From: Kiritimatiellia bacterium
Lineage (GTDB): Bacteria; Verrucomicrobiota; Kiritimatiellia; CAIQIC01; Lenti-01
Assembly (NCBI GenBank): GCA_017540905.1
Contig: JAFYAC010000045.1
Location: forward strand, 1 to 52,341
Length of the DNA stretch: 52,341 nucleotides
Reading direction: 5' to 3'
Shown here in pieces: positions 1 to 52,341 of this stretch. The translations under genes and the position numbers were made by a program. The notes under the pieces are model-generated. The model had not been told where the DNA came from. It made no database searches and was given only the letters and a program-made list of their open reading frames with translations. Numbering within the stretch: position 1 is the first letter of the stretch; each line of letters opens with the position of its first letter.

Positions 1-1
1 A

Positions 2-141
2 CTAGAGCAAATTAAGAAAAAGTGTGGCCGCAAGTCGGGGAGGGCCCGGCTTCGTCCGGGCCTGGTTTTTCGTCCTTGCACGCGGCCGCGACAAAGCGCG
101 GCCCTCCCGAAACAGCTACACCATTTCTTAACCCGCTCTAG
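2..141. repeat. MITE-like element with 27-bp imperfect terminal inverted repeats
   Basis: The left end (2-28, starting ctagagc, then ttaagaaa and gtgt) is the reverse complement of the right end (115-141) with about seven mismatches. The interior holds GC-rich hairpins (e.g. 46-65, ggcccgg/ccgggcc). The right end overlaps the waaA stop codon, so the element supplies the TAG. A solitary related end lies at 40698-40723. Confidence 0.6.
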
Positions 142-1445
142 CGGATGCGGAGGGCGTGGATGCGCTCGGCCATGCGGCGGGTGGCGCCGGCGCGGGCGTC
201 GACGAGGGCGGCGGCGGCGCTGCCGAGACGGACGCATTCGGCGGGGGTGGAGAGGAGGCGCTCCAAGGTTTCGCCGAGTTCCTGCGCGTCCTTGACCTGG
301 ACCCAGGCACCGGCGCGGGCGAAGTCGTCGGAGATGCCGGGGAAGTTTTCCATGTGGGGGCCGACGACGACGGGGCGGCCGTCGCGGGCGGGTTCGATCG
401 GGTTCTGTCCGCCGGTCTGCGTGAGGCTCTTGCCGACGAACACGACGTCGGCGGCGGCGTAGAAGCCGCGGAGCTCGCCGGTGGTGTCGACGAGGAGGAC
501 GTCGGGGACCTCGGCGGGCGCGGGGGCGCCGTCGGGGAATTGGCTGCGTTGGAGGACGGTGAGTTTGCGCGCGGCAATGGCTTCGAGCACGGCGGCGCGG
601 CGCTCGGCGTGGCGCGGGACGAGGACGAGGAACCAGTCGGGATGGGCGGCGCGGTTGCGCGCGTAGAAGTCGAGGAGGGCGGCTTCCTCGCCGTCCCACG
701 TGGAGCCGCCGACGAGGATGCGGCGGCCGCGGCCGACGCCGGCGCGGTCGAGGACGGCGCGCGCGCGGTCGCGGGCTTCGGGCGGGGTGGGGGAGATGTC
801 GTACTTGGCGGAGCCGGTGATTTCCATGCGGTCGGCGGGCGCACCGAGGTCGAGCAGGCGGTCGCGGTCGCCGTCGGTCTGCATGCAGAACCAGCGGATG
901 CGCGGGAGGAGGTCGCGGGTGAAGCAACGGAGCTTGCGGTAGCCCTTGTGGGAGTGGGTGGAGATGCGGCCGTTGACCATGATGGCCGGGATGCCGCGCT
1001 TGCCGGCGCAACGGATCCAGTTGGGCCAGATTTCGTTTTCGACGAGGACGATGGCGGAGGGGCGGATGCGGTCGAGGGCGCGGCGCATGACGCCGGGGAC
1101 GTCCATGGGGAAGTAGAGGGTGGCGTCCGGCGGGGCGAGGCGCTGCAGGGCGAGGGCGTGCCCGGTGGAGGTGTTGCAGGTGAGGACGAAGCGGACGGCG
1201 GGGTCGATGCGGCGGAGTTCGTCCATGAGGGAGAAGGCGACGGCGAGTTCGCCGACGCTGACGGCCTGGATCCAGACGGGGCGGCCGGGGGCGTCGAGGA
1301 GGGCGGCGGCTTCGCGGCGGTAGCGGGCGAAGCGCTGGCAGAAGTCGCGGCGGTAGCCGCCGCGCCGCCACATGCGCAGGAAGAAGTGCGGGAGGAGGAG
1401 CGCGTAGGCGACGGGGAAGACGAGATTGTAGAGCCACCAGATCAT
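138..1445 (-). CDS. waaA: 3-deoxy-D-manno-octulosonic acid transferase (Kdo transferase)
   Basis: 435 residues, the usual length for WaaA/KdtA, a GT30-type glycosyltransferase at the inner membrane that transfers Kdo from CMP-Kdo to lipid A precursor. The N-terminus has a hydrophobic anchor (residues 3-22), then the family block VWIQAVSVGELAVA with the conserved Glu. Later come the TCNTSTGHALA and ENEIWPNW segments and a C-terminal donor-site region with GGSTWDGEE and GGQNPIEPA. It is transcribed away from the HU gene's end and reads into the inverted-repeat element at the window edge, which provides its stop. It implies a lipopolysaccharide-bearing outer membrane. Number of Kdo residues added cannot be told from sequence. 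Confidence 0.9.
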   Translation of the reverse strand: MIWWLYNLVFPVAYALLLPHFFLRMWRRGGYRRDFCQRFARYRREAAALLDAPGRPVWIQAVSVGELAVAFSLMDELRRIDPAVRFVLTCNTSTGHALALQRLAPPDATLYFPMDVPGVMRRALDRIRPSAIVLVENEIWPNWIRCAGKRGIPAIMVNGRISTHSHKGYRKLRCFTRDLLPRIRWFCMQTDGDRDRLLDLGAPADRMEITGSAKYDISPTPPEARDRARAVLDRAGVGRGRRILVGGSTWDGEEAALLDFYARNRAAHPDWFLVLVPRHAERRAAVLEAIAARKLTVLQRSQFPDGAPAPAEVPDVLLVDTTGELRGFYAAADVVFVGKSLTQTGGQNPIEPARDGRPVVVGPHMENFPGISDDFARAGAWVQVKDAQELGETLERLLSTPAECVRLGSAAAALVDARAGATRRMAERIHALRIR

Positions 1446-1484
1446 GGACGGGGAGGGTAGCGCAGGGCGGGGGGGAAGGGAAAG

Positions 1485-1510
1485 AAAAAAGCCGCGGCGG
1501 GAGCCGCGGC
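1485..1510 (-). terminator. Rho-independent terminator of the HU gene
   Basis: On the minus strand, 24 bases after the HU stop, a perfect 8-bp GC stem (gccgcggc, loop tccc, gccgcggc; 1491-1510) is followed directly by a run of six T. Confidence 0.85.
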
Positions 1511-1533
1511 CTGCATTCCGTGCGGAACGTGTC

Positions 1534-1827
1534 TTACTTGGAGCCGAGGATGGCGTCCTTGGCGGCCTTGGCGACGCGGAACTTGACGACCTTCTTGGCC
1601 TTGATCGTGATCTGTTCGCCGGTGGCGGGGTTGCGGCCCTTGCGGGCTTTGCGCTGGACGAGGACGAGCTTGCCGATGCCGGGGATGGTGAACCCGTTCT
1701 TGGCGTTCTTGTACGCGAGGTTCGCCAGCTCGGCGACGACGGCCGCGGCCTGCTTCTTGGTGATTTCGGACTCTTCGGCCAACTTCGTGACGATTTGGCT
1801 CTTGGTCATCGGCTTGGCAGTTGCCAT
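1534..1827 (-). CDS. HU/IHF-family DNA-binding protein
   Basis: 97 residues, the normal size for an HU-type nucleoid protein. The start chosen is the ATG at 1827 (MATAKPMTKSQIV), with AAGGAG about seven bases upstream; a 21-residue upstream extension is not HU-like. The fold-defining segments are present: an N-terminal helical pair (SQIVTKLAEESEITKKQAA), the GFTIPGIGKL strand, and the arm sequence RKGRNPATGEQITI containing the Arg-Asn-Pro tip that intercalates into DNA. It should act as a dimer that bends and compacts DNA. It has its own promoter and a strong terminator, so it is probably monocistronic. HU versus IHF subtype is not resolved. Confidence 0.95.
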   Translation of the reverse strand: MATAKPMTKSQIVTKLAEESEITKKQAAAVVAELANLAYKNAKNGFTIPGIGKLVLVQRKARKGRNPATGEQITIKAKKVVKFRVAKAAKDAILGSK

Positions 1828-1898
1828 GTTGTTTACTCCTTGGTTTGTTGTGCTTTTTTTAGATGGGTTTCCGTTCGCTCGCCCAATCAATGTTGCGC

Positions 1899-1927
1899 CT
1901 TATCCTCCATTCCGCGGAAGAATGCAA
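1899..1927 (-). promoter_or_regulatory. Candidate promoter of the HU gene
   Basis: Minus strand: TTGCAT, 17-bp spacer, GATAAG, about 72 bases upstream of the HU start. The -10 GATAAG recurs in another candidate promoter in this window (39161-39189). Confidence 0.4.
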
Positions 1928-1929
1928 CC

Positions 1930-1957
1930 ATTTTTTTTGGGAAAACCATGGTTTTTC
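1930..1957. repeat. Palindrome ggaaaaccatggtttttcc
   Basis: A GGAAAA..TTTTTCC hairpin just downstream of the ispD-like stop, flanked by a T8 run on the plus strand. It resembles, but is not identical to, the TTTTCCA-type palindromes found elsewhere. The T-run lies on the wrong side to terminate the minus-strand gene. Confidence 0.45.
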
Positions 1958-1959
1958 CG

Positions 1960-2655
1960 TCATGCCAGCCCCGCCCGGCGGAGTTCGGCCAGCGCAGGTT
2001 CGAGGTCGGCGGGGCCGCGGATGCGGAAGGAAGGCGGGGCTTCGACGAGGCGGGGGGTGATTCCCTGCGCCAGCATGGCGTCCCAATCCGTGGAAAAACG
2101 CTGGCGTTCCTTCGTTGAAGCGGGATACGCTTGCCGGAGCGAGGCGACGGACCAGGTCTGCGGGGAGGCCAGCGACCAGAGCGAATCGCCGCCGGCGCAT
2201 TCCGAAACGTAGGCGCCTTTTTGCGCGGCAACGACCCGGCCGGGGATCGGGGTGGCGGCGATGCCGGAGCCGTGGCGGCGGGCGGATCGCACGGTGGCGG
2301 CGACGGTGTCGGGGAGGAGGACGGGGTGGGCCGGGTCGTGCACGCAGAGCCATTCGACGTCGTCGGGGACGTGCGCGAGGGCCGCGGCCATGGAAGGGGC
2401 GTGGCCGGGCTTTCCCGCCACGATCTTGCGCACCTTGGAGAAGCCGCAGAGCTGGACGACGCCGAGCACGCTTTCGGCCCGCTCGCGGGGCACGGACAGG
2501 ACGATGCCGTCGATGTCCGGGCACTGCATGAATGCGGCCAGCGAATGGGCGAAGACCGGCCGGTCGTTGAGGTAGAGGAAGGGAATCTCCACGCCGGCGG
2601 AAAGTTTCTCCGCCTTGCCGCTGGCCATCACGAGCGCCCATGCCAAATGTCTCAT
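1960..2655 (-). CDS. IspD-like nucleotidyltransferase, active site degenerate
   Basis: 231 residues, IspD length. The order of segments matches 2-C-methyl-D-erythritol 4-phosphate cytidylyltransferase (non-mevalonate isoprenoid pathway): N-terminal nucleotide loop, PVFAHSLAAF, LCVHDPAHP (family HDAARP), GIAATPIPG, SLWSLASPQTW (family LWxALTPQ), TDWDAM (family TDEA) and a final FRIRGPADLEPA (family IKVTxPxDL). Many catalytic positions differ: the loop reads VMASGKAEKL instead of AAGxGxRM, the PKQY lysine is absent, and HDAAR has lost its Arg. It could be a pseudoenzyme, a divergent cytidylyltransferase with another substrate, or IspD of an unusual lineage. Start ATG 2655 has AGGAGG seven bases upstream. 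Confidence 0.65.
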   Translation of the reverse strand: MRHLAWALVMASGKAEKLSAGVEIPFLYLNDRPVFAHSLAAFMQCPDIDGIVLSVPRERAESVLGVVQLCGFSKVRKIVAGKPGHAPSMAAALAHVPDDVEWLCVHDPAHPVLLPDTVAATVRSARRHGSGIAATPIPGRVVAAQKGAYVSECAGGDSLWSLASPQTWSVASLRQAYPASTKERQRFSTDWDAMLAQGITPRLVEAPPSFRIRGPADLEPALAELRRAGLA

Positions 2656-2855
2656 GCCTCATCCTCCTCTTCTCGGACGGAACCGTCCGGGCAACCGCCG
2701 CCCGGGCGTTCCCGCCCGTGAGTCAATCTGGCAAAAAGGGCGTTCCGCGTCAACCCGAAAGAATCATTTCCAGAAAGGACCCCAAACCAATGCGGGGAAG
2801 CCCGGATGCGTCCCGGGGCGCGGCGGTGCGTCGGCCCGCAGGGGCAACGGCGGGC

Positions 2856-2883
2856 TTGATTCGGGCGCGCGGGGGGGTAGTAT
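2856..2883 (+). promoter_or_regulatory. Candidate promoter of the DUF1015 gene
   Basis: TTGATT, 16-bp spacer, TAGTAT, ending 43 bases before the ATG at 2927. It sits in a 271-bp divergent intergenic region shared with the ispD-like gene. Confidence 0.45.
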
Positions 2884-2926
2884 GGGGAGGAAACAGATTA
2901 TCCACCCGCAAAGAAAGAGGAACAAC

Positions 2927-4147
2927 ATGCGCATCCACGCCTACCGGGCCCTCCGCCCCCGCCCCGACCTCGCCGCGAAGGTCGCCTCCGCCCCCTACGA
3001 CACGCTCGACACCGCCGAGGCCGCGGAGCTGGCGAAGGACAATCCGATGTCCTTCCTCCACGTCAACCACTCCGAGATCGACCTGCCCGCCGGCACCGAC
3101 CCCTATTCCGCCGCCGTCTACGACAAGGCCGCCGCCAACCTCAAGGCCTTCGCGGACAACGGCTGGCTGGTGCGCGAGGACCGCCCCCTCATGTACCTCT
3201 ACTCCCAGACGATGGGCGACCACACCCAGACCGGCCTCGTCGCCTGCTGCCACATCGACGACTACGTCCACAACGTCATCAAGAAGCACGAGCTCACCCG
3301 CAAGGACAAGGAAGACGACCGCACGCGCCACACCGCCGCGCTCAACGCCAACATCGGGCCCGTTTTCATCGCCTACCGCGACGTGCCGGCCATCGACGCC
3401 CTCTTCGCGGAGATCGCCAAGGGCGCGCCGATGTACGACTTCGTGGACGAGCTGGACGTGCGCCACCGCGTGTGGCCCGTCGAGAAGACGGCCGAGGTGG
3501 CGGAACTTTTCGCGGGTGTGGAATCGGCCTACATCGCCGACGGCCACCACCGCAGCGCCTCCGCCGTGCGCGTCGGGACCGAGCGGCGCGCCGCCAACCC
3601 GAACCACACGGGCGACGAGGAATACAACTGGTTCCTGGCGGTGATCTTCCCCTCCAGCCAGCTGAAGATCCTCCCCTACAACCGCGCCGTCAAGGACCTC
3701 AACGGCCTCTCGCCGGACGCCTTCCTCGCGGAAATCCGCAAGCGCTTCGACGTGACCGAAGGCGCCGATCCCTCCCCCTCCGAGCCGCGCCGCGTCAGCA
3801 TGTACCTCGGCGGAAAATGGTACGGCCTCTCCTGGCCCGAGGACCCCGCCGCCGACCCGGTGCACCGCCTCGACGTCTCGACCTTGCAGGAGCGCGTCCT
3901 TGCGCCGCTGCTGGGCATCGACGACCCGCGCACGAACCCGCGCATCAAGTTCATCGGCGGCATCCGCGGCACCGGCGAACTCGTGCGCCTGGTGGACGAA
4001 AAAGGCTACGCCGTCGCGTTCTCCATGTACCCGACGACCCTCGACCAGCTGATGGCGATCGCCGACGCCGGCCAGATCATGCCCCCGAAGAGCACCTGGT
4101 TCGAGCCCAAGCTCCGCACCGGCCTGCTCAACCACGAACTCGACTGA
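2927..4147 (+). CDS. DUF1015 family protein
   Basis: 406 residues from the ATG at 2927 (MRIHAYRALRPRP), preceded by AAAGAGG at six bases; the longer upstream open frame is noncoding-like. The family signature is clear: YRALRPRPDLAAKVASAPYDTL near the start, NPMSFLHVNHSEID, the ADGHHRSASA motif near residue 212, and EEYNWFLAVIFPSSQL. DUF1015 proteins are widespread in anaerobes, commonly near serine biosynthesis genes, but no reaction is established. No such neighbour is present here, so the context adds nothing. Soluble, no signal peptide. Confidence 0.85.
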   Translation: MRIHAYRALRPRPDLAAKVASAPYDTLDTAEAAELAKDNPMSFLHVNHSEIDLPAGTDPYSAAVYDKAAANLKAFADNGWLVREDRPLMYLYSQTMGDHTQTGLVACCHIDDYVHNVIKKHELTRKDKEDDRTRHTAALNANIGPVFIAYRDVPAIDALFAEIAKGAPMYDFVDELDVRHRVWPVEKTAEVAELFAGVESAYIADGHHRSASAVRVGTERRAANPNHTGDEEYNWFLAVIFPSSQLKILPYNRAVKDLNGLSPDAFLAEIRKRFDVTEGADPSPSEPRRVSMYLGGKWYGLSWPEDPAADPVHRLDVSTLQERVLAPLLGIDDPRTNPRIKFIGGIRGTGELVRLVDEKGYAVAFSMYPTTLDQLMAIADAGQIMPPKSTWFEPKLRTGLLNHELD

Positions 4148-4185
4148 CCGGCCCTCCATCCGCCGGCCCGCCGGCCCCCGCCGGG

Positions 4186-4226
4186 TTTTCCAATGATTGG
4201 AAAAAAGTTTTCCAATGGTTGGAAAA
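4186..4226. repeat. Pair of TTTTCCAAnnnTTGGAAAA palindromes
   Basis: Two 19-bp palindromes (4186-4204 and 4208-4226) lie between the converging DUF1015 and vapC genes. The same palindrome occurs as arrays at 29732, 34898, 38117 and 45828. Each could fold as a hairpin with a T-run and so may act as a bidirectional terminator here. Confidence 0.75.
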
Positions 4227-4275
4227 CCCGGTCCGTTTTCAAGGGAACCCCAAGGTCGTTTCCCTTCCGGACCTC

Positions 4276-4665
4276 CTACGGCGCGATGCGGGGGAGGCCT
4301 TCGATGGCGTCGAAATGGTGGTCGTAGGAGAGGAGGATGGAGCCGGTTTCGAAAGCGGTGGCGGCAATCCAGATGTCGTTGACGGGGATGGGGCGGCCCT
4401 TTCGGCGGAGGGCGGTCCGCATGAGGCCCCAGCGGATGGCGATCCGCTTGTCGGCGGGCAGGACACGGATGCCGGGACTGGTCAGAAAGGCCTCGAAGGC
4501 GGCGACGTTCCGCTGGAATTTGGACCCGTTGGCGAAGCCGTCGTAGGATTCCGCGACGACGGCGGCGGGGATGACGACCTCTTCGGCGTTTTCGAGGAGG
4601 GCGCGCACGGCCGGATGGCCGGAGACGAATTTGGCGTAGGCGTTGGTGTCGATGCAGATGATCAT
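4276..4665 (-). CDS. PIN-domain toxin, VapC type
   Basis: 129 residues starting at ATG 4665 (MIICIDTNAYAKF). PIN-domain acidic residues are visible: Asp6 in IDTNAY, Glu39 in VVAES, Asp97 in VNDIWIAATA and Asp115 in LLSYDHHFD. These normally hold the Mg ions of a single-strand RNA endonuclease. The ATG overlaps the antitoxin stop codon (ATGA), so translation is coupled. The neighbour and spacing are those of a type II toxin-antitoxin module. The RNA target (tRNA or rRNA) cannot be inferred. Confidence 0.85.
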   Translation of the reverse strand: MIICIDTNAYAKFVSGHPAVRALLENAEEVVIPAAVVAESYDGFANGSKFQRNVAAFEAFLTSPGIRVLPADKRIAIRWGLMRTALRRKGRPIPVNDIWIAATAFETGSILLSYDHHFDAIEGLPRIAP

Positions 4666-4970
4666 GGCACGGGCCGGGGAAGGCGGGAGGGCCAGGGGGC
4701 GAAGGCGGAAGGCGGGAGACCGGGCCACTCCCCGGGGTCGATGCGCTCGCAATCCTCTTCGATGATCCGCTCGAAGTCCGCCGCCTCTTCGGGGGTCATG
4801 ATGCCGGCGAATTCAGAGAGGTCGCGCTTGGGTTTGGAGACGGCGGGGGCGAAGGCCATGGTGAGGGCGCTGACGGCGGTGGCGTTCATGCTGCGGCCGG
4901 TTTCGCGGGCGTGGTCGGCCAGGGCGCTGGCCACTTCGTCGGGGATGTTGCGGATGGTCATGGTTTTCAC
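4662..4970 (-). CDS. Ribbon-helix-helix antitoxin, VapB/FitA-like
   Basis: 102 residues from GTG 4970, chosen because AAGGAG (4978-4983) sits seven bases upstream; the ATG at 4961 would be 16 bases away. The N-terminal half TIRNIPDEVASALADHAR then ETGRSMNATAV is a ribbon-helix-helix DNA-binding domain like FitA/VapB antitoxins. The acidic C-terminal part (EEAADFERIIEEDCERI) should wrap the toxin. The stop overlaps the vapC start by four bases. Such antitoxins repress their own operon together with the toxin; no operator was identified. Confidence 0.8.
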   Translation of the reverse strand: MKTMTIRNIPDEVASALADHARETGRSMNATAVSALTMAFAPAVSKPKRDLSEFAGIMTPEEAADFERIIEEDCERIDPGEWPGLPPSAFAPWPSRLPRPVP

Positions 4971-5315
4971 GGGATGGCTCCTTGATGGCGGCCGGCGATT
5001 GCATGCGCAACCGCAGGTTGACATCAAGTGTACCGGGAGGGAGGGGGAAGGCAATCTTTTTCGTTGCCGGGAAGCGGGCGGAGTGCCCGCGCGAAAATAC
5101 GGAAACCGCAGGAACAATCCGATTTTTCCTTGTTATCGCAAGTGATTCCGCGGTCGGGGGGCGGGGAGGGGGCGGGGTTGTTTGCCGAAGAGGCCCTTTC
5201 CCTGTTTTGCCGCGCGTTCGGGATTGCGGGAAGACTGGGTCTTGAAAATGCGCTTGGGAATGGAGGTCGGTACAGATGGATTTTGATGATGGAAGTACTC
5301 TTCAACCGTATGGAG
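4971..5315. other. Intergenic region without a recognised gene
   Basis: The 5' side of the vapBC operon and the upstream region of the restriction locus. The open frames here are short and mutually antisense. Nothing beyond GC-rich stretches was recognised before the operator-like palindrome at 5316. Confidence 0.5.
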
Positions 5316-5331
5316 TAGTAAATGATTACTA
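5316..5331. promoter_or_regulatory. Operator-like palindrome before the restriction locus
   Basis: tagtaaatgattacta has 6-bp inverted arms (tagtaa/ttacta) around 4 bp. It abuts the -35 of the candidate promoter, a position suited to a repressor or controller protein. Confidence 0.4.
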
Positions 5332-5360
5332 TTGACATTGGAGGGGCGCGGTTTCAGGAT
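5332..5360 (+). promoter_or_regulatory. Candidate promoter of the type I restriction locus
   Basis: Consensus -35 TTGACA (5332-5337), 17-bp spacer, weak -10 CAGGAT. The first gene starts at 5387 with AAGGAA nine bases upstream. This appears to be the main promoter for the co-directional genes up to about 21.9 kb. Confidence 0.5.
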
Positions 5361-5386
5361 AGGGCGGTGAAAAAGGAATGGGTTGA

Positions 5387-7123
5387 ATGAGAGTTGCCAT
5401 CAAGACAAAGGAAGTCCAGCCGCTCATGGATGTGGCGCAGAAGCACTCGATGGAGCCGGGGGTCGCAACGGTGGCCGCGGCTTACGTGGCGTTGTTGGCC
5501 GTGCGGCAGGGGGAGGCGTTTCCGTTGCCGGAGTTGGAGGCGGTGCTGTGCCAGGAAAAGAAGCTGCCCAAGTTTGTCCGGGATTTTATCCGCAGGCAGC
5601 TTGCCGAGCATTGGGAGGAGTACCGGCGGGCGGCGGGGGCGTTCGACGGGGAGGCGCTCGTGGATTTCTTCGGCAACGAGGCCATTCAGGTGTTGCAGGC
5701 GGGGCGGCACGACCCTTCGGTGCATCCGGCCATCGATGCGCTGTGCATCGGGTTGCTGGATTTCGGGAAGGGGGACTCGTTCGCGGATCTGCATTGCGGG
5801 AGCGGCCAGTTCGTCCGCAAGGCCTGGTTTGCGCTTTGGGACGCGGCCGGGAGCGATGAAGGGCTGTCGGTGACGGGCTGGTCGCAGGAAGGGGGGCTGG
5901 CTGCACTGGCCTCCATGCTGTGCGACGTGGCCGGGGTCCGGGCCCGCATCCTGGAGCAAAGCCCGTTCGCGCCCTGCACGGAGCGCTATGACCGGATTCT
6001 CCTGGTCCCCCCGTTCGGGATGGGGATGCGGGCGGTCAACATGACCCGGGTGCAGGCGGTGCTGGAGGGGCGGTTCGGGAACTTTCCGCCGCTGAAGCGG
6101 TTGTCGGCGGACTGGGTTTTCGCCGCCCGCGCGGCCAGTCTGCTGCGGCCCGGAGGGCGCGCGGTGGTGGCGGTTCCGTCGACGGCGCTGAACGGGACGC
6201 AGGGGCGTGCCTACCGCGAGTTCCTTGTACGGAACCGGCTGGTGGAGTCGGTGATTTCCCTCCCGCGGGGTTTCCTGCCGGGGACGCGCGTGCCGTTTGC
6301 GCTGGTTGTGCTGGGCGAGGGGGCGGGGGAGATCAAGTTCGTCGACGGCGGGCACTACGCGGAGCGGCGCCCCGACGGGACGGCGGCGCTGGATGCGGAG
6401 GCACTGCTCAGGGACCACCGCGATCTGCACGACTACGAGGCGGTGACCACGAAGGCGATTGACAAGGTGTTCGCGCAGGATTGCAACCTGATGCCGGAGT
6501 TCCACCTGGCGGGCGACCTTTCCTACATCAACGCCCGTCCTCTCGGGGACCTCGTGAAGGACATCCGCCGGGGGGCCAAGCTGGCGCCGGAGGCGTGGGT
6601 GCCCGCCGCCGGGGAGGGGGAGTCGCCGGTCCGGAAAGTGTCGCTCAAGCATTTCGGCGACGGGATGCTCGACGACGAACTGCCGGGCCTTGCCGCCGTC
6701 CCCGCGGGCGCGGAGGAGGCGGTGGCGGAAAGCGGGGATCTGCTGGTTTCGCGGATGGGGCCGCCCTTCAAGATGGCGGTCGTGGGGCCGCACGCCGGCC
6801 GGCTGGTGGCCGACGAGAACGTCTGGATCGTGCGGACGGGGGGCGACCGGACGCTGGCCCACTACCTGCGGGCCTACCTGGAGAGCGCGGCGGGGGCCAA
6901 GTGGCTCGCGCGGATGGCGACCGGGGGCGGCCTGCGAACGGTTTCCGCCAAGAACCTCGCGAAGATTCCCGTGCCGGACGCGGAGCCGGAAAAGGTCGCG
7001 GCCATCGCCGGAGCCCTGGAGGAGGCGACGCGGGAGGCGTGCGAGGCCCGCCGGCGGCTTGCGGCCTCGTTCGCCGCGATGAGAAGGGTTTTCGACACCT
7101 TGGACAAAGACGGAGGACAGTGA
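5387..7123 (+). CDS. Type I methylase-like protein fused to a specificity-type TRD; methyl-transfer motif altered
   Basis: 578 residues in two parts. Residues ~1-330 resemble N6-adenine DNA methylases of type I systems: SAM-binding motif I is present (DLHCGSGQF, 134-142) but the catalytic motif IV reads VPPF (207-210) instead of NPPF/Y, so methyl transfer is doubtful. Residues ~378-570 look like one target-recognition half of an HsdS subunit: INARPLGDLVKDIRRG, a middle GDLLVSRMG segment, NLAKIPVPD and a helical tail. It is followed one base later by hsdM. It may supply an extra recognition domain or regulate the complex. The assignment of the C-terminal part rests on pattern similarity only. 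Confidence 0.65.
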   Translation: MRVAIKTKEVQPLMDVAQKHSMEPGVATVAAAYVALLAVRQGEAFPLPELEAVLCQEKKLPKFVRDFIRRQLAEHWEEYRRAAGAFDGEALVDFFGNEAIQVLQAGRHDPSVHPAIDALCIGLLDFGKGDSFADLHCGSGQFVRKAWFALWDAAGSDEGLSVTGWSQEGGLAALASMLCDVAGVRARILEQSPFAPCTERYDRILLVPPFGMGMRAVNMTRVQAVLEGRFGNFPPLKRLSADWVFAARAASLLRPGGRAVVAVPSTALNGTQGRAYREFLVRNRLVESVISLPRGFLPGTRVPFALVVLGEGAGEIKFVDGGHYAERRPDGTAALDAEALLRDHRDLHDYEAVTTKAIDKVFAQDCNLMPEFHLAGDLSYINARPLGDLVKDIRRGAKLAPEAWVPAAGEGESPVRKVSLKHFGDGMLDDELPGLAAVPAGAEEAVAESGDLLVSRMGPPFKMAVVGPHAGRLVADENVWIVRTGGDRTLAHYLRAYLESAAGAKWLARMATGGGLRTVSAKNLAKIPVPDAEPEKVAAIAGALEEATREACEARRRLAASFAAMRRVFDTLDKDGGQ

Positions 7124-7124
7124 A

Positions 7125-9443
7125 ATGGCCATCAAGAAATCCCAACTGTATTCGAAGCTGTGGCAGGCGTGCGACGAGCTGCGCGGCGGCATGGACGCGA
7201 GCCAGTACAAGGACTACGTCCTGGTGCTGCTGTTCATCAAGTACATCAGCGACCGGGCGAAGAGCGGCGACGGCGGCCTGCTGATCGACCTGCCGGAGGG
7301 CTGCACCTTCGGCGACCTGGTGGCGTTCAAGGGCAGCGCGGACATCGGCGAGAGGATGAACAAGGTCCTCGAACGCATCGGCGGGGCGAACAAGCAGCTG
7401 GCGGACACGATCACCTCCGCGGACTTCGCCGACGAGCAGAAGCTGGGGAAGGGCAAGGACCTGGTCGAGACGGTTTCCAACCTGATCGGCATCTTCCAGG
7501 ACAAGGACCTGGACCTCTCGAGCAACCGGGCGGCGGACGACGACCTGATCGGCGACGCCTACGAATACCTGATGAAAAACTTCGCCACCCAGTCCGGCAA
7601 GTCCAAGGGCCAGTTCTACACGCCGGGCGAAGTCAGCCGCCTGATGGCCCAGATCGTGGACATCGCGGCGGACACGCGCCCGATGATTTCCATCTACGAC
7701 ATGGCCTGCGGCTCCGGTTCGCTGCTGATCCGCGCGGCCGTCGAATCGGGGCGCCCGTTCGACAGGGTCGCCATCGAAGGGCAGGAGAAAGACCTCGCGA
7801 CCATCGGCATGGCCAAGATGTCGATGGTCATCCACGGCATCGACGACGCGGAGCTCAAGCACGGCAACACGCTGACCGACCCGCAGCACCGGGTGGACGA
7901 CACCCGCCTGCGGACGTTCGACTACTGCTTCGCCAATCCGCCCTTCTCGCTGAAGGGGTGGATGAAGGGCGCGCAGGAAAACGACCCCTTCGGGCGCTGG
8001 GGCCACGGCGGCGGCGTCGCGCCCGTGCCGCCGCCGAAGTGCGGCGACTACGCCTTCCTCCTGCACATGGTGGCCTCCCTCAAGTCGAGGGGCCGGGCGG
8101 CGATCATCCTGCCGCACGGCGTCCTTTTCCGGGGCCATGCCGAAGCCGCCATCCGCAAGTTCCTCGTGGAAAAGCGCATCGTTTCGGGCATCATCGGCCT
8201 GCCGCCCAACCTCTTTTTCGGGACGGGCATCCCCGCCTGCATCATCGTCCTGGACAAGGGGGCCGCGCCGGCCTCCAAGGGGATTTTCATGATCGACGCC
8301 AAGGAGGGCTACGCGAAGGACGGGGCGAAGAACCGCCTGCGCGAGTGCGACATCCGGCGCATCGTCGATGCCTGGAAAGCGCATGCCGGCATCCCGCACT
8401 ACGCGCGGATGGTGGAGTACGGCGAAATCGAAGGAAACGACTACAGCCTGAACCTCCCGCGCTACATCGTCCCGGCGGACCGGGAAGTGCGCCAGGACCT
8501 CGCCGGGCACATCCGGGGCGGCATTCCCGAGGCGGACGCCGCGGCCTGCCCGGCGGTGCTCTTCGAGCCCCTGCGCGAGGGATACGTCCGGCTGGCCGGG
8601 TCCGCGGATGAAGTCGCGGCGAACCTCGACGCCGACCCCGTGACGGGGGCGGCGGCGGAGAAGTACCGGCAGGCGTGCACGGGCTGGCTCGGCTGGTTCA
8701 AGAAGCACGCCCTCGCCATCGGGCAGGGCAACCGGCCGAAGGAACTCATCGCGGAGTGGTCGGGGCGCCTCCTGCGAACGGCGAAGGAATGCGGGACGCT
8801 CGTGGACGCCTACGACGTTTACGAAATCCTGATGGAGTACTGGGCCGAAACGATGCAGGACGACTGTTATCTCGTCTCCCGCGACGGCTGGAAGGCCGAA
8901 CTGCAGCCGCCGGCCCGGAAGCGGGCGGACTGGAAAAATTACGTGTGCGACCTGCTCCCGGTCGAAATCGTCGCCCGCGACGTCTTCGCCGACGAGCTGG
9001 CCGAACTGGATGACCTCGGGGCGAAACTGGATGAAAGGACGGCCCGGATGGACGAAATCGACGCCCAACTGGCCGAGGAAGATCCGGACGAGGAATTCGA
9101 CGAAGAAGCCGCCGCGGCCGAGCGCAAGGAACTCGACAAGAAGGCCAAGTCCCTCCGGAAATCCATCAAGGATGCCAACAGGGAGCTGACGGAAAAACTC
9201 ATGGCCTTCTATGCCGGCATGACCCCCGAAGACGTCAGGACGTTCGTGGTCGAACGCAAGTGGATGCCGACCCTCGAAGAACGCTTTTCCGCGGAACTGG
9301 CGCGTGTGAAAGCCTCCATCGTCGCCGACGTCCGGTCGCTGGCGGCCCGCTACGCCGTGACCTTGCCCGAGGCCGCGCGGGAGGTGGAAGCTTTGGAGAA
9401 GAAGGTCGCGAAGCACCTCGCAGCCATGGGCATCGAGCATTAG
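7125..9443 (+). CDS. hsdM: Type I restriction-modification system methyltransferase subunit
   Basis: 772 residues, longer than the usual ~500-550. The N-terminal helical domain (LWQACDELRGGMDASQYKDYVLVLLF) and KGQFYTPGEVSRLM are typical of HsdM. SAM motif I is DMACGSGSL (192-200) and catalytic motif IV is NPPF (271-274), both intact, so it should methylate adenine at N6 when joined with HsdS. The additional C-terminal ~200 residues include an acidic coiled coil (AQLAEEDPDEEFDEEAAAAE and KKAKSLRKSIKD), probably for docking HsdS. Start ATG 7125 lies one base after the preceding stop; the next gene starts nine bases after this stop. Confidence 0.95.
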   Translation: MAIKKSQLYSKLWQACDELRGGMDASQYKDYVLVLLFIKYISDRAKSGDGGLLIDLPEGCTFGDLVAFKGSADIGERMNKVLERIGGANKQLADTITSADFADEQKLGKGKDLVETVSNLIGIFQDKDLDLSSNRAADDDLIGDAYEYLMKNFATQSGKSKGQFYTPGEVSRLMAQIVDIAADTRPMISIYDMACGSGSLLIRAAVESGRPFDRVAIEGQEKDLATIGMAKMSMVIHGIDDAELKHGNTLTDPQHRVDDTRLRTFDYCFANPPFSLKGWMKGAQENDPFGRWGHGGGVAPVPPPKCGDYAFLLHMVASLKSRGRAAIILPHGVLFRGHAEAAIRKFLVEKRIVSGIIGLPPNLFFGTGIPACIIVLDKGAAPASKGIFMIDAKEGYAKDGAKNRLRECDIRRIVDAWKAHAGIPHYARMVEYGEIEGNDYSLNLPRYIVPADREVRQDLAGHIRGGIPEADAAACPAVLFEPLREGYVRLAGSADEVAANLDADPVTGAAAEKYRQACTGWLGWFKKHALAIGQGNRPKELIAEWSGRLLRTAKECGTLVDAYDVYEILMEYWAETMQDDCYLVSRDGWKAELQPPARKRADWKNYVCDLLPVEIVARDVFADELAELDDLGAKLDERTARMDEIDAQLAEEDPDEEFDEEAAAAERKELDKKAKSLRKSIKDANRELTEKLMAFYAGMTPEDVRTFVVERKWMPTLEERFSAELARVKASIVADVRSLAARYAVTLPEAAREVEALEKKVAKHLAAMGIEH

Positions 9444-9452
9444 GAGCCCGGC

Positions 9453-10721
9453 GTGAGAACGACGAAATTCAAACCCAGCGAAATCGGCCCCATCCCCATG
9501 GATTGGGAGGTGAAGAGGCTGGGAGAGTTTGGTGCTTTCAAGAATGGAATAAGTAAGGCCGCCGACTCATTCGGCCATGGCGTTCCTTTCGTGAATTTGG
9601 TGGATGTGTTTGGGAAGAGTCGTCTGACTTCGGCAGAAGGCCTTGGATTGGTTGAGGCGTCACATGCCGAAATTGCCGATTGTGGCTTGAAGCAAGGTGA
9701 TACTCTGTTTGTGAGATCTTCTGTAAAACCTGAAGGAGTCGGACTTGCAACGGTGATTGATGGCGAACTGCCCAATACCGTGTTTTCTGGTTTTTTGCTC
9801 CGTTACCGTGATAATGAGCTTGAAGTTGGATATAAACGGTATGCGTTTGCGGAAGCCAAGTTCCGACGGCGCGTAATTGCCGCGAGTACTGTCAGCGCAA
9901 ATACGAATGTCAATCAAACGGCCTTGAAAGGCCTGTTTGTTCCCGTTCCTCCTCTCCCCGAGCAGCGTCGCATCGCAACGGCACTGTCCGATGCGGACGC
10001 ATGGATCGAGTCGCTGGAGAAGCTGATTGAAAAGAAGAAGCTCGTTAAACAAGGCACCATGCAGGCCCTTCTTTCCGGCAAGATCCGACTGCCAGGGTTC
10101 TCAGGAAAGTGGGTGGAGAGGCGGCTGGGAGAGTGTGGAGTTTTCCGCAAGGGAACTGGCATTTCACGGGAGGATGGTCGGAGTGGAAGCATCCCCGCTG
10201 TTCGATATGGAGAATTGTACACCCACCATGATTGCATCATCCAGAGTTTTGCCTCGCATATTTCGGAAGCCGTAGCCAGCCGGGCTACTCTTCTCAAGCC
10301 CGGCGACATTCTGTTTGCCTGTTCTGGAGAAACCAAAGAAGAAATCGGGAAATGTGCGGCGTTCATTCAGCCAATACGGGCTTATGCCGGAGGTGACTTG
10401 CTCATCATGACGCCCAAGCCGGCATGTTGCGATTCGATGTTCCTGGGATACGCCCTGAACGCCTCGCAATGCCAAGCCCAGAAAGCTGCGTCCGGACAAG
10501 GCGATGCTGTTGTCCATATCCACAAAGGGGCCGTGGAATCAATTGAAATATCCCTCCCATCCACCCTTGCCGAGCAGCGCGCAATCGCCGAAGTCCTGTC
10601 TGACATGGACGCGGAACTCGCCGCCCTGTCCCGCGAGAAGGCGAAGGCGGAACAAATCAAGCAGGGGATGATGCAGGAGTTGCTGACGGGAAAAACAAGG
10701 TTGGATAAGAAAGGAGAATGA
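9453..10721 (+). CDS. hsdS: Type I restriction-modification system specificity subunit
   Basis: 422 residues with GTG start (9453) and AGGAG just after the hsdM stop. Two target-recognition domains are followed by two conserved helical repeats: PLPEQRRIATALSDADAWIE (~167-186) with KQGTMQALLSGK, and AEQRAIAEVLSDMDAELA with KQGMMQELLTGKTRL at the end. This half-repeat architecture recognises a bipartite DNA site. GC content falls noticeably from this gene onward compared with hsdM and hsdR, in line with the frequent recombination of hsdS. A second copy of its last codons lies at 12963-13016. Confidence 0.95.
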   Translation: MRTTKFKPSEIGPIPMDWEVKRLGEFGAFKNGISKAADSFGHGVPFVNLVDVFGKSRLTSAEGLGLVEASHAEIADCGLKQGDTLFVRSSVKPEGVGLATVIDGELPNTVFSGFLLRYRDNELEVGYKRYAFAEAKFRRRVIAASTVSANTNVNQTALKGLFVPVPPLPEQRRIATALSDADAWIESLEKLIEKKKLVKQGTMQALLSGKIRLPGFSGKWVERRLGECGVFRKGTGISREDGRSGSIPAVRYGELYTHHDCIIQSFASHISEAVASRATLLKPGDILFACSGETKEEIGKCAAFIQPIRAYAGGDLLIMTPKPACCDSMFLGYALNASQCQAQKAASGQGDAVVHIHKGAVESIEISLPSTLAEQRAIAEVLSDMDAELAALSREKAKAEQIKQGMMQELLTGKTRLDKKGE

Positions 10722-10725
10722 ATAC

Positions 10726-11736
10726 ATGGCAGCGTTTCCACTACAAGCCAAAGTCAATGCCGACATCAAGGCGGACCTCACGCCTCTTTCACAGGCCGCT
10801 GCGAATTTGGCGGATTCCCCGCGGAAAGGTGTCGGGAAGATTTTTCACGCCTTTGTCGGTCCTTGGGTCGCGAACCGTGAACGCAACATTGCCCTGCTCC
10901 AAGCGCAAACCGAGAAAGACTGTGCCGACATCAAGAACGGCGTGAAGATTTACCGGGAGGGAAGGCTGTTGGGTTATCCAAATCCGGAGGGAAGCGTCGA
11001 TCCATATGACGTTTTGCATGCTCTGAACCACAAATCAGACGCGCGGCGTCTGCAAGCCGCCGTGGAAGAGGCGGCACGCCAGATATACGACGTCCCTCCC
11101 GCGGACATCTCCGACGCCCCGATATCCCAAACCTTCTTCAACCGCTGGCGCCGCGAGGCGGAGATGATAGACGAAGACGTCTTGCGCCAGTTCTGGGCCC
11201 GTCTTCTCGTCGAAGAAACGAAGAAACCGAACAGCATTTCCCCCGGGACCCTTGAAGTGGCCCGCAACTTGACGTCTGCGGATGCCGCGTTGTTCCAGAA
11301 GCTTTGCAGAGGAGTTGTGGACAGCGCACTGATTATTGACGCCAATGAAAAACCAATCCATGGAACATATGAGGATGTGCTGACTCTTCAAGACGCAGGT
11401 CTTCTAAACAGCCAAGGATCCCTGTTGAAAACGACCTCTTCTTCGGAACATGGCTCGATATTCTTTAACACCGAGCGACTTGCAATTTGTTCGAAACCAA
11501 AGCCACTTCAAAGCGCGTGCCACAAATTGACGCGGGCAGGCATGGAAATCATGAAAACCATTTATGTCAAAAGGAGCGAAGATGATGTGATTGCCATGGC
11601 AAAGATCATGGCTTCACATGTTCCACAGAGCTTGATATTCGTCTTCAGGACCGAAGAAGTTCCTCGACAGGATGGAACCATCCAGTACCAAGTGAACACG
11701 GACAAGCTCATTTGGACAAGTGCCGGAATGAGGTAA
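10726..11736 (+). CDS. DUF2806-like protein in restriction locus
   Basis: 336 residues, no signal peptide. The central block SQTFFNRWRREAEMIDED then VLRQFWARLLVEE, followed by SPGTLEVARNLTSADAALF, matches what I know of DUF2806/TIGR03899-like proteins found in phage-defence and accessory regions; no activity is known for them. The N-terminus (DSPRKGVGKIFHAFVGPWV) is basic and could contact membrane or DNA. It starts four bases after hsdS, so it is co-transcribed. Its C-terminus overlaps an upstream alternative ATG of the membrane protein. Family name is from memory of motif patterns, not a search. Confidence 0.6.
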   Translation: MAAFPLQAKVNADIKADLTPLSQAAANLADSPRKGVGKIFHAFVGPWVANRERNIALLQAQTEKDCADIKNGVKIYREGRLLGYPNPEGSVDPYDVLHALNHKSDARRLQAAVEEAARQIYDVPPADISDAPISQTFFNRWRREAEMIDEDVLRQFWARLLVEETKKPNSISPGTLEVARNLTSADAALFQKLCRGVVDSALIIDANEKPIHGTYEDVLTLQDAGLLNSQGSLLKTTSSSEHGSIFFNTERLAICSKPKPLQSACHKLTRAGMEIMKTIYVKRSEDDVIAMAKIMASHVPQSLIFVFRTEEVPRQDGTIQYQVNTDKLIWTSAGMR

Positions 11737-11786
11737 GGAATGAAAGCAGGGGAAGATATGGTGCTGCCGAAAGGAGTCTAAGAAGG

Positions 11787-12626
11787 ATGGCCTGGATCGA
11801 ACAGGAAAATGAACAGGCAAAGCTGCGAGAACGATTCCGTATCTCGCAAGCGTGGCAACTCATAAAAAAGCATCCTGTATTGTCTTTGCTCATTACAGGC
11901 GGCATGTGGTGTGGAAAGGAGGTTCTGGCGGTTACCCTTCACCCGATTTTTGACACTTGTGGTACAGCTCTCCAGAACACTTCTCTCAATGCCTGGCAAA
12001 AACTATGCAGCATGGAATACATCGCGGCAGCCAAATACAACATGACAGACCTTTTTATCGGACCTGTGTTTGTGGTGGTTTTTGCATTTTTGGCTTGGCT
12101 TTGTCTCTCGCAAATCCAAGTTGCAAAAGTCCACCGCAATCTAAAAAACTATTTGGCGGCAAATCTGAAGCGGGAAAATCATTTCAAATGCCTGGTTTCG
12201 ACGGCAATGCCTGGGGGCGCACAAAAGGAACTCTGCGAGCTCCTTGAGAGAAACCGCAAAGAGCGGGAAATGCTGGTAACGGATTTCCTGACCGTTCGGA
12301 CCGCGAAGCGGAGCACAGTTATTCTTCTCTTTATTTCGTCAATTATCTTGATTCTTTCCCTGTCATTTTCATTCTCTGTTTATCAATTCAAGAGTGATTT
12401 CCAAAGGGAGTGTGATATTCTTCGCCCATACATGTCTGACAGTGATTATCACCGGTTGATTCGGCAGTGGACGATGATGACCGCCCAAACAGACTATCTT
12501 GCGATCGAAAAGCAACTTGCAAAGATTCGAGGCCAGATTGAATTGTACGACAACGCGGAGCTCGTGAACGAGATTTTCAGGGCCAAGGCTGCCGCCCAGG
12601 AGGAGGGAAAACGAAATAGACGCTGA
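11787..12626 (+). CDS. Three-helix membrane protein, unknown function
   Basis: 279 residues from ATG 11787, preceded by AAAGGAG at ten bases; an earlier in-frame ATG (11712) would overlap the DUF2806-like gene and has no ribosome site. Hydrophobic segments lie at ~31-50, ~88-108 and ~177-199, separated by charged loops (KELCELLERNRKEREML) and followed by a ~80-residue soluble tail rich in charged residues (LAIEKQLAKIRGQIEL). I recognise no family. It sits between a DUF2806-like gene and a large NTPase that also has two membrane segments, so the three may form a membrane-associated complex (inference). Confidence 0.7.
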   Translation: MAWIEQENEQAKLRERFRISQAWQLIKKHPVLSLLITGGMWCGKEVLAVTLHPIFDTCGTALQNTSLNAWQKLCSMEYIAAAKYNMTDLFIGPVFVVVFAFLAWLCLSQIQVAKVHRNLKNYLAANLKRENHFKCLVSTAMPGGAQKELCELLERNRKEREMLVTDFLTVRTAKRSTVILLFISSIILILSLSFSFSVYQFKSDFQRECDILRPYMSDSDYHRLIRQWTMMTAQTDYLAIEKQLAKIRGQIELYDNAELVNEIFRAKAAAQEEGKRNRR

Positions 12627-12674
12627 AGGACGGTTGCTGAAGGATACGGAGCCATGGATGAGGCTAGGTAGGTG

Positions 12675-12821
12675 ATGCCAGATAAAAGGATGGAAACGTG
12701 TCGCAAGTACACGACTCGGGAGTTGCTGCTGATCGAGTTGCAGAAGAATCTTCCCTTTCAGCGGAAGGTCGAGGGATTGCGGGAGCAACTGGGGGGCAAG
12801 AAGGACGGAAGCGCAGGATGA
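12675..12821 (+). CDS. Possible 48-residue small protein
   Basis: An ATG (12675) to TGA (12819) frame encoding MPDKRMETCRKYTTREL then a charged amphipathic stretch (ELQKNLPFQRKVEGL). The upstream aggtaggtg is a poor ribosome site. It may be a real small gene or a leftover of a degraded gene beside the hsdS scrap at 12963. No family recognised. Confidence 0.3.
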   Translation: MPDKRMETCRKYTTRELLLIELQKNLPFQRKVEGLREQLGGKKDGSAG

Positions 12822-12850
12822 CGGGGAAACGCATGGAGAGAACGATGAGG

Positions 12851-12900
12851 GCGGAGTGCCTGGGTTTCCCGGGCGGTGCGGCTGAAGCCGCACTCTGCGA
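12851..12900. repeat. REP-like hairpin with CTGAAG core
   Basis: gcggctgaagccgc (12879-12892) lies inside a larger foldback (gcggagtgc ... gcactctgc). The CTGAAG-core hairpin recurs inside the adjacent RAYT gene at 16854, 17508 and, inverted, 17559. Confidence 0.55.
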
Positions 12901-12962
12901 GGGGGGGACGGGCATGGCGAAGGGACGGGGAGCGGTCGGAAGGGGGGAGACCAGAGATGGGG

Positions 12963-13016
12963 GAGATGATGCAGGAGTTGCTGACGGGCCGCGTGCGGGT
13001 GGCGGGAGGAGAGTGA
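12963..13016 (+). pseudogene. 3'-end remnant of a second hsdS
   Basis: Frame EMMQELLTGRVRVAGGE then TGA. This duplicates the HsdS C-terminus (MMQELLTGKTRL); 'atgatgcaggagttgctgacggg' is shared exactly with 10667-10689. Only the last ~17 codons remain, directly before the NTPase start. It implies the cargo genes were inserted at, or exchanged through, an hsdS 3' end. Confidence 0.7.
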
Positions 13017-13017
13017 G

Positions 13018-16000
13018 ATGAAGGAGACGGAAAGCATGAAAAAACCCCAACAGATGGAAGAACAGGAGCCATACTTTTTCTCTCTCACTCCGACGAAGAA
13101 TGCAGAGAACATCGAAGCCTACCGCAAAGCGATGGATTATGCCTTGCAACAATCGGACATCTGCAACATTGCCGTTACAGGGCCGTATGGTTCCGGCAAA
13201 AGTTCATTTCTGCGGACTTATTTTGGCGAGCAAAAAGATGTGTTGTGGATTTCCCTGGCCTCTTTCCTCGGAGTACCCAAAGAAGAGCGTGGAAGAAACG
13301 GGAGGAATGCCTCCGGAGAGGAAACCGAAGAAAACGGGAACGCAAAAGAGGGGGAAGATTATTTTGGAGAAGAACGAAGATTGGAGTTGAGCATCCTCCA
13401 GCAGATCTTTTACAGGTTTAGCAGCAAAAAAGTACCATATTCCAGATTGTGCAAGACAACGTCCATTCCCAAGATGTGGTATTTCTGGCGCATTGCATGG
13501 ATTGTCTGGACATTTGTTTTCTTCGTTTGTGCTTGGCAACCAAATTATTTGAAAGATTTTGTTGGCAAATCGGCACGATACTGGATTGCAGACCACTCAA
13601 TATGGTTTTTCTGGGGCGGTGTCGCCGGGTTGTTTGTCTCTTTTTGTTTTCTTGCATGGTATGTCCTTTTTTGGCTCGCCACCAACAGGGTCCGCCACGT
13701 GGACGTAAAGGGCCTTGGAATTTCGATGTCGGACAAGACCGAGCGGTCCATCTTGAACCGCAACATCGACGAAATCATCTACCATTTCGAAGTGTCGAAA
13801 TACCGAACGGTGATTTTCGAAGACATTGACCGGTTTGACGATGTCGGCATCTTCACCAAGTTGAGAGAAGTCAATTTGATTTTGAACAATGCGGAGCAGA
13901 TTCCATCCAAGCTTAAACCCATCCGTTTCATTTATGCCCTGAGGGAAGATCTGTTCATCAAAAAAACGGACAAGGTCAAGTTTTTCGACATCATTATTCC
14001 CATCATCCCACAGATCAACGCATCCAATTCACGAACCGAAGTGTTGAAGTTTCTCAAAGGGATAGGGGCCGACGAGCTGGACGAGGCATTGGTCAAGTGC
14101 GTGAAGCTTTTGGCTCCCTATGTTTCCGATTTGCGGCTTCTCAGAAACATCTGCAACGAATACAGAACATACAAAGAGCAGATACCCGAGTGCACTTCCA
14201 ATCAAGAACTTTTGGGTTTGATCGTGTTCAAGAACTTCTTCCCCAAGGAATTTGCCCTCATGCATGCCGAGTCGGGAATGATGTGGAGTTTTATGGAGGC
14301 GAAGAAAAAGGCGCAAAACAAAAAGATCGAAGAAGTCGAAAAGCAAATCGAGAATCTGAAGGCTGAAATTCAACATATCAAGGAGGAGATGCTGCCTGAT
14401 GTCCAGAAATTGCAGTCGCTATATTACGTGACTCTGATGAAAGAATTTAGAAGGAATGATCCATATTGTTACATCGATCGGGAACAGATTTCGACAACGG
14501 AAATCATACACAGGCAGAATTGGTTTAATGAATTGCGGGAAAGCAAATATTTCCGCGGGCCATATGGAAACCCTATTCAATGGTCAGATATAGAAAAGGA
14601 CACCGATCCGAACTGCTCTTACGAAGAGCATGTCAAGCGGATCGAGGGACGCAAAAATGGCCGTATTGCGGAAATCAAGCGGGGCATACAGCTTCACAGA
14701 GACCATCAAAGACGGATTCGCCGTCAAACAATTCAAGAATTGATGGCCGAAGGGGTTTTGAGAGATGAAACCATCGCGGCTATTGCCGGAGCATGCGGCG
14801 GGGACAGGCAAGATATCGAACTCGTTTTGATTCTGTTGAAAAACGGCCTGCTCAACGAACGATACTATTTGAACATTTCGATTTTCCATGAGGTTGATGG
14901 CATCAACTCTCCAGTCGATCACCATTTTGTGATTCAAGTGACAAGAGGCGAGGAGACAGATTGGAATCTCAGCCTCAAGGATCCACGGACTCTTGTCGAA
15001 AACTTCGATCTGCAATATTTCTCCAAGTCTTCCATGATGAACTACGATATTTGCCGGGAGCTGTTGGATCAACCCGAAAGCGAAAAGGCAAAAGAGTTCT
15101 GGACCATGCTTTCCCATGGCGGACAAAAAAACAATGAATTCGTTGATGGATACACCAAAGTGCGTGGCGCAGAAGGGAAAGGCACCTTGTTGTTTGATTG
15201 CATCATGGAAGTCAGTCCGAACTATATTTCCGAATTGCTCATAACTTACTCTTCTGACGAAATCTGGCCTCGTGAATTCGCGGAATACCAGCTGGGTCTG
15301 TACATTGCATGGACCTTGCGGCAGGAGCAAACGACGGCCTTGGCCCCGGACGTAAAAGAATTTATGGAAGCCACAGCCTCCATTCCTCGACTGTTGCGGA
15401 ATAACGGGATTTCCGATGTCGCGGAAATGAAATCCTTCGTGAAAGGTTTTGGATTGAAGTTCAAGGTGCTCGACTTTGACCAGGCGAAAGAAACCGGCTT
15501 TCTCGACGTGGTCATCGACCAAGAAGCGTACGTTTTGGAACACGATTTCCTCAAAGGGCTCCTACAATCCAAAGGTGCAGCAACGGAAGATTTCGAGAAA
15601 AGGAATTTCTCGACAATCGCCGATTGCAGAATTCCGCAGATTATCGGATATGCCCACCGGGAGTTCAAATCGTACCTCGCTCAGGTATATTCGCGGTTGG
15701 AATACCAGCAGGAGGATACCTGCGACCATGTTGCAAGTGTCCTGAATAGCGAGGACTTGAGCGACGAGGATGTCGCGCAATTCGTCGCGAAACAGTCGCC
15801 GCAAGGAAGAATCGATGATGCCAAGAAACTTCATTCGGACAAGGCTCTTGGTCGGTGCATAAAACTCAAGTGGCTTCTGCCCTCATGGCAAAATGCTGGT
15901 GAAGTGTGGCGTAGAGACAGCAAAAAGGACAAGAGTTTGTCCTTCGAGTACCTCAACGACACCGATTGCTACAACACATTGTCCCAAAAGAACTCATGTG

Positions 16001-16725
16001 GAATCCCATGGAAAGAAGCCGAGGAATGGGCAAAGCAATTGGCGGAAGCGAAGGCATTGTCGGACGAAGCGGTGAAAGGACTTTTGTCCGGTATGAACAA
16101 AGGGGTGATTACGGGTTATTCCGGTGCCAATGCAACGCCACAACGCATCGAGTATCTGGTGCAAGGGAGACGCATCCGGTATTCAAAGAAATTGTACAAA
16201 GCGCTCCGAAACCTGAACAATGATTCCCACGTCATGCTCGCCGCCAAATTCATCAACGAGTTTTGCGATGAATACGAACCGGGCATGGCAGAGATGGAGG
16301 ATGCCAAAAAGCTTTTGATGTCCCCACACCTCCATCGCTCCAATCACCCCGTGGCAATCAACACGCTGAAAGACATTGTGTTGAACAGCAAGGAGTTGCC
16401 GCTGCTTGTGGCCAGCATGACCATTGCAGAAAATTATGACCAGTTGGACGAGCAGGTTCTGGATGCAATTCTACCGCACCTGAAGCAGGTATCTTTGCAA
16501 TGCAAAATCATCCAGCACCTTGGTGGGCGGATAGATGAGATTCGAATCCGACTGAGAAGCATGTCGGAACCATACCGTAAGCTGGGAGACTTGGGATGTC
16601 ATCCCCTCATTCACCATTGGGATGGCTTGGATGGGTTCCTTGAGTTTTTGACAAGCAAGAGAATTGTATCGAGCTTCGAGAGAGATGAAGGGGGCAATGT
16701 ACGGGTCAACACGACGAAATTCTGA
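13018..16725 (+). CDS. YobI-like membrane P-loop NTPase
   Basis: 1235 residues. The N-terminal block FFSLTPTKNAENIEAYRKAM and Walker A GPYGSGKSS (55-63) are those of YobI-family P-loop NTPases, related to KAP-type ATPases. Two transmembrane helices (~154-174 and ~194-221) are inserted between Walker A and Walker B (VIFEDIDRFDD, 265-275), as in KAP proteins. A sensor-like RFIYALREDLF follows, then a coiled coil (~427-470), then ~750 residues of largely helical sequence with no recognised domain. The soluble part should face the cytoplasm. It begins two bases after the hsdS remnant and GC content is lower than in hsdR. It is probably a phage-defence component that works with the two preceding genes; its trigger and effect are unknown. 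Confidence 0.8.
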   Translation: MKETESMKKPQQMEEQEPYFFSLTPTKNAENIEAYRKAMDYALQQSDICNIAVTGPYGSGKSSFLRTYFGEQKDVLWISLASFLGVPKEERGRNGRNASGEETEENGNAKEGEDYFGEERRLELSILQQIFYRFSSKKVPYSRLCKTTSIPKMWYFWRIAWIVWTFVFFVCAWQPNYLKDFVGKSARYWIADHSIWFFWGGVAGLFVSFCFLAWYVLFWLATNRVRHVDVKGLGISMSDKTERSILNRNIDEIIYHFEVSKYRTVIFEDIDRFDDVGIFTKLREVNLILNNAEQIPSKLKPIRFIYALREDLFIKKTDKVKFFDIIIPIIPQINASNSRTEVLKFLKGIGADELDEALVKCVKLLAPYVSDLRLLRNICNEYRTYKEQIPECTSNQELLGLIVFKNFFPKEFALMHAESGMMWSFMEAKKKAQNKKIEEVEKQIENLKAEIQHIKEEMLPDVQKLQSLYYVTLMKEFRRNDPYCYIDREQISTTEIIHRQNWFNELRESKYFRGPYGNPIQWSDIEKDTDPNCSYEEHVKRIEGRKNGRIAEIKRGIQLHRDHQRRIRRQTIQELMAEGVLRDETIAAIAGACGGDRQDIELVLILLKNGLLNERYYLNISIFHEVDGINSPVDHHFVIQVTRGEETDWNLSLKDPRTLVENFDLQYFSKSSMMNYDICRELLDQPESEKAKEFWTMLSHGGQKNNEFVDGYTKVRGAEGKGTLLFDCIMEVSPNYISELLITYSSDEIWPREFAEYQLGLYIAWTLRQEQTTALAPDVKEFMEATASIPRLLRNNGISDVAEMKSFVKGFGLKFKVLDFDQAKETGFLDVVIDQEAYVLEHDFLKGLLQSKGAATEDFEKRNFSTIADCRIPQIIGYAHREFKSYLAQVYSRLEYQQEDTCDHVASVLNSEDLSDEDVAQFVAKQSPQGRIDDAKKLHSDKALGRCIKLKWLLPSWQNAGEVWRRDSKKDKSLSFEYLNDTDCYNTLSQKNSCGIPWKEAEEWAKQLAEAKALSDEAVKGLLSGMNKGVITGYSGANATPQRIEYLVQGRRIRYSKKLYKALRNLNNDSHVMLAAKFINEFCDEYEPGMAEMEDAKKLLMSPHLHRSNHPVAINTLKDIVLNSKELPLLVASMTIAENYDQLDEQVLDAILPHLKQVSLQCKIIQHLGGRIDEIRIRLRSMSEPYRKLGDLGCHPLIHHWDGLDGFLEFLTSKRIVSSFERDEGGNVRVNTTKF

Positions 16726-16753
16726 GGATGCCCGCAACGATGAGGAGAAGACC

Positions 16754-17911
16754 ATGATTGTCGATACCGAACGGGGGCAGGAGGTGGAGCACCACATGGG
16801 GAGGAGGTGGTGTGGGCCGGGGCGGGGAACGGTCGGACGGGGCGGGGAGGGGGCGACTGAAGTCGGCCGGGCCGATGAGGGTGGGGGGGAGATGGGGGAG
16901 AGGTATCGCCGGAAGTCGCTGAGGAATGAGCGGATCAATTACCGCGCGGGGTGGTGGGCGGTGACGGTGCAGGTGGCGAAGAACAAGTCGTTGCTGGGGA
17001 CGGTGGTGGGGAAGCGGGTCGTCCTGAACGGGCTTGGACGGGCCGTGGAGGCGTATTGGCTGGGGCTGCCGGGGAAGTATCCCGAACTGGAGCTTTTCGA
17101 CCATGTGGTGATGCCCAACCACTTCCATGCCCTGTTGCGCATCCACTGGCGCAAGGACAACCGGGAACACCATCTCGGGTTCTTGATGGGGCGGTTCAAG
17201 GGAGGGACGTCGTTCATCTACGGGAAGATGCGGCGGGCGGGGGAGGTGGAGGACATCGGGGAACGGTTGTGGCAACGCGACTACTGGGACGATCTGGTCA
17301 CGAGTGACGGGGAGTTTGCGGGATGGCAACGCTACATCCGCGGGAACCCGGAGAAGTGGTCGGAGGACCGCTTCGGGCCTTGCACGGCGTACTCGTTCGG
17401 GAACGAGGAACTGCTGGGGGCGCGGCGCATCGCGTTCGTCGCGAGCCAGGGGGGCCGGGCGGACGGATTGCGGGCGAGGAGGGTTTGGAGAGGGCGGGAG
17501 AGGGGGGCGACTGAAGTCGGCCACTGCAATGAGCGGAAAGGGACAGGGGCATCGGAGGGAGCGGCTTCAGGCGCTCCGGGGGACGGGGCCGTTTTGATCT
17601 CGACGTTCGTTTCGCCGCAGGAACGGGAGGCACTCCGGTGGGCGCTCGCAAAGGGAAAGCGGGTCATCCAGGTCTGTCCGCAGGGAATACCGCCGGAAAG
17701 CGGGCTTGCGCCGGACTTGCTCGCGGCGTGCCGGGAGGGACGCGCGCTGCTGGTTTCGCCGCAGCCGCCGCTCTCGCGCCTGAACAAGAAAACCGCCGCG
17801 TGGTACAACGAGTATGTCCTGCGGCATGCCGACGAAATCTGGGTCGGCGACATTTCGCCCAACGGCATGCTTTCGGCCATGCTGCGCGGGCTTTCGCTCC
17901 ACCATCCATGA
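16754..17911 (+). CDS. REP-associated tyrosine transposase (RAYT) with C-terminal extension
   Basis: 385 residues from ATG 16754 (AGGAG six bases upstream). The Y1-transposase core runs ~60-215: WWAVTVQVAKNKSLLG, HUH-type metal motif HVVMPNHFHALLRI, and YIRGNPEKW with the candidate nucleophilic Tyr. These enzymes cut and join single-stranded REP hairpins. After a low-complexity linker there is a second domain (~275-385; LISTFVSPQEREALRWALAK, GKRVIQVCPQGIPPE, LLVSPQPPLSR) resembling a DprA/Rossmann-type nucleotide fold. CTGAAG-core hairpins lie within the coding sequence, before the core and in the linker. It separates hsdR from the rest of the restriction operon, 28 bases after the NTPase. 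Confidence 0.8.
   Translation: MIVDTERGQEVEHHMGRRWCGPGRGTVGRGGEGATEVGRADEGGGEMGERYRRKSLRNERINYRAGWWAVTVQVAKNKSLLGTVVGKRVVLNGLGRAVEAYWLGLPGKYPELELFDHVVMPNHFHALLRIHWRKDNREHHLGFLMGRFKGGTSFIYGKMRRAGEVEDIGERLWQRDYWDDLVTSDGEFAGWQRYIRGNPEKWSEDRFGPCTAYSFGNEELLGARRIAFVASQGGRADGLRARRVWRGRERGATEVGHCNERKGTGASEGAASGAPGDGAVLISTFVSPQEREALRWALAKGKRVIQVCPQGIPPESGLAPDLLAACREGRALLVSPQPPLSRLNKKTAAWYNEYVLRHADEIWVGDISPNGMLSAMLRGLSLHHP
16851..16868. repeat. REP-like hairpin, CTGAAG core, inside RAYT gene
   Basis: gcgactgaagtcggcc contains the palindromic arms cgac/gtcg. It is duplicated at 17505-17522 within the same gene. Confidence 0.6.
17505..17577. repeat. REPIN-like inverted pair of CTGAAG hairpins in the RAYT linker
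   Basis: A forward hairpin (cgactgaagtcg, 17508-17519) and an inverted one (gagcggcttcaggcgctc, 17559-17576) are separated by about 40 bp. They encode the linker between the transposase core and the C-terminal domain. Confidence 0.55.
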
Positions 17912-17923
17912 AAGGAATCCACC

Positions 17924-20900
17924 ATGGCAACGAACCGCGATGATATTTCTTCCAAGACGCCCCCCGCGCAAGGGGAGGCGGCGGGGACTCCCCACGCGAA
18001 CGTGGTTTCTTCCGAACGCGCTGTGCAGGACCGGGTGGTCGGGCTGATGCGGGAAAGGCTCGGGTACGGGTATTGGGGGAACCTGAAGGGGCAGGACAAC
18101 GGGAACATCAACGCGGCGGTGCTGGAGGGGTTCCTCGCGAAACGGCAGAATCTGACGCCCGCGCAGGCCGGCGGGGTCGTCGCCCGGCTGCGGCAGGCGG
18201 CCGCCTGCCCGTCGAAGGCGGCACTCTACAAGGCGAACAAGGAGGTGTACCGGATGCTGCGGTACCCCGTGCCGGTCCCGACCGAGCCGGGGAAGCCGCA
18301 GAAGCAGGCGTGGCTCGTGGACTGGAAGAAGCCCTCGAACAACGTTTTTTCGATCGCCGAGGAGGTGCGGGTCCCGGCCCAGGGCGGGGACAGCCCCTAC
18401 CGGCAGCCGGACGTGTGCGTGTACGTGAACGGCATCCTGTTCGCGGTCATCGAGCTGAAAAAGGCGACGGTGTCCGTGGCCGACGGCATCCGGCAGAACT
18501 GGCGGAACCAGCAGGATGGGGAGATTCCCGGGTTTTTCTCGACGACGCAGCTGCTGGTGGCCGGGAGCGAGTCGGAGGGCGTCCGGTACGGGACGACGCT
18601 GACGGTGCCGAAGTACTGGGTGGCGTGGAAGGAGCCCTGCGGGACGCCCTGCGAGCCCGGGTTCTTCACGCCGGAGGACGTGAAGAACGAACTGGAGCGG
18701 TCGCTGCTCCAGATGTTCGAGCCCGGGCGGTTCCTGGGGCTGGTGCACGATTCCATCGTGTTCGACGGCGGCGTCAAGAAGATCATGCGGCCCAACCAGG
18801 TGTTCGCGCTGGATGCGGCGAAGCCGCGCGTGTCCCGGAAGGAAAGCGGCATCATCTGGCACACGCAGGGATCGGGGAAGTCGCTGATGATGGTGTGGCT
18901 GGCGCAGTGGATCCGCGAGAACCGGAAGGACGCGCGGGTGGTCATCATCACCGACCGCGACGAGCTGGACCGGCAGATCGCGAACGCGTTCCGCGATGCC
19001 GGGGAGAAGCCCCGGCGGGTGACCAGCGGGGCGGACCTGATCCGGACGCTCGACGGAAGCCGGGACTGGCTGGTGACGACGATCGTCAACAAGTTCGGCC
19101 TCGTTCGGGGAAAGAAGGGGCAGGGGAAGAAACGGTCGGCCATCGACCGGAAGCTGGCGGGGAAGCCGACGGTGGCGCAGTACATGGAGCAGGTGGCGGA
19201 GCAGCTGCCGGCGGGGTTCAAGGCCAAAGGGGACCTGTTCGTGTTCGTGGACGAATGCCACCGGACGCAGGGGGGCGTGTTCAACCGGGCCATGAAGAAA
19301 ATCATGGGGGACGGGGTGATGCTGGTCGGCTTCACGGGCACGCCGCTGCTGCGGGTGGACAAGGGGAAGCTCACGTCGGCGGCGAACTTCGGGCCGTACA
19401 TCCACACGTACAAGTTCGACGAGGCGGTGGCGGACGGGGTGATCCTGGACCTGCGGTACGAGTCGCGGGACGTGGAGCAGACGCTGCGGGAGGACGCGAC
19501 GTTCGACAGGCTCTTCGAGGAATCGACGCGTTCGCTCACGCCGCGCGCGAAGGAGGACCTCAAGGGGCGGTGGGCGAAGATGCAGAACCTGTTTTCCTCG
19601 AAGGAACGCATCGCGCGCATCGTGGCGGACATCTGCAAGGACATGACCCTCAGGCCGGTGCTCAAGAACGGGTGGGGGAACGCGATGCTCGTGTGCGAAA
19701 ACGTGTACCAGGCGTTCCGGTACTACGAGCTGTTCGAGAACCAGACCCCGCTCGCGGGGCACTGCGCGGTCGTGACGAGCTACGAAGGGGAGCCGCCCGA
19801 CCTTTCGCAGGGATATGCCGGGGAGGCGGCGACGGAGGCCGACTACAAGTACAGGATGGCCAAGAAGATGTTCGGGGGGCGGACGGCCAGGGAGTTCGAG
19901 GAGTGGGCCAAGGCCTGCTTCACCGAACAGCCCGCCGCCATGAAGCTGCTGATCGTGGTGGACAAGCTGATCACCGGGTTCGACGCGCCGCCGTGCACGT
20001 ACATCTACATCGACAAGCAGATGGCCAACCACACCCTGTTCCAATCCGTCTGCCGCGTGAACCGGCTGAACGGCGAGCGCAAGGAGTACGGGTACATCGT
20101 GGACTACAAGCACCTGTTCGGGAACATCCAGGGTGCCATCGAGGACTACACGAACGGCGCCTTCTCCGGCTACGACAAGGATGACGTGGCGGGCCTCCTC
20201 AAATGCGACCTGCCCGAGCAGAAGAAATGCCTGGAGGAAGCGCTGGAGCAGTGCCGCGCCCTCGCCGAACCCGTCAAGGCCCCGAAAACCCTCGACGAGT
20301 TCTTCGACTGGTTCTGCTACAACCAGACGGCAACGCCCGCCGGGGAACACGCGGCGGAGCTGGAGCGGAACGCGCAGAAGCGCGAGGACTTCTACCAGGC
20401 CTGCTATGCCGCGGTCCGGGCGTTTTCCGCCATGGCGGTGGACATCGCCAAGGTCTATCCCCAAAAGGAGGCCGATGCCCTCCGCGAAGAGGTCAAGGAC
20501 TTCGACCAGATCCGCGAGGCCATCATGAGGCGTTGCGGGGACTTCGCCGACCTCAGGCAGTTCGATGCTGAGATGCGGGCGCTCCTGGACGACTACGTCA
20601 CGGCGGCGCATGCGACCAAGCTCGGCGGGCTCGACGATTTCTCCTTCCTGGACGTCATCCGGAAAGACGGGAACGGGAAGCCGACGGGCACCGACGAGGA
20701 GGAAACCCGGGCGGCCGGGGGCGAGCGCGGGGTCGCCGAGACCATGGTCGCCAACGTGCGGCGGTACATTTTCCGCAAGCGGGAAACCAACCCGGCGGAG
20801 TTCCGGAAGTTCTCCGAGCGCATCAACCGCCTGCTCGCCGACTACCTGCGGGAGAAATCCGCCTACAAGAAGTTCCTGGAAGGCATCCTGGAGCTCTGCC

Positions 20901-21196
20901 GGGAACTCCGGACGGAAAAGGAGAACCGCGACCCCCGCATCGACTCGGAGGCGAAAAAGAACCTGCTCGACAACCTGGGCGGCGACGTCGAATTGGCCCT
21001 GAAGGTGCACGAAGCCGCCGCCGCGTCCGTCAAGCCGGGCTTCAGGACGAACGCGGTGCGCCGGAAACGGGTTGAACACGCCATCGCGGAAGCGCTGGAA
21101 GGCACCGGTTTCGAGGTGGCGGCCATATACAAAATCGTCGAACACCAGCGGGAGTTCGACGGCGAGTCCCTGGCGGCCGGGACGAAGGGGGCGTAG
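17924..21196 (+). CDS. hsdR: Type I restriction endonuclease/translocase subunit
   Basis: 1090 residues. The N-terminal PD-(D/E)xK nuclease is visible as QPDVCVYVNG followed by FAVIELKK (Asp163, Glu177, Lys179). The SF2 translocase has Walker A HTQGSGKS (313-320), DEAD-box-type VDECHRTQGG (442-451), GFTGTPL, and a later QSVCRVNRLNG block. The C-terminal helical part binds the HsdM/HsdS core. With HsdM and HsdS it cleaves unmodified DNA after ATP-driven translocation. All key residues seem intact, so the system is probably functional. It begins 13 bases after the RAYT stop and is followed immediately by the metallopeptidase gene. Confidence 0.95.
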   Translation: MATNRDDISSKTPPAQGEAAGTPHANVVSSERAVQDRVVGLMRERLGYGYWGNLKGQDNGNINAAVLEGFLAKRQNLTPAQAGGVVARLRQAAACPSKAALYKANKEVYRMLRYPVPVPTEPGKPQKQAWLVDWKKPSNNVFSIAEEVRVPAQGGDSPYRQPDVCVYVNGILFAVIELKKATVSVADGIRQNWRNQQDGEIPGFFSTTQLLVAGSESEGVRYGTTLTVPKYWVAWKEPCGTPCEPGFFTPEDVKNELERSLLQMFEPGRFLGLVHDSIVFDGGVKKIMRPNQVFALDAAKPRVSRKESGIIWHTQGSGKSLMMVWLAQWIRENRKDARVVIITDRDELDRQIANAFRDAGEKPRRVTSGADLIRTLDGSRDWLVTTIVNKFGLVRGKKGQGKKRSAIDRKLAGKPTVAQYMEQVAEQLPAGFKAKGDLFVFVDECHRTQGGVFNRAMKKIMGDGVMLVGFTGTPLLRVDKGKLTSAANFGPYIHTYKFDEAVADGVILDLRYESRDVEQTLREDATFDRLFEESTRSLTPRAKEDLKGRWAKMQNLFSSKERIARIVADICKDMTLRPVLKNGWGNAMLVCENVYQAFRYYELFENQTPLAGHCAVVTSYEGEPPDLSQGYAGEAATEADYKYRMAKKMFGGRTAREFEEWAKACFTEQPAAMKLLIVVDKLITGFDAPPCTYIYIDKQMANHTLFQSVCRVNRLNGERKEYGYIVDYKHLFGNIQGAIEDYTNGAFSGYDKDDVAGLLKCDLPEQKKCLEEALEQCRALAEPVKAPKTLDEFFDWFCYNQTATPAGEHAAELERNAQKREDFYQACYAAVRAFSAMAVDIAKVYPQKEADALREEVKDFDQIREAIMRRCGDFADLRQFDAEMRALLDDYVTAAHATKLGGLDDFSFLDVIRKDGNGKPTGTDEEETRAAGGERGVAETMVANVRRYIFRKRETNPAEFRKFSERINRLLADYLREKSAYKKFLEGILELCRELRTEKENRDPRIDSEAKKNLLDNLGGDVELALKVHEAAAASVKPGFRTNAVRRKRVEHAIAEALEGTGFEVAAIYKIVEHQREFDGESLAAGTKGA

Positions 21197-21901
21197 ATGG
21201 TCGTTTCAGGCATCGAAATCGCCGTCGAGCGCAAAGCCATCAAACACACCCACCTGTCGGTCTTCCCCCCGGACGCACGGGTCCACGTCAGCGCCCCGCT
21301 CGATTTGCCCGAGGCCGACCTGCGGAGCTTCCTCGTTTCCAAGGTGCCGTGGATCCGGCGGCAGGTGGCCGGGGTCCTCGCGCAACCCCGGCAAACGCAT
21401 CGGGAATATGCAAGCGGCGAAAACGTCTATTTTCTCGGCCAGCGCTATCGGCTGGTGGTCCGGACCGGCGAGGAGCCCCCGTCGGTGCGGGTCGCGGGCC
21501 GGAAGGTCGTCCTCTCCGGCCGCGGCCTGGAGATGCGCGAGGCCCGGGAAGTGCGGATATTCGAGTGGTACCGCGCGGAACTGAAACGCACCCTCTCCCG
21601 CCTCGTCCCGAGGTGCGCCGAAGAGGCGGGGGAACGGGCCCCCATCGCCTTCGAAGTGCGGAAAATGCGGACGCGCTGGGGAGCGTGCAACGCCGGAAAA
21701 CGCAGGATTTGCTTCAACCTGGCCCTCGCCCGCGTGCCGCTCCGCTGCATCGAGTACGTGGTGGCGCACGAAATCGTCCACCTCGCCGTCCCGAACCATT
21801 CCCTCCTTTTCGAGAGAACGCTGGACAAACGCATGCCCCGCTGGCGGGAGGCCCGCAAGGAACTCAACGAGTTCATCGCGTTGCCGATGGAAGGGGGGTG
21901 A
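21197..21901 (+). CDS. YgjP-like (DUF45, M48-type) metallopeptidase
   Basis: 234 residues. Zinc motif HEIVH (191-195) and a third ligand candidate His201 in VPNHSLLFERTLD; the family block MRTRWGACNAGKRRICFNL precedes it. The ATG directly follows the hsdR TAG with no gap, so the genes are translationally linked. DUF45 peptidases often lie next to type I hsdR genes, as known from other genomes, and may process or control the restriction complex; the substrate is unknown. Confidence 0.9.
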   Translation: MVVSGIEIAVERKAIKHTHLSVFPPDARVHVSAPLDLPEADLRSFLVSKVPWIRRQVAGVLAQPRQTHREYASGENVYFLGQRYRLVVRTGEEPPSVRVAGRKVVLSGRGLEMREAREVRIFEWYRAELKRTLSRLVPRCAEEAGERAPIAFEVRKMRTRWGACNAGKRRICFNLALARVPLRCIEYVVAHEIVHLAVPNHSLLFERTLDKRMPRWREARKELNEFIALPMEGG

Positions 21902-21975
21902 ACGGAGGGCGCGGAGGGGGGGGCGGACGGGGGAAACCCGCCGCACGCGGCGGGGCGCAGGAACGGGGAGGGGGG

Positions 21976-22440
21976 TCAGTAGGAGGGGAGGCGCGCGGGG
22001 CGCTCGCCGTCGAAGTGGAGGCGGGCGTCGGTGAGGCGGAAGCGGGCGGCGATGTGGAAGCAGCGGGAGCGGTAGGCGGTCCAGAGGGGGAGTTCTTCGG
22101 GGGTAAGAGCGAGGAGGAAGTTGCGGAAGGGTTTGCGCCAGCTCAGGCGCAGGTTCAGGCGGTCGCGGGCTTCTTCGGTGGGGAGCGTCGCCACGAAGTC
22201 GGTCATGTATTTGTAGCCTTCTTCGCCGCTGATGGGCGGGATCCAGACGATGTCGTGGTCTTCGGGCGGCGGCAGGGTCGGGTCATCGGGACGCCGCGGG
22301 CCGAGGAGGTCGGTGGTGACGCCGACGGTGCCGGCGGTGAGGTCGACGTAGGGGCGGTAGTCGGGGTTCAGGCACGCGAGGAGGGCGTCGCCCAGGGCGT
22401 CGCGGAATTGTTGTTCGGATTCGATGAGGGGGGCGTTCAT
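21976..22440 (-). CDS. UPF0158-like protein
   Basis: 154 residues from ATG 22440. The pattern IPPISGEEGYKYMTDFVATL, then WRKPFRNFLLALTPEELPLWTAYR, resembles the UPF0158 family (small proteins of unknown function with a phenylalanine/tryptophan-rich C-terminal half). Its ATG overlaps the TGA of the L,D-transpeptidase gene (ATGA), so it is the last gene of the dnaE-folB-ldt run. No signal peptide. Family assignment is from motif memory. Confidence 0.55.
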   Translation of the reverse strand: MNAPLIESEQQFRDALGDALLACLNPDYRPYVDLTAGTVGVTTDLLGPRRPDDPTLPPPEDHDIVWIPPISGEEGYKYMTDFVATLPTEEARDRLNLRLSWRKPFRNFLLALTPEELPLWTAYRSRCFHIAARFRLTDARLHFDGERPARLPSY

Positions 22441-23729
22441 GGAAGGATTTTGACGGGTAGGTCTTTGTGGACGGCGTGGACCAGGCGCAGGGCGTCCCAG
22501 TTGGTCAGGCGGAAGCAGCCGTGGGATTCGGTCTTGGTGATGTCTTCGGGGGCGGGGGTGCCGTGGATGCCGTAGCCGGGAAGGTCGAGGCCGATCCAGG
22601 CGACGCCGACGGGGTTGTTGGGGCCGGGCGGGATGCGCAGGCGTTTGCCGATGGTGGCAGCGGCGGGGTCGTCGGCGTAGAGGGCCGGGTCGAAGGTGTA
22701 TTCGGGGTTCTCCGCCCAGACGCGGACGTGCAGGGTGCGGTCGACGGGGCGTTTGGCTTTGTCGGCGGCGATGGAACAGGGGAATTGGGCGGCCAGGGTG
22801 CCGTCCTTTGCGTAGGCGCGGAGGGTGTGGTCGGCGAGGCGGATTTCGAGGCGGGAGAGGGGCGGGAGGCGGGTCTTTTGGGAGGTGGGGGAGGGGATGC
22901 CGGCGGGGACGGTGAGGATGGTGCCGGGAGGCGGGTTGGGCCAGAAGGGGGCGTCGGGGTTGAGGTGGCGGAGGGTGGCTTCGTAGAGGTGGTAGCGCTC
23001 GGAGAGGAGTTCGGAGAGGGTGGTGCAGCCGAGGCGGTCGCGTTTGGATTTTTCGCGCCAGCCGGACGCGGGCGCGGTCAGGGCGGCGTGGTCGGCGGGG
23101 GTGACGGTATGGGTCGCAAAGAGGTTGTTGGTGGCGGTGAGGGCGGCGGGAAGGGTGGGGTCGGTCGGGTCGCCGGTCGGGGGCAGGTGGTGGGCGAGTT
23201 GCCACGCGGTCAGGGCGTGGCGGCTCTTGGCCCCCCAGTGGCCGTCGAGGCCGCCGGGGGAGTAGTTGGCTTGGTCGAGGTGGAGTTGGAGGGCGAAAGC
23301 CGCCTCGAACCCTGGCGGGTTCGAGGGTTTGACGGTTTGATGGTTGGATGGTTTGGTGGTTGGCTTGGAGGGAGTGGAGGGGAGAGGGGGGGGGCGGGGC
23401 GGGGCGAGGACGCCGGGGGGCGGGGTGGGGTGGGGGGATGAAGCGGGAGGGAGAGCGGGTGGGGGGACGGGGGGAGTGACGCGGACGCAGGCGGAGAGGA
23501 GGAGCGGGAGGAGGATCAGGGAAAAGGCGAACAACCGAATTGCCGAACAGCCGAACAGCCGGTTGGTTCCGCTGGCGGGCGCGGGGAACTCCGTGTCTGG
23601 CTGCGACGCGAATGGGCTTTCCTGGCGCTCGGCGGCGAGGGGACTCGCCGCCCTACCCGTGGGGGCTTGGGGGGGCGGCGCGGCTGGAAGCCGCACCTCC
23701 CAGGAGGGGGATGGAGGGGTATGGGTCAC
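22437..23729 (-). CDS. Lipoprotein L,D-transpeptidase with peptidoglycan-binding and LysM-like regions
   Basis: Up to 430 residues. A lipobox is visible (LILLPLLLSAC near residue 80), then a proline-rich spacer, a PG-binding-1-like segment (LDGHWGAKSRHALTAWQLAHH), a LysM-like segment (CTTLSELLSERYHLYEA, GTILTVPAG) and the YkuD catalytic motif SHGCFRLTNW near the C-terminus with its nucleophilic Cys. The enzyme should form 3-3 cross-links or attach proteins in the periplasm. The GTG at 23729 overlaps the folB stop (GTGA), but the first ~55 residues are encoded by dispersed hairpins (23635-23700). The true start may be a TTG near 23545, directly before the hydrophobic segment. Confidence 0.85.
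   Translation of the reverse strand: MTHTPPSPSWEVRLPAAPPPQAPTGRAASPLAAERQESPFASQPDTEFPAPASGTNRLFGCSAIRLFAFSLILLPLLLSACVRVTPPVPPPALPPASSPHPTPPPGVLAPPRPPPLPSTPSKPTTKPSNHQTVKPSNPPGFEAAFALQLHLDQANYSPGGLDGHWGAKSRHALTAWQLAHHLPPTGDPTDPTLPAALTATNNLFATHTVTPADHAALTAPASGWREKSKRDRLGCTTLSELLSERYHLYEATLRHLNPDAPFWPNPPPGTILTVPAGIPSPTSQKTRLPPLSRLEIRLADHTLRAYAKDGTLAAQFPCSIAADKAKRPVDRTLHVRVWAENPEYTFDPALYADDPAAATIGKRLRIPPGPNNPVGVAWIGLDLPGYGIHGTPAPEDITKTESHGCFRLTNWDALRLVHAVHKDLPVKILP
23635..23700. repeat. Two dispersed hairpin elements inside the 5' part of the transpeptidase frame
   Basis: ggcggcgaggggactcgccgccctaccc (from 23631) also occurs at 42950-42975. ggcgcggctggaagccgcacctcc (23677-23700) belongs to the CTGGAAG-type REP family seen at 32018, 38971, 40531 and 43015. 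Confidence 0.6.
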
Positions 23730-24076
23730 GGGAGGGTGAGTTCGATGGAGGTGGATTGGGTATGGGGGAGGCTGGCGGGTTTTTCGACGTGGACGGTGAC
23801 GGATTGGACGCCGGGGAGGGCGAGGATGCGGGTGGCGATGGTGGTGGCCAGGGTTTCGATGAGGCGGGGGTTGGTTCGGGCGGCGGCGGTGGCGATGTCG
23901 TGAAGGCGGCGGAGGTCGAGGGCGTCGGCGATGTCGTCGGTGGCGGCGGCGCGGGCGATGTCGGTTTTGACGGCGAGGTCGACGAGTACGGGGCGGGGCG
24001 CGGTGCGCTCTTCGGGGAGGCAGCCGAGGATGGTCGCCAGCTGGAGGCGGTTGACGCGGAGCCGGGATTCGCTCAT
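23726..24076 (-). CDS. folB: Dihydroneopterin aldolase (FolB-like)
   Basis: 116 residues, FolB size. Family features: an N-terminal strand LRVNRLQLATILGCLPEERT (canonical IGVxxWER), a middle ADALDLRRLHDIA, RLIETLATTIATRIL (canonical LIExLAExIA with the catalytic-site Glu) and HVEKPASLPHT (KP loop with the conserved Lys). It makes 6-hydroxymethyl-dihydropterin in folate synthesis. Its ATG overlaps the dnaE stop (ATGA), and its own stop overlaps the next open frame. A dihydroneopterin-triphosphate epimerase cannot be excluded. Confidence 0.8.
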   Translation of the reverse strand: MSESRLRVNRLQLATILGCLPEERTAPRPVLVDLAVKTDIARAAATDDIADALDLRRLHDIATAAARTNPRLIETLATTIATRILALPGVQSVTVHVEKPASLPHTQSTSIELTLP

Positions 24077-27000
24077 GCGTTTTTTCTCCAACGGGGTTCT
24101 TCGGCGGCGCGCAGGCCGGGTTGGGCGGAGGGGGTGACGTGCACGGCGTCGGCCCAGGCGCGGCAGTCGCGCAGGAAGGCGTCGGAGACGGTGACGGTGA
24201 AGGAGCCGCCGGGCCGGAGGTAGACGTCGGCCCCGCCTTCCATGCGCAGGCGCAGGGTGACGAGGGTGCGGCCGGGATGGCGGCGGAGGACGTCGGCGAG
24301 GCCCGCCAGGCGTTCTTCGGTCCAGGTGGCGGCGCGGACGTCGAGGAGGACGGACTGGGTGAATTTGGCCGGGGCGGTCTCGATGGGGTAGACTTCGTCG
24401 ATGGAGAGCATTTTGCCGGCGCCGGTGCGGTCGAGGCGGACGGAGCCGCAGAAGACGAGGACGGTCTCGGGCTGGAGGGTGGAGGACCATTCTTCGTAGG
24501 CTTTGGTGTAGGCGGCGGCGGGAATGGTGCCGTCGGGGGTCTCGATCTGGAAGAAGAGCATGGGCTTGGGTTTTTCGTCGGAGCCTTCCTTGGGCTTGGT
24601 GCGGACGAGGCGTTCCTGGGTGAGGAGGCCGCCGACGCGGACGCGGGTGCGTTCGTCGAGGGTCTGGAAGGAGGCGGCGGTGCACTGGGAGTAGATGGCG
24701 AGGGTCTCCTGGTGGTCCTGGAGGGGGTGGCCGGAGATGTAGAAGCCGATGAGTTCTTTTTCGAAGGAGAGCATGTCCTTGGTGGACCAGGGGGGGGCGT
24801 CGGGGAGGTCGGTGTCGGTCATGCCGAGGCCGGAGGCCTTGGCGTCGTCGGGGGCGAGCATGTCGAAGAGGGAGGTCTGCCCGGCGGCGCGGTCGCGCTT
24901 GACGCTGGCGGCGTAGGCGGTGGCAGGTTCGATGCCGGCGAAGAGGCGTCCGCGGCTCAGGCCCGTGAAGTCGAAGGCGCCGGCCTTGATGAGGGATTCG
25001 ATGGCTTTTTTGTTGACGCCGGCGGAGGCGGTGCGTTCGCAGAAGTCGACGAAGCCCTTGAAGGGGCCGTTTTTTTCGCGCTCGGCGATGACGGCCTCGA
25101 CGGCGGCGGCGCCGACGCCCTTGATGCCGGCGAGGCCGTAGCGGATGCCGCCGCCGACGGGGGTGAAGCGGAGGCCGGATTCGTTGACGTCGGGCGGCAG
25201 GACGGCAATCCCCATGCGCTGGCATTCGGCGACGAGGACGGGGAGTTTGTCGGTGTTGCCCATTTCGCTGGAGAGCATCGCGGCCATGAACTCGGGGGCG
25301 TAATTGGCCTTGAGGTAGGCGGTCTGGTAGGTGACGATGCCGTAGGCGGCGGAGTGGGATTTGTTGAAGCCGTACTGGGCGAATTCGGTGATGGTGTCGA
25401 AGATTTCGCCGGCCTTCTTCGCGTCGCAGGTGCCCTTGCCGACGCAGCCGTCGACGAAGCTCTGCCGCTGCTTGGCCATCTCGACGGGGTTTTTCTTGCC
25501 CATGGCGCGGCGGAGGATGTCGCCCTGGCCCATGCTGAAGCCGGCGAGGGCGCCGGCGGCCTGCTGGACCTGTTCCTGGTAGACCATGATGCCGTAGGTT
25601 TCCTTGAGGATGGGCTCGAGGAGGGGGTGGTCGTAGGTGATGGGTTCCTTGCCGAGCTTGCGCGCGGTGAAGGACGGGATGTTGCGCATGGGGCCCGGCC
25701 GGTAGAGGGCGATCATGGCGATGAGTTCCTCGATCTTGTCGATCTGCAGGTCGCGCAGGAGTTTTCTCATGCCCTCGGATTCGATCTGGAAGACGCCGAC
25801 GGTTTCGCCGCGCGCGAGCAGCGCGTAGGTGGCGGGGTCGTCGAGGGGGAGGTTGTCGATGTCCAGGTCGATGCCGCGCGTCTTCTTGACGTTGTCGCAG
25901 GCCTCGCGCACGACGGTGAGGGTCTTGAGGCCCAGGAAGTCCATCTTGAGCATCCCGGCGCGCTCGATGGGGACGGCTTCCCACTGGGCGATGACTTCGC
26001 CGTCCTTGTCGCGGGTGAGGGGGATGAACTCGATGAGCGGCTTTTCGCCGATGACGACGCCGGCGGCGTGGATGCCGGTCTGGCGGGGCGAGTTTTCGAG
26101 GTCGGGGGCGAAGTGCATGATCTGCTTCGCGTACTCCTCGGTGGCGCAGGCGCGGGCGAACTCCTCGCTGTCGCGCTTGGCGCTGGCGAGGGTGGTGCCG
26201 GGGTCGTCGGGGATGAGCTTGGCGAGCTTGTCGCAGTCGGCGAGGGGGATTTCCAGGGCGCGGCCGATGTCGCGGACGAGGGTCTTGGCGCCGAGGGTGC
26301 CGTAGGTGATGATCTGGGCGACGCAGTCCTCGCCGTACTTGTGGCGCACGTACTCGATGACCTCGCCGCGGCGCGTCTGGCAGAAGTCCACGTCGAAGTC
26401 CGGTGGCGAGACGCGTTCCGGGTTCAGGAAGCGCTCGAAGATCAGGTTGTAGCGCAGCGGGTCGATGCCCGTGATGCCGATGACGTACGCCACCAGGCTG
26501 CCCGCGCCCGAGCCGCGGCCGGGGCCCACCGGCACGCCCATCTTCTTCGCCGCGTGGATGAAGTCCCAGACCACGAGGTAGTAGTTCAGGAAGCCCGTCT
26601 TCTCGATGACCCCCATCTCGTGCCAGAAGCGGTCCATAACCGTCTTCTCGCGCTCGTTCGCGGGGTGCTCCGGGTCGGCCACCCCGTAGAGGCGGCGGAT
26701 GCCCTCGTAGCCGAGCTGGATGAGGTACTCCTTGTGCGAGATGCCGCCGGGGCACTGGTACGTCGGGAAGTGCGGATTCTTCTGCCCCGCCAGCTTGAGC
26801 TTCACCTCGCAGCGCTCCGCGATGCGTACCGTGTTCTCCAACGCCTCCGGCAGCTCCCCGAAGAGCTTCGCCATCTCCTCGCCCGTCTTGAGGTAGAACT
26901 CCGGGGCGCCGTACTTCATGCGGTCGGGATTCGACCACTTGTCCTGCGTCTGGAGGCAGAGCAGCATCTCGTGCGATTCCGCCTGGTCCTGGCGGAGATA

Positions 27001-27657
27001 GTGGACGTCGTTCGTCGCCACGAGCGGCAACGACAGCTCCTTCGAGAGCGCCACCAGCTTGCGGTTCAGCGGCGCCTGCTCCGGCAGCCCGTGGTCCTGC
27101 AGCTCCAGGAAGAAATTCCCCGGCCCCATGATGTCCGAGTATTCCGCGGCAAGGGCTTTGGCTTCCGCGTCGCGCCCCTCCACGAACGCCTCCGCCACCT
27201 CCCCTTTCAGGCACGCCGAGAGCGCGATCAGCCCCTCGTGGTACTGCGCGAGCAGCGGACGGTCGATGCGCGGCTTGTAGTATTCCCCGTAAAGATGCGC
27301 CGTGCTCACCAGCCGCATCAGGTTGAACCACCCCGTCTCGTTCTCCGCGAGCAGGACCAGGTGGTTGTTCCGCACCTTGCCGTTGACCCTCACCCGCGAC
27401 GTGTGCCCGTCCGGCGTGATGTACACCTCGCAGCCCATGATGGGCTTGACCCCGTGCTTCTCCGCCCCTTGGTAGAAGTGCACCGCCCCGTAGAGATTCC
27501 CGTGGTCCGTCAGCGCGATCGCGTTCTGCCCCACGTCCAGCACCCGCTCCATGAGCGGACTCTTGTGGTCCTTGCCGCGGTCGAGCGGACACAGTCCGTC
27601 GAGCAGGCTGTACTCGCTGTGCACGTGCAGATGGACGAAAGGAATGCTGCTGGCCAT
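24073..27657 (-). CDS. dnaE: DNA polymerase III subunit alpha
   Basis: 1194 residues from ATG 27657 (MASSIPFVHLHVHSEYSLLD), the typical DnaE1 length; a 24-residue upstream extension is not conserved. The N-terminal PHP domain has HLHVHSEYS and LTDHGN metal ligands. The C-family polymerase active site has GPGRGSGAGSLVAY (378-391) and PDFDVDF (419-425) with its Asp residues. Fingers, the tandem helix-hairpin-helix (GLAGIKGVGAAAVEA) and the OB domain follow, and the C-terminus is short. It is the replicative polymerase catalytic subunit. No PolC was seen. It heads the folB/ldt/UPF0158 run, with each stop overlapping the next start. Confidence 0.97.
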   Translation of the reverse strand: MASSIPFVHLHVHSEYSLLDGLCPLDRGKDHKSPLMERVLDVGQNAIALTDHGNLYGAVHFYQGAEKHGVKPIMGCEVYITPDGHTSRVRVNGKVRNNHLVLLAENETGWFNLMRLVSTAHLYGEYYKPRIDRPLLAQYHEGLIALSACLKGEVAEAFVEGRDAEAKALAAEYSDIMGPGNFFLELQDHGLPEQAPLNRKLVALSKELSLPLVATNDVHYLRQDQAESHEMLLCLQTQDKWSNPDRMKYGAPEFYLKTGEEMAKLFGELPEALENTVRIAERCEVKLKLAGQKNPHFPTYQCPGGISHKEYLIQLGYEGIRRLYGVADPEHPANEREKTVMDRFWHEMGVIEKTGFLNYYLVVWDFIHAAKKMGVPVGPGRGSGAGSLVAYVIGITGIDPLRYNLIFERFLNPERVSPPDFDVDFCQTRRGEVIEYVRHKYGEDCVAQIITYGTLGAKTLVRDIGRALEIPLADCDKLAKLIPDDPGTTLASAKRDSEEFARACATEEYAKQIMHFAPDLENSPRQTGIHAAGVVIGEKPLIEFIPLTRDKDGEVIAQWEAVPIERAGMLKMDFLGLKTLTVVREACDNVKKTRGIDLDIDNLPLDDPATYALLARGETVGVFQIESEGMRKLLRDLQIDKIEELIAMIALYRPGPMRNIPSFTARKLGKEPITYDHPLLEPILKETYGIMVYQEQVQQAAGALAGFSMGQGDILRRAMGKKNPVEMAKQRQSFVDGCVGKGTCDAKKAGEIFDTITEFAQYGFNKSHSAAYGIVTYQTAYLKANYAPEFMAAMLSSEMGNTDKLPVLVAECQRMGIAVLPPDVNESGLRFTPVGGGIRYGLAGIKGVGAAAVEAVIAEREKNGPFKGFVDFCERTASAGVNKKAIESLIKAGAFDFTGLSRGRLFAGIEPATAYAASVKRDRAAGQTSLFDMLAPDDAKASGLGMTDTDLPDAPPWSTKDMLSFEKELIGFYISGHPLQDHQETLAIYSQCTAASFQTLDERTRVRVGGLLTQERLVRTKPKEGSDEKPKPMLFFQIETPDGTIPAAAYTKAYEEWSSTLQPETVLVFCGSVRLDRTGAGKMLSIDEVYPIETAPAKFTQSVLLDVRAATWTEERLAGLADVLRRHPGRTLVTLRLRMEGGADVYLRPGGSFTVTVSDAFLRDCRAWADAVHVTPSAQPGLRAAEEPRWRKNA

Positions 27658-27768
27658 GACCGCTGTCTTTCCGGAAAAGGGTTTCTCTCTGTTCCCCCGC
27701 ACCTTACCCCACGCCCCCCCGCTTTCCAAGCCGGAAACACCCCCCCCCGTCGGGCTGACACCCCGCCG

Positions 27769-28806
27769 TCAGGACACCCGGTGCAACCCCTCCGGGGTGA
27801 CATGGAGCGCGCACCCACCCGAAACCCTCGCCATCTCCGCAATCTTTGCGTTGAGGAGCAAACTCCCCGCCCGCGTCACCTCCTGATGGCCGGCTGTCAG
27901 CCGGCCTCCTCTCGCGCCTCCCACTCTCCCTCCCCCCGCCCCTCCCAGCCCCAACACCGCCAACCTCCCCTCCGCCAACAGCGGCGTTTCCCGGATATCC
28001 GGCCGATACACCCACCCCAACCCCCGCTCCTTCACCGAGACCATCCGCCCCCCGTTCCCGGACAGGAACCCGAACAACTCCCGCTCCCCCACCGAGAGCA
28101 ACGTCGAAACGAACACCCACCCCTGCCCAATCCCCCTCCTGAACCGCTCCAACAACTCCGCCGGAACCCTCTCCACCCGCCGCGAAACCCGTACCGCGCA
28201 CAACCGCCCCTCCAGCAGCTCCAGCGCCCCGAGCCCCCGCCAGTAATCCCGATCCTCGAGCACGCCCGCCTCCAGCGGCTCCCGTACGTGGCAAGCCGCC
28301 GATGCCCGCCCCGCCGCCCCGCCCCCCGGCCGCGGCAGATGCATCAGCGCCCACTTGAGCGGATTCAGGTCCATGTACGCCTCGACATGCCCGCGGAACT
28401 CCCGTCCCAGGCAAATCCGGTCGTGATACCCCTCCTCCCACCGGATCCCGGCCTCCTTGGCCGCCACCCGCTTGAACCCCGCCATGAACCGCCCCAGCGC
28501 CTTGAGCGGTGCCGCCTCCCCGGCCCGCAGCCTCACCAGCAAATGGACATGGTCCGGCATGACCACATACCGCTCCAACGCCACCGCGGGCACGAACCGC
28601 GGCGTCTCCAGAAGCGCCTTCCGCACCGCATCCCCGGCCTCCGACAGCACCACCCGCGCCCCGCCGTCCCCCACCCATTCCACATGTCCCAACACCGGCA
28701 CCCTCCCCGCGAGCCCCGTCGTCAAAAACAACCTCGCCCCGCGGCCGTAGTCATACCCGTGGAACCGCCGGTAACGCTTGATTGGACCTGCCGCTGCCTT
28801 CTCCAT
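27769..28806 (-). CDS. Second REP-associated tyrosine transposase with C-terminal extension
   Basis: 345 residues from ATG 28806 (alternatives ATG 28818, TTG 28845; no start has a good ribosome site). The Y1 core shows FLTTGLAGRVPVLGHVEW, the HUH-type motif YVVMPDHVHLLVRL, GRFMAGFKRV, and VEAYMDLNPLKW with the likely nucleophilic Tyr. A second part (WVFVSTLLSVGERELFGFLS, then GRMVSVKERGL) parallels the C-terminal extension of the RAYT at 16754, though it is shorter. CTGTCAG-core hairpins lie just upstream (28888) and inside the 3' coding part (27888). The two RAYTs are diverged paralogues, each with its own hairpin type nearby. Confidence 0.75.
   Translation of the reverse strand: MEKAAAGPIKRYRRFHGYDYGRGARLFLTTGLAGRVPVLGHVEWVGDGGARVVLSEAGDAVRKALLETPRFVPAVALERYVVMPDHVHLLVRLRAGEAAPLKALGRFMAGFKRVAAKEAGIRWEEGYHDRICLGREFRGHVEAYMDLNPLKWALMHLPRPGGGAAGRASAACHVREPLEAGVLEDRDYWRGLGALELLEGRLCAVRVSRRVERVPAELLERFRRGIGQGWVFVSTLLSVGERELFGFLSGNGGRMVSVKERGLGWVYRPDIRETPLLAEGRLAVLGLGGAGGGRVGGARGGRLTAGHQEVTRAGSLLLNAKIAEMARVSGGCALHVTPEGLHRVS
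27888..27906. repeat. REP-like hairpin ggccggctgtcagccggcc
   Basis: Perfect 7-bp arms (ggccggc/gccggcc) around a short loop within the 3' end of the second RAYT gene, preceded by tcctgat. It matches the hairpin at 28888, which is preceded by tcctgac. Confidence 0.65.
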
Positions 28807-28887
28807 GTCCGCCCCCATCTTGGAGCTGAACAATCTTCCAGTCAATCCTTTTCCACCCCTCCCCCCTCGCTCTTCCCCCCTCCTGAC

Positions 28888-28906
28888 GGCGGGCTGTCAG
28901 CCCGCC
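28888..28906. repeat. REP-like hairpin ggcgggctgtcagcccgcc
   Basis: Partner of the hairpin at 27888, on the other side of the second RAYT. The shared left flank is tcctga(c/t)gg. Confidence 0.65.
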
Positions 28907-29032
28907 GCTGAACCGCCGGGGGCGGGGCTGGGCCACCGCGTCCCCTCGTCTCTTGCTCCCGCCTGCCCCTCTGCGGGAACTCCTTCGCCACCGATGCCTC
29001 GCCTTCCTTCACGGCGGCGCGTTGGGCCGTCC

Positions 29033-29290
29033 ACCCTTCCTCCTGACGCAGGCCAACCGCCTCCCCCCGCGGTGCAACCGTCGCCCGGAGGGCCGCCTCG
29101 ACCACTGCCACGGGCTGGACCTGATGCCTCTCTGGGGGGCCCGCGAAGCCTCCTGACCCCCTCCGCCATGCCGCTCCGAAAACTGTGTCCTTCCCCCCCC
29201 ATCCGATTCATTTCCAGCTCCAAAAAGAGTTGACGCAACTTCCCGCCTCCTGTAGCTTCACCCCTTGAGATGAACAACCCATTCCAACCC
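29033..29290. repeat. Long dispersed repeat, copy A (promoter-bearing)
   Basis: About 258 bp starting cccttcctcctgacgcagg and ending atgaacaacccattccaaccc. It matches 33703-33966 nearly base for base, and its last ~170 bp match 35540-35710. It contains TTGACG-N17-TAGCTT at 29230-29258, immediately upstream of the small BamE-like gene. Confidence 0.85.
29230..29258 (+). promoter_or_regulatory. Candidate promoter inside repeat copy A
   Basis: TTGACG, 17-bp spacer, TAGCTT. The same 29-bp unit occurs at 33903-33931 and, with one base changed, at 35648-35676, each upstream of a different gene. Confidence 0.45.
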
Positions 29291-29303
29291 GGGAGGAAAA
29301 CCA

Positions 29304-29675
29304 ATGAGCAGATGCTATTCTAAAATAATGCAGGTATTTATTGATACTATATTAATTGCAGTTATTGTTATAGCTTTGCTTGTGCATATCAAATTACCGG
29401 ATGGCATACTGGGTGTGATTCTTCCCGTTTTGTTTTCTGATACGACAAATTATGCGCCGGGATTTCAAGAGCAAGCGTTTGATGATATCTGTATTGGCGA
29501 TGATAAGGACGAAGTTCTAAAAGTATTGGGGAATCCCTTGCAACAAGATGTACGGGATGGGTTGGAAAGGTGGCGGTTTACGGAAAGTAGAGCTGATTCA
29601 CATTACCGCATGCGCCAAATTACTTTTGAAAATGGAATCGTTGTTTCCAAACAATCGTATTATTACATTGATTAG
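29304..29675 (+). CDS. Small membrane-anchored BamE/SmpA-like protein, AT-rich
   Basis: 123 residues. There is one N-terminal transmembrane anchor (FIDTILIAVIVIALLVHI, ~12-29). A soluble domain with a pattern of the SmpA/BamE-like fold follows: FDDICIGDDKDEVLKVLGNP (helix-turn with Gly-Asn-Pro), then RWRFTES and a final strand pair ITFENGIVVSKQS. GGGAGG lies about eight bases before the ATG at 29304. Base composition (about 40% GC) is far below its neighbours, indicating foreign origin. It is flanked upstream by repeat copy A and downstream, eight bases after the stop, by the AATTAAGGGGACAGACCCC element. The role is unknown. Confidence 0.65.
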   Translation: MSRCYSKIMQVFIDTILIAVIVIALLVHIKLPDGILGVILPVLFSDTTNYAPGFQEQAFDDICIGDDKDEVLKVLGNPLQQDVRDGLERWRFTESRADSHYRMRQITFENGIVVSKQSYYYID

Positions 29676-29683
29676 TGGAGTGG

Positions 29684-29824
29684 AATTAAGGGGACAGACC
29701 CCTTAAAAGAATCTTCGTTCCCGTAAAAAACTTTTCCAATCGCTGGAAAACGCGCGAAAGATTTTTCCAATCATTGGAAAAACCGGCCAAAATTTTCCAA
29801 CAATCAGCATTCGGGTCTGGCCCC
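29684..29824. repeat. Composite 3' element: GGGGACAGACCCC plus TTTTCCA palindromes plus GGGTCTGGCCCC
   Basis: ggggacagacccc (29690-29702) is followed by palindromes ttttccaatcgctggaaaa (29732) and ttttccaatcattggaaaa (29763), a half copy (29793), and gggtctggcccc (to 29824). The same order, starting aattaaggggacagacccc, is at 34850-34999. Confidence 0.8.
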
Positions 29825-29928
29825 TTTTCTGCGAGATTGCAGGAAACATTGGCGATTTCTCTTGTTTTCCGCTATTCTGCCGCTTGGATTTGACTTCCCG
29901 CCCGGCTCCTGCCAGACTTGCGCTCGCC

Positions 29929-31548
29929 ATGTTGCCCTCCCCGTACCACCTGCCCGTCCGCCGCGACGGCATCCGCCCCGGCGCCCTCGTCTCGGGCATC
30001 GTTGGCCTGGCCGCCGTCAACATCTTCTTCGTCCTGTTCTTGTTCAGCCTCTTCGCCTCGGCCTCCTCCTCCGCCCCCTCCACCCGCGGCTGGGCCGAAG
30101 TTCCCTGCCGCATCGAATCCTCCTCCGTCGAGCGCCGCCGGGTGGATGACTTTGCCTTCACCGCCGAATACTCCTACTACTGGAACGGCCTCATGCACCG
30201 CGCCGCCGCCCTGGACCGCCCCGGCGGCACCCACCACACCTTCCAGCGCCTCGAAACCCGCATCCCCCTCCTCGAAAAATACGCCCGCGGCACCGACCAC
30301 GTCTGCCTTGTCGATCCCGAGAACGACGACAACGCCGTCCTCCCCGTCGGGGATCCCTTCGGCGGCCGCGCCAATAGGTCCTGGGGCCTCGGGTTGCTGC
30401 TTCCGGCCTTCTTCCTGATTGCGGAGCTGATGGGCGCCCTGGGACTCGTCGAGGCCTTTCCGAAAACCCGCCGTCTCTGGGGCGGCCGCCTCAGAAGGGG
30501 CATCTTGCCCCTGTGCATGACGCTATTCGGCTCGCTGTTCGCGATGGAGGGAGCCGGAATGCTCTCCGATGCCCTGTCCGCGGACCATCCCTCCGGCAGG
30601 GACTTGGTCCCGGTCACCGGGAAAGTCCTGTATACCGGCGTCGCGAGCCACCCGGGCGGCGGCGGGAGTGGGCATTCCAGGACCCTTTACTCCGCCCGCA
30701 TCGGCTACGAATACGATTACCGGGGCAAAACCTACGAAAGCGACCGCGTGGACGGCCTCGCGGGCGAGTACGCGAGCTCCGGCAGCGCCCGCGCCCGCCG
30801 GCTGGCCCACTCCGTCCGGCCCGGCAGCACCGTCAAAGTCTGGGTCCTCCCCTCCGATCCGCGGCGCAGCACCCTGCACCGCTCCGGCGGACCGGACCTC
30901 GACCTGCTCGGTTTCCCCCTCTTCCTGTCCATCGGCCTTGTCATCGCCGGAGCCGGCATCTTCCTGCTGGTCCGGGCGTTGCGGCCGGGCCAGGGCACCG
31001 AAACGGGACGCTGGCCCCTCCGCCGCTCGCGCGGGAACACCCTTTCGTTCGGCGCCTTCGCCCTCTTCTGGAACCTTCTCGCGTGGCCGACCGCCATCGT
31101 GTTCATGTCCGCGCCCGGCCCGCACGACCCCATGATGCGGCTCGTGTGGGCATTCCCCCTCATCGGCGCAGCCGTGGCCGCCGCGTTCGCCGTCGCCCTG
31201 CGGCGCGACCTCCACGCCCCCAAGCTCGCCATGACCCTCTCCCGCTCCGGCGGCACCACCCCGACCCTCGACTGGAGCCTCGACGCCCCGTCCGCCTTCC
31301 ATTGCCTATCCATCCAGCTCGAAGGCCTCGCCCCCGCCGGCAGGAAACAATGCCTCGTCGTCTCCATACCCGTCTGCAAACACGCCGCCCCCGTCCCCGG
31401 CACCCGGCGCGAAACCGTCCACATCCCGCCCCCGTTCGGCGAGGACGAACGATGGCGCCTCGCCGCCACCCTCGAACCCGCCTCCTCCCCCGGCCGCCCC
31501 ATCCGCCTCGAATACCCTATCCCCGACGAAGCCCTCCCCCTCCTTTGA
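29929..31548 (+). CDS. DUF3592-type membrane protein
   Basis: 539 residues from ATG 29929; no clear ribosome site is seen and the longer frame begins with TTG. Transmembrane segments are predicted at ~17-45, ~150-175, ~205-220, ~330-350 and ~380-430. The extracytoplasmic parts carry two copies of a DUF3592-like pattern: VPCRIESSSVERRRVDDFAF then EYSYYWNGL, and VTGKVLYTGV, then ARIGYEYDYRGKTYESDRV with VKVWVLPSDPRRSTL. DUF3592 proteins are membrane proteins of unknown function. Codon use is typical for the window. No operon partner. Confidence 0.6.
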   Translation: MLPSPYHLPVRRDGIRPGALVSGIVGLAAVNIFFVLFLFSLFASASSSAPSTRGWAEVPCRIESSSVERRRVDDFAFTAEYSYYWNGLMHRAAALDRPGGTHHTFQRLETRIPLLEKYARGTDHVCLVDPENDDNAVLPVGDPFGGRANRSWGLGLLLPAFFLIAELMGALGLVEAFPKTRRLWGGRLRRGILPLCMTLFGSLFAMEGAGMLSDALSADHPSGRDLVPVTGKVLYTGVASHPGGGGSGHSRTLYSARIGYEYDYRGKTYESDRVDGLAGEYASSGSARARRLAHSVRPGSTVKVWVLPSDPRRSTLHRSGGPDLDLLGFPLFLSIGLVIAGAGIFLLVRALRPGQGTETGRWPLRRSRGNTLSFGAFALFWNLLAWPTAIVFMSAPGPHDPMMRLVWAFPLIGAAVAAAFAVALRRDLHAPKLAMTLSRSGGTTPTLDWSLDAPSAFHCLSIQLEGLAPAGRKQCLVVSIPVCKHAAPVPGTRRETVHIPPPFGEDERWRLAATLEPASSPGRPIRLEYPIPDEALPLL

Positions 31549-32051
31549 ACCCGCCGCCCACTCTAAAGAGGGCGCAATGCCTGCGCGAGATTATGGAAAA
31601 TGTTGGCTTTTTCGCTGGTTTTCTGCTTTCCTGCCCGCCCCCGGGCGGGACGCCCGCGCCCCCAACGTGCCACCCGCTTTCCCCTGTCCGCGAAGCGGTT
31701 TTCATGGTTTTCAATGTTGGAAATGATCCCGCCCTCCATCCGCCGGGACGACGATGGGGGATGCGGCTTGCAGGCGCGTTGCGGCTTCAGGCTTCGTGCA
31801 CTCGCTTGCCGGTGACGTGTTCGGGGACGAGGGCTCTGGCGGGGTCTGGCCCCTTTTCTGCAGTTTCCCAAAGCGGTGCGCCCTGCGGGCGGGGAGTGGA
31901 AGGGAAGCGGGCGGGTCGCCCGCGCTCCGACAGGAGGGGCGAATCCTTTCCGCTTTGGACGGGCGGGGGCGCCCGTCCTCCCAGTCCTTTTTCCCCTCCC
32001 TCCCGCGTGCCTTCGTTGGGGCGCGACTGGAAAGTCGCCCCCACTATTTGA
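31549..32051. other. Intergenic repeats between converging genes
   Basis: No convincing gene. It holds an element with gcgggacgcccgcgcccc and gtccgcgaagcggttttc-ggttttcaatgt (31630-31720; relatives at 37489, 37860-38010 and, inverted, 51905-51990), ggggtctggcccc at 31841-31853, and a REP hairpin at 32018-32042 next to the mscS stop. Confidence 0.6.
32018..32042. repeat. Single REP hairpin, CTGGAAAG core
   Basis: ggggcgcgactggaaagtcgccccc, nine bases beyond the end of the mscS gene. The strong stem may stop or stabilise that transcript. Confidence 0.65.
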
Positions 32052-33218
32052 TCAGGCTTCGGGTTTTTCCCCGGGTGCGGACGGGGGAGGGGGTTCCGAG
32101 GACCCTTCCTGCAGGAAGATCGTGCTGGTCGGGAAGGCGAACTCCAGGCCGGCTTCGTTGAACCGGCGGAGGACTTCTCCGTTGAACCGACTGCGGGAGG
32201 AACGCATGGTGTACCAGTCGGAAATCCGGAACCAGACGTATCCATCGACGTTCAGAGAAGAAGCGTCGAATTGGAGGAAATCGAACCGGACCTTTTTCCC
32301 CGGCGCCATGTCGCCGGCGAGGTCGCGTCCGATCTCTTCGAGGATTTGCCGGGCCCGTTCGATGTTTTCGGGAGAGGTTTGATAAACCAATCCGAAGCAG
32401 AAGTGTTCCCGCCAGAACAGCCGGTCGCTGTAGTTTTCCACCTGGGAATCGGCAATGATGCGGTTGGGGATGTCGATCAGCCGGCCTTCGAACGCCCGGA
32501 GCCGGACGCTGCGGAATCCGATGCGCTCGACGATGCCCTCGGATTGGTCGATCCGGATCCAGTCGCCCACCTTGAAGAGTTTGCATCCCAGGATGGAAAA
32601 CGCGCCGAAGATGTTCGCCACCGTGTTCTGCGCGGCAAAGGCGATCGCCAGTCCCAGCACGCCGGCGCTGACCAGCAGATGCGTCACGTTCATCATGAAG
32701 ATGTTCTGGAGGATGAAGAAAACCGCAAGGCTCCAGGCGACCAGCCGGATGAGGCTGTGGAGCAGATCCAGCAGCAGTTTCTTGTCCGGGTCGCGCTTGC
32801 GGAGCTGTTCCGTGAGGATTTCCGTCACGCAGCGGACCCCGTGCAGGACCAGGGTCAGCCCCGTGAAGACCAGAAGCGCGCAGAAGACCTTCTCCAGCGC
32901 CAGGTCCATGCGGAGCGGCAGATTCATCATGTCCGCGCTGATGGAGAGCCCCATCCAGAGCACCAGCAGGGACAGCGGGGTCGAGACTACCCGGAGCGTT
33001 TCCGCCGCGTAGGGCCTTTTCCGCCCGAGCAAGGGAACGGCCAGCTTTCTCAGGACCAGGAGCAGGAGCAGGAACAGGACCAGCGAGGCGAGGCCCACCG
33101 CGCAACCGAAGGCGATGTGGTGGCCGTTTTCCAAAAACCACCGCGAACATTCGGAAAGGAAGAAATCCAGCCCGTCCCCCAGGGCGGTCATGCTGAACGG
33201 ATTGACGGTTTTGCTCAT
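32052..33218 (-). CDS. MscS-family mechanosensitive channel
   Basis: 388 residues with AAGGAG seven bases before ATG 33218. Four to five N-terminal transmembrane helices (first ~33-61). The pore-helix/beta-domain signature follows: HLLVSAGVLGLAIAFAAQNT, VANIFGAFSILGCKLFKVGD, then WIRIDQSEGIVERIGFRSVR and GRLIDIPNRIIADSQVENYS. The length and ordering fit YnaI/YbdG-like medium MscS proteins rather than the ~290-residue MscS. It releases ions when membrane tension rises. The C-terminal ~20 residues are proline-rich and variable. Probably a single-gene unit. Confidence 0.92.
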   Translation of the reverse strand: MSKTVNPFSMTALGDGLDFFLSECSRWFLENGHHIAFGCAVGLASLVLFLLLLLVLRKLAVPLLGRKRPYAAETLRVVSTPLSLLVLWMGLSISADMMNLPLRMDLALEKVFCALLVFTGLTLVLHGVRCVTEILTEQLRKRDPDKKLLLDLLHSLIRLVAWSLAVFFILQNIFMMNVTHLLVSAGVLGLAIAFAAQNTVANIFGAFSILGCKLFKVGDWIRIDQSEGIVERIGFRSVRLRAFEGRLIDIPNRIIADSQVENYSDRLFWREHFCFGLVYQTSPENIERARQILEEIGRDLAGDMAPGKKVRFDFLQFDASSLNVDGYVWFRISDWYTMRSSRSRFNGEVLRRFNEAGLEFAFPTSTIFLQEGSSEPPPPSAPGEKPEA

Positions 33219-33334
33219 GGTTCTCCTTCTGCAGGTGGCGGGAAAGGGTCACGCCCCTTTTCCGACGCCCCGCATCCTACCATGCCTCCGCCCGCAGGGA
33301 AAGCCCGCGCCGGCGGGGGCGTTGAAAGCAAGAA

Positions 33335-33490
33335 ACTCCGATTGGTCCGATTCCCTCCGCTACCGCTCCGGGGAGCAAGGTCTTTCGTTTCTTGGAGAAC
33401 GGAAGGACACTCCGATTGTTCCGATGGGCCTGCCGTGCCCGTACAGCGCATGGCCCCGCACCGGCAATCGGACCAATCGGAGTGTCCTTC
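33335..33490. repeat. MITE-like element with ACTCCGATTGGTCCGATT inverted ends
   Basis: The left end 33335-33352 is the exact reverse complement of 33466-33483. An inner arm at 33401-33430 (ggaaggacactccgattg) also pairs with 33463-33490. The ends resemble those of the larger element at 40740-41091. Confidence 0.65.
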
Positions 33491-33681
33491 CGGGGCCGGG
33501 ACATTCCCTATCGATTCTCCTCGTTCCGGCCGGCATTACGGCGGCAAAATCCGGCCACGGCCTTGATGAGCAGCGGGTACAGCGCAATGCAGTAGAGAAC
33601 GAGAATGAAATTGTGCGAAAAATGTCCCCAGTGGCTCCCCAGAAGGCTGTCCAGCGCCCCTCTCCGGAAAAAGGCGAAAAA

Positions 33682-33694
33682 GGGGCCAGACCCC
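33682..33694. repeat. GGGGCCAGACCCC motif
   Basis: Recurrent 13-mer (reverse ggggtctggcccc), located nine bases before repeat copy B. Other sites are 31841, 33990 and 35737 (variant). Confidence 0.55.
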
Positions 33695-33702
33695 CAATCA
33701 GG

Positions 33703-34008
33703 CCCTTCCTCCTGACGCAGGCCAACCGCCTCCCCCCGCGGTTCAACCGCCGCCCGGAGGGACGCCTCGACCACTGCCGCGGACTGGATCTGATGCCTCT
33801 CTGGGGTGCCCGCGAAGCCTCCTGACCCCCTCCGCCATGCCGCTCCGAAAACTGTGTCCTTCCCCCCCCCCCCATCCGATTCATTTCCAGCTCCCAAAAG
33901 AGTTGACGCAACTTCCCGCCTCCTGTAGCTTCACCCCTTGAGATGAACAACCCATTCCAACCCCTGAAATGCTCATTCTTCTTCCCAAAGGGGTCTGGCC
34001 CCGAGTTT
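33703..34008. repeat. Long dispersed repeat, copy B (promoter-bearing)
   Basis: Matches copy A over about 260 bp and copy C (35540) over its last ~215 bp, including the tail ctgaaatgctcattcttcttccc and ggggtctggcccc-gagtttc. It contains TTGACG-N17-TAGCTT at 33903-33931. Confidence 0.85.
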
Positions 34009-34160
34009 CTAAAAAATCGTTACAACGTGGCATATGCAACTCTCCTTGAGGAACAGCAATCTCATTGTCCTCATTTTGCTGGAGAAGATGCATATGGTGT
34101 AGGAGAATGCGGCAATGAAATTTGGACAGGAATAAGGGAATGTCCCTAAGGAAGAGAAAA

Positions 34161-34799
34161 ATGCATAATCTTAATCGATATCACTTTCTTGTTGTTTCTT
34201 TTGTCTCATTCTTCTTGCCAATAGTCCAAGCAGAACCAGTAAGTGCTCCGAATGAATCATTTGAATACTATAACTTTGTTGGTCAAATAAAGATACGCTC
34301 TGTGAATTTTGAAAATGCCTCTGTTTACCGTCAAACAGAAGCAATCCAGTATATGGGCGTTCCTTTGGATGCAGAGGTTTTGGAGGTGTTGAGGAAAACA
34401 GATGGTGTTGATTTGTCAAAATTGCTCGCCCCGGTTAAAAGTGTTGTCAATGGGGTTTGTTATGGGAACCCCGATATAATCGAGGGAAAATATGCTGTTT
34501 CAAATGTTGTAGCCATTGCAGGAAATGTCGTGTCGAACGGGGCCAATTGGTGTGTTGTCGAATGGCTTCTATCGGATGAAGTCTGGAAAAAATACAAGAC
34601 GCAAAAGGAAACCGGTATCATCAAGCACGAAGTCTCGGAAGAAGAACAAGAGTTGGAAAGGTATTTATGGGCAGTCCATAAGTCAGCGGAATTATGGGAA
34701 CAAGTCAAAGAGGGCGAGATTACTTTTGAAGAGTACAAGATATTGGCTGCTCCGTATTCGGAGATACTAGACCATCCAGTTGCCGTAACAATATTTTAG
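34161..34799 (+). CDS. Small secreted protein of unknown function, AT-rich
   Basis: 212 residues from ATG 34161 (GGAAGAG upstream). There is a signal peptide (basic start, then FLVVSFVSFFLPIVQA, cleavage near residue 24 after VQA). The mature part opens with AEPVSAPNESFEYYNF and has a glutamate-rich helical C-terminal half (EVSEEEQELERYLWAV, VKEGEITFEEYKIL). No family recognised. GC is about 42%, far below the chromosome average, indicating horizontal origin. It lies ~150 bp downstream of repeat copy B and is followed after ~50 bp by the GGGGACAGACCCC/TTTTCCA composite element. Confidence 0.6.
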   Translation: MHNLNRYHFLVVSFVSFFLPIVQAEPVSAPNESFEYYNFVGQIKIRSVNFENASVYRQTEAIQYMGVPLDAEVLEVLRKTDGVDLSKLLAPVKSVVNGVCYGNPDIIEGKYAVSNVVAIAGNVVSNGANWCVVEWLLSDEVWKKYKTQKETGIIKHEVSEEEQELERYLWAVHKSAELWEQVKEGEITFEEYKILAAPYSEILDHPVAVTIF

Positions 34800-34849
34800 C
34801 CCGACTTTCCGTATTCGATCCCGTTTTCAACTTTTTTCGGGGGGGGGTG

Positions 34850-35060
34850 AATTAAGGGGACAGACCCCATAAAAGAATCTTCGTTCCTGCAAAAAACTTT
34901 TCCAATCGCTGGAAAACGCGCGAAAAATTTTTCCAATCATTGGAAAAATCGCCCCATATTTTCCAACCATTGGAAAACTTTTTTCCAATCATTGGAAAAC
35001 TGCCGTTTCCCCGATGAGCTACCAGATTGGCCAAAAGCCGGGTGCTTGATGGGGTGGGGG
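34850..35060. repeat. Composite 3' element with four TTTTCCA palindromes
   Basis: aattaaggggacagacccc (34850-34868), aaaagaatcttcgttcc, then four palindromes (34898-34999), then a tail gccgtttccccgatgagctaccagattggcc and ggggtgggggagg. The front matches 29684-29781 and the tail matches 38188-38253. Confidence 0.8.
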
Positions 35061-35061
35061 A

Positions 35062-35315
35062 GGCAAGGTCGACTTCCGCGACTTCATCGTCGGCGTCACC
35101 GTCCGCAAGGAAGTCGACAAAGCCACCGGCATTGAAGACATCGTCCGGAAAACGTCATCATGGGCCAGATGATCCCCGCCGGCACCGGCTTCAGCATGTA
35201 CCGCAACATCAAACTCGTCCCCCTCGCCGAACCCATCCCCGCCGAAGACCTCCTCCCTGACACCCTCCCCACCGTCCCCGCCGAACCCGCCCCCGAGCCC
35301 GCCCCGGGCGCCTGA
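35062..35315 (+). pseudogene. rpoC (RNA polymerase beta' subunit) 3' remnant, deleted and frameshifted
   Basis: Frame 1 reads GKVDFRDFIVGVTVRKEVDK then ATGIEDIV, matching the beta' segment 'V.F.DLV.G.TVREEVDE.TG'. The frame then shifts at ~35147 and continues ENVIMGQMIPAGTGFSMYRN and IKLVPLAEP to a TGA at 35313. ENVIMGxxIPAGTG is the signature near the end of beta'. In an intact beta' these segments lie far apart, so an internal deletion plus frameshift is implied. No start, promoter or rpoB is nearby. It begins exactly at the end of a repeat tail. Confidence 0.75.
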
Positions 35316-35428
35316 CCCGCGCCGCTCCCCAAGGCCGCCCCGCCTCGGGCAGCCTTTTCATTACATTACATTGGTATTTGTATTGTTGTTTGTGGACACT
35401 TGAAGTTTGTGGACAATCTCCCTTGATA

Positions 35429-35452
35429 GGTGCGACTTCCAAGTCGCGCCCC
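35429..35452. repeat. Single REP hairpin (ggtgcgacttccaagtcgcgcccc)
   Basis: Same stem type as the hairpins at 32018 and 38971, with a CTTCCAAG core. Confidence 0.6.
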
Positions 35453-35539
35453 GGCGTCAGGATCGCGTGAGGGATGCTGGAGCCCCTTGTCGCCCCCCCT
35501 CCCACGCCCCTCCCGCAGGGCGCACCGCCCTTCTTCCTT

Positions 35540-35755
35540 ATGCCTCTCTGGGGCGCCCGCGAAGCCTCCTGACCCCATCCGCCATGCCGCTCCGAAAACT
35601 GTGTCCTTCCCCCCCCCCATCCGATTCATTTCCAGCTCCAAAAAGAGTTGACGCAACTTTCCGCCTCCTGTAGCTTCACCCCTTGAGATGAACAACCCAT
35701 TCCAACCCCTGAAATGCTCATTCTTCTTCCCACCAAGGGGGCTGGCCCCGAGTTT
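35540..35755. repeat. Long dispersed repeat, copy C (promoter-bearing, 5' truncated)
   Basis: Begins tatgcctctctggggc, lacking the first ~90 bp of copies A and B. It contains TTGACG-N17-TAGCTT at 35648-35676 and the tail ctgaaatgctcattcttcttccc with ggggctggcccc-gagtttcc. It is directly upstream of the membrane protein gene at 35798. Confidence 0.85.
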
Positions 35756-35797
35756 CCACGCCTTGCCCCTGCCTGCCAAGAGGGGTATGATGCCGCC

Positions 35798-36961
35798 ATG
35801 AAGATCGAAAATGCATCATCGGTCCCCCTCTCTCCCGACGAAAGCAGCTTGGCCCGCGCGGCGGCGTGGATGGGGTGGGGGACGCTGGCGTGGTACGCGG
35901 GTACGCTCTTGGGGTCATGGGTGCTACCGTGGTCGTGGAGGTGCGCGCTGGGCGATGCGGGGGACTCGGCCGTCGGGCGGTGGTTGCTGCCGCTCGTCCA
36001 GATGGGGGTCGTTTTCGCCGGGCCTTGCCTGGTGGGGTACGCCGCGCGGCGGTGGCGGCGCGAGGGCGGCGGCCCGTTCCGCGGGCGGGGACGTCTGGCC
36101 TTGGTGTCGCTGGCGATTGGCGCGGCCGCCATTGTGCTGGGGCACTGGTCGGGATGGGTAGGGGATTGGTGCTTCTGGTTGGGCGCGGTCCTTGCCTGGA
36201 TGGACTTCGGTGGGGCGGTCCGCAAGGCCCATCCCCGCGCGGTGGCCCGGTGCGTGGCGGGCGGCATCCTCCTGATGCTGGCCGCCATCCCGGACATCAT
36301 CCGCCACCGCCGGGCGATGGGGTGTATGGACGGCGCCGTGTTGCTGCTGTCGGCTGCCGGAACATGGGTAGCCCTCTCGGGGTTCGCGTGGATTCCGGGA
36401 CCGGGGCGGCGGCGCTGGGCGTCTTGGGCGGCCGCCGTGCTGGTGTTGGCCGTGGTGGTGGAAGCGGTGGCGGAGTGGGGGCCGACGGCCCTCCTGCGTC
36501 GGATCAACGACGGGTTGCGCGACCGCCTGCTGGCCCGCTGCGAGTCGGCACCCGAAGGGGAGGCGCCCGCCGCCTGGTGCGTGCTGGCGGCCGGGGAAAT
36601 CCGCCAGGAACGGAGGGTTTGGCACACGGAAGGGCCGTCCGGCCTCCTGGCGGCGTTTGCCGGCGACATGCTGTGCCTTTGGCCGTCTGCGGACGCCGCG
36701 ACGCCTCCCGCGCGCTATTGGTACCAGTACGACCGCATGGCGCATCTGCTCCGGTGGAAGCACGACCTCCGCGTCCTGCACGACCTGTCGGCGATGCCGC
36801 CCGGACCCGACCGCGATGCGGCCTGGGCCGCCGGCATGGATGCGGCCAACCGGCATTTCCCTTTGGCATCCGGGTTCTTCCAACCCCGAGGCGCCACCCG
36901 CGAAGTCTGGATCCTCTGGAAAGAGGAAGCCGACGCCGCGGCCGCAGCGTCCGGGACGTGA
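35798..36961 (+). CDS. Polytopic membrane protein, unknown function
   Basis: 387 residues from ATG 35798 (MKIENASSVPLSPDE; GAGGGG upstream). About six or seven hydrophobic segments lie in the first ~235 residues (e.g. GWGTLAWYAGTLLGSWVLPW, LALVSLAIGAAAIVLGHW, AVLVLAVVVEAVAEWGP). A soluble C-terminal domain of ~150 residues follows, rich in Trp and Arg (YWYQYDRMAHLLRWKHDLRV). No family recognised. Composition matches the chromosome (GC-rich), unlike the other two genes that follow copies of the same repeat. Confidence 0.65.
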   Translation: MKIENASSVPLSPDESSLARAAAWMGWGTLAWYAGTLLGSWVLPWSWRCALGDAGDSAVGRWLLPLVQMGVVFAGPCLVGYAARRWRREGGGPFRGRGRLALVSLAIGAAAIVLGHWSGWVGDWCFWLGAVLAWMDFGGAVRKAHPRAVARCVAGGILLMLAAIPDIIRHRRAMGCMDGAVLLLSAAGTWVALSGFAWIPGPGRRRWASWAAAVLVLAVVVEAVAEWGPTALLRRINDGLRDRLLARCESAPEGEAPAAWCVLAAGEIRQERRVWHTEGPSGLLAAFAGDMLCLWPSADAATPPARYWYQYDRMAHLLRWKHDLRVLHDLSAMPPGPDRDAAWAAGMDAANRHFPLASGFFQPRGATREVWILWKEEADAAAAASGT

Positions 36962-37034
36962 GTCCCAGCGGCGTCAGTTTTTCCAACCATTGGAGTTGTC
37001 AGGCGAAGGGAAAAAAGGAAAAAAGGGGCAGACC
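36962..37034. repeat. Degenerate TTTTCCA palindrome and GGGGCAGACCC motif
   Basis: tttttccaaccattgga (36977-36993) and ggggcagaccc (37025-37035) follow the membrane protein stop, in the same place relative to the gene as the composite elements at 29684 and 34850, but in reversed order. Confidence 0.5.
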
Positions 37035-37337
37035 CGAATGCCGGTCAGATAAGGACTATCCCTTTGGGAAAGGGCCTGCGGCGCCAAACACGGAGGAAAC
37101 GGAGGAACGGAGACACGGAGCGATTTTGGACGGGGAGTTTGTTGGAGGAGCCTTCGCACGTGGAAAACGTCGGACAAACGCTTGACAGGGACGTTTTTGG
37201 GAGCGCGAAGCTCCTCCCTGCAAAATCTCCGTGTCTCCTTTCTCCGCGCGCTCCGTGTTTGGCGCCGCAGGCAGAGGGGAAAAGAGGACGAACGTACTTG
37301 ATCGATGTGTGAACGAAGCTTATCTGACCGGCATTCG
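37035..37337. mobile_element. MITE-like element, perfect 19-bp TIRs, nested inverted repeats
   Basis: cgaatgccggtcagataag (37035-37053) is repeated inverted and perfect at 37319-37337. Inside, cctgcggcgccaaacacggag and further ACGGAG units (37075-37123) are inverted at 37225-37273. Copies of ggggcagaccc flank both ends (37025 and 37337), like a target duplication. A diverged copy with its core inverted is at 43235-43497. No transposase is encoded. Confidence 0.75.
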
Positions 37338-38116
37338 GGGCAGACCCCAAATTACGAAGAGGCTCATCGTGTTCACCTCTAATTTTTGGACATGCCCTGA
37401 AAGGCAAATGGATGGATTTGCTGGATTCCGCTGGAATGATATGCGCGCTGTTTGTGGATGGATTTGTCACAAATGAGCGTTCCTGTCCGCGAAGCGGTTT
37501 TCTTGGTTTTCAATGTAGACATCCCTCCCGTCTCCCAGCCATCCGGGGCCGCGCGGCGACATTCGAGACATTCTTGTAGATTTCCTTCTCCCGCTTCCTC
37601 CCGCTCTCCATCCGCAAAGGCGCGGCAAGATGCCGTGGCGCCCTTCGGGCGCAGTGACAAGTGAAAAGCGAAAAGTGACAAGATGCGGTGCGGCCTTTCG
37701 GCCGCGCATTCTCCCCTTGGTTGGGCGCGGCAGGATGCCGCACCCCCGGAAGTGGCGCAGGACCTACTGGACAAGCATCGCGTGACTTCCGGAGGTGCGC
37801 CTTCCAGCCGCGCCGCTGGATGGGAGATTGTGGAAAACAGGTGGTTTTTCGGCAGGTTTTCGCTTGCCGGAATCGTCGCGGGCGGGACGCCCGCGCCCCC
37901 AGCCTCCACCCGATTTCCCATCCGTTTTCCGCCCGAGTTGTCCATGTTGTCTCAAGAAGTCCACTCTCCAAGCGTTCCTTGTCCGCGAAGCGGTTTTCCC
38001 GCCTTTCAATGTCGAAAACAATTGTCGGAAATTGCCGTAATGGTCTGGCAAGCCTTCTTCTCGCTTGAGTCGTTGTCCCCTTTGTCCCTTTTGTTTCCCG
38101 AAAATGGCCCGAAAAA
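37338..38116. other. Intergenic composite repeats, no gene recognised
   Basis: Holds two copies of gtccgcgaagcggttttc with ttttcaatgt (37489, 37980), an array of AGTGACA/AGTGAAA units before gatgcggtgcggcc (37656-37700), a REPIN at 37723-37814 and the gcgggcgggacgcccgcgcccc hairpin (~37879). The open frames across it are repeat-derived. Confidence 0.6.
37723..37814. repeat. REPIN: inverted pair of REP hairpins
   Basis: gggcgcggcaggatgccgcacc (37723-37744) and, in opposite orientation, ggaggtgcgccttccagccgcgcc (37791-37814). Outer ends (gggcgcgg / ccgcgcc) face outward as in other REPINs here. Confidence 0.6.
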
Positions 38117-38253
38117 TTTTTCCAATCATTGGAAAAATCCGACCATTTTTTCCAACCATTGGAAAAATTTTTCCAATCATTGGAAAACGGCCGTTTCCCC
38201 GGTGAGCTACCAGATTGGCCAAAACCCGGAGGCTTGAAGCGGGGTGGGGGAGG
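38117..38253. repeat. Array of three TTTTCCA palindromes with conserved tail
   Basis: Three palindromes (38117-38187) are followed by gccgtttccccggtgagctaccagattggcc and ggggtgggggagg, the same tail as 35000-35060. Confidence 0.8.
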
Positions 38254-38393
38254 GCGGAGAGAGCGACAAGTGGCGAGATGCGGTGCGGACGCCGGTGCGG
38301 GCGGGATGTGAATCAGCAAGCGGGCGGGCCGCCCGCGCTCCGACAGATGGCGCGCCCGCAGGCGCGCCACCGCATCTTTTCACTTTTCACTTG

Positions 38394-38801
38394 TCACTCC
38401 ACTGCCTTGTATTCGGGGTTGAAGACGAAGCGGCCGTGGGTCTGGACGTGTTCGAGGCGTTTCCCGTTGTCCTTGATGTCGCCGAAGACGGTGCCGTCAT
38501 CGAACCGCTGGAGGCGGACGCGGCCGTTCGCCGGATTGAGCGAAAGCGTGGCGCCGAGCGTCCCCGCAAACAGATCGTTCGCCTCCAGGAGCGTCTTGTA
38601 CAGCGCCTCGCGGCCCTCCGGCGGCGCTTCGCCCAGGTCGGCCGTCGCGAGCAGCACGCCGCGGCGGTCGAAGCCCTGGAGGAGGATGTCGATGCGGTCG
38701 CCCTCCGCCGCGCCCAGCGATATCGCGCAGAGGTCGTTCTCGATCTCGATCTCCGCGCCCAGTTCCTTGGCGAGCGTCCCTATGAAATCCTTGAAACTCA
38801 T
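38394..38801 (-). CDS. CesT-like type III secretion chaperone
   Basis: 135 residues, acidic, no signal peptide. Typical small secretion-chaperone layout: an N-terminal helix (SFKDFIGTLAKELGAEIE), strands (LCAISL, RIDILLQGF, VLLATADLGEAPPEG), then a helix and core ALYKTLLEANDLFAGTLGAT and a LSLNPANGRVRLQRF hairpin. CesT-family dimers bind the N-terminal part of effectors and keep them export-ready. It shares ADLGExPPEGxExL and LEANxLFxGTxGATLxL with the protein at 45030. No effector gene is adjacent; the flanks are repeats. AAGGA lies ten bases before ATG 38801. Confidence 0.75.
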   Translation of the reverse strand: MSFKDFIGTLAKELGAEIEIENDLCAISLGAAEGDRIDILLQGFDRRGVLLATADLGEAPPEGREALYKTLLEANDLFAGTLGATLSLNPANGRVRLQRFDDGTVFGDIKDNGKRLEHVQTHGRFVFNPEYKAVE

Positions 38802-38837
38802 GTCGTACGTTTGTCCTTGCCTGGAATCGACCCCGCC

Positions 38838-38866
38838 AATCTACGCCGGAACGGTCCTCCCGTCAG
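38838..38866 (-). promoter_or_regulatory. Candidate promoter of the orphan chaperone gene
   Basis: Minus strand: CTGACG, 17-bp spacer, TAGATT, 37 bases before the start codon. Confidence 0.4.
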
Positions 38867-38904
38867 CATTTTTGTGCTCTTTTGCCACGCCCGCGCGAAG
38901 GCGG

Positions 38905-38950
38905 GCACGGTGAGTGACGAGTGACGAGTGACGAGGTGCGGTGCGGCCTC
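38905..38950. repeat. Heptamer array (GTGACGA)n followed by gtgcggcctccggccg hairpin
   Basis: Three to four tandem GTGACGA units, then gtgcggtgcggcctccggccg. Comparable arrays precede the same hairpin at 40475-40515, 42500-42560 and 37656-37705, with a reversed relative at 38370-38395. Confidence 0.6.
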
Positions 38951-38970
38951 CGGCCGTGACATCCCCTTTT

Positions 38971-39036
38971 GGGCGCGACTGGAAAGTCGCACCCCCCAGC
39001 CCCTCCCGTGGGAGGTGCGGCTTTCCAGCCGCGCCC
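38971..39036. repeat. REPIN: inverted pair of CTGGAAAG hairpins
   Basis: gggcgcgactggaaagtcgcacc (38971-38993) and ggaggtgcggctttccagcc (39011-39030, plus gcgccc) in opposite orientation. Near-identical units lie at 40531-40596 and 43015-43078. Confidence 0.75.
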
Positions 39037-39160
39037 ATTCCTTATGGATTGATATTGATATTTGTGGACATGTTGAGTTTGTGGACAATCTTCTTTTCTC
39101 TCTTTCCACATATTTTCCGCTTGCCTTCCGCATCAACCTGCAATAAGGTCGAAACGAATC

Positions 39161-39189
39161 TTGGATAACGGAAAAGAGTTTAAGATAAG
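39161..39189 (+). promoter_or_regulatory. Candidate promoter of the ATPase gene at 39218
   Basis: TTGGAT, 17-bp spacer, GATAAG, in an AT-rich leader; the start codon follows 28 bases later. Confidence 0.4.
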
Positions 39190-39217
39190 TAAATGAAAAC
39201 ATCTAACAGCAATTGAA

Positions 39218-40462
39218 ATGAATAACTCCAATAACTTATTTTCCCCCGCCCCCGTCACCTCCGACGCTTTCGCCGAGCTTCTCCAGACCTCCGACCGGAT
39301 GCTTCGGTCCACTCCCCGCGGATTCCACCGCTACCTGTACCCGCAAATCGACTGGACCGACCGCCTGGTCTGCATCAAGGGCGCCCGCGGCACCGGCAAG
39401 ACCACCCTCATGCTCCAATACCTGCGCGAAACCTTCGGGGTCGGCTCTTCCGCCGCCCTCTACGCGAGTCTCGACGACCTTTGGTTCGCGACCCGCCGCC
39501 TGAAAGATCTCGCCGTTTACCTCGACACCCACGGCTTCACCGCCCTTTTCCTCGACGAAGTCCACCGCCTCCCCGACTGGTCGGTCCAAATCAAGAACCT
39601 CCACGACCAATTCCTTTCCCTCCGCATCGTCTACAGCGGCTCCTCCCTCCTCGACATCGAGCGCGCCGAGGCCGACCTCTCCCGCCGCCAGGCCACCTAC
39701 ACCCTCGACGGCCTCTCCTTCCGCGAATTCCTCGTCCTCGAAGGCGTCGACGCCGGTGCTCCCGTCCCCCTGGAAACCCTCCTGGCCGACCACCGCCCCA
39801 TCGCCGCCGCGCTTGCCGCCAAGACCAAAATCCTGCCCCTCTTCGAACGCTATCTCCGCTCCGGCTTCTATCCCTTCCACAAGGAGGCCCGCTCCCGCTT
39901 CCGCGAGCGCCTCCGCGCCACCGTCAACCAGGTCCTCGATGTAGATTGGCCCAAAGCCGAGCCCGTCTCCGCCGCAACCATCCATCGCGCCAAGCGCATG
40001 CTCCTCGTCCTGGCGTCCAGCGTTCCCCAGCAACCCAACATGGCCGCCCTCTGGCGCGAACTCGGAACCGAACGCAACCAGGGCATGAAGATGCTCCGCG
40101 CCCTCGACCGCGCCCGCCTCCTCTGCCTGCTCGCCCCCCATCCGCCCAAACTCAAGAACCTCTCCGCCCCCGAGAAAATCTACTGCGGCGATCCCAACCT
40201 CGCCCACGCCCTCGCCCCCCGCACCGACATCGGAACCCTCCGCGAGACCTTCTTCGCCTCCCAGCTCCGCCAAGGCCACACACTCCACGTCCCCGCCGCC
40301 GGCGACTTCCTTGTCGATTCCCGGTACCTCGTCGAAGTCGGCGGCCCCACCAAGACGTTCAAGCAGATTGCCGACGCCCCCGACTCCTGCATCGCCGTCG
40401 ACGGCATCGAATCCGGCTGGGGCAACCGAATTCCCCTCTGGCTCTTCGGCTTCCTCTACTGA
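39218..40462 (+). CDS. DUF4143-type AAA ATPase
   Basis: 414 residues. Walker A GARGTGKTT (55-63) and Walker B ALFLDEVHRLP (109-119) are followed by LRIVYSGSSLLDIERAEADL and the DGLSFREFLVLEG box typical of the AAA_14/DUF4143 ATPases. The C-terminal part contains a short HTH-like region (NMAALWRELGTERNQGMKML) and a domain ending in FLVDSRYLVEVGG, reminiscent of the degenerate PD-(D/E)xK fold of DUF4143. The function of these proteins is unresolved. It is a stand-alone gene flanked by REPINs. A second family member is at 50277. Confidence 0.85.
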   Translation: MNNSNNLFSPAPVTSDAFAELLQTSDRMLRSTPRGFHRYLYPQIDWTDRLVCIKGARGTGKTTLMLQYLRETFGVGSSAALYASLDDLWFATRRLKDLAVYLDTHGFTALFLDEVHRLPDWSVQIKNLHDQFLSLRIVYSGSSLLDIERAEADLSRRQATYTLDGLSFREFLVLEGVDAGAPVPLETLLADHRPIAAALAAKTKILPLFERYLRSGFYPFHKEARSRFRERLRATVNQVLDVDWPKAEPVSAATIHRAKRMLLVLASSVPQQPNMAALWRELGTERNQGMKMLRALDRARLLCLLAPHPPKLKNLSAPEKIYCGDPNLAHALAPRTDIGTLRETFFASQLRQGHTLHVPAAGDFLVDSRYLVEVGGPTKTFKQIADAPDSCIAVDGIESGWGNRIPLWLFGFLY

Positions 40463-40530
40463 CTGCTCCTCAGAGACGAGAGACGAGAGACGAGTTTGCG
40501 GTGCGGCCTCCGGCCGCGGCATGCCCTTTT

Positions 40531-40596
40531 GGGGCGCAACTGGAAAGTCGCACCCCCAGCCTCCCCCTTGGGAGGTGCGGCTTTCCAGCCGCGCCC
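40531..40596. repeat. REPIN: inverted pair of CTGGAAAG hairpins
   Basis: ggggcgcaactggaaagtcg (40531-40550) with ggaggtgcggctttccagcc (40571-40590) in opposite orientation, separated by cccccagcctcccccttg. Closest relative is 38971-39036. Confidence 0.75.
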
Positions 40597-40619
40597 GTTC
40601 CGCAGTGGCGTGTGACAAG

Positions 40620-40723
40620 ATGTGGCCCCCTCCGCGCCTCCTTCCCCCGTTTCCTCCGTGTTTGCCGCCGTGGGCCCGTTACCCAAGGACGAATCCTTAG
40701 AGCGGTTTTAGAAATAGTGTGGC
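40620..40723. repeat. Solitary ends of two MITE families
   Basis: cgtttcctccgtgtttgccgccgtgggcccg (about 40651-40680) resembles one arm of the 37035 element. tagagcggttttagaaatagtgtggc (40698-40723) resembles one end of the element at 2-141. No opposite end was found for either. Confidence 0.5.
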
Positions 40724-40739
40724 CTCCTTCCACCAAAAC

Positions 40740-41091
40740 AAACTCCGATTTTTCCGATGCCTACGCTAACGCTTCGGCCATATTTCCCAACAGCTTCTTC
40801 TTTTGCAATTCAATGTGCGCAAGGACGGATGCCCCGGGGGCGGGGCATCCTTCCTTGCGCACGCATTGAAGATTTTCCCGATTCCGGAAGATGAAATGTT
40901 GGGTCAACTCCGCACATGCGCCCGCGAACGCCCGGGAATCGGAATGGGAAAAATGTCCATCGTGCGGGTAGCGACGGAGGCCCCGTATATACGAGGCGTC
41001 CGTCGCTGCCCGCGTTGTGGGGATGCCATTGGGCCAGCCATTGGGAAACATCGCCGGAGCGTTAGCGTAGGCATCGGACAAATCGGAGTTT
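40740..41091. mobile_element. 352-bp MITE-like element with ~37-bp TIRs and two internal hairpins
   Basis: The left end 40740-40776 (aaactccgatttttccgatg, cctacgctaacgcttcgg) is repeated inverted at 41054-41091 with few mismatches. Inside, 40808-40868 folds on itself (caatg.gcgcaagga / tccttgcgca..cattg) and 40965-41016 does too (cgggtagcgacggagg / ccgtcgctgcccg). No convincing coding content. Confidence 0.75.
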
Positions 41092-41210
41092 CTCCATCTT
41101 GGCATGGCCATACCTTTTCTGAAACCGTTCCAGCCGACTCGCTTTGGCCATCGACCGTTGCGCGGGAATTTGGTATGCCATGCGAAAACGAACCACAAAG
41201 GGAATCATCG

Positions 41211-42455
41211 ATGAAATACAGGCAGGCAGCAATCTGGACGGCCGCGCTGATCGTGGGCGCGGCGTTGGGAACCCTCGGCATCGCGCCGCTCGACGGCTTC
41301 ATGGACTTCGTCGCGTCCGCCTACACGCGGGCGTTCCAGTTCGTGGCCGTGCCGACCGTCGCGCTCGCGATCCTCACCGCGATGGCCTCGCTCGGCGAGG
41401 GCAACGCCATGGGCAAGGTCTTCGCGAAGACGTTCAGCTGCACCGTGCTCACCTCGTTCGTCGCCGCGCTCGTGGGGCTCGGGCTCTTCGTGCTCGTGGA
41501 TCCCGGCACGATCGACCCGGGCGTGGTCCGCGCGGTCGCGGACGACGCCGACGCGATGGCGCAGATTTCCCGCGCCCCGGAGACCGTGTACGGGCACATC
41601 CTCAACGCCATCCCGAACAACCTCGTCAATCCGTTCCTTTCCGGCAACGTCCTCGCGATCGTCCTCATCTCCGCGGGGATCGGCATCGCCATCGCCGTGC
41701 TCGGCAAGAAGAGCGAAAACGTCCGGACCCTGCACAAGGCGCTCGCGGGGCTTCAGGAAGTCTTCTTCGGGCTCATCAAGGGCCTGATCTGGGCGCTGCC
41801 GGTCGGCATCGTCGCCTTCGCGGCGCAGTTGGCCGCGCAGATGTCCGCGGGGGTGGTCGTCGGCTCGATCGGCAAGTACGTGCTGGTCGTGCTGGGTGGG
41901 AACATCATCCAGTTCTTCGTGATCCTGCCGCTCTTCTGCTACCTCCGCGGCGTTAACGGCTACAAGGTCATGCGCCAGATGGCGCCGGCACTGCTGATGG
42001 CGCTGTTCACCAAGTCCTCGGCGGCGACCCTGCCCGTGACCGTCGCGACGGCCGAGAAGAACATGAAGGCCAAGCCGTGGATCGCGCGCTTCATCCTCCC
42101 GCTGTGCTGCACGATCAACATGAACGGCTGCGCCGCGTTCATCCTGGTGACGTCGCTCTTCGTCATCCGCAACTCGCCGGAATGCGGAATCGTCCTCACG
42201 CTGCCGGTGATGCTGGCGTGGTGCGTCATCGCGACGCTCTGCGCGATCGGCAACGCGGGCGTCCCGATGGGCTGCTACTTCCTGACGCTCTCGCTGATGG
42301 CGGGCGTCGGCGGGAACCTCATGATCCTCGGCGTGATCCTCCCGATCTACACGATCATCGACATGGTCGAGACGGCGGAGAACGTCTGGAGCGATTGCTG
42401 CATCTGCGCGGTCGTGGACAAGTCGACGCCGGCGCGCCCTGCGGGCGCGCAGTGA
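41211..42455 (+). CDS. Dicarboxylate/amino acid:cation symporter (DAACS family)
   Basis: 414 residues from ATG 41211 (AAAGGG upstream), normal length for the family. Features: an N-terminal helix, RAFQFVAVPTVALAILTAMA, PNNLVNPFLSGNVLAIVLIS, the serine-rich reentrant loop ALFTKSSAATLPVTVATAEK (family TxSSxxTLP), and CTINMNGCAAF, corresponding to the NMDG substrate/Na+ site with Cys after NMNG. The later GNAGVPMG region is the second reentrant hairpin. It imports dicarboxylates or acidic/neutral amino acids with Na+ or H+. The last ten residues (STPARPAGAQ) are encoded by a REP-like hairpin (42431-42450). Confidence 0.9.
   Translation: MKYRQAAIWTAALIVGAALGTLGIAPLDGFMDFVASAYTRAFQFVAVPTVALAILTAMASLGEGNAMGKVFAKTFSCTVLTSFVAALVGLGLFVLVDPGTIDPGVVRAVADDADAMAQISRAPETVYGHILNAIPNNLVNPFLSGNVLAIVLISAGIGIAIAVLGKKSENVRTLHKALAGLQEVFFGLIKGLIWALPVGIVAFAAQLAAQMSAGVVVGSIGKYVLVVLGGNIIQFFVILPLFCYLRGVNGYKVMRQMAPALLMALFTKSSAATLPVTVATAEKNMKAKPWIARFILPLCCTINMNGCAAFILVTSLFVIRNSPECGIVLTLPVMLAWCVIATLCAIGNAGVPMGCYFLTLSLMAGVGGNLMILGVILPIYTIIDMVETAENVWSDCCICAVVDKSTPARPAGAQ
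42431..42450. repeat. Hairpin ggcgcgccctgcgggcgcgc forming the symporter C-terminus
   Basis: GC-only stem overlapping the last codons and followed by AGTGACR heptamer repeats (42452-42540). Confidence 0.5.
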
Positions 42456-42770
42456 CGAGCGAATAGTGACAAGTGACAAGATGCGGTGGCGCGCCTTCTG
42501 GCGCGCAGTGACAAGCGACGAGCGACGAGCGACGAGTTTGCGGTGCGGCCTCCGGCCGTGACGTGGCCCAGTGCATCGTAAAGGCAAAACATTCGTGTTT
42601 GTTGACCGCGGGTCGGGCGGGCGGTCCCCTGCCCGCCGTTCGAAATGGACGCGGTATGGAGGGAAATGGAAAGCTTTCCATGTGCTTGGCAGGGGCGCAT
42701 CTCCGGTTTGTGCACCTTCCTCCCTTCAGCCTCGACTTTTGGTGCCCATTGATTGGATGGCAAGGCTCCT

Positions 42771-42865
42771 GGTGGGGCGAGCCGTCCCCGGCGAGCCGGT
42801 GTGAAAGGGAACAGGAGGTCTGGAAAACCGGCAAGAACGGCTCGGCGGGGACGCCTCGCCCCACC
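42771..42865. repeat. 95-bp inverted-repeat element
   Basis: ggtggggcgagccgtccccg-gcgagcc (42771-42797) pairs with ggctcggcggggacgcctcg-ccccacc (42839-42865). The interior is gtgaaagggaacaggaggtc. REPIN- or MITE-like; no second copy was seen in this window. Confidence 0.6.
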
Positions 42866-43014
42866 ATGCACCTCGCGCGGGAATATGCAAGCTTGGATTT
42901 GGTCCGCCCTTGTACAAACCGGAGATGCGCCCGTTTGGCAGGCACGCGGCGGCGAAGGGACTCGCCGCCCTACCCGAAAACATGCGAAAGGACGAACGTT
43001 ACGATGTACAAGGG

Positions 43015-43078
43015 GGGCGCGACTGGAACGTCACCCCAGCCTCCCCTCCTTGGGAGATGCGGCTTTCCAGCCGCGTCC
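43015..43078. repeat. REPIN: inverted pair of REP hairpins
   Basis: gggcgcgactggaacgtcacc (43015-43035) with ggagatgcggctttccagcc (43053-43072) in opposite orientation. Confidence 0.7.
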
Positions 43079-43234
43079 TTCCCTTTCACTTCCCGCCCGC
43101 AGGGCTCACCATCTTTTCGAAACAACTCGGACAACCCGTGACAACTTCCGCAAGGGCATCGGGCGGACAACTCCGCCCGATTCGTGTTCCAAGAAAACGT
43201 TTGGGAAACAAAAGGGACAAAGGAGGACTGGCAA

Positions 43235-43497
43235 GAATGCTGCTCGGATAAGGCTTTGCCTTGGAAAAACGGGCCTGCGGCGCAAAACACGGAGCGCGCG
43301 GAGCAAGTAGGCACGGAGATTTTGCAGGGAGGAGCTTCGCGCGTCCAAAAACGTTCCGCCCAAGCGTTTGTCCGGTGTTTTCGGTTGCGAAGGGTCCTCC
43401 CAAAAACACCACCCAAAACAACTCCGTCCTCCGCTCGCTCCGTGTTTCGCGCCGCGAGGCGGTTGCCAGAAGGGGAATCCTTGTCCGATTGGCATTC
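43235..43497. mobile_element. Second copy of the ACGGAG MITE-like element
   Basis: Ends gaatgctgctcggataagg (43235-43253) and ccttgtccgattggcattc (43479-43497) are imperfect inverses and match the ends of the 37035 element. The interior (cacggagattttgcagggag, gagcttcgcgc, aagcgtttgtccg) matches the reverse complement of 37150-37240, so the core is inverted relative to the first copy. Confidence 0.7.
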
Positions 43498-43577
43498 AGG
43501 GTTGACCCCGAACGGGGAATCAGGGGCCGCCCTCCAGCCGCATCCTTCCGCTGCCTTGGCGGAGCGGGGGCGGGCGG

Positions 43578-44987
43578 TCAGCCGTTGTTGCCGAGCAGTT
43601 CGTTGATGTTCAGCGGCTTGTCGAAGTCGTCCTCGGTCTCCTGGCCGATATTGGCCGAGAAGTCGACGGGTTCGGTGGAGAGGACGTCGATGATCTTTTC
43701 GACGAGCGCATCCGCGTCGATGCGCTTGTCGCCGGCGATGACGTTGCGCACTTGGTTGACGAGCTCCGTGTTGCGCGTGTCGAGTCCCCGGGCGTTCCGC
43801 AGGGCGGCGACGAGGCCATCCACGACCTGGTTGGTCAGTTTTTGGCGGACCTGCGAGTTGGCGTGGACCTCCAGCGTTTCATCCGACAGCGCCACTCCCT
43901 TTATGACTTTGTGCAGGGTGGGGAGGACTCTGGCTTTGCTGGCGGCCATGGCCACGGGATCCTTCACGATGGAGAAGACCCGCTTCAAATCCTCGATCAC
44001 GGGCTCGTAGGCCGGATCGAGGGACTTCTTCTTGGGGGCGGCCGGCGGATTCGCTTTCGGGGGCTCTCCCGGCACCTTCGGGGGCTCGGTCGGGACTTTC
44101 GGGGGCTCGGTCTGGGCCTTGGGGGGCTCGGTCTGGGCTTGGGGCTCTTCCCCTTCCGGCTCCTTCGGCTGGGCAGGGCTCCGGTTGGGGGAGATGGCTT
44201 TCGCCATCTGGTCGCGCAGCTCGGTGCGGGTCAGGTTCGTGTCGACCGAGAATTCCGAGCCGTCGTCCAGCGTGAATTTGGCGACGATGGTACCGGAGGC
44301 GGAGTGGGTGAGCGTGACGGGGGCGACGGTCAGGGAAAGCGAGGCCCCCGGGGTGGAGAGCGTTTTGGAGGATTTCAGGGCTTGGCCGATTTCCAGGGCG
44401 ATGGCCTTCGTGCTCATCCCCATGTCGGTTTCCCCGCCGGCGGACTCCAGGAGGTCCAGCATCTGGTTGACGGTGCCGCCCACCGAGGTTTCCATGATGG
44501 ATTCGGACTTGGCATTGCGCTCTTCGCGGACCAGCTTGCGGTTGTTCAGCGTTTTCTCGCTCACCCCCCGGTAGAGCTCGGTGCTGGTCGCCAGTTGCGG
44601 CTTGCCCGACCCCCGCGCCTGGTTGATCTGCCCTGCGTATTCGTCGATGATTTCGCGGACCTCGGCCGCCGACAGCGGCTTGATGTTGCCCGCCGCCAGC
44701 GTCTCGCGCATGGTGTCGCGCAGGCCGAGCTTGTGGCGGATTTCCGTGACCGCGCCGTCCGAGAGGCCCTCCCGCCGCAAGGCGTCGCAGAACGCGTTCT
44801 TGATGGCCAGCGATTCCTCGGGGCGGATGTGGGTTTTGTTCAGGAAGGTCAGGACCTTGCGGGAGTTCGTGCGCACGACGCTCGCGCCGTCCTCGCCGAG
44901 CTTGAGCTGGCCGATGTTGAATTGGCCGCTGGCCGCGTCGTTGAACTTGTCGAGGGAAATGTTGAGGTTGTTGAGATTGACTGGCAT
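43578..44987 (-). CDS. Candidate type III secretion effector
   Basis: 469 residues from ATG 44987 (AAAGGAG six bases upstream). No Sec signal peptide and no membrane segment. The N-terminus (MPVNLNNLNISLDKFNDAAS) is Asn/Ser-rich and flexible, as in type III substrates. Helical regions (~30-165) are followed by a beta-like part (~210-260), a proline-rich linker built on TEPPK(A/V)(Q/P) repeats (~280-320) and a helical C-terminal domain of ~150 residues. A CesT-like chaperone is encoded 42 bases upstream in the same operon, the usual chaperone-effector arrangement. I recognise no enzymatic motif. Effector status is inference from context. Confidence 0.6.
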   Translation of the reverse strand: MPVNLNNLNISLDKFNDAASGQFNIGQLKLGEDGASVVRTNSRKVLTFLNKTHIRPEESLAIKNAFCDALRREGLSDGAVTEIRHKLGLRDTMRETLAAGNIKPLSAAEVREIIDEYAGQINQARGSGKPQLATSTELYRGVSEKTLNNRKLVREERNAKSESIMETSVGGTVNQMLDLLESAGGETDMGMSTKAIALEIGQALKSSKTLSTPGASLSLTVAPVTLTHSASGTIVAKFTLDDGSEFSVDTNLTRTELRDQMAKAISPNRSPAQPKEPEGEEPQAQTEPPKAQTEPPKVPTEPPKVPGEPPKANPPAAPKKKSLDPAYEPVIEDLKRVFSIVKDPVAMAASKARVLPTLHKVIKGVALSDETLEVHANSQVRQKLTNQVVDGLVAALRNARGLDTRNTELVNQVRNVIAGDKRIDADALVEKIIDVLSTEPVDFSANIGQETEDDFDKPLNINELLGNNG

Positions 44988-45029
44988 CTTGGACTCCTTT
45001 GCCTTTCCTACACGCACCCCCGCCGGAGG

Positions 45030-45509
45030 TTACACCGGAAACATGCCGAACCCGGCGCCGGGGCCCAGGCTCCCGCCGTCGCGGGGGGGCTCGTCCGCGT
45101 CCCCGCCCGGACGGAAATCCTCGATGGCGCGGCGCCAGGTGAGGGCCGTTTCGATGAACGAGACGAGGCTCCCGTCCACGTCGTTGGCGAGCTCCTCCGG
45201 GAGCGCGGCGCGCTGCAGGCGGAAGGTCCCGCCACGGCCATCCAGCGCGAGGGTCGCGCCGGCGGTCCCGGAAAAGAGGTTGTTGGCCTCCAGCATGGTG
45301 CGGAACAGCTTTTCGGACCCCTCCGGGGGCGGTTCGCCGAGGTCGGCCGACAGCAACACGCGGTTGCGTTCGCTTTCGTCCTGGACGAGCACCCGTACCC
45401 GCCCGGCGCCGTCCCCGTCCGCCACCTCGAACACCGTCGTGCCCTCGACGACGGCCAATTCAACGTTGAACTTCCGCTCCAGAATCGCAACAATGTCCTT
45501 GAAAACCAT
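45030..45509 (-). CDS. CesT-like type III secretion chaperone, operon partner of the effector candidate
   Basis: 159 residues from ATG 45509 (AAGGG upstream; the longer upstream frame runs through repeats). Layout matches the chaperone at 38394: VFKDIVAILERKFNVELAVV, RVRVLVQDE, VLLSADLGEPPPEGSEKL, TMLEANNLFSGTAGATLAL and GGTFRLQRAALPEEL. The helix after it (LVSFIETALTWRRAIEDF) and a Gly/Pro-rich tail complete the fold. It is acidic and cytoplasmic, likely a dimer that binds the downstream protein. A good promoter precedes it. Confidence 0.8.
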   Translation of the reverse strand: MVFKDIVAILERKFNVELAVVEGTTVFEVADGDGAGRVRVLVQDESERNRVLLSADLGEPPPEGSEKLFRTMLEANNLFSGTAGATLALDGRGGTFRLQRAALPEELANDVDGSLVSFIETALTWRRAIEDFRPGGDADEPPRDGGSLGPGAGFGMFPV

Positions 45510-45554
45510 GAATCCCTTCCTTGACGGGGACCGACCAGTCCGCTGTTGCGTTCC

Positions 45555-45583
45555 ACTATCCTCCTCCCGCCCGCGCGTGTCCA
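45555..45583 (-). promoter_or_regulatory. Promoter of the chaperone-effector operon
   Basis: Minus strand: TGGACA, 17-bp spacer, GATAGT; five and four matches to the -35 and -10 consensus. The start codon lies 46 bases downstream of the -10. Confidence 0.5.
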
Positions 45584-45827
45584 TCCAAAACCGTCCCGTC
45601 TTCACGGCCCTCGCGAAAACAAATGTGGAATCAGGTTCCTCTCTCCGCGGGCAGCCTGTCACTTCTTTGGCGGCGGGGGGGCGTACTGGCGCCCGATCCA
45701 TGTGCCAGGGAGCGCCCCCCAAGGAAAGGAAAGATGGGGCTTGGTTGCCGCTTGCCTGGCAAGGGGGGCTTCCTGGACGTGGCCGCGGCGTACCTCGCGG
45801 CGGCGGCGCGGGTGCAGTGGGGGGGAG

Positions 45828-45860
45828 TTTTCCAACGGTTGGGAAAACCTTTTCCAATGG
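45828..45860. repeat. Degenerate pair of TTTTCCA palindromes
   Basis: ttttccaacggttgggaaaa followed by ttttccaatgga, the second cut short. Related to the arrays at 4186, 29732, 34898 and 38117. Confidence 0.5.
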
Positions 45861-45883
45861 AGTGTTCCGGCTAAGAACACAGG

Positions 45884-45960
45884 AGAAAAAGCCGCCCTCC
45901 CCGCGGCAGGTGCCTCTTTGGCTACGTTGGCCCGGTCCAAGGAGGGTAGGGGAGGGCGGC
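45884..45960 (-). terminator. Terminator of the surface-protein operon
   Basis: On the minus strand, ggccgccctcccc-type arm (45949-45960) pairs with its 12-bp inverse (45891-45902), and TTTTT follows at 45886-45890. The loop is long (about 46 bases) and may hold further structure. Confidence 0.55.
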
Positions 45961-45977
45961 GGATGGTGGAGGGGGGG

Positions 45978-47591
45978 CTATTCCAGGCCGAAGCGGAGGA
46001 AGAGCTTCGAGGTGTCGCCGGTGGCGATGCCTTCGATGGAGATGGAGGTGCCGGAGACGGTGACGGCCGCTTCGGTGGCTTCGCGCCATGTGCCGGAAAG
46101 CAGGTCGTCGGTCACGTAGACCGCGACGGTCGCGGCGGACAGGTCGTCGTCGACGGTCAGCGCCAGGGAGAGGGTGCCGTCGCTGAACTGGATGTCCGAG
46201 ACCGAGGCGAACGCGGTTTCGACGGTGCCGCCGCCGGAAACCACGGTGAAGGCCTGGCTCTGCGTGCCGGTGAAGTTCCCCTGCCCGGTGACGACGAGGG
46301 TGTAGTCGCCGGGGGTGGTCGGGTAGTCTGCGGTTTCTTCGCCGCTTGTGTCGGTGACGGTCCAGGCGTAGTCGGTGCCTTCGGCGAGGGTCGTGCCGTT
46401 GAAGGCCAGGACGGGCGAGAGGGCGACGCTCCCGGCGGTGTAGGTGCTTTCCACGCCGTCCAGCGACGCGCCGGCGATGTCGGCGGCGACGATGGCGAAG
46501 GTGCCGGTGACGGTGGCATCGCCGTAGGCGACGGTGACGGTGGCGGTGCCCACGTCGGTGTTGCCGTCGAATGAGGCGGTGTAGCCGGAGACGGCCACGC
46601 CGTCGTAGGTGACGTCGAGTTCGGGCTCGATGGCGGCGCCGGTGTAGGTCTGGTCGGCGATGGCGCCCAGCGCGAGGCCTTCGCCGGGGGCTTCGCCGCG
46701 GCCGAGGAAGGTGGTGGCGTTGGTGGCGGCGGTGCCGGCCCAGGTCAGGGTCCACGCTTCCCAGGCGGTGTCGGCCGCCACGGCGTAGTCGCCCATTTCG
46801 GAGGCGGCGAAGGTCACCTCGGTGAACGGGACGCCCGCAAGGGCCGCCGCGCCGATGGAGGACAGTCCGGAGGGGTCGATGGCGAGCGCAGTGCAGCCGC
46901 CGAAGGTCGCGTCGGGCAGGTTTTCCGGGAAGGTCGCGGACGCCAGCGAGGCGCATCCGTAGCAGACGCCCTCGCCGAGGGTCGCGGAGGCGAGCGAGAC
47001 GCTCGTCAGGCCGCTCTGGGCGAAGGCGTAATCGCCGATGGCCGTGCCGGCCGGCTGGGTCTTGAGGGCGGCGCAGCCGCGGAAGGCGTTCGCGCCGATG
47101 GTGTCCACGCCCGATGCGGTCAGGGTCGCCAGGGCGGTGCAGCCCTCGAAGGCGCCGTCGCCGATGGAGGTGACGCTTGAAGGCAGCGTGACGGTTTTCA
47201 GCGCGGTGCATCCGGCGAAGGCGGACGCGGGGATTTCCGTCAGCCCCGTCGCGGCGGAGAGGTTGGCGGAGGTGATGGCGGTGTTGCCCGCGAAGGCGCC
47301 GGGCAGGATGGCGGTCATGCCCGCCGGGGCCGTCAGGGACGTGGCCGTGGCGGTCGTGCCGATGGCGACGCCGTCGCGCAGGACGATGCCGGAGTTGGTA
47401 GTGCAGGCGGTGATGAAGTCGTCGTAGACGAGGGAGCCGCCGCCGCCCCCGCCGCCGGGTTGGTCGCCGCCGCCGGGATTGAATCCCCCACCACCGGGAT
47501 TGAATCCGCCGCCGCCGGGGCCCTGCGCGAGGGCCGCGGATACGGAAAGCGCCACCGTCAGGAGAAAAGCCGGAAATGCGTTGCGTTCCAT
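45978..47591 (-). CDS. BspA-like leucine-rich-repeat secreted protein
   Basis: 537 residues. Signal peptide ~1-22 (FLLTVALSVSAALA), then a glycine-rich stretch of NPGGGG units (~24-52). The LRR_5/BspA-type repeats span ~85-270, recognisable as IPASAFAGCTALKTVTLPSS, then VTSIGDGAFEGCTALATL and similar. After them come Ig-like/MBG-type repeats (IADQTYTGAAIEPELDVTYD, then DVGTATVTVAYGD; TPGDYTLVVTGQGNFTGTQ). The C-terminus is SKLFLRFGLE; no cell-wall sorting signal. BspA-like proteins often mediate adhesion to host or matrix. It is the second gene of an operon, 15 bases after the Cthe_2159-like gene. Confidence 0.85.
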   Translation of the reverse strand: MERNAFPAFLLTVALSVSAALAQGPGGGGFNPGGGGFNPGGGDQPGGGGGGGSLVYDDFITACTTNSGIVLRDGVAIGTTATATSLTAPAGMTAILPGAFAGNTAITSANLSAATGLTEIPASAFAGCTALKTVTLPSSVTSIGDGAFEGCTALATLTASGVDTIGANAFRGCAALKTQPAGTAIGDYAFAQSGLTSVSLASATLGEGVCYGCASLASATFPENLPDATFGGCTALAIDPSGLSSIGAAALAGVPFTEVTFAASEMGDYAVAADTAWEAWTLTWAGTAATNATTFLGRGEAPGEGLALGAIADQTYTGAAIEPELDVTYDGVAVSGYTASFDGNTDVGTATVTVAYGDATVTGTFAIVAADIAGASLDGVESTYTAGSVALSPVLAFNGTTLAEGTDYAWTVTDTSGEETADYPTTPGDYTLVVTGQGNFTGTQSQAFTVVSGGGTVETAFASVSDIQFSDGTLSLALTVDDDLSAATVAVYVTDDLLSGTWREATEAAVTVSGTSISIEGIATGDTSKLFLRFGLE

Positions 47592-47606
47592 GTTCGTTCC
47601 CTTTCC

Positions 47607-50105
47607 TTAGTCGGTGATGGCGACGGTGTAGTTGGCGCCGCCGTTGTTGTCGGCGAGTTCGTTGCCGGAGGCGTCGTAGACGCTGACGGCGTAGTGGAAG
47701 GTGCCCGCCTGCAGTTCGGAGGCGGGGACTTCGACGTGCCACCAACAGCCGGTGTCGGAGGTCCAGTCGGCGTTGACGGTCATGGATTTGCTGGACCAGG
47801 TGGCGCCGTCGTCGGGGCTGTACCAGAGGGTGGCGGAGGTGGCGGAGGTGGAGGCCTCGGTGTTGAACCAGAGGGAGTCGGCGGTGGTGTAGCTGTCGGA
47901 GTAATGGGTCGTGGCGGACCAGAGTTCGTCGTCGTCGCCGCCCGTCTCGACTTCGCCGGTGGTGTAGAAGCCGTGGAAGCCGACGGAATTGGCGTCGGAG
48001 GGGGCGCTGGTGCCATAGGAGGTCGGCGCGGTGCCGCTCGACATGCCCGGGACGGAGCAGAAGAGGTAGCCGCTGGCGGAGGACTGTGCGGCGGGAATCT
48101 TGCCGTAGATGGTGTCGGTGCCGCTCGCCTTGAGGTACGTGGCGGAGGTGCCGATGCTGTAGCTGCCCTGGTAGTACTTCTGGGTGCCGGAGATGCTCCC
48201 CTCGCGCCCGGACTGGGAGTTGCCGATGCCGAAAACGCACCCGCCGTTGATGGTGACGGAGTGGCCGCTGTTGACGTCGAAGGCTTCTTCGGGGCTGGCG
48301 AGGGTGAAGGCGTAGAGCCAGCCGCCGTTGATGGTGATGTCGGCGTTCGAGTCGAAGGCGTCGTTGCCGGTGCTGGCCGCGTAGATGTAGCCGCCGTTGA
48401 CCACGAGGTTGCTCGCGGTGTTGACGCAGTCGTCGGCGCAATTGAGCTCCAGGACGCCGCCGTCGATGGTCATCTCCGCCTTGCTTTCGAGGCCTTCGCC
48501 GCCGTCGTTGGAGGTGTGGATGCGCAGGCGGCCGGAGTGCATGGCCACGCCGGTTTCGCCCTTGACGCCCTTGGGGTTGGAGTAGTCGGCGTCGTCGCTC
48601 ATCCCGCCGGAGGAGCCGACGATGTTGGCGCTGGCGGTCGAAAGGGTCATCGAGGCGATGTTGGTCGTGGCCGCGGCCGTGGCGAGGGAGCCGTAGTATT
48701 TCTGCTTGTAGGCGCAGCAATAGGTTTTCGAGCCGGTGGTCGTCCCCTGGATGTCCGGCGAGAAGGAGGCGTCCGTCGGGAGCGTGGAGGCGCCTTCGGT
48801 GCCGATGACGAGGGAGCCGGCCGCGTTGATGATCTTCCCGGCCGTGCCGGTGGCGGAGAGCAGGAAGGTGCCGCCGGTGATGGCCATCGTCGAGCCGCTG
48901 CCGGAGGTCTTCAGGCAGGCGGCGGAGCCGCTGTCGAGGCAGGTCGTGACGGAGGAGAAGTTGTTGCTCGTGAGGTCGTCGGCCTCCACCAGCGACTCGA
49001 CGTAGACGTCCGTCGGCCCGCCCGCGACGGAGATGTCGTAGTAGCCGCCGGAGAGCGCCATGTCGTCCGCGCCGATGCCGCGCCCCGCGGTGCCAGTGCA
49101 GCGGATGCGGACCGTGCCGCCGGAAATGGCCACGGTTCCGCCCTTGACGGCGTAGGCCTTGGAGGGGTCGTACACCGCGTAGGTGCCGGAATTGAGGAGC
49201 GAGGAGGTGTTGTAGGTCTGGGTTCCGCCCGAGGTCTTCGTGGAGGAGGTGAGCGTCACGCAGTAGTTCCAGACCGCGCCGTCGTCGTCCTCGTATTCGA
49301 GCAGTTCCTCGACGTAGCCGCCGGTGACGGTCGCGTCGAGGAGGCCGCCGGTCATCGCGAAGGAGCCGTCGGTCTTCACGCCCTTCGCCCCGTCGCCGCT
49401 CATGGCGAGCTTCAGGACGCCGCCGGAAAGCGTCGTCGTGCAGCTGGCCTTGTCCAAGTTGATGCCGCAGGCCTTCTCGCCGGCCATCGAGATGTCGAGG
49501 AGGCCGCCCTCGAGGGTGCAGGTCGATTTCTTCGGCCCGCTGACGCCCACCTGCTTGGCGGAGGCCGTCGAAACGATGGATACCGTCCCCGCGAGCTGGT
49601 CGTAGGCGGAGGAGACGTAGACGCCGTAGGCGTTCTTCGCGTCGGTCGCGAGCGTGATGGCGTGCGTCCCGCCCTCGACGAGGACCGTCGCCGCGGAAAC
49701 CACGCCGACCTTCGCCGCGCCGCCCGAGTACGACGCCGCGCCGTCGCCGCAGAGCACCAGCGTCCCCGTGCCCGATACCGCGCTCGCGCCATCCGCCGCG
49801 ATGGAGCCGCCCGCCGCCCAGATCGCCGCGTCGCCGTCGATGGAGAGCGTACCGGCCAGGGACGCCCCCTCGGCGAGCGTGACCCGGCAGAACTCGCCCG
49901 CGGCGATGGACACGTCCCCCTCGATCGCGCCAACCAGGACGAAGTCCCGCCCGACCGTGTCCGCCGAATAGCTCCCCGCGGCCGTGATTTCGGTTTTCAG
50001 CGGGAACGCATAATCCTCGACGCGGAGCACGCCCGCGCACGCCGCGCCGACGCCCGACGCAAGGCAGAGCAGGGCGGCCAGGGTGGATTTGAAGGTCGAT
50101 GGCAT
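47607..50105 (-). CDS. Cthe_2159-like carbohydrate-binding secreted protein
   Basis: 832 residues from ATG 50105 (AAAGGA nine bases upstream). Signal peptide ~1-24 (LAALLCLASGVGAACA). A long parallel beta-helix is suggested by repeated short strands such as GGVLKLAMSGDG, GGTVAISGGTVRI and GGLLDISMAGEKA. Within it is the Cthe_2159 pattern: EGLESKAEMTIDGGVLELNC, DDCVNTASNLVVNGG and NDAFDSNADITINGG (Ca-binding polysaccharide-binding beta-helix). The C-terminal ~130 residues look like a separate fibronectin/CBM-like domain (LWYSPDDGATWSSKSMTV, WWHVEVPASELQAG). Likely binds acidic polysaccharide at the cell surface; first gene of the operon. Confidence 0.8.
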   Translation of the reverse strand: MPSTFKSTLAALLCLASGVGAACAGVLRVEDYAFPLKTEITAAGSYSADTVGRDFVLVGAIEGDVSIAAGEFCRVTLAEGASLAGTLSIDGDAAIWAAGGSIAADGASAVSGTGTLVLCGDGAASYSGGAAKVGVVSAATVLVEGGTHAITLATDAKNAYGVYVSSAYDQLAGTVSIVSTASAKQVGVSGPKKSTCTLEGGLLDISMAGEKACGINLDKASCTTTLSGGVLKLAMSGDGAKGVKTDGSFAMTGGLLDATVTGGYVEELLEYEDDDGAVWNYCVTLTSSTKTSGGTQTYNTSSLLNSGTYAVYDPSKAYAVKGGTVAISGGTVRIRCTGTAGRGIGADDMALSGGYYDISVAGGPTDVYVESLVEADDLTSNNFSSVTTCLDSGSAACLKTSGSGSTMAITGGTFLLSATGTAGKIINAAGSLVIGTEGASTLPTDASFSPDIQGTTTGSKTYCCAYKQKYYGSLATAAATTNIASMTLSTASANIVGSSGGMSDDADYSNPKGVKGETGVAMHSGRLRIHTSNDGGEGLESKAEMTIDGGVLELNCADDCVNTASNLVVNGGYIYAASTGNDAFDSNADITINGGWLYAFTLASPEEAFDVNSGHSVTINGGCVFGIGNSQSGREGSISGTQKYYQGSYSIGTSATYLKASGTDTIYGKIPAAQSSASGYLFCSVPGMSSGTAPTSYGTSAPSDANSVGFHGFYTTGEVETGGDDDELWSATTHYSDSYTTADSLWFNTEASTSATSATLWYSPDDGATWSSKSMTVNADWTSDTGCWWHVEVPASELQAGTFHYAVSVYDASGNELADNNGGANYTVAITD

Positions 50106-50152
50106 GGCAAACAATCCTTTCTCCGGGTTTGCACCGGGTTGATGACGCCCTC

Positions 50153-50184
50153 TTTCTACCACGTCCGCCGCCTCCGTTTGTCAA
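50153..50184 (-). promoter_or_regulatory. Candidate promoter of the surface-protein operon
   Basis: Minus strand: TTGACA (50179-50184) and TAGAAA (50153-50158) with a long 20-bp spacer. A second TTGACA lies at 50190-50195, giving a direct repeat CGGTTGACA that could be an activator site. Confidence 0.35.
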
Positions 50185-50276
50185 CCGGATGTCAACCGCG
50201 CGTGAAAATGTCGTGACAATCCCCGGGGGTTGCCAGGTGACCCCCCTGCCGCCGGAAGGGAGCTTGCCCCCCGCGC

Positions 50277-51515
50277 TCACACCCCAGCCACGTGCACGGG
50301 GTCGGCAAGGAGGAAGTCCGGCACCCGCACATGCCGGATGCCGTCGAAGTCGTCCGGCTGGACCTCGTCGAGCGTGAGGAGCAGCTTGGGGAAATCGTCG
50401 CCGGTGGCGCGCAGCGGCGCGAGTTCGCGCGCGAGCGTGTCGGGGTCGAGGGCGCTGGCCGCGACCTGCACGTAGAGCCGCCCGCGGTCGCTTTCGGCCA
50501 CGAAGTCGATTTCGCGCCCGTCCGGCAACCGCCCGACGCTCACCCGCCATCCACCCCGGAGGAGATGGAGGCAGACGAGGTTTTCGAGCAACCCGCCGAT
50601 GTCCGCCGGCCGGTAGCCGAGGAGGGCGTGGCGGAGGCCCAGGTCGGTCGCGTAATACTTCTCGGACACTTCGAGGTGGCGCTTGCCCCGGACGTCCCAG
50701 CGCGGGAGCTTGACCGCGAGGTTCGCGTCCGCAATCTGCCCGAGATAGCCCAGCAGGGTGGTGACGGACGCCCCCCGGCGCTGCGATTTGAGGTAATCCG
50801 CCAGCCGCGAGGCGCTCGTCAGGTTGCCGATGTTGTCGAACAGGTAGCGGACGACATCCTGCGCGAGGCGCACGTTGCGGATGTTGTTGCGTTCGAGGAT
50901 GTCCTTGACGAGGATGCTGTCGTACACCGACCGCAGGTACGGGAACACCGTCTCGTCGGACAGCTCGCGGAAGTCGTGGATGCCCGGCAGCGCCCCGTAG
51001 CGCAGATAGACCGGGAACGCCTCCCCGGCGCTGCCGAGCCCCGAAAACCGCATGAACTCGCCCAGCGACAGCGGCAGCATCGGGAACTCCACGTACCGCC
51101 CCGACAGGCGCGTCGCCAACTCCCCCGAAAACAGCTTCGCGCTCGACCCCGACAGAAACACCTCGTACCGTTCCGCATCCCCCGCGAACGCCGCCACCGC
51201 CCGCTCCCATCCCTCCACGTACTGCACCTCGTCGATGAACAGCAGCGTCCGCCCCGTCCCCGGCTTCGTCCGCGCCTTGATCCGCTCCGCCAAATCCCCG
51301 GCCGTCCGGATGCCGGCGTTTTCCAGCGCCTCCAAATCGACATGCACGATGCCGTCCTCCGTCTGCATGCCCCGTTCCACCAGATGCCGCATGAACATCC
51401 GCAAAAACGAACTCTTGCCGCAACGGCGCATGCCCGTCACCACCTTGATGACACGGCTCCCGAGGAACGGCATCATCCGCTCGATGTACGTCTGGCGGGG
51501 TATCAGGTCTTTCAT
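50277..51515 (-). CDS. AAA_14/DUF4143 ATPase
   Basis: 412 residues, standard length. Start ATG 51515 has AAAGGA seven bases upstream. The N-terminus LIPRQTYIERMMPFLGSRVI is typical. Walker A TGMRRCGKSS (27-36), Walker B TLLFIDEVQYVEGWE (90-104), then EVFLSGSSAKLFSGELATRL and the arginine-rich LSGRYVEFPMLPLSLGEF. The C-terminal DUF4143 part shows RFL-like ILERNNIRNVRLAQDVVRYL, a winged-helix region, and DGREIDFVAE with YVQVA as a PD-(D/E)xK-like core. Function unknown; such genes are common in accessory regions and are sometimes thought to act in stress or defence. Confidence 0.9.
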   Translation of the reverse strand: MKDLIPRQTYIERMMPFLGSRVIKVVTGMRRCGKSSFLRMFMRHLVERGMQTEDGIVHVDLEALENAGIRTAGDLAERIKARTKPGTGRTLLFIDEVQYVEGWERAVAAFAGDAERYEVFLSGSSAKLFSGELATRLSGRYVEFPMLPLSLGEFMRFSGLGSAGEAFPVYLRYGALPGIHDFRELSDETVFPYLRSVYDSILVKDILERNNIRNVRLAQDVVRYLFDNIGNLTSASRLADYLKSQRRGASVTTLLGYLGQIADANLAVKLPRWDVRGKRHLEVSEKYYATDLGLRHALLGYRPADIGGLLENLVCLHLLRGGWRVSVGRLPDGREIDFVAESDRGRLYVQVAASALDPDTLARELAPLRATGDDFPKLLLTLDEVQPDDFDGIRHVRVPDFLLADPVHVAGV

Positions 51516-52263
51516 TGGGATATCCTTTCTCGTCCAGTACAGTAGTGGAATTCATGAAGATGTCAATTCATGTCCATCATACTGGAAACAATCAACCCCG
51601 CCCCTGCCGGGGCGATGACAACCGGAAACCAAGCGAAAACGCCAATGTTTTCTGTAATCTCGCGCCAGCCGTGGACTCCACTTCCGGGGGTGCGGCATCC
51701 TGCCGCGCCGGGGCGGAAGGCGAGCGGATGGAGGGCGGCAGAATGTCTCACGCAAAGTCCGCCAAGTCCGCCAAGGGAGCGGGAGGGAGTGCGGGAGGAA
51801 AGAACTCACGCGGAGACGCGGAGACGCGGAACGCTTGGAGGACGCTTTTGCACAAAAGGACAAAAAGGAAACAAAAGGGCGGCTGGAGTGCGGGAGAAAA
51901 GCCAACATTGAAAACCATGAAAACCGCTTCGCGGACATGGAACGCGGGAGGGAAGCGGATGTGCAGTCGGGGCGCGGGCGTCCCGTCCGCGAGGCCTCTG
52001 AAAAGCGGAAAACAAGCAAAAGGCCCATGTGTTCTATGCTCTCACGCGCCTCCTGGGAGGTGCGACTACCAGTCGCGCCCCAACGGATGGAGTGCGGAAG
52101 GAATACGGGAGGGAGGGAATCCACAAGAATCCCTCGAATGCCGCTTCGCGGACGCGAGGGGCTTGGACACACTTCCCGTGGTTTGGCGTGTTGACGGGGC
52201 AGGATGGGAGTGCTAGAACATCCGGTGAAGTCAAATTGCACCCTTGCAAGGGGACATGTTGCC
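51516..52263. other. Intergenic repeats at the right end
   Basis: No convincing gene. REP hairpins at 51686-51709 and 52055-52080; an inverted copy of the ggttttcaatgt/gaagcggttttc element (51905-51950) with the gcgggcgtcccgtccgc hairpin; cgcggagacgcggagacgcgg at 51811 resembles MITE ACGGAG units. Confidence 0.6.
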
Positions 52264-52341
52264 ATGAACCAATATGATGAAATTTGCGAGATGGCCATAG
52301 GGAACTACGGTCTGGTCACCACCGCCGGAGCGGAGGGAATG
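52264..52341 (+). CDS. AbiEi-like antitoxin, N-terminal fragment (runs off the window)
   Basis: Only the first 26 codons are present: MNQYDEICEMAIGNYGLVTT then AGAEGM. This matches the start of AbiEi-family antitoxins, where a helix is followed by GLVTTAEAxxxG, the beginning of the winged-helix DNA-binding domain. These proteins repress their own operon and counter an AbiEii nucleotidyltransferase toxin, which would be expected just beyond the window. AAGGGG lies about 14 bases before the ATG. The call rests on a short segment. Confidence 0.55.
   Translation, partial: MNQYDEICEMAIGNYGLVTTAGAEGM

Follow-up and report, generated by a model that had tools for sequence, protein, structure and literature searches.

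In integrons, single genes with shared ends are stacked in an array behind a common promoter, and the system includes the tyrosine integrase IntI and attC sites. In T6SS/Rhs systems, arrays of orphan immunity genes are connected with effector displacement: immunity-like genes remain beside displaced toxin modules. A Vibrio cholerae study describes recombination without specific integration sites and without an integrase (PMC5361080). The recombinase-associated acquired interbacterial defence (rAID) clusters of Bacteroidales are defined in a preprint by a gene for a predicted tyrosine recombinase at their head, by short genes that follow it in the same orientation and by a conserved motif between the genes (PMC12247911); according to that preprint, the route of gene acquisition is not yet clear. 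The genes of such clusters and of orphan immunity arrays are homologues of cognate immunity genes, which protect against toxins. The acquisition and stacking of orphan immunity genes is an open question. REPtrons, in turn, consist of a Y1 transposase (RAYT) with HuH and NPVRAG motifs and of REP hairpins, which lie beside the gene and are dispersed; as far as the definition in PMC2817692 goes, these hairpins carry a GT(A/G)G head and usually exceed 100 copies.

Here we describe a locus from a rumen Kiritimatiellae genus (a gut bacterium of ruminants). The window analysed is a contig of 52,341 nucleotides with a GC content of 0.63. All genomes compared are metagenome-assembled. The genome of the window (G000) is 84% complete, and G001 and G002 belong to the same genus. 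The features of the window are as follows.

27769 to 28845, minus strand: distant RAYT/Y1-transposase-like open reading frame, distinct from the RAYT whose tail makes the 5′ element.
28845 to 29153, plus strand: C-terminal remnant of a RAYT, 70% identical to query residues 238-341 and interrupted by one stop.
29034 to 29290, plus strand: 5′ element copy A, with RAYT tail, downstream region and promoter-like unit; ends earlier, without the GGGGTCTGGCCCC hairpin end.
29230 to 29258, plus strand: predicted promoter-like unit TTGACG-N17-TAGCTT of copy A, from sequence reading and a motif scan, as are those near 33903 (copy B) and near 35648 (copy C).
29304 to 29675, plus strand: passenger gene 1 (P0002), 123 aa, GC 0.38, weak BamE-like C-terminal half.
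29687 to 29804, plus strand: 3′ element behind gene 29304, in which TTTTCCA palindromes come after hairpin TTAAGGGGACAGACCCCTTAA (core 29690-29702).
31841 to 31853, no strand: hairpin GGGGTCTGGCCCC, left edge of the block of about 31863-35535, which G002 does not have at this place.
33682 to 33694, no strand: hairpin GGGGCCAGACCCC, immediately upstream of copy B.
33703 to 34009, plus strand: 5′ element copy B, terminating in GGGGTCTGGCCCC-GAGTTTC (hairpin GGGGTCTGGCCCC at 33990).
34161 to 34799, plus strand: passenger gene 2 (P0003), open frame from 34122, GC 0.41, secreted-looking.
34853 to 35063, plus strand: 3′ element behind gene 34161, with four TTTTCCA palindromes after the hairpin (core 34856-34868).
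35537 to 35756, plus strand: 5′ element copy C, 5′-truncated, terminating in GGGGGCTGGCCCC-GAGTTTC (GGGGGCTGGCCCC at 35737).
35798 to 36961, plus strand: passenger gene 3 (P0004), 387 aa, GC 0.72, membrane-like.
37036 to 37336, no strand: IS4-like MITE, 301 bp, with ends GAATGCCGGTCAGATAAG and its inverse, within a GGGGCAGACCC hairpin site.

The original prediction placed one repeat in three copies, each with the same promoter-like unit, ahead of three genes, two of them AT-rich in a GC-rich chromosome, and had a hairpin motif closing the last two copies. These points were borne out. The matches at 29034-29290, 33703-33990 and 35537-35732 are 95-100% identical (E 3e-89 or better), far beyond chance, and the closing motif is found in copies B and C and not in copy A. 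The 5′ element combines the 3′ end of a transposase gene of the RAYT type (Y1, HuH) with approximately 185 bp downstream, and this downstream region contains the promoter-like unit and the REP-like GGGGTCTGGCCCC hairpin. A fourth copy lies on another contig of the same genome (C125); a fifth match covers merely 36 bp. The right end of the element is the identical base in six of nine copies, ahead of five unrelated passengers. When the first 35 bases beyond this end were compared between copies, 14 of 15 pairs shared only 6-11 bases; the exception was the orthologous pair of window copy C and G002:C35 (34/35). With the 5′ element identified as a transposase tail, we no longer class the locus among the integrons. 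Single genes, shared ends, a common promoter-like unit and an array are integron-like; the recombination signals differ. A Pfam scan of window proteins brought no integrase to light, and no attC site was seen in the stretch as read.

The distant open reading frame at 27769 matches NF047646 at E 1.9e-8 with 34.3 bits (cut-off 80) and Y1_Tnp at E 0.078, under the cut-off; an HuH-like motif, PDHVHLL, was found by eye. The RAYT on G002:C66 is intact. It scores 33.7 bits for Y1_Tnp (above the cut-off of 23) and 52.8 bits for NF047646 (under the cut-off of 80), and HFH and NPVRAG motifs are present. In the search of the window's own genome, 84% complete, RAYTs of the 5′-element kind appeared as tails only; a full-length one adjoining such a module was found only in G002. 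The resemblance to REPtrons lies in the Y1 transposase, its HuH and NPVRAG motifs and the dispersed hairpins, and perhaps in the hairpins beside the gene. However, by the REPtron definition as given in PMC2817692, the promoter-like unit and the passenger gene behind a RAYT tail are peculiar to the present locus. Moreover, only 23 exact matches of the hairpin motif GGGGNCAGACCC occur in the window's own genome, and by eye no GTAG or GTGG head precedes the hairpins in the contexts viewed.

The 3′ element starts at a second GGGGTCTGGCCCC-type hairpin and continues into the TTTTCCA palindrome family. It had been predicted that a GGGGxCAGACCC motif and TTTTCCA palindromes follow every gene. This is the case for genes 29304 and 34161, where GGGGACAGACCCC and the palindromes lie downstream, whereas gene 35798 is followed by a half-palindrome (36980) and then by the GGGGCAGACCC site holding the MITE. 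The TTTTCCA element is matched at least 91 times across the genome, with scoring of 40 of the 177 first-look candidates. It is dispersed and therefore not specific to passenger genes, and we rejected it as a cassette-specific end. Motif GGGGNCAGACCC was matched 23 times in the window's own genome, 24 times in G002 and 12 times in G001, as compared with 4, 1 and 4 matches of a reversed-pattern control. These sites could not be kept as a single class: some, GGGGNCAGACCC-GAATGCC, are IS4-type MITE ends. In the loci examined, 20 of 59 exact motif sites had a flank below 50% GC (background 11.9%); therefore, most motif sites hold no AT-rich cassette.

The same-genus genomes differ precisely at these ends. 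At the site of gene 29304, G002:C35 carries other DNA and its match to the window resumes at 29687; the block 31863-35535, which contains gene 34161, is missing from G002 at this place. Thus, the expectation that relatives would differ at exactly these boundaries held at both sites, but gene 35798 is conserved. Some block ends, for example 35536, lie away from hairpins. Among the three genomes, at loci chosen beforehand for holding the motif, 22 of 54 homologous-block ends fell within 15 bp of it (random mean 1.5, maximum 6, 2000 draws); when ends inside the 5′ element were left out, 10 of 33 did so (random mean 0.94, maximum 5). On G000:C125, three co-oriented genes sit behind a RAYT tail, with the hairpin separator GGGGCCAGACCCGAATGCC occurring twice; each window locus holds a single gene. 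A two-gene array is common to G001:C99 and G000:C125 (98% over 2.2 kb). Downstream of it the DNA differs, and G001 lacks gene 1 of the array on C125. Of the predicted cassette-like system, different genes between shared ends and an array were thus found; the 5′ element is a transposase tail with its downstream region, and a recombinase that moves the genes is hypothetical.

The 3′ element of the window also closes RHS toxin/immunity modules on G000:C88 and G001:C127, and G000:C88 has in addition an orphan RHS core that possesses a tip of its own and a small gene. This link is limited as a general rule. Among six RHS-core matches, those on G000:C149 and C120 have no downstream hairpin, and C66 and the C88 orphan show degenerate forms; in genus g94, the hairpins of nine loci have no RHS context. 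Outside the genus, in three of seven strong places (G003, G004 and G279), members of the P0006/P0007 passenger family come directly after a C-terminal domain that is conserved and toxin-like, and in G003 this domain is fused to TSP3 repeats; in the other four places no such partner lies directly upstream. From this sequence context, the AT-richer passengers are best read as orphan genes, immunity-like in presumed function, that are held as exchangeable modules.

We therefore propose, with a probability of about 0.5, that the locus consists of exchangeable orphan immunity-like modules with fixed ends, which recombine at repeats and whose upstream piece supplies expression. The short genes would be leftovers of polymorphic-toxin (RHS, TSP3-repeat) systems. 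The upstream piece is composed of the RAYT 3′ end, a promoter-like unit and a hairpin of the REP-like kind, and downstream lie a second hairpin and the TTTTCCA palindrome element that also closes RHS modules. These parts with their exact ends, exchange among genomes of the genus and the 3′ end in common with RHS modules are observed, whereas immunity function, promoter activity and the mode of recombination are inferred. Exchange probably occurs by recombination at the repeats, either homologous or by short homology at hairpins, and modules could thereby be acquired, lost or lined up in small arrays. RAYT might catalyse this. Once a gene had lost its own operon, the upstream piece may drive its expression. 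As in rAID clusters, a recombinase gene (here mostly a tail), co-oriented short genes and a conserved intergenic motif occur together. In contrast to rAID clusters, the head is an HuH Y1 transposase remnant instead of a tyrosine recombinase gene, the arrays hold 1-3 genes, the host belongs to another phylum and the genes are immunity candidates by sequence. As in orphan immunity arrays, immunity-like genes remain beside displaced toxin modules (the orphan RHS core on G000:C88), but the ends are fixed repeats. Among the open-licence literature matches listed, titles and the beginnings of abstracts describe no link of RAYT/REP with Rhs or immunity genes, although PMC3390384 and PMC6869823 contain some of these terms; a search by motif letters gave nothing related, judged by title. 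Fixed, readable ends common to RHS modules and orphan genes would allow a direct test of immunity-gene acquisition. RAYT transposases, often called domesticated, would gain a possible role in gene exchange. That close relatives hold different genes between shared repeats hints at how bacteria may swap defences.

It is conceivable, although we consider it unlikely, that there is no module system and that the REP-like palindromes, the MITEs and what is left of transposases amount to clutter between genes, with repeat rearrangement and foreign AT-rich genes mimicking cassettes by chance. The 39 of 59 hairpins without AT-rich genes, the genome-wide TTTTCCA family, the g94 hairpin, identical and lying in plain intergenic sequence at the nine loci viewed, and the collinear conservation across a hairpin in L043/L064 all fit this explanation. 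Clutter poorly explains the exact, repeated right end of the 5′ element ahead of five unrelated passengers, the 3′ element shared with RHS modules and the hairpin separators of the C125 array. A sequencing-related explanation, that chimeric joins at repeats produced the arrangement during assembly, is hardly credible: the three genomes are fragmented and contigs G002:C85, G002:C35 and G001:C99 end at these repeat sites, but the arrangement is interior to the 52-kb contig, and two genomes from separate assemblies share the array at 98% identity.

Two enzymatic explanations were also considered. RAYT might itself be the cassette recombinase, nicking single-stranded DNA at REP hairpins and mobilising the genes that these hairpins bound, as in an integron with an HuH enzyme. 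Together with the REP hairpins it would form a single-strand cassette system, an HuH counterpart of the integron, in which immunity genes are captured, stacked and expressed from the promoter at the RAYT 3′ end. According to PMC8266576, the E. coli enzyme performs cleavage next to REP and strand transfer in vitro, which we count in favour. The C125 array behind a RAYT tail agrees with this idea, as do the REPs on both sides of the intact G002:C66 RAYT and the REP-closed AT-rich gene behind it. Four of eight RAYTs of the family have a hairpin, with at most one mismatch, no more than about 130 bp ahead of their start codon; only G002:C66 has one on both sides. However, neither a circular or excised form nor a clean empty site of a passenger module was seen, no GT(A/G)G head is visible by eye on the hairpins, the end of the block that contains gene 34161 falls within the 5′ element and not at a hairpin, and the window's 84% complete genome yielded only RAYT tails. 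We therefore regard RAYT-driven capture as improbable, in the single-strand cassette form as well. Far more doubtful still is that IS4-family elements targeting the hairpin carried or trapped the genes. In L174, a DDE_Tnp_1 gene is surrounded by ends (GAATGCCG...) related to those of the window MITE and lies at such a hairpin, MITEs with these ends lie inside hairpins (window 37036, L050) and two C125 separators are GGGGCCAGACCC-GAATGCC. Nevertheless, the modules of genes 29304 and 34161 have no IS4-type ends, the C125 separators carry one end only and the L174 flanks are inverted, not direct, repeats. The window MITE, presumably of the IS4 family, has 18-bp ends and 11-bp flanking direct repeats, and G002 has the empty site.

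As for the passengers themselves, P0004 is found at the same place in G002 with 98.5% DNA identity; its high GC content and conservation, like the majority of hairpin sites having no AT-rich gene, count against the module reading. P0002 matches Pfam BamE at E 0.0048 with 17.1 bits (cut-off 23.2). No curated immunity family was matched by the window passengers scanned, and single-sequence structure predictions were of low confidence (mean pLDDT 48.7 for P0002 and 46.2 for P0003). Relatives of P0003 in G011 come after a toxin-like DUF922-like HExxH open reading frame, which speaks for the module reading, and further relatives occur on G000:C138 and G001:C89.

The window is contig C68 of its genome (G000, probably of a rumen Kiritimatiellae; 3.5 Mb, 178 contigs, 84% complete), which we compared with two relatives of the same genus, G001 (RUG11196) and G002 (Kiritimatiellae bacterium RGIG6649 from sheep rumen), both identified via identical contigs. 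Positions 29687-31862 of the window match G002 contig C35 at 99%; the match starts at the hairpin, and the preceding DNA is different. The left side of the locus, with a different gene start after its 5′ element, is found on G002 contig C85, which synteny with the window suggests is the neighbour of C35. The block 31863-35535, which carries an MscS-like gene and gene 34161, is absent at this place in G002, and the match restarts at 35536; the absence refers to this place alone, since the search behind it scored 40 candidates out of 726 and 40 out of 803. No protein of G002 matches that of gene 34161 (P0003); in G001 there is a 45% relative. A further case is G000 contig C125, where three genes stand in a row, separated by GGGGCCAGACCCGAATGCC. 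Its second and third genes recur with their 3′ element in G001 contig C99 at 98%, followed by different DNA. Because the C99 5′ element joins gene 2 directly within the signal-peptide region, gene 1 is absent there. The original prediction had expected differences between relatives at exactly these boundaries. This held for G002, which differs at the 29304 site and lacks the block with gene 34161, but not for gene 35798 (P0004), which is conserved.

It should be mentioned that the last 100 bases of G000 contig C88 (L041:7822-7921) are also the first bases of C125 (L006:1-100; identical to C88) and C83 (L007:1-100). Therefore, the RHS region of C88 may extend into either one.

On G002 contig C66, the sequence of the 5′ element forms the 3′ end of a full-length gene. 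The encoded protein of 341 aa scores above the cut-off for Y1_Tnp and below that of the REP-associated tyrosine transposase (RAYT) model. By protein search, full-length RAYT genes are present in G002 and relatives, and tail-only copies in G000 (residues 238-341, 260-341 and 301-341) and on C35 and C85 of G002. Thus, the 5′ element consists of a RAYT tail and about 185 bp with the TTGACG-N17-TAGCTT unit and a hairpin. G000 has four strong copies (window 29034, 33703 and 35537, and C125:2388) and a fifth match of 36 bp. Across the 57 genomes searched, none outside this genus has a strong copy; the matches in G004 and G049 are 30-47 bp long. The promoter-like unit also occurs with the leader, without the RAYT tail, on G001 contig C236, and alone on G001 contig C89. 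With a tight pattern for the unit, 10 of 10 distinct matches lay in module contexts, among 48 loci mostly chosen for the hairpin motif. Six of nine copies of the element finish in (G/T)AGTTTC, seven bases after GGGGxCTGGCCCC. Five unrelated passengers start at this shared right end, beyond which identity between copies drops to 6-11 of 35 bases, an orthologous pair excepted. The three other copies are the first in the window (earlier end), that on C236 (diverged) and that on C66. The promoter-bearing repeat noted before three genes is present at all three places, but its first copy lacks the shared end. In most copies, a short leader frame starting MNNPFQP directly follows the promoter-like unit and reads through the hairpin (window 29270-29290, 33943-34009 and 35688-35756).

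Block ends among the three genomes, each internal to both loci, cluster at the motif: 22 of 54 lie within 15 bp of it (≤1 mismatch), compared with a random mean of 1.5 and maximum of 6 in 2000 draws. An earlier run again gave 22 (random maximum 8). When ends in the 5′ element were removed, 10 of 33 remained near the motif (random mean 0.94, maximum 5). In the earlier run, the reversed control motif gave 0, although this control is rare in these loci (6 sites versus 90). Because the loci were chosen for holding the motif and the pairs are not independent, we regard this clustering as support, not proof.

RHS tip exchange is commonly attributed to recombination at shared repeats. Because of this usual explanation, and because at least one block end (35536) lies away from a hairpin, we consider that the modules are most likely exchanged in the same way. 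A cassette enzyme role for RAYT, which would move the modules itself, seems improbable. The hairpins and the RAYT tail at the array head fit such a role, as does the reported ability of E. coli TnpAREP to transfer strands (PMC8266576); however, neither an intermediate, nor a clean empty passenger site, nor a hairpin head motif was found in the data analysed. Among known systems, as described in the sections consulted, rAID clusters (PMC12247911) are nearest to the present modules in design and Vibrio immunity arrays (PMC5361080) in process; the authors liken the latter to integrons, yet report no specific sites in those sections.

The 3′ element starts with (A)TTAA|GGGGACAGACCCC. In five of ten instances compared it continues with TTAAAAGAATCTTCGTTCC through to TTTTCCA-type sequence.

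Instances of the 3′ element with TTAAAAGAATCTTCGTTCC and TTTTCCA-type sequence
After window gene 29304
After window gene 34161
Start of G002 contig C35
After the RHS module on G000 contig C88
After the first RHS module on G001 contig C127

A sixth instance, the second copy on C127, ends at the contig edge, and the remaining four continue differently. Thus, similar 3′ elements do follow genes 29304 and 34161, as noted, but their TTTTCCA part belongs to a dispersed family. On C88 the frame of the small gene after the RHS gene extends into the hairpin, and on C89 an open frame passes through one. At L067:3632-4615 and L041:4491-4868 frames also stay open across a hairpin, as though gene pieces were joined there. 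A common fragment, which by eye we take to be the end of an rpoC-like gene, follows the TTTTCCA element at window 34898-35417 and L006:713-1227; related sequence is split on G002 contig C12 (L052). The exact string ATTAAGGGGACAGACCCC occurs in 6 of 346 genomes; the six belong to two genera, one being another genus of the class, where it lies in plain intergenic places (G285 contigs C132, C118 and C81; G286; G292; G295; loci L198-L208).

Indirect evidence suggests that the passengers are orphan immunity-like genes. The 3′ element is common to passengers and RHS modules. C66 carries, in this sequence, an RHS gene, a small AT-rich gene, hairpins, the RAYT gene, a hairpin, an AT-rich gene and a hairpin. 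None of the window passengers scored above the Pfam or NCBIfam cut-offs when both model sets were scanned. Outside the window, passengers P0006 and P0007 are related (29% identity), and at three of the seven strong places found beyond the genus (in G003, G004 and G279) members of their family lie directly downstream of a conserved C-terminal domain, which in G003 belongs to a TSP3-repeat protein. In G011, the ORF that precedes two P0003 relatives is AT-rich, matches DUF922 weakly, contains an HExxH motif and extends past the contig end; an ISL3-type transposase gene lies nearby (L240:2128-3399). Another passenger, on C89, is an ankyrin-repeat gene. AT-rich single genes had been expected to be frequent. 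P0004 is GC-rich as well as conserved, and the AT bias of P0005-P0007 is mild (GC 0.52-0.56); both facts count against the immunity reading. Right after the hairpin closing the main RHS module of C88, an orphan RHS core has an AT-rich tip with HExxH (L041:4921-6930), with a small gene behind it (L041:7066-7449). The window also encodes a type I restriction R subunit (17924-21196) and a CesT-like chaperone ORF (38394-38801), both by Pfam.

A separate class of hairpin, the GGGGNCAGACCC-GAATGCCG sites, represents the ends of IS4-like elements, so named for the likeness of these ends to those of the IS4 family. Ends of this type surround a DDE_Tnp_1 gene in L174 and bound MITEs in the window, L050, L167, L166 and L177. 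The window and L050 copies are bordered by 11-bp direct repeats, whereas the flanks in L174 are inverted. The MITE at 37036-37336 is absent from G002, where a single GGGGCAGACCCC is left.
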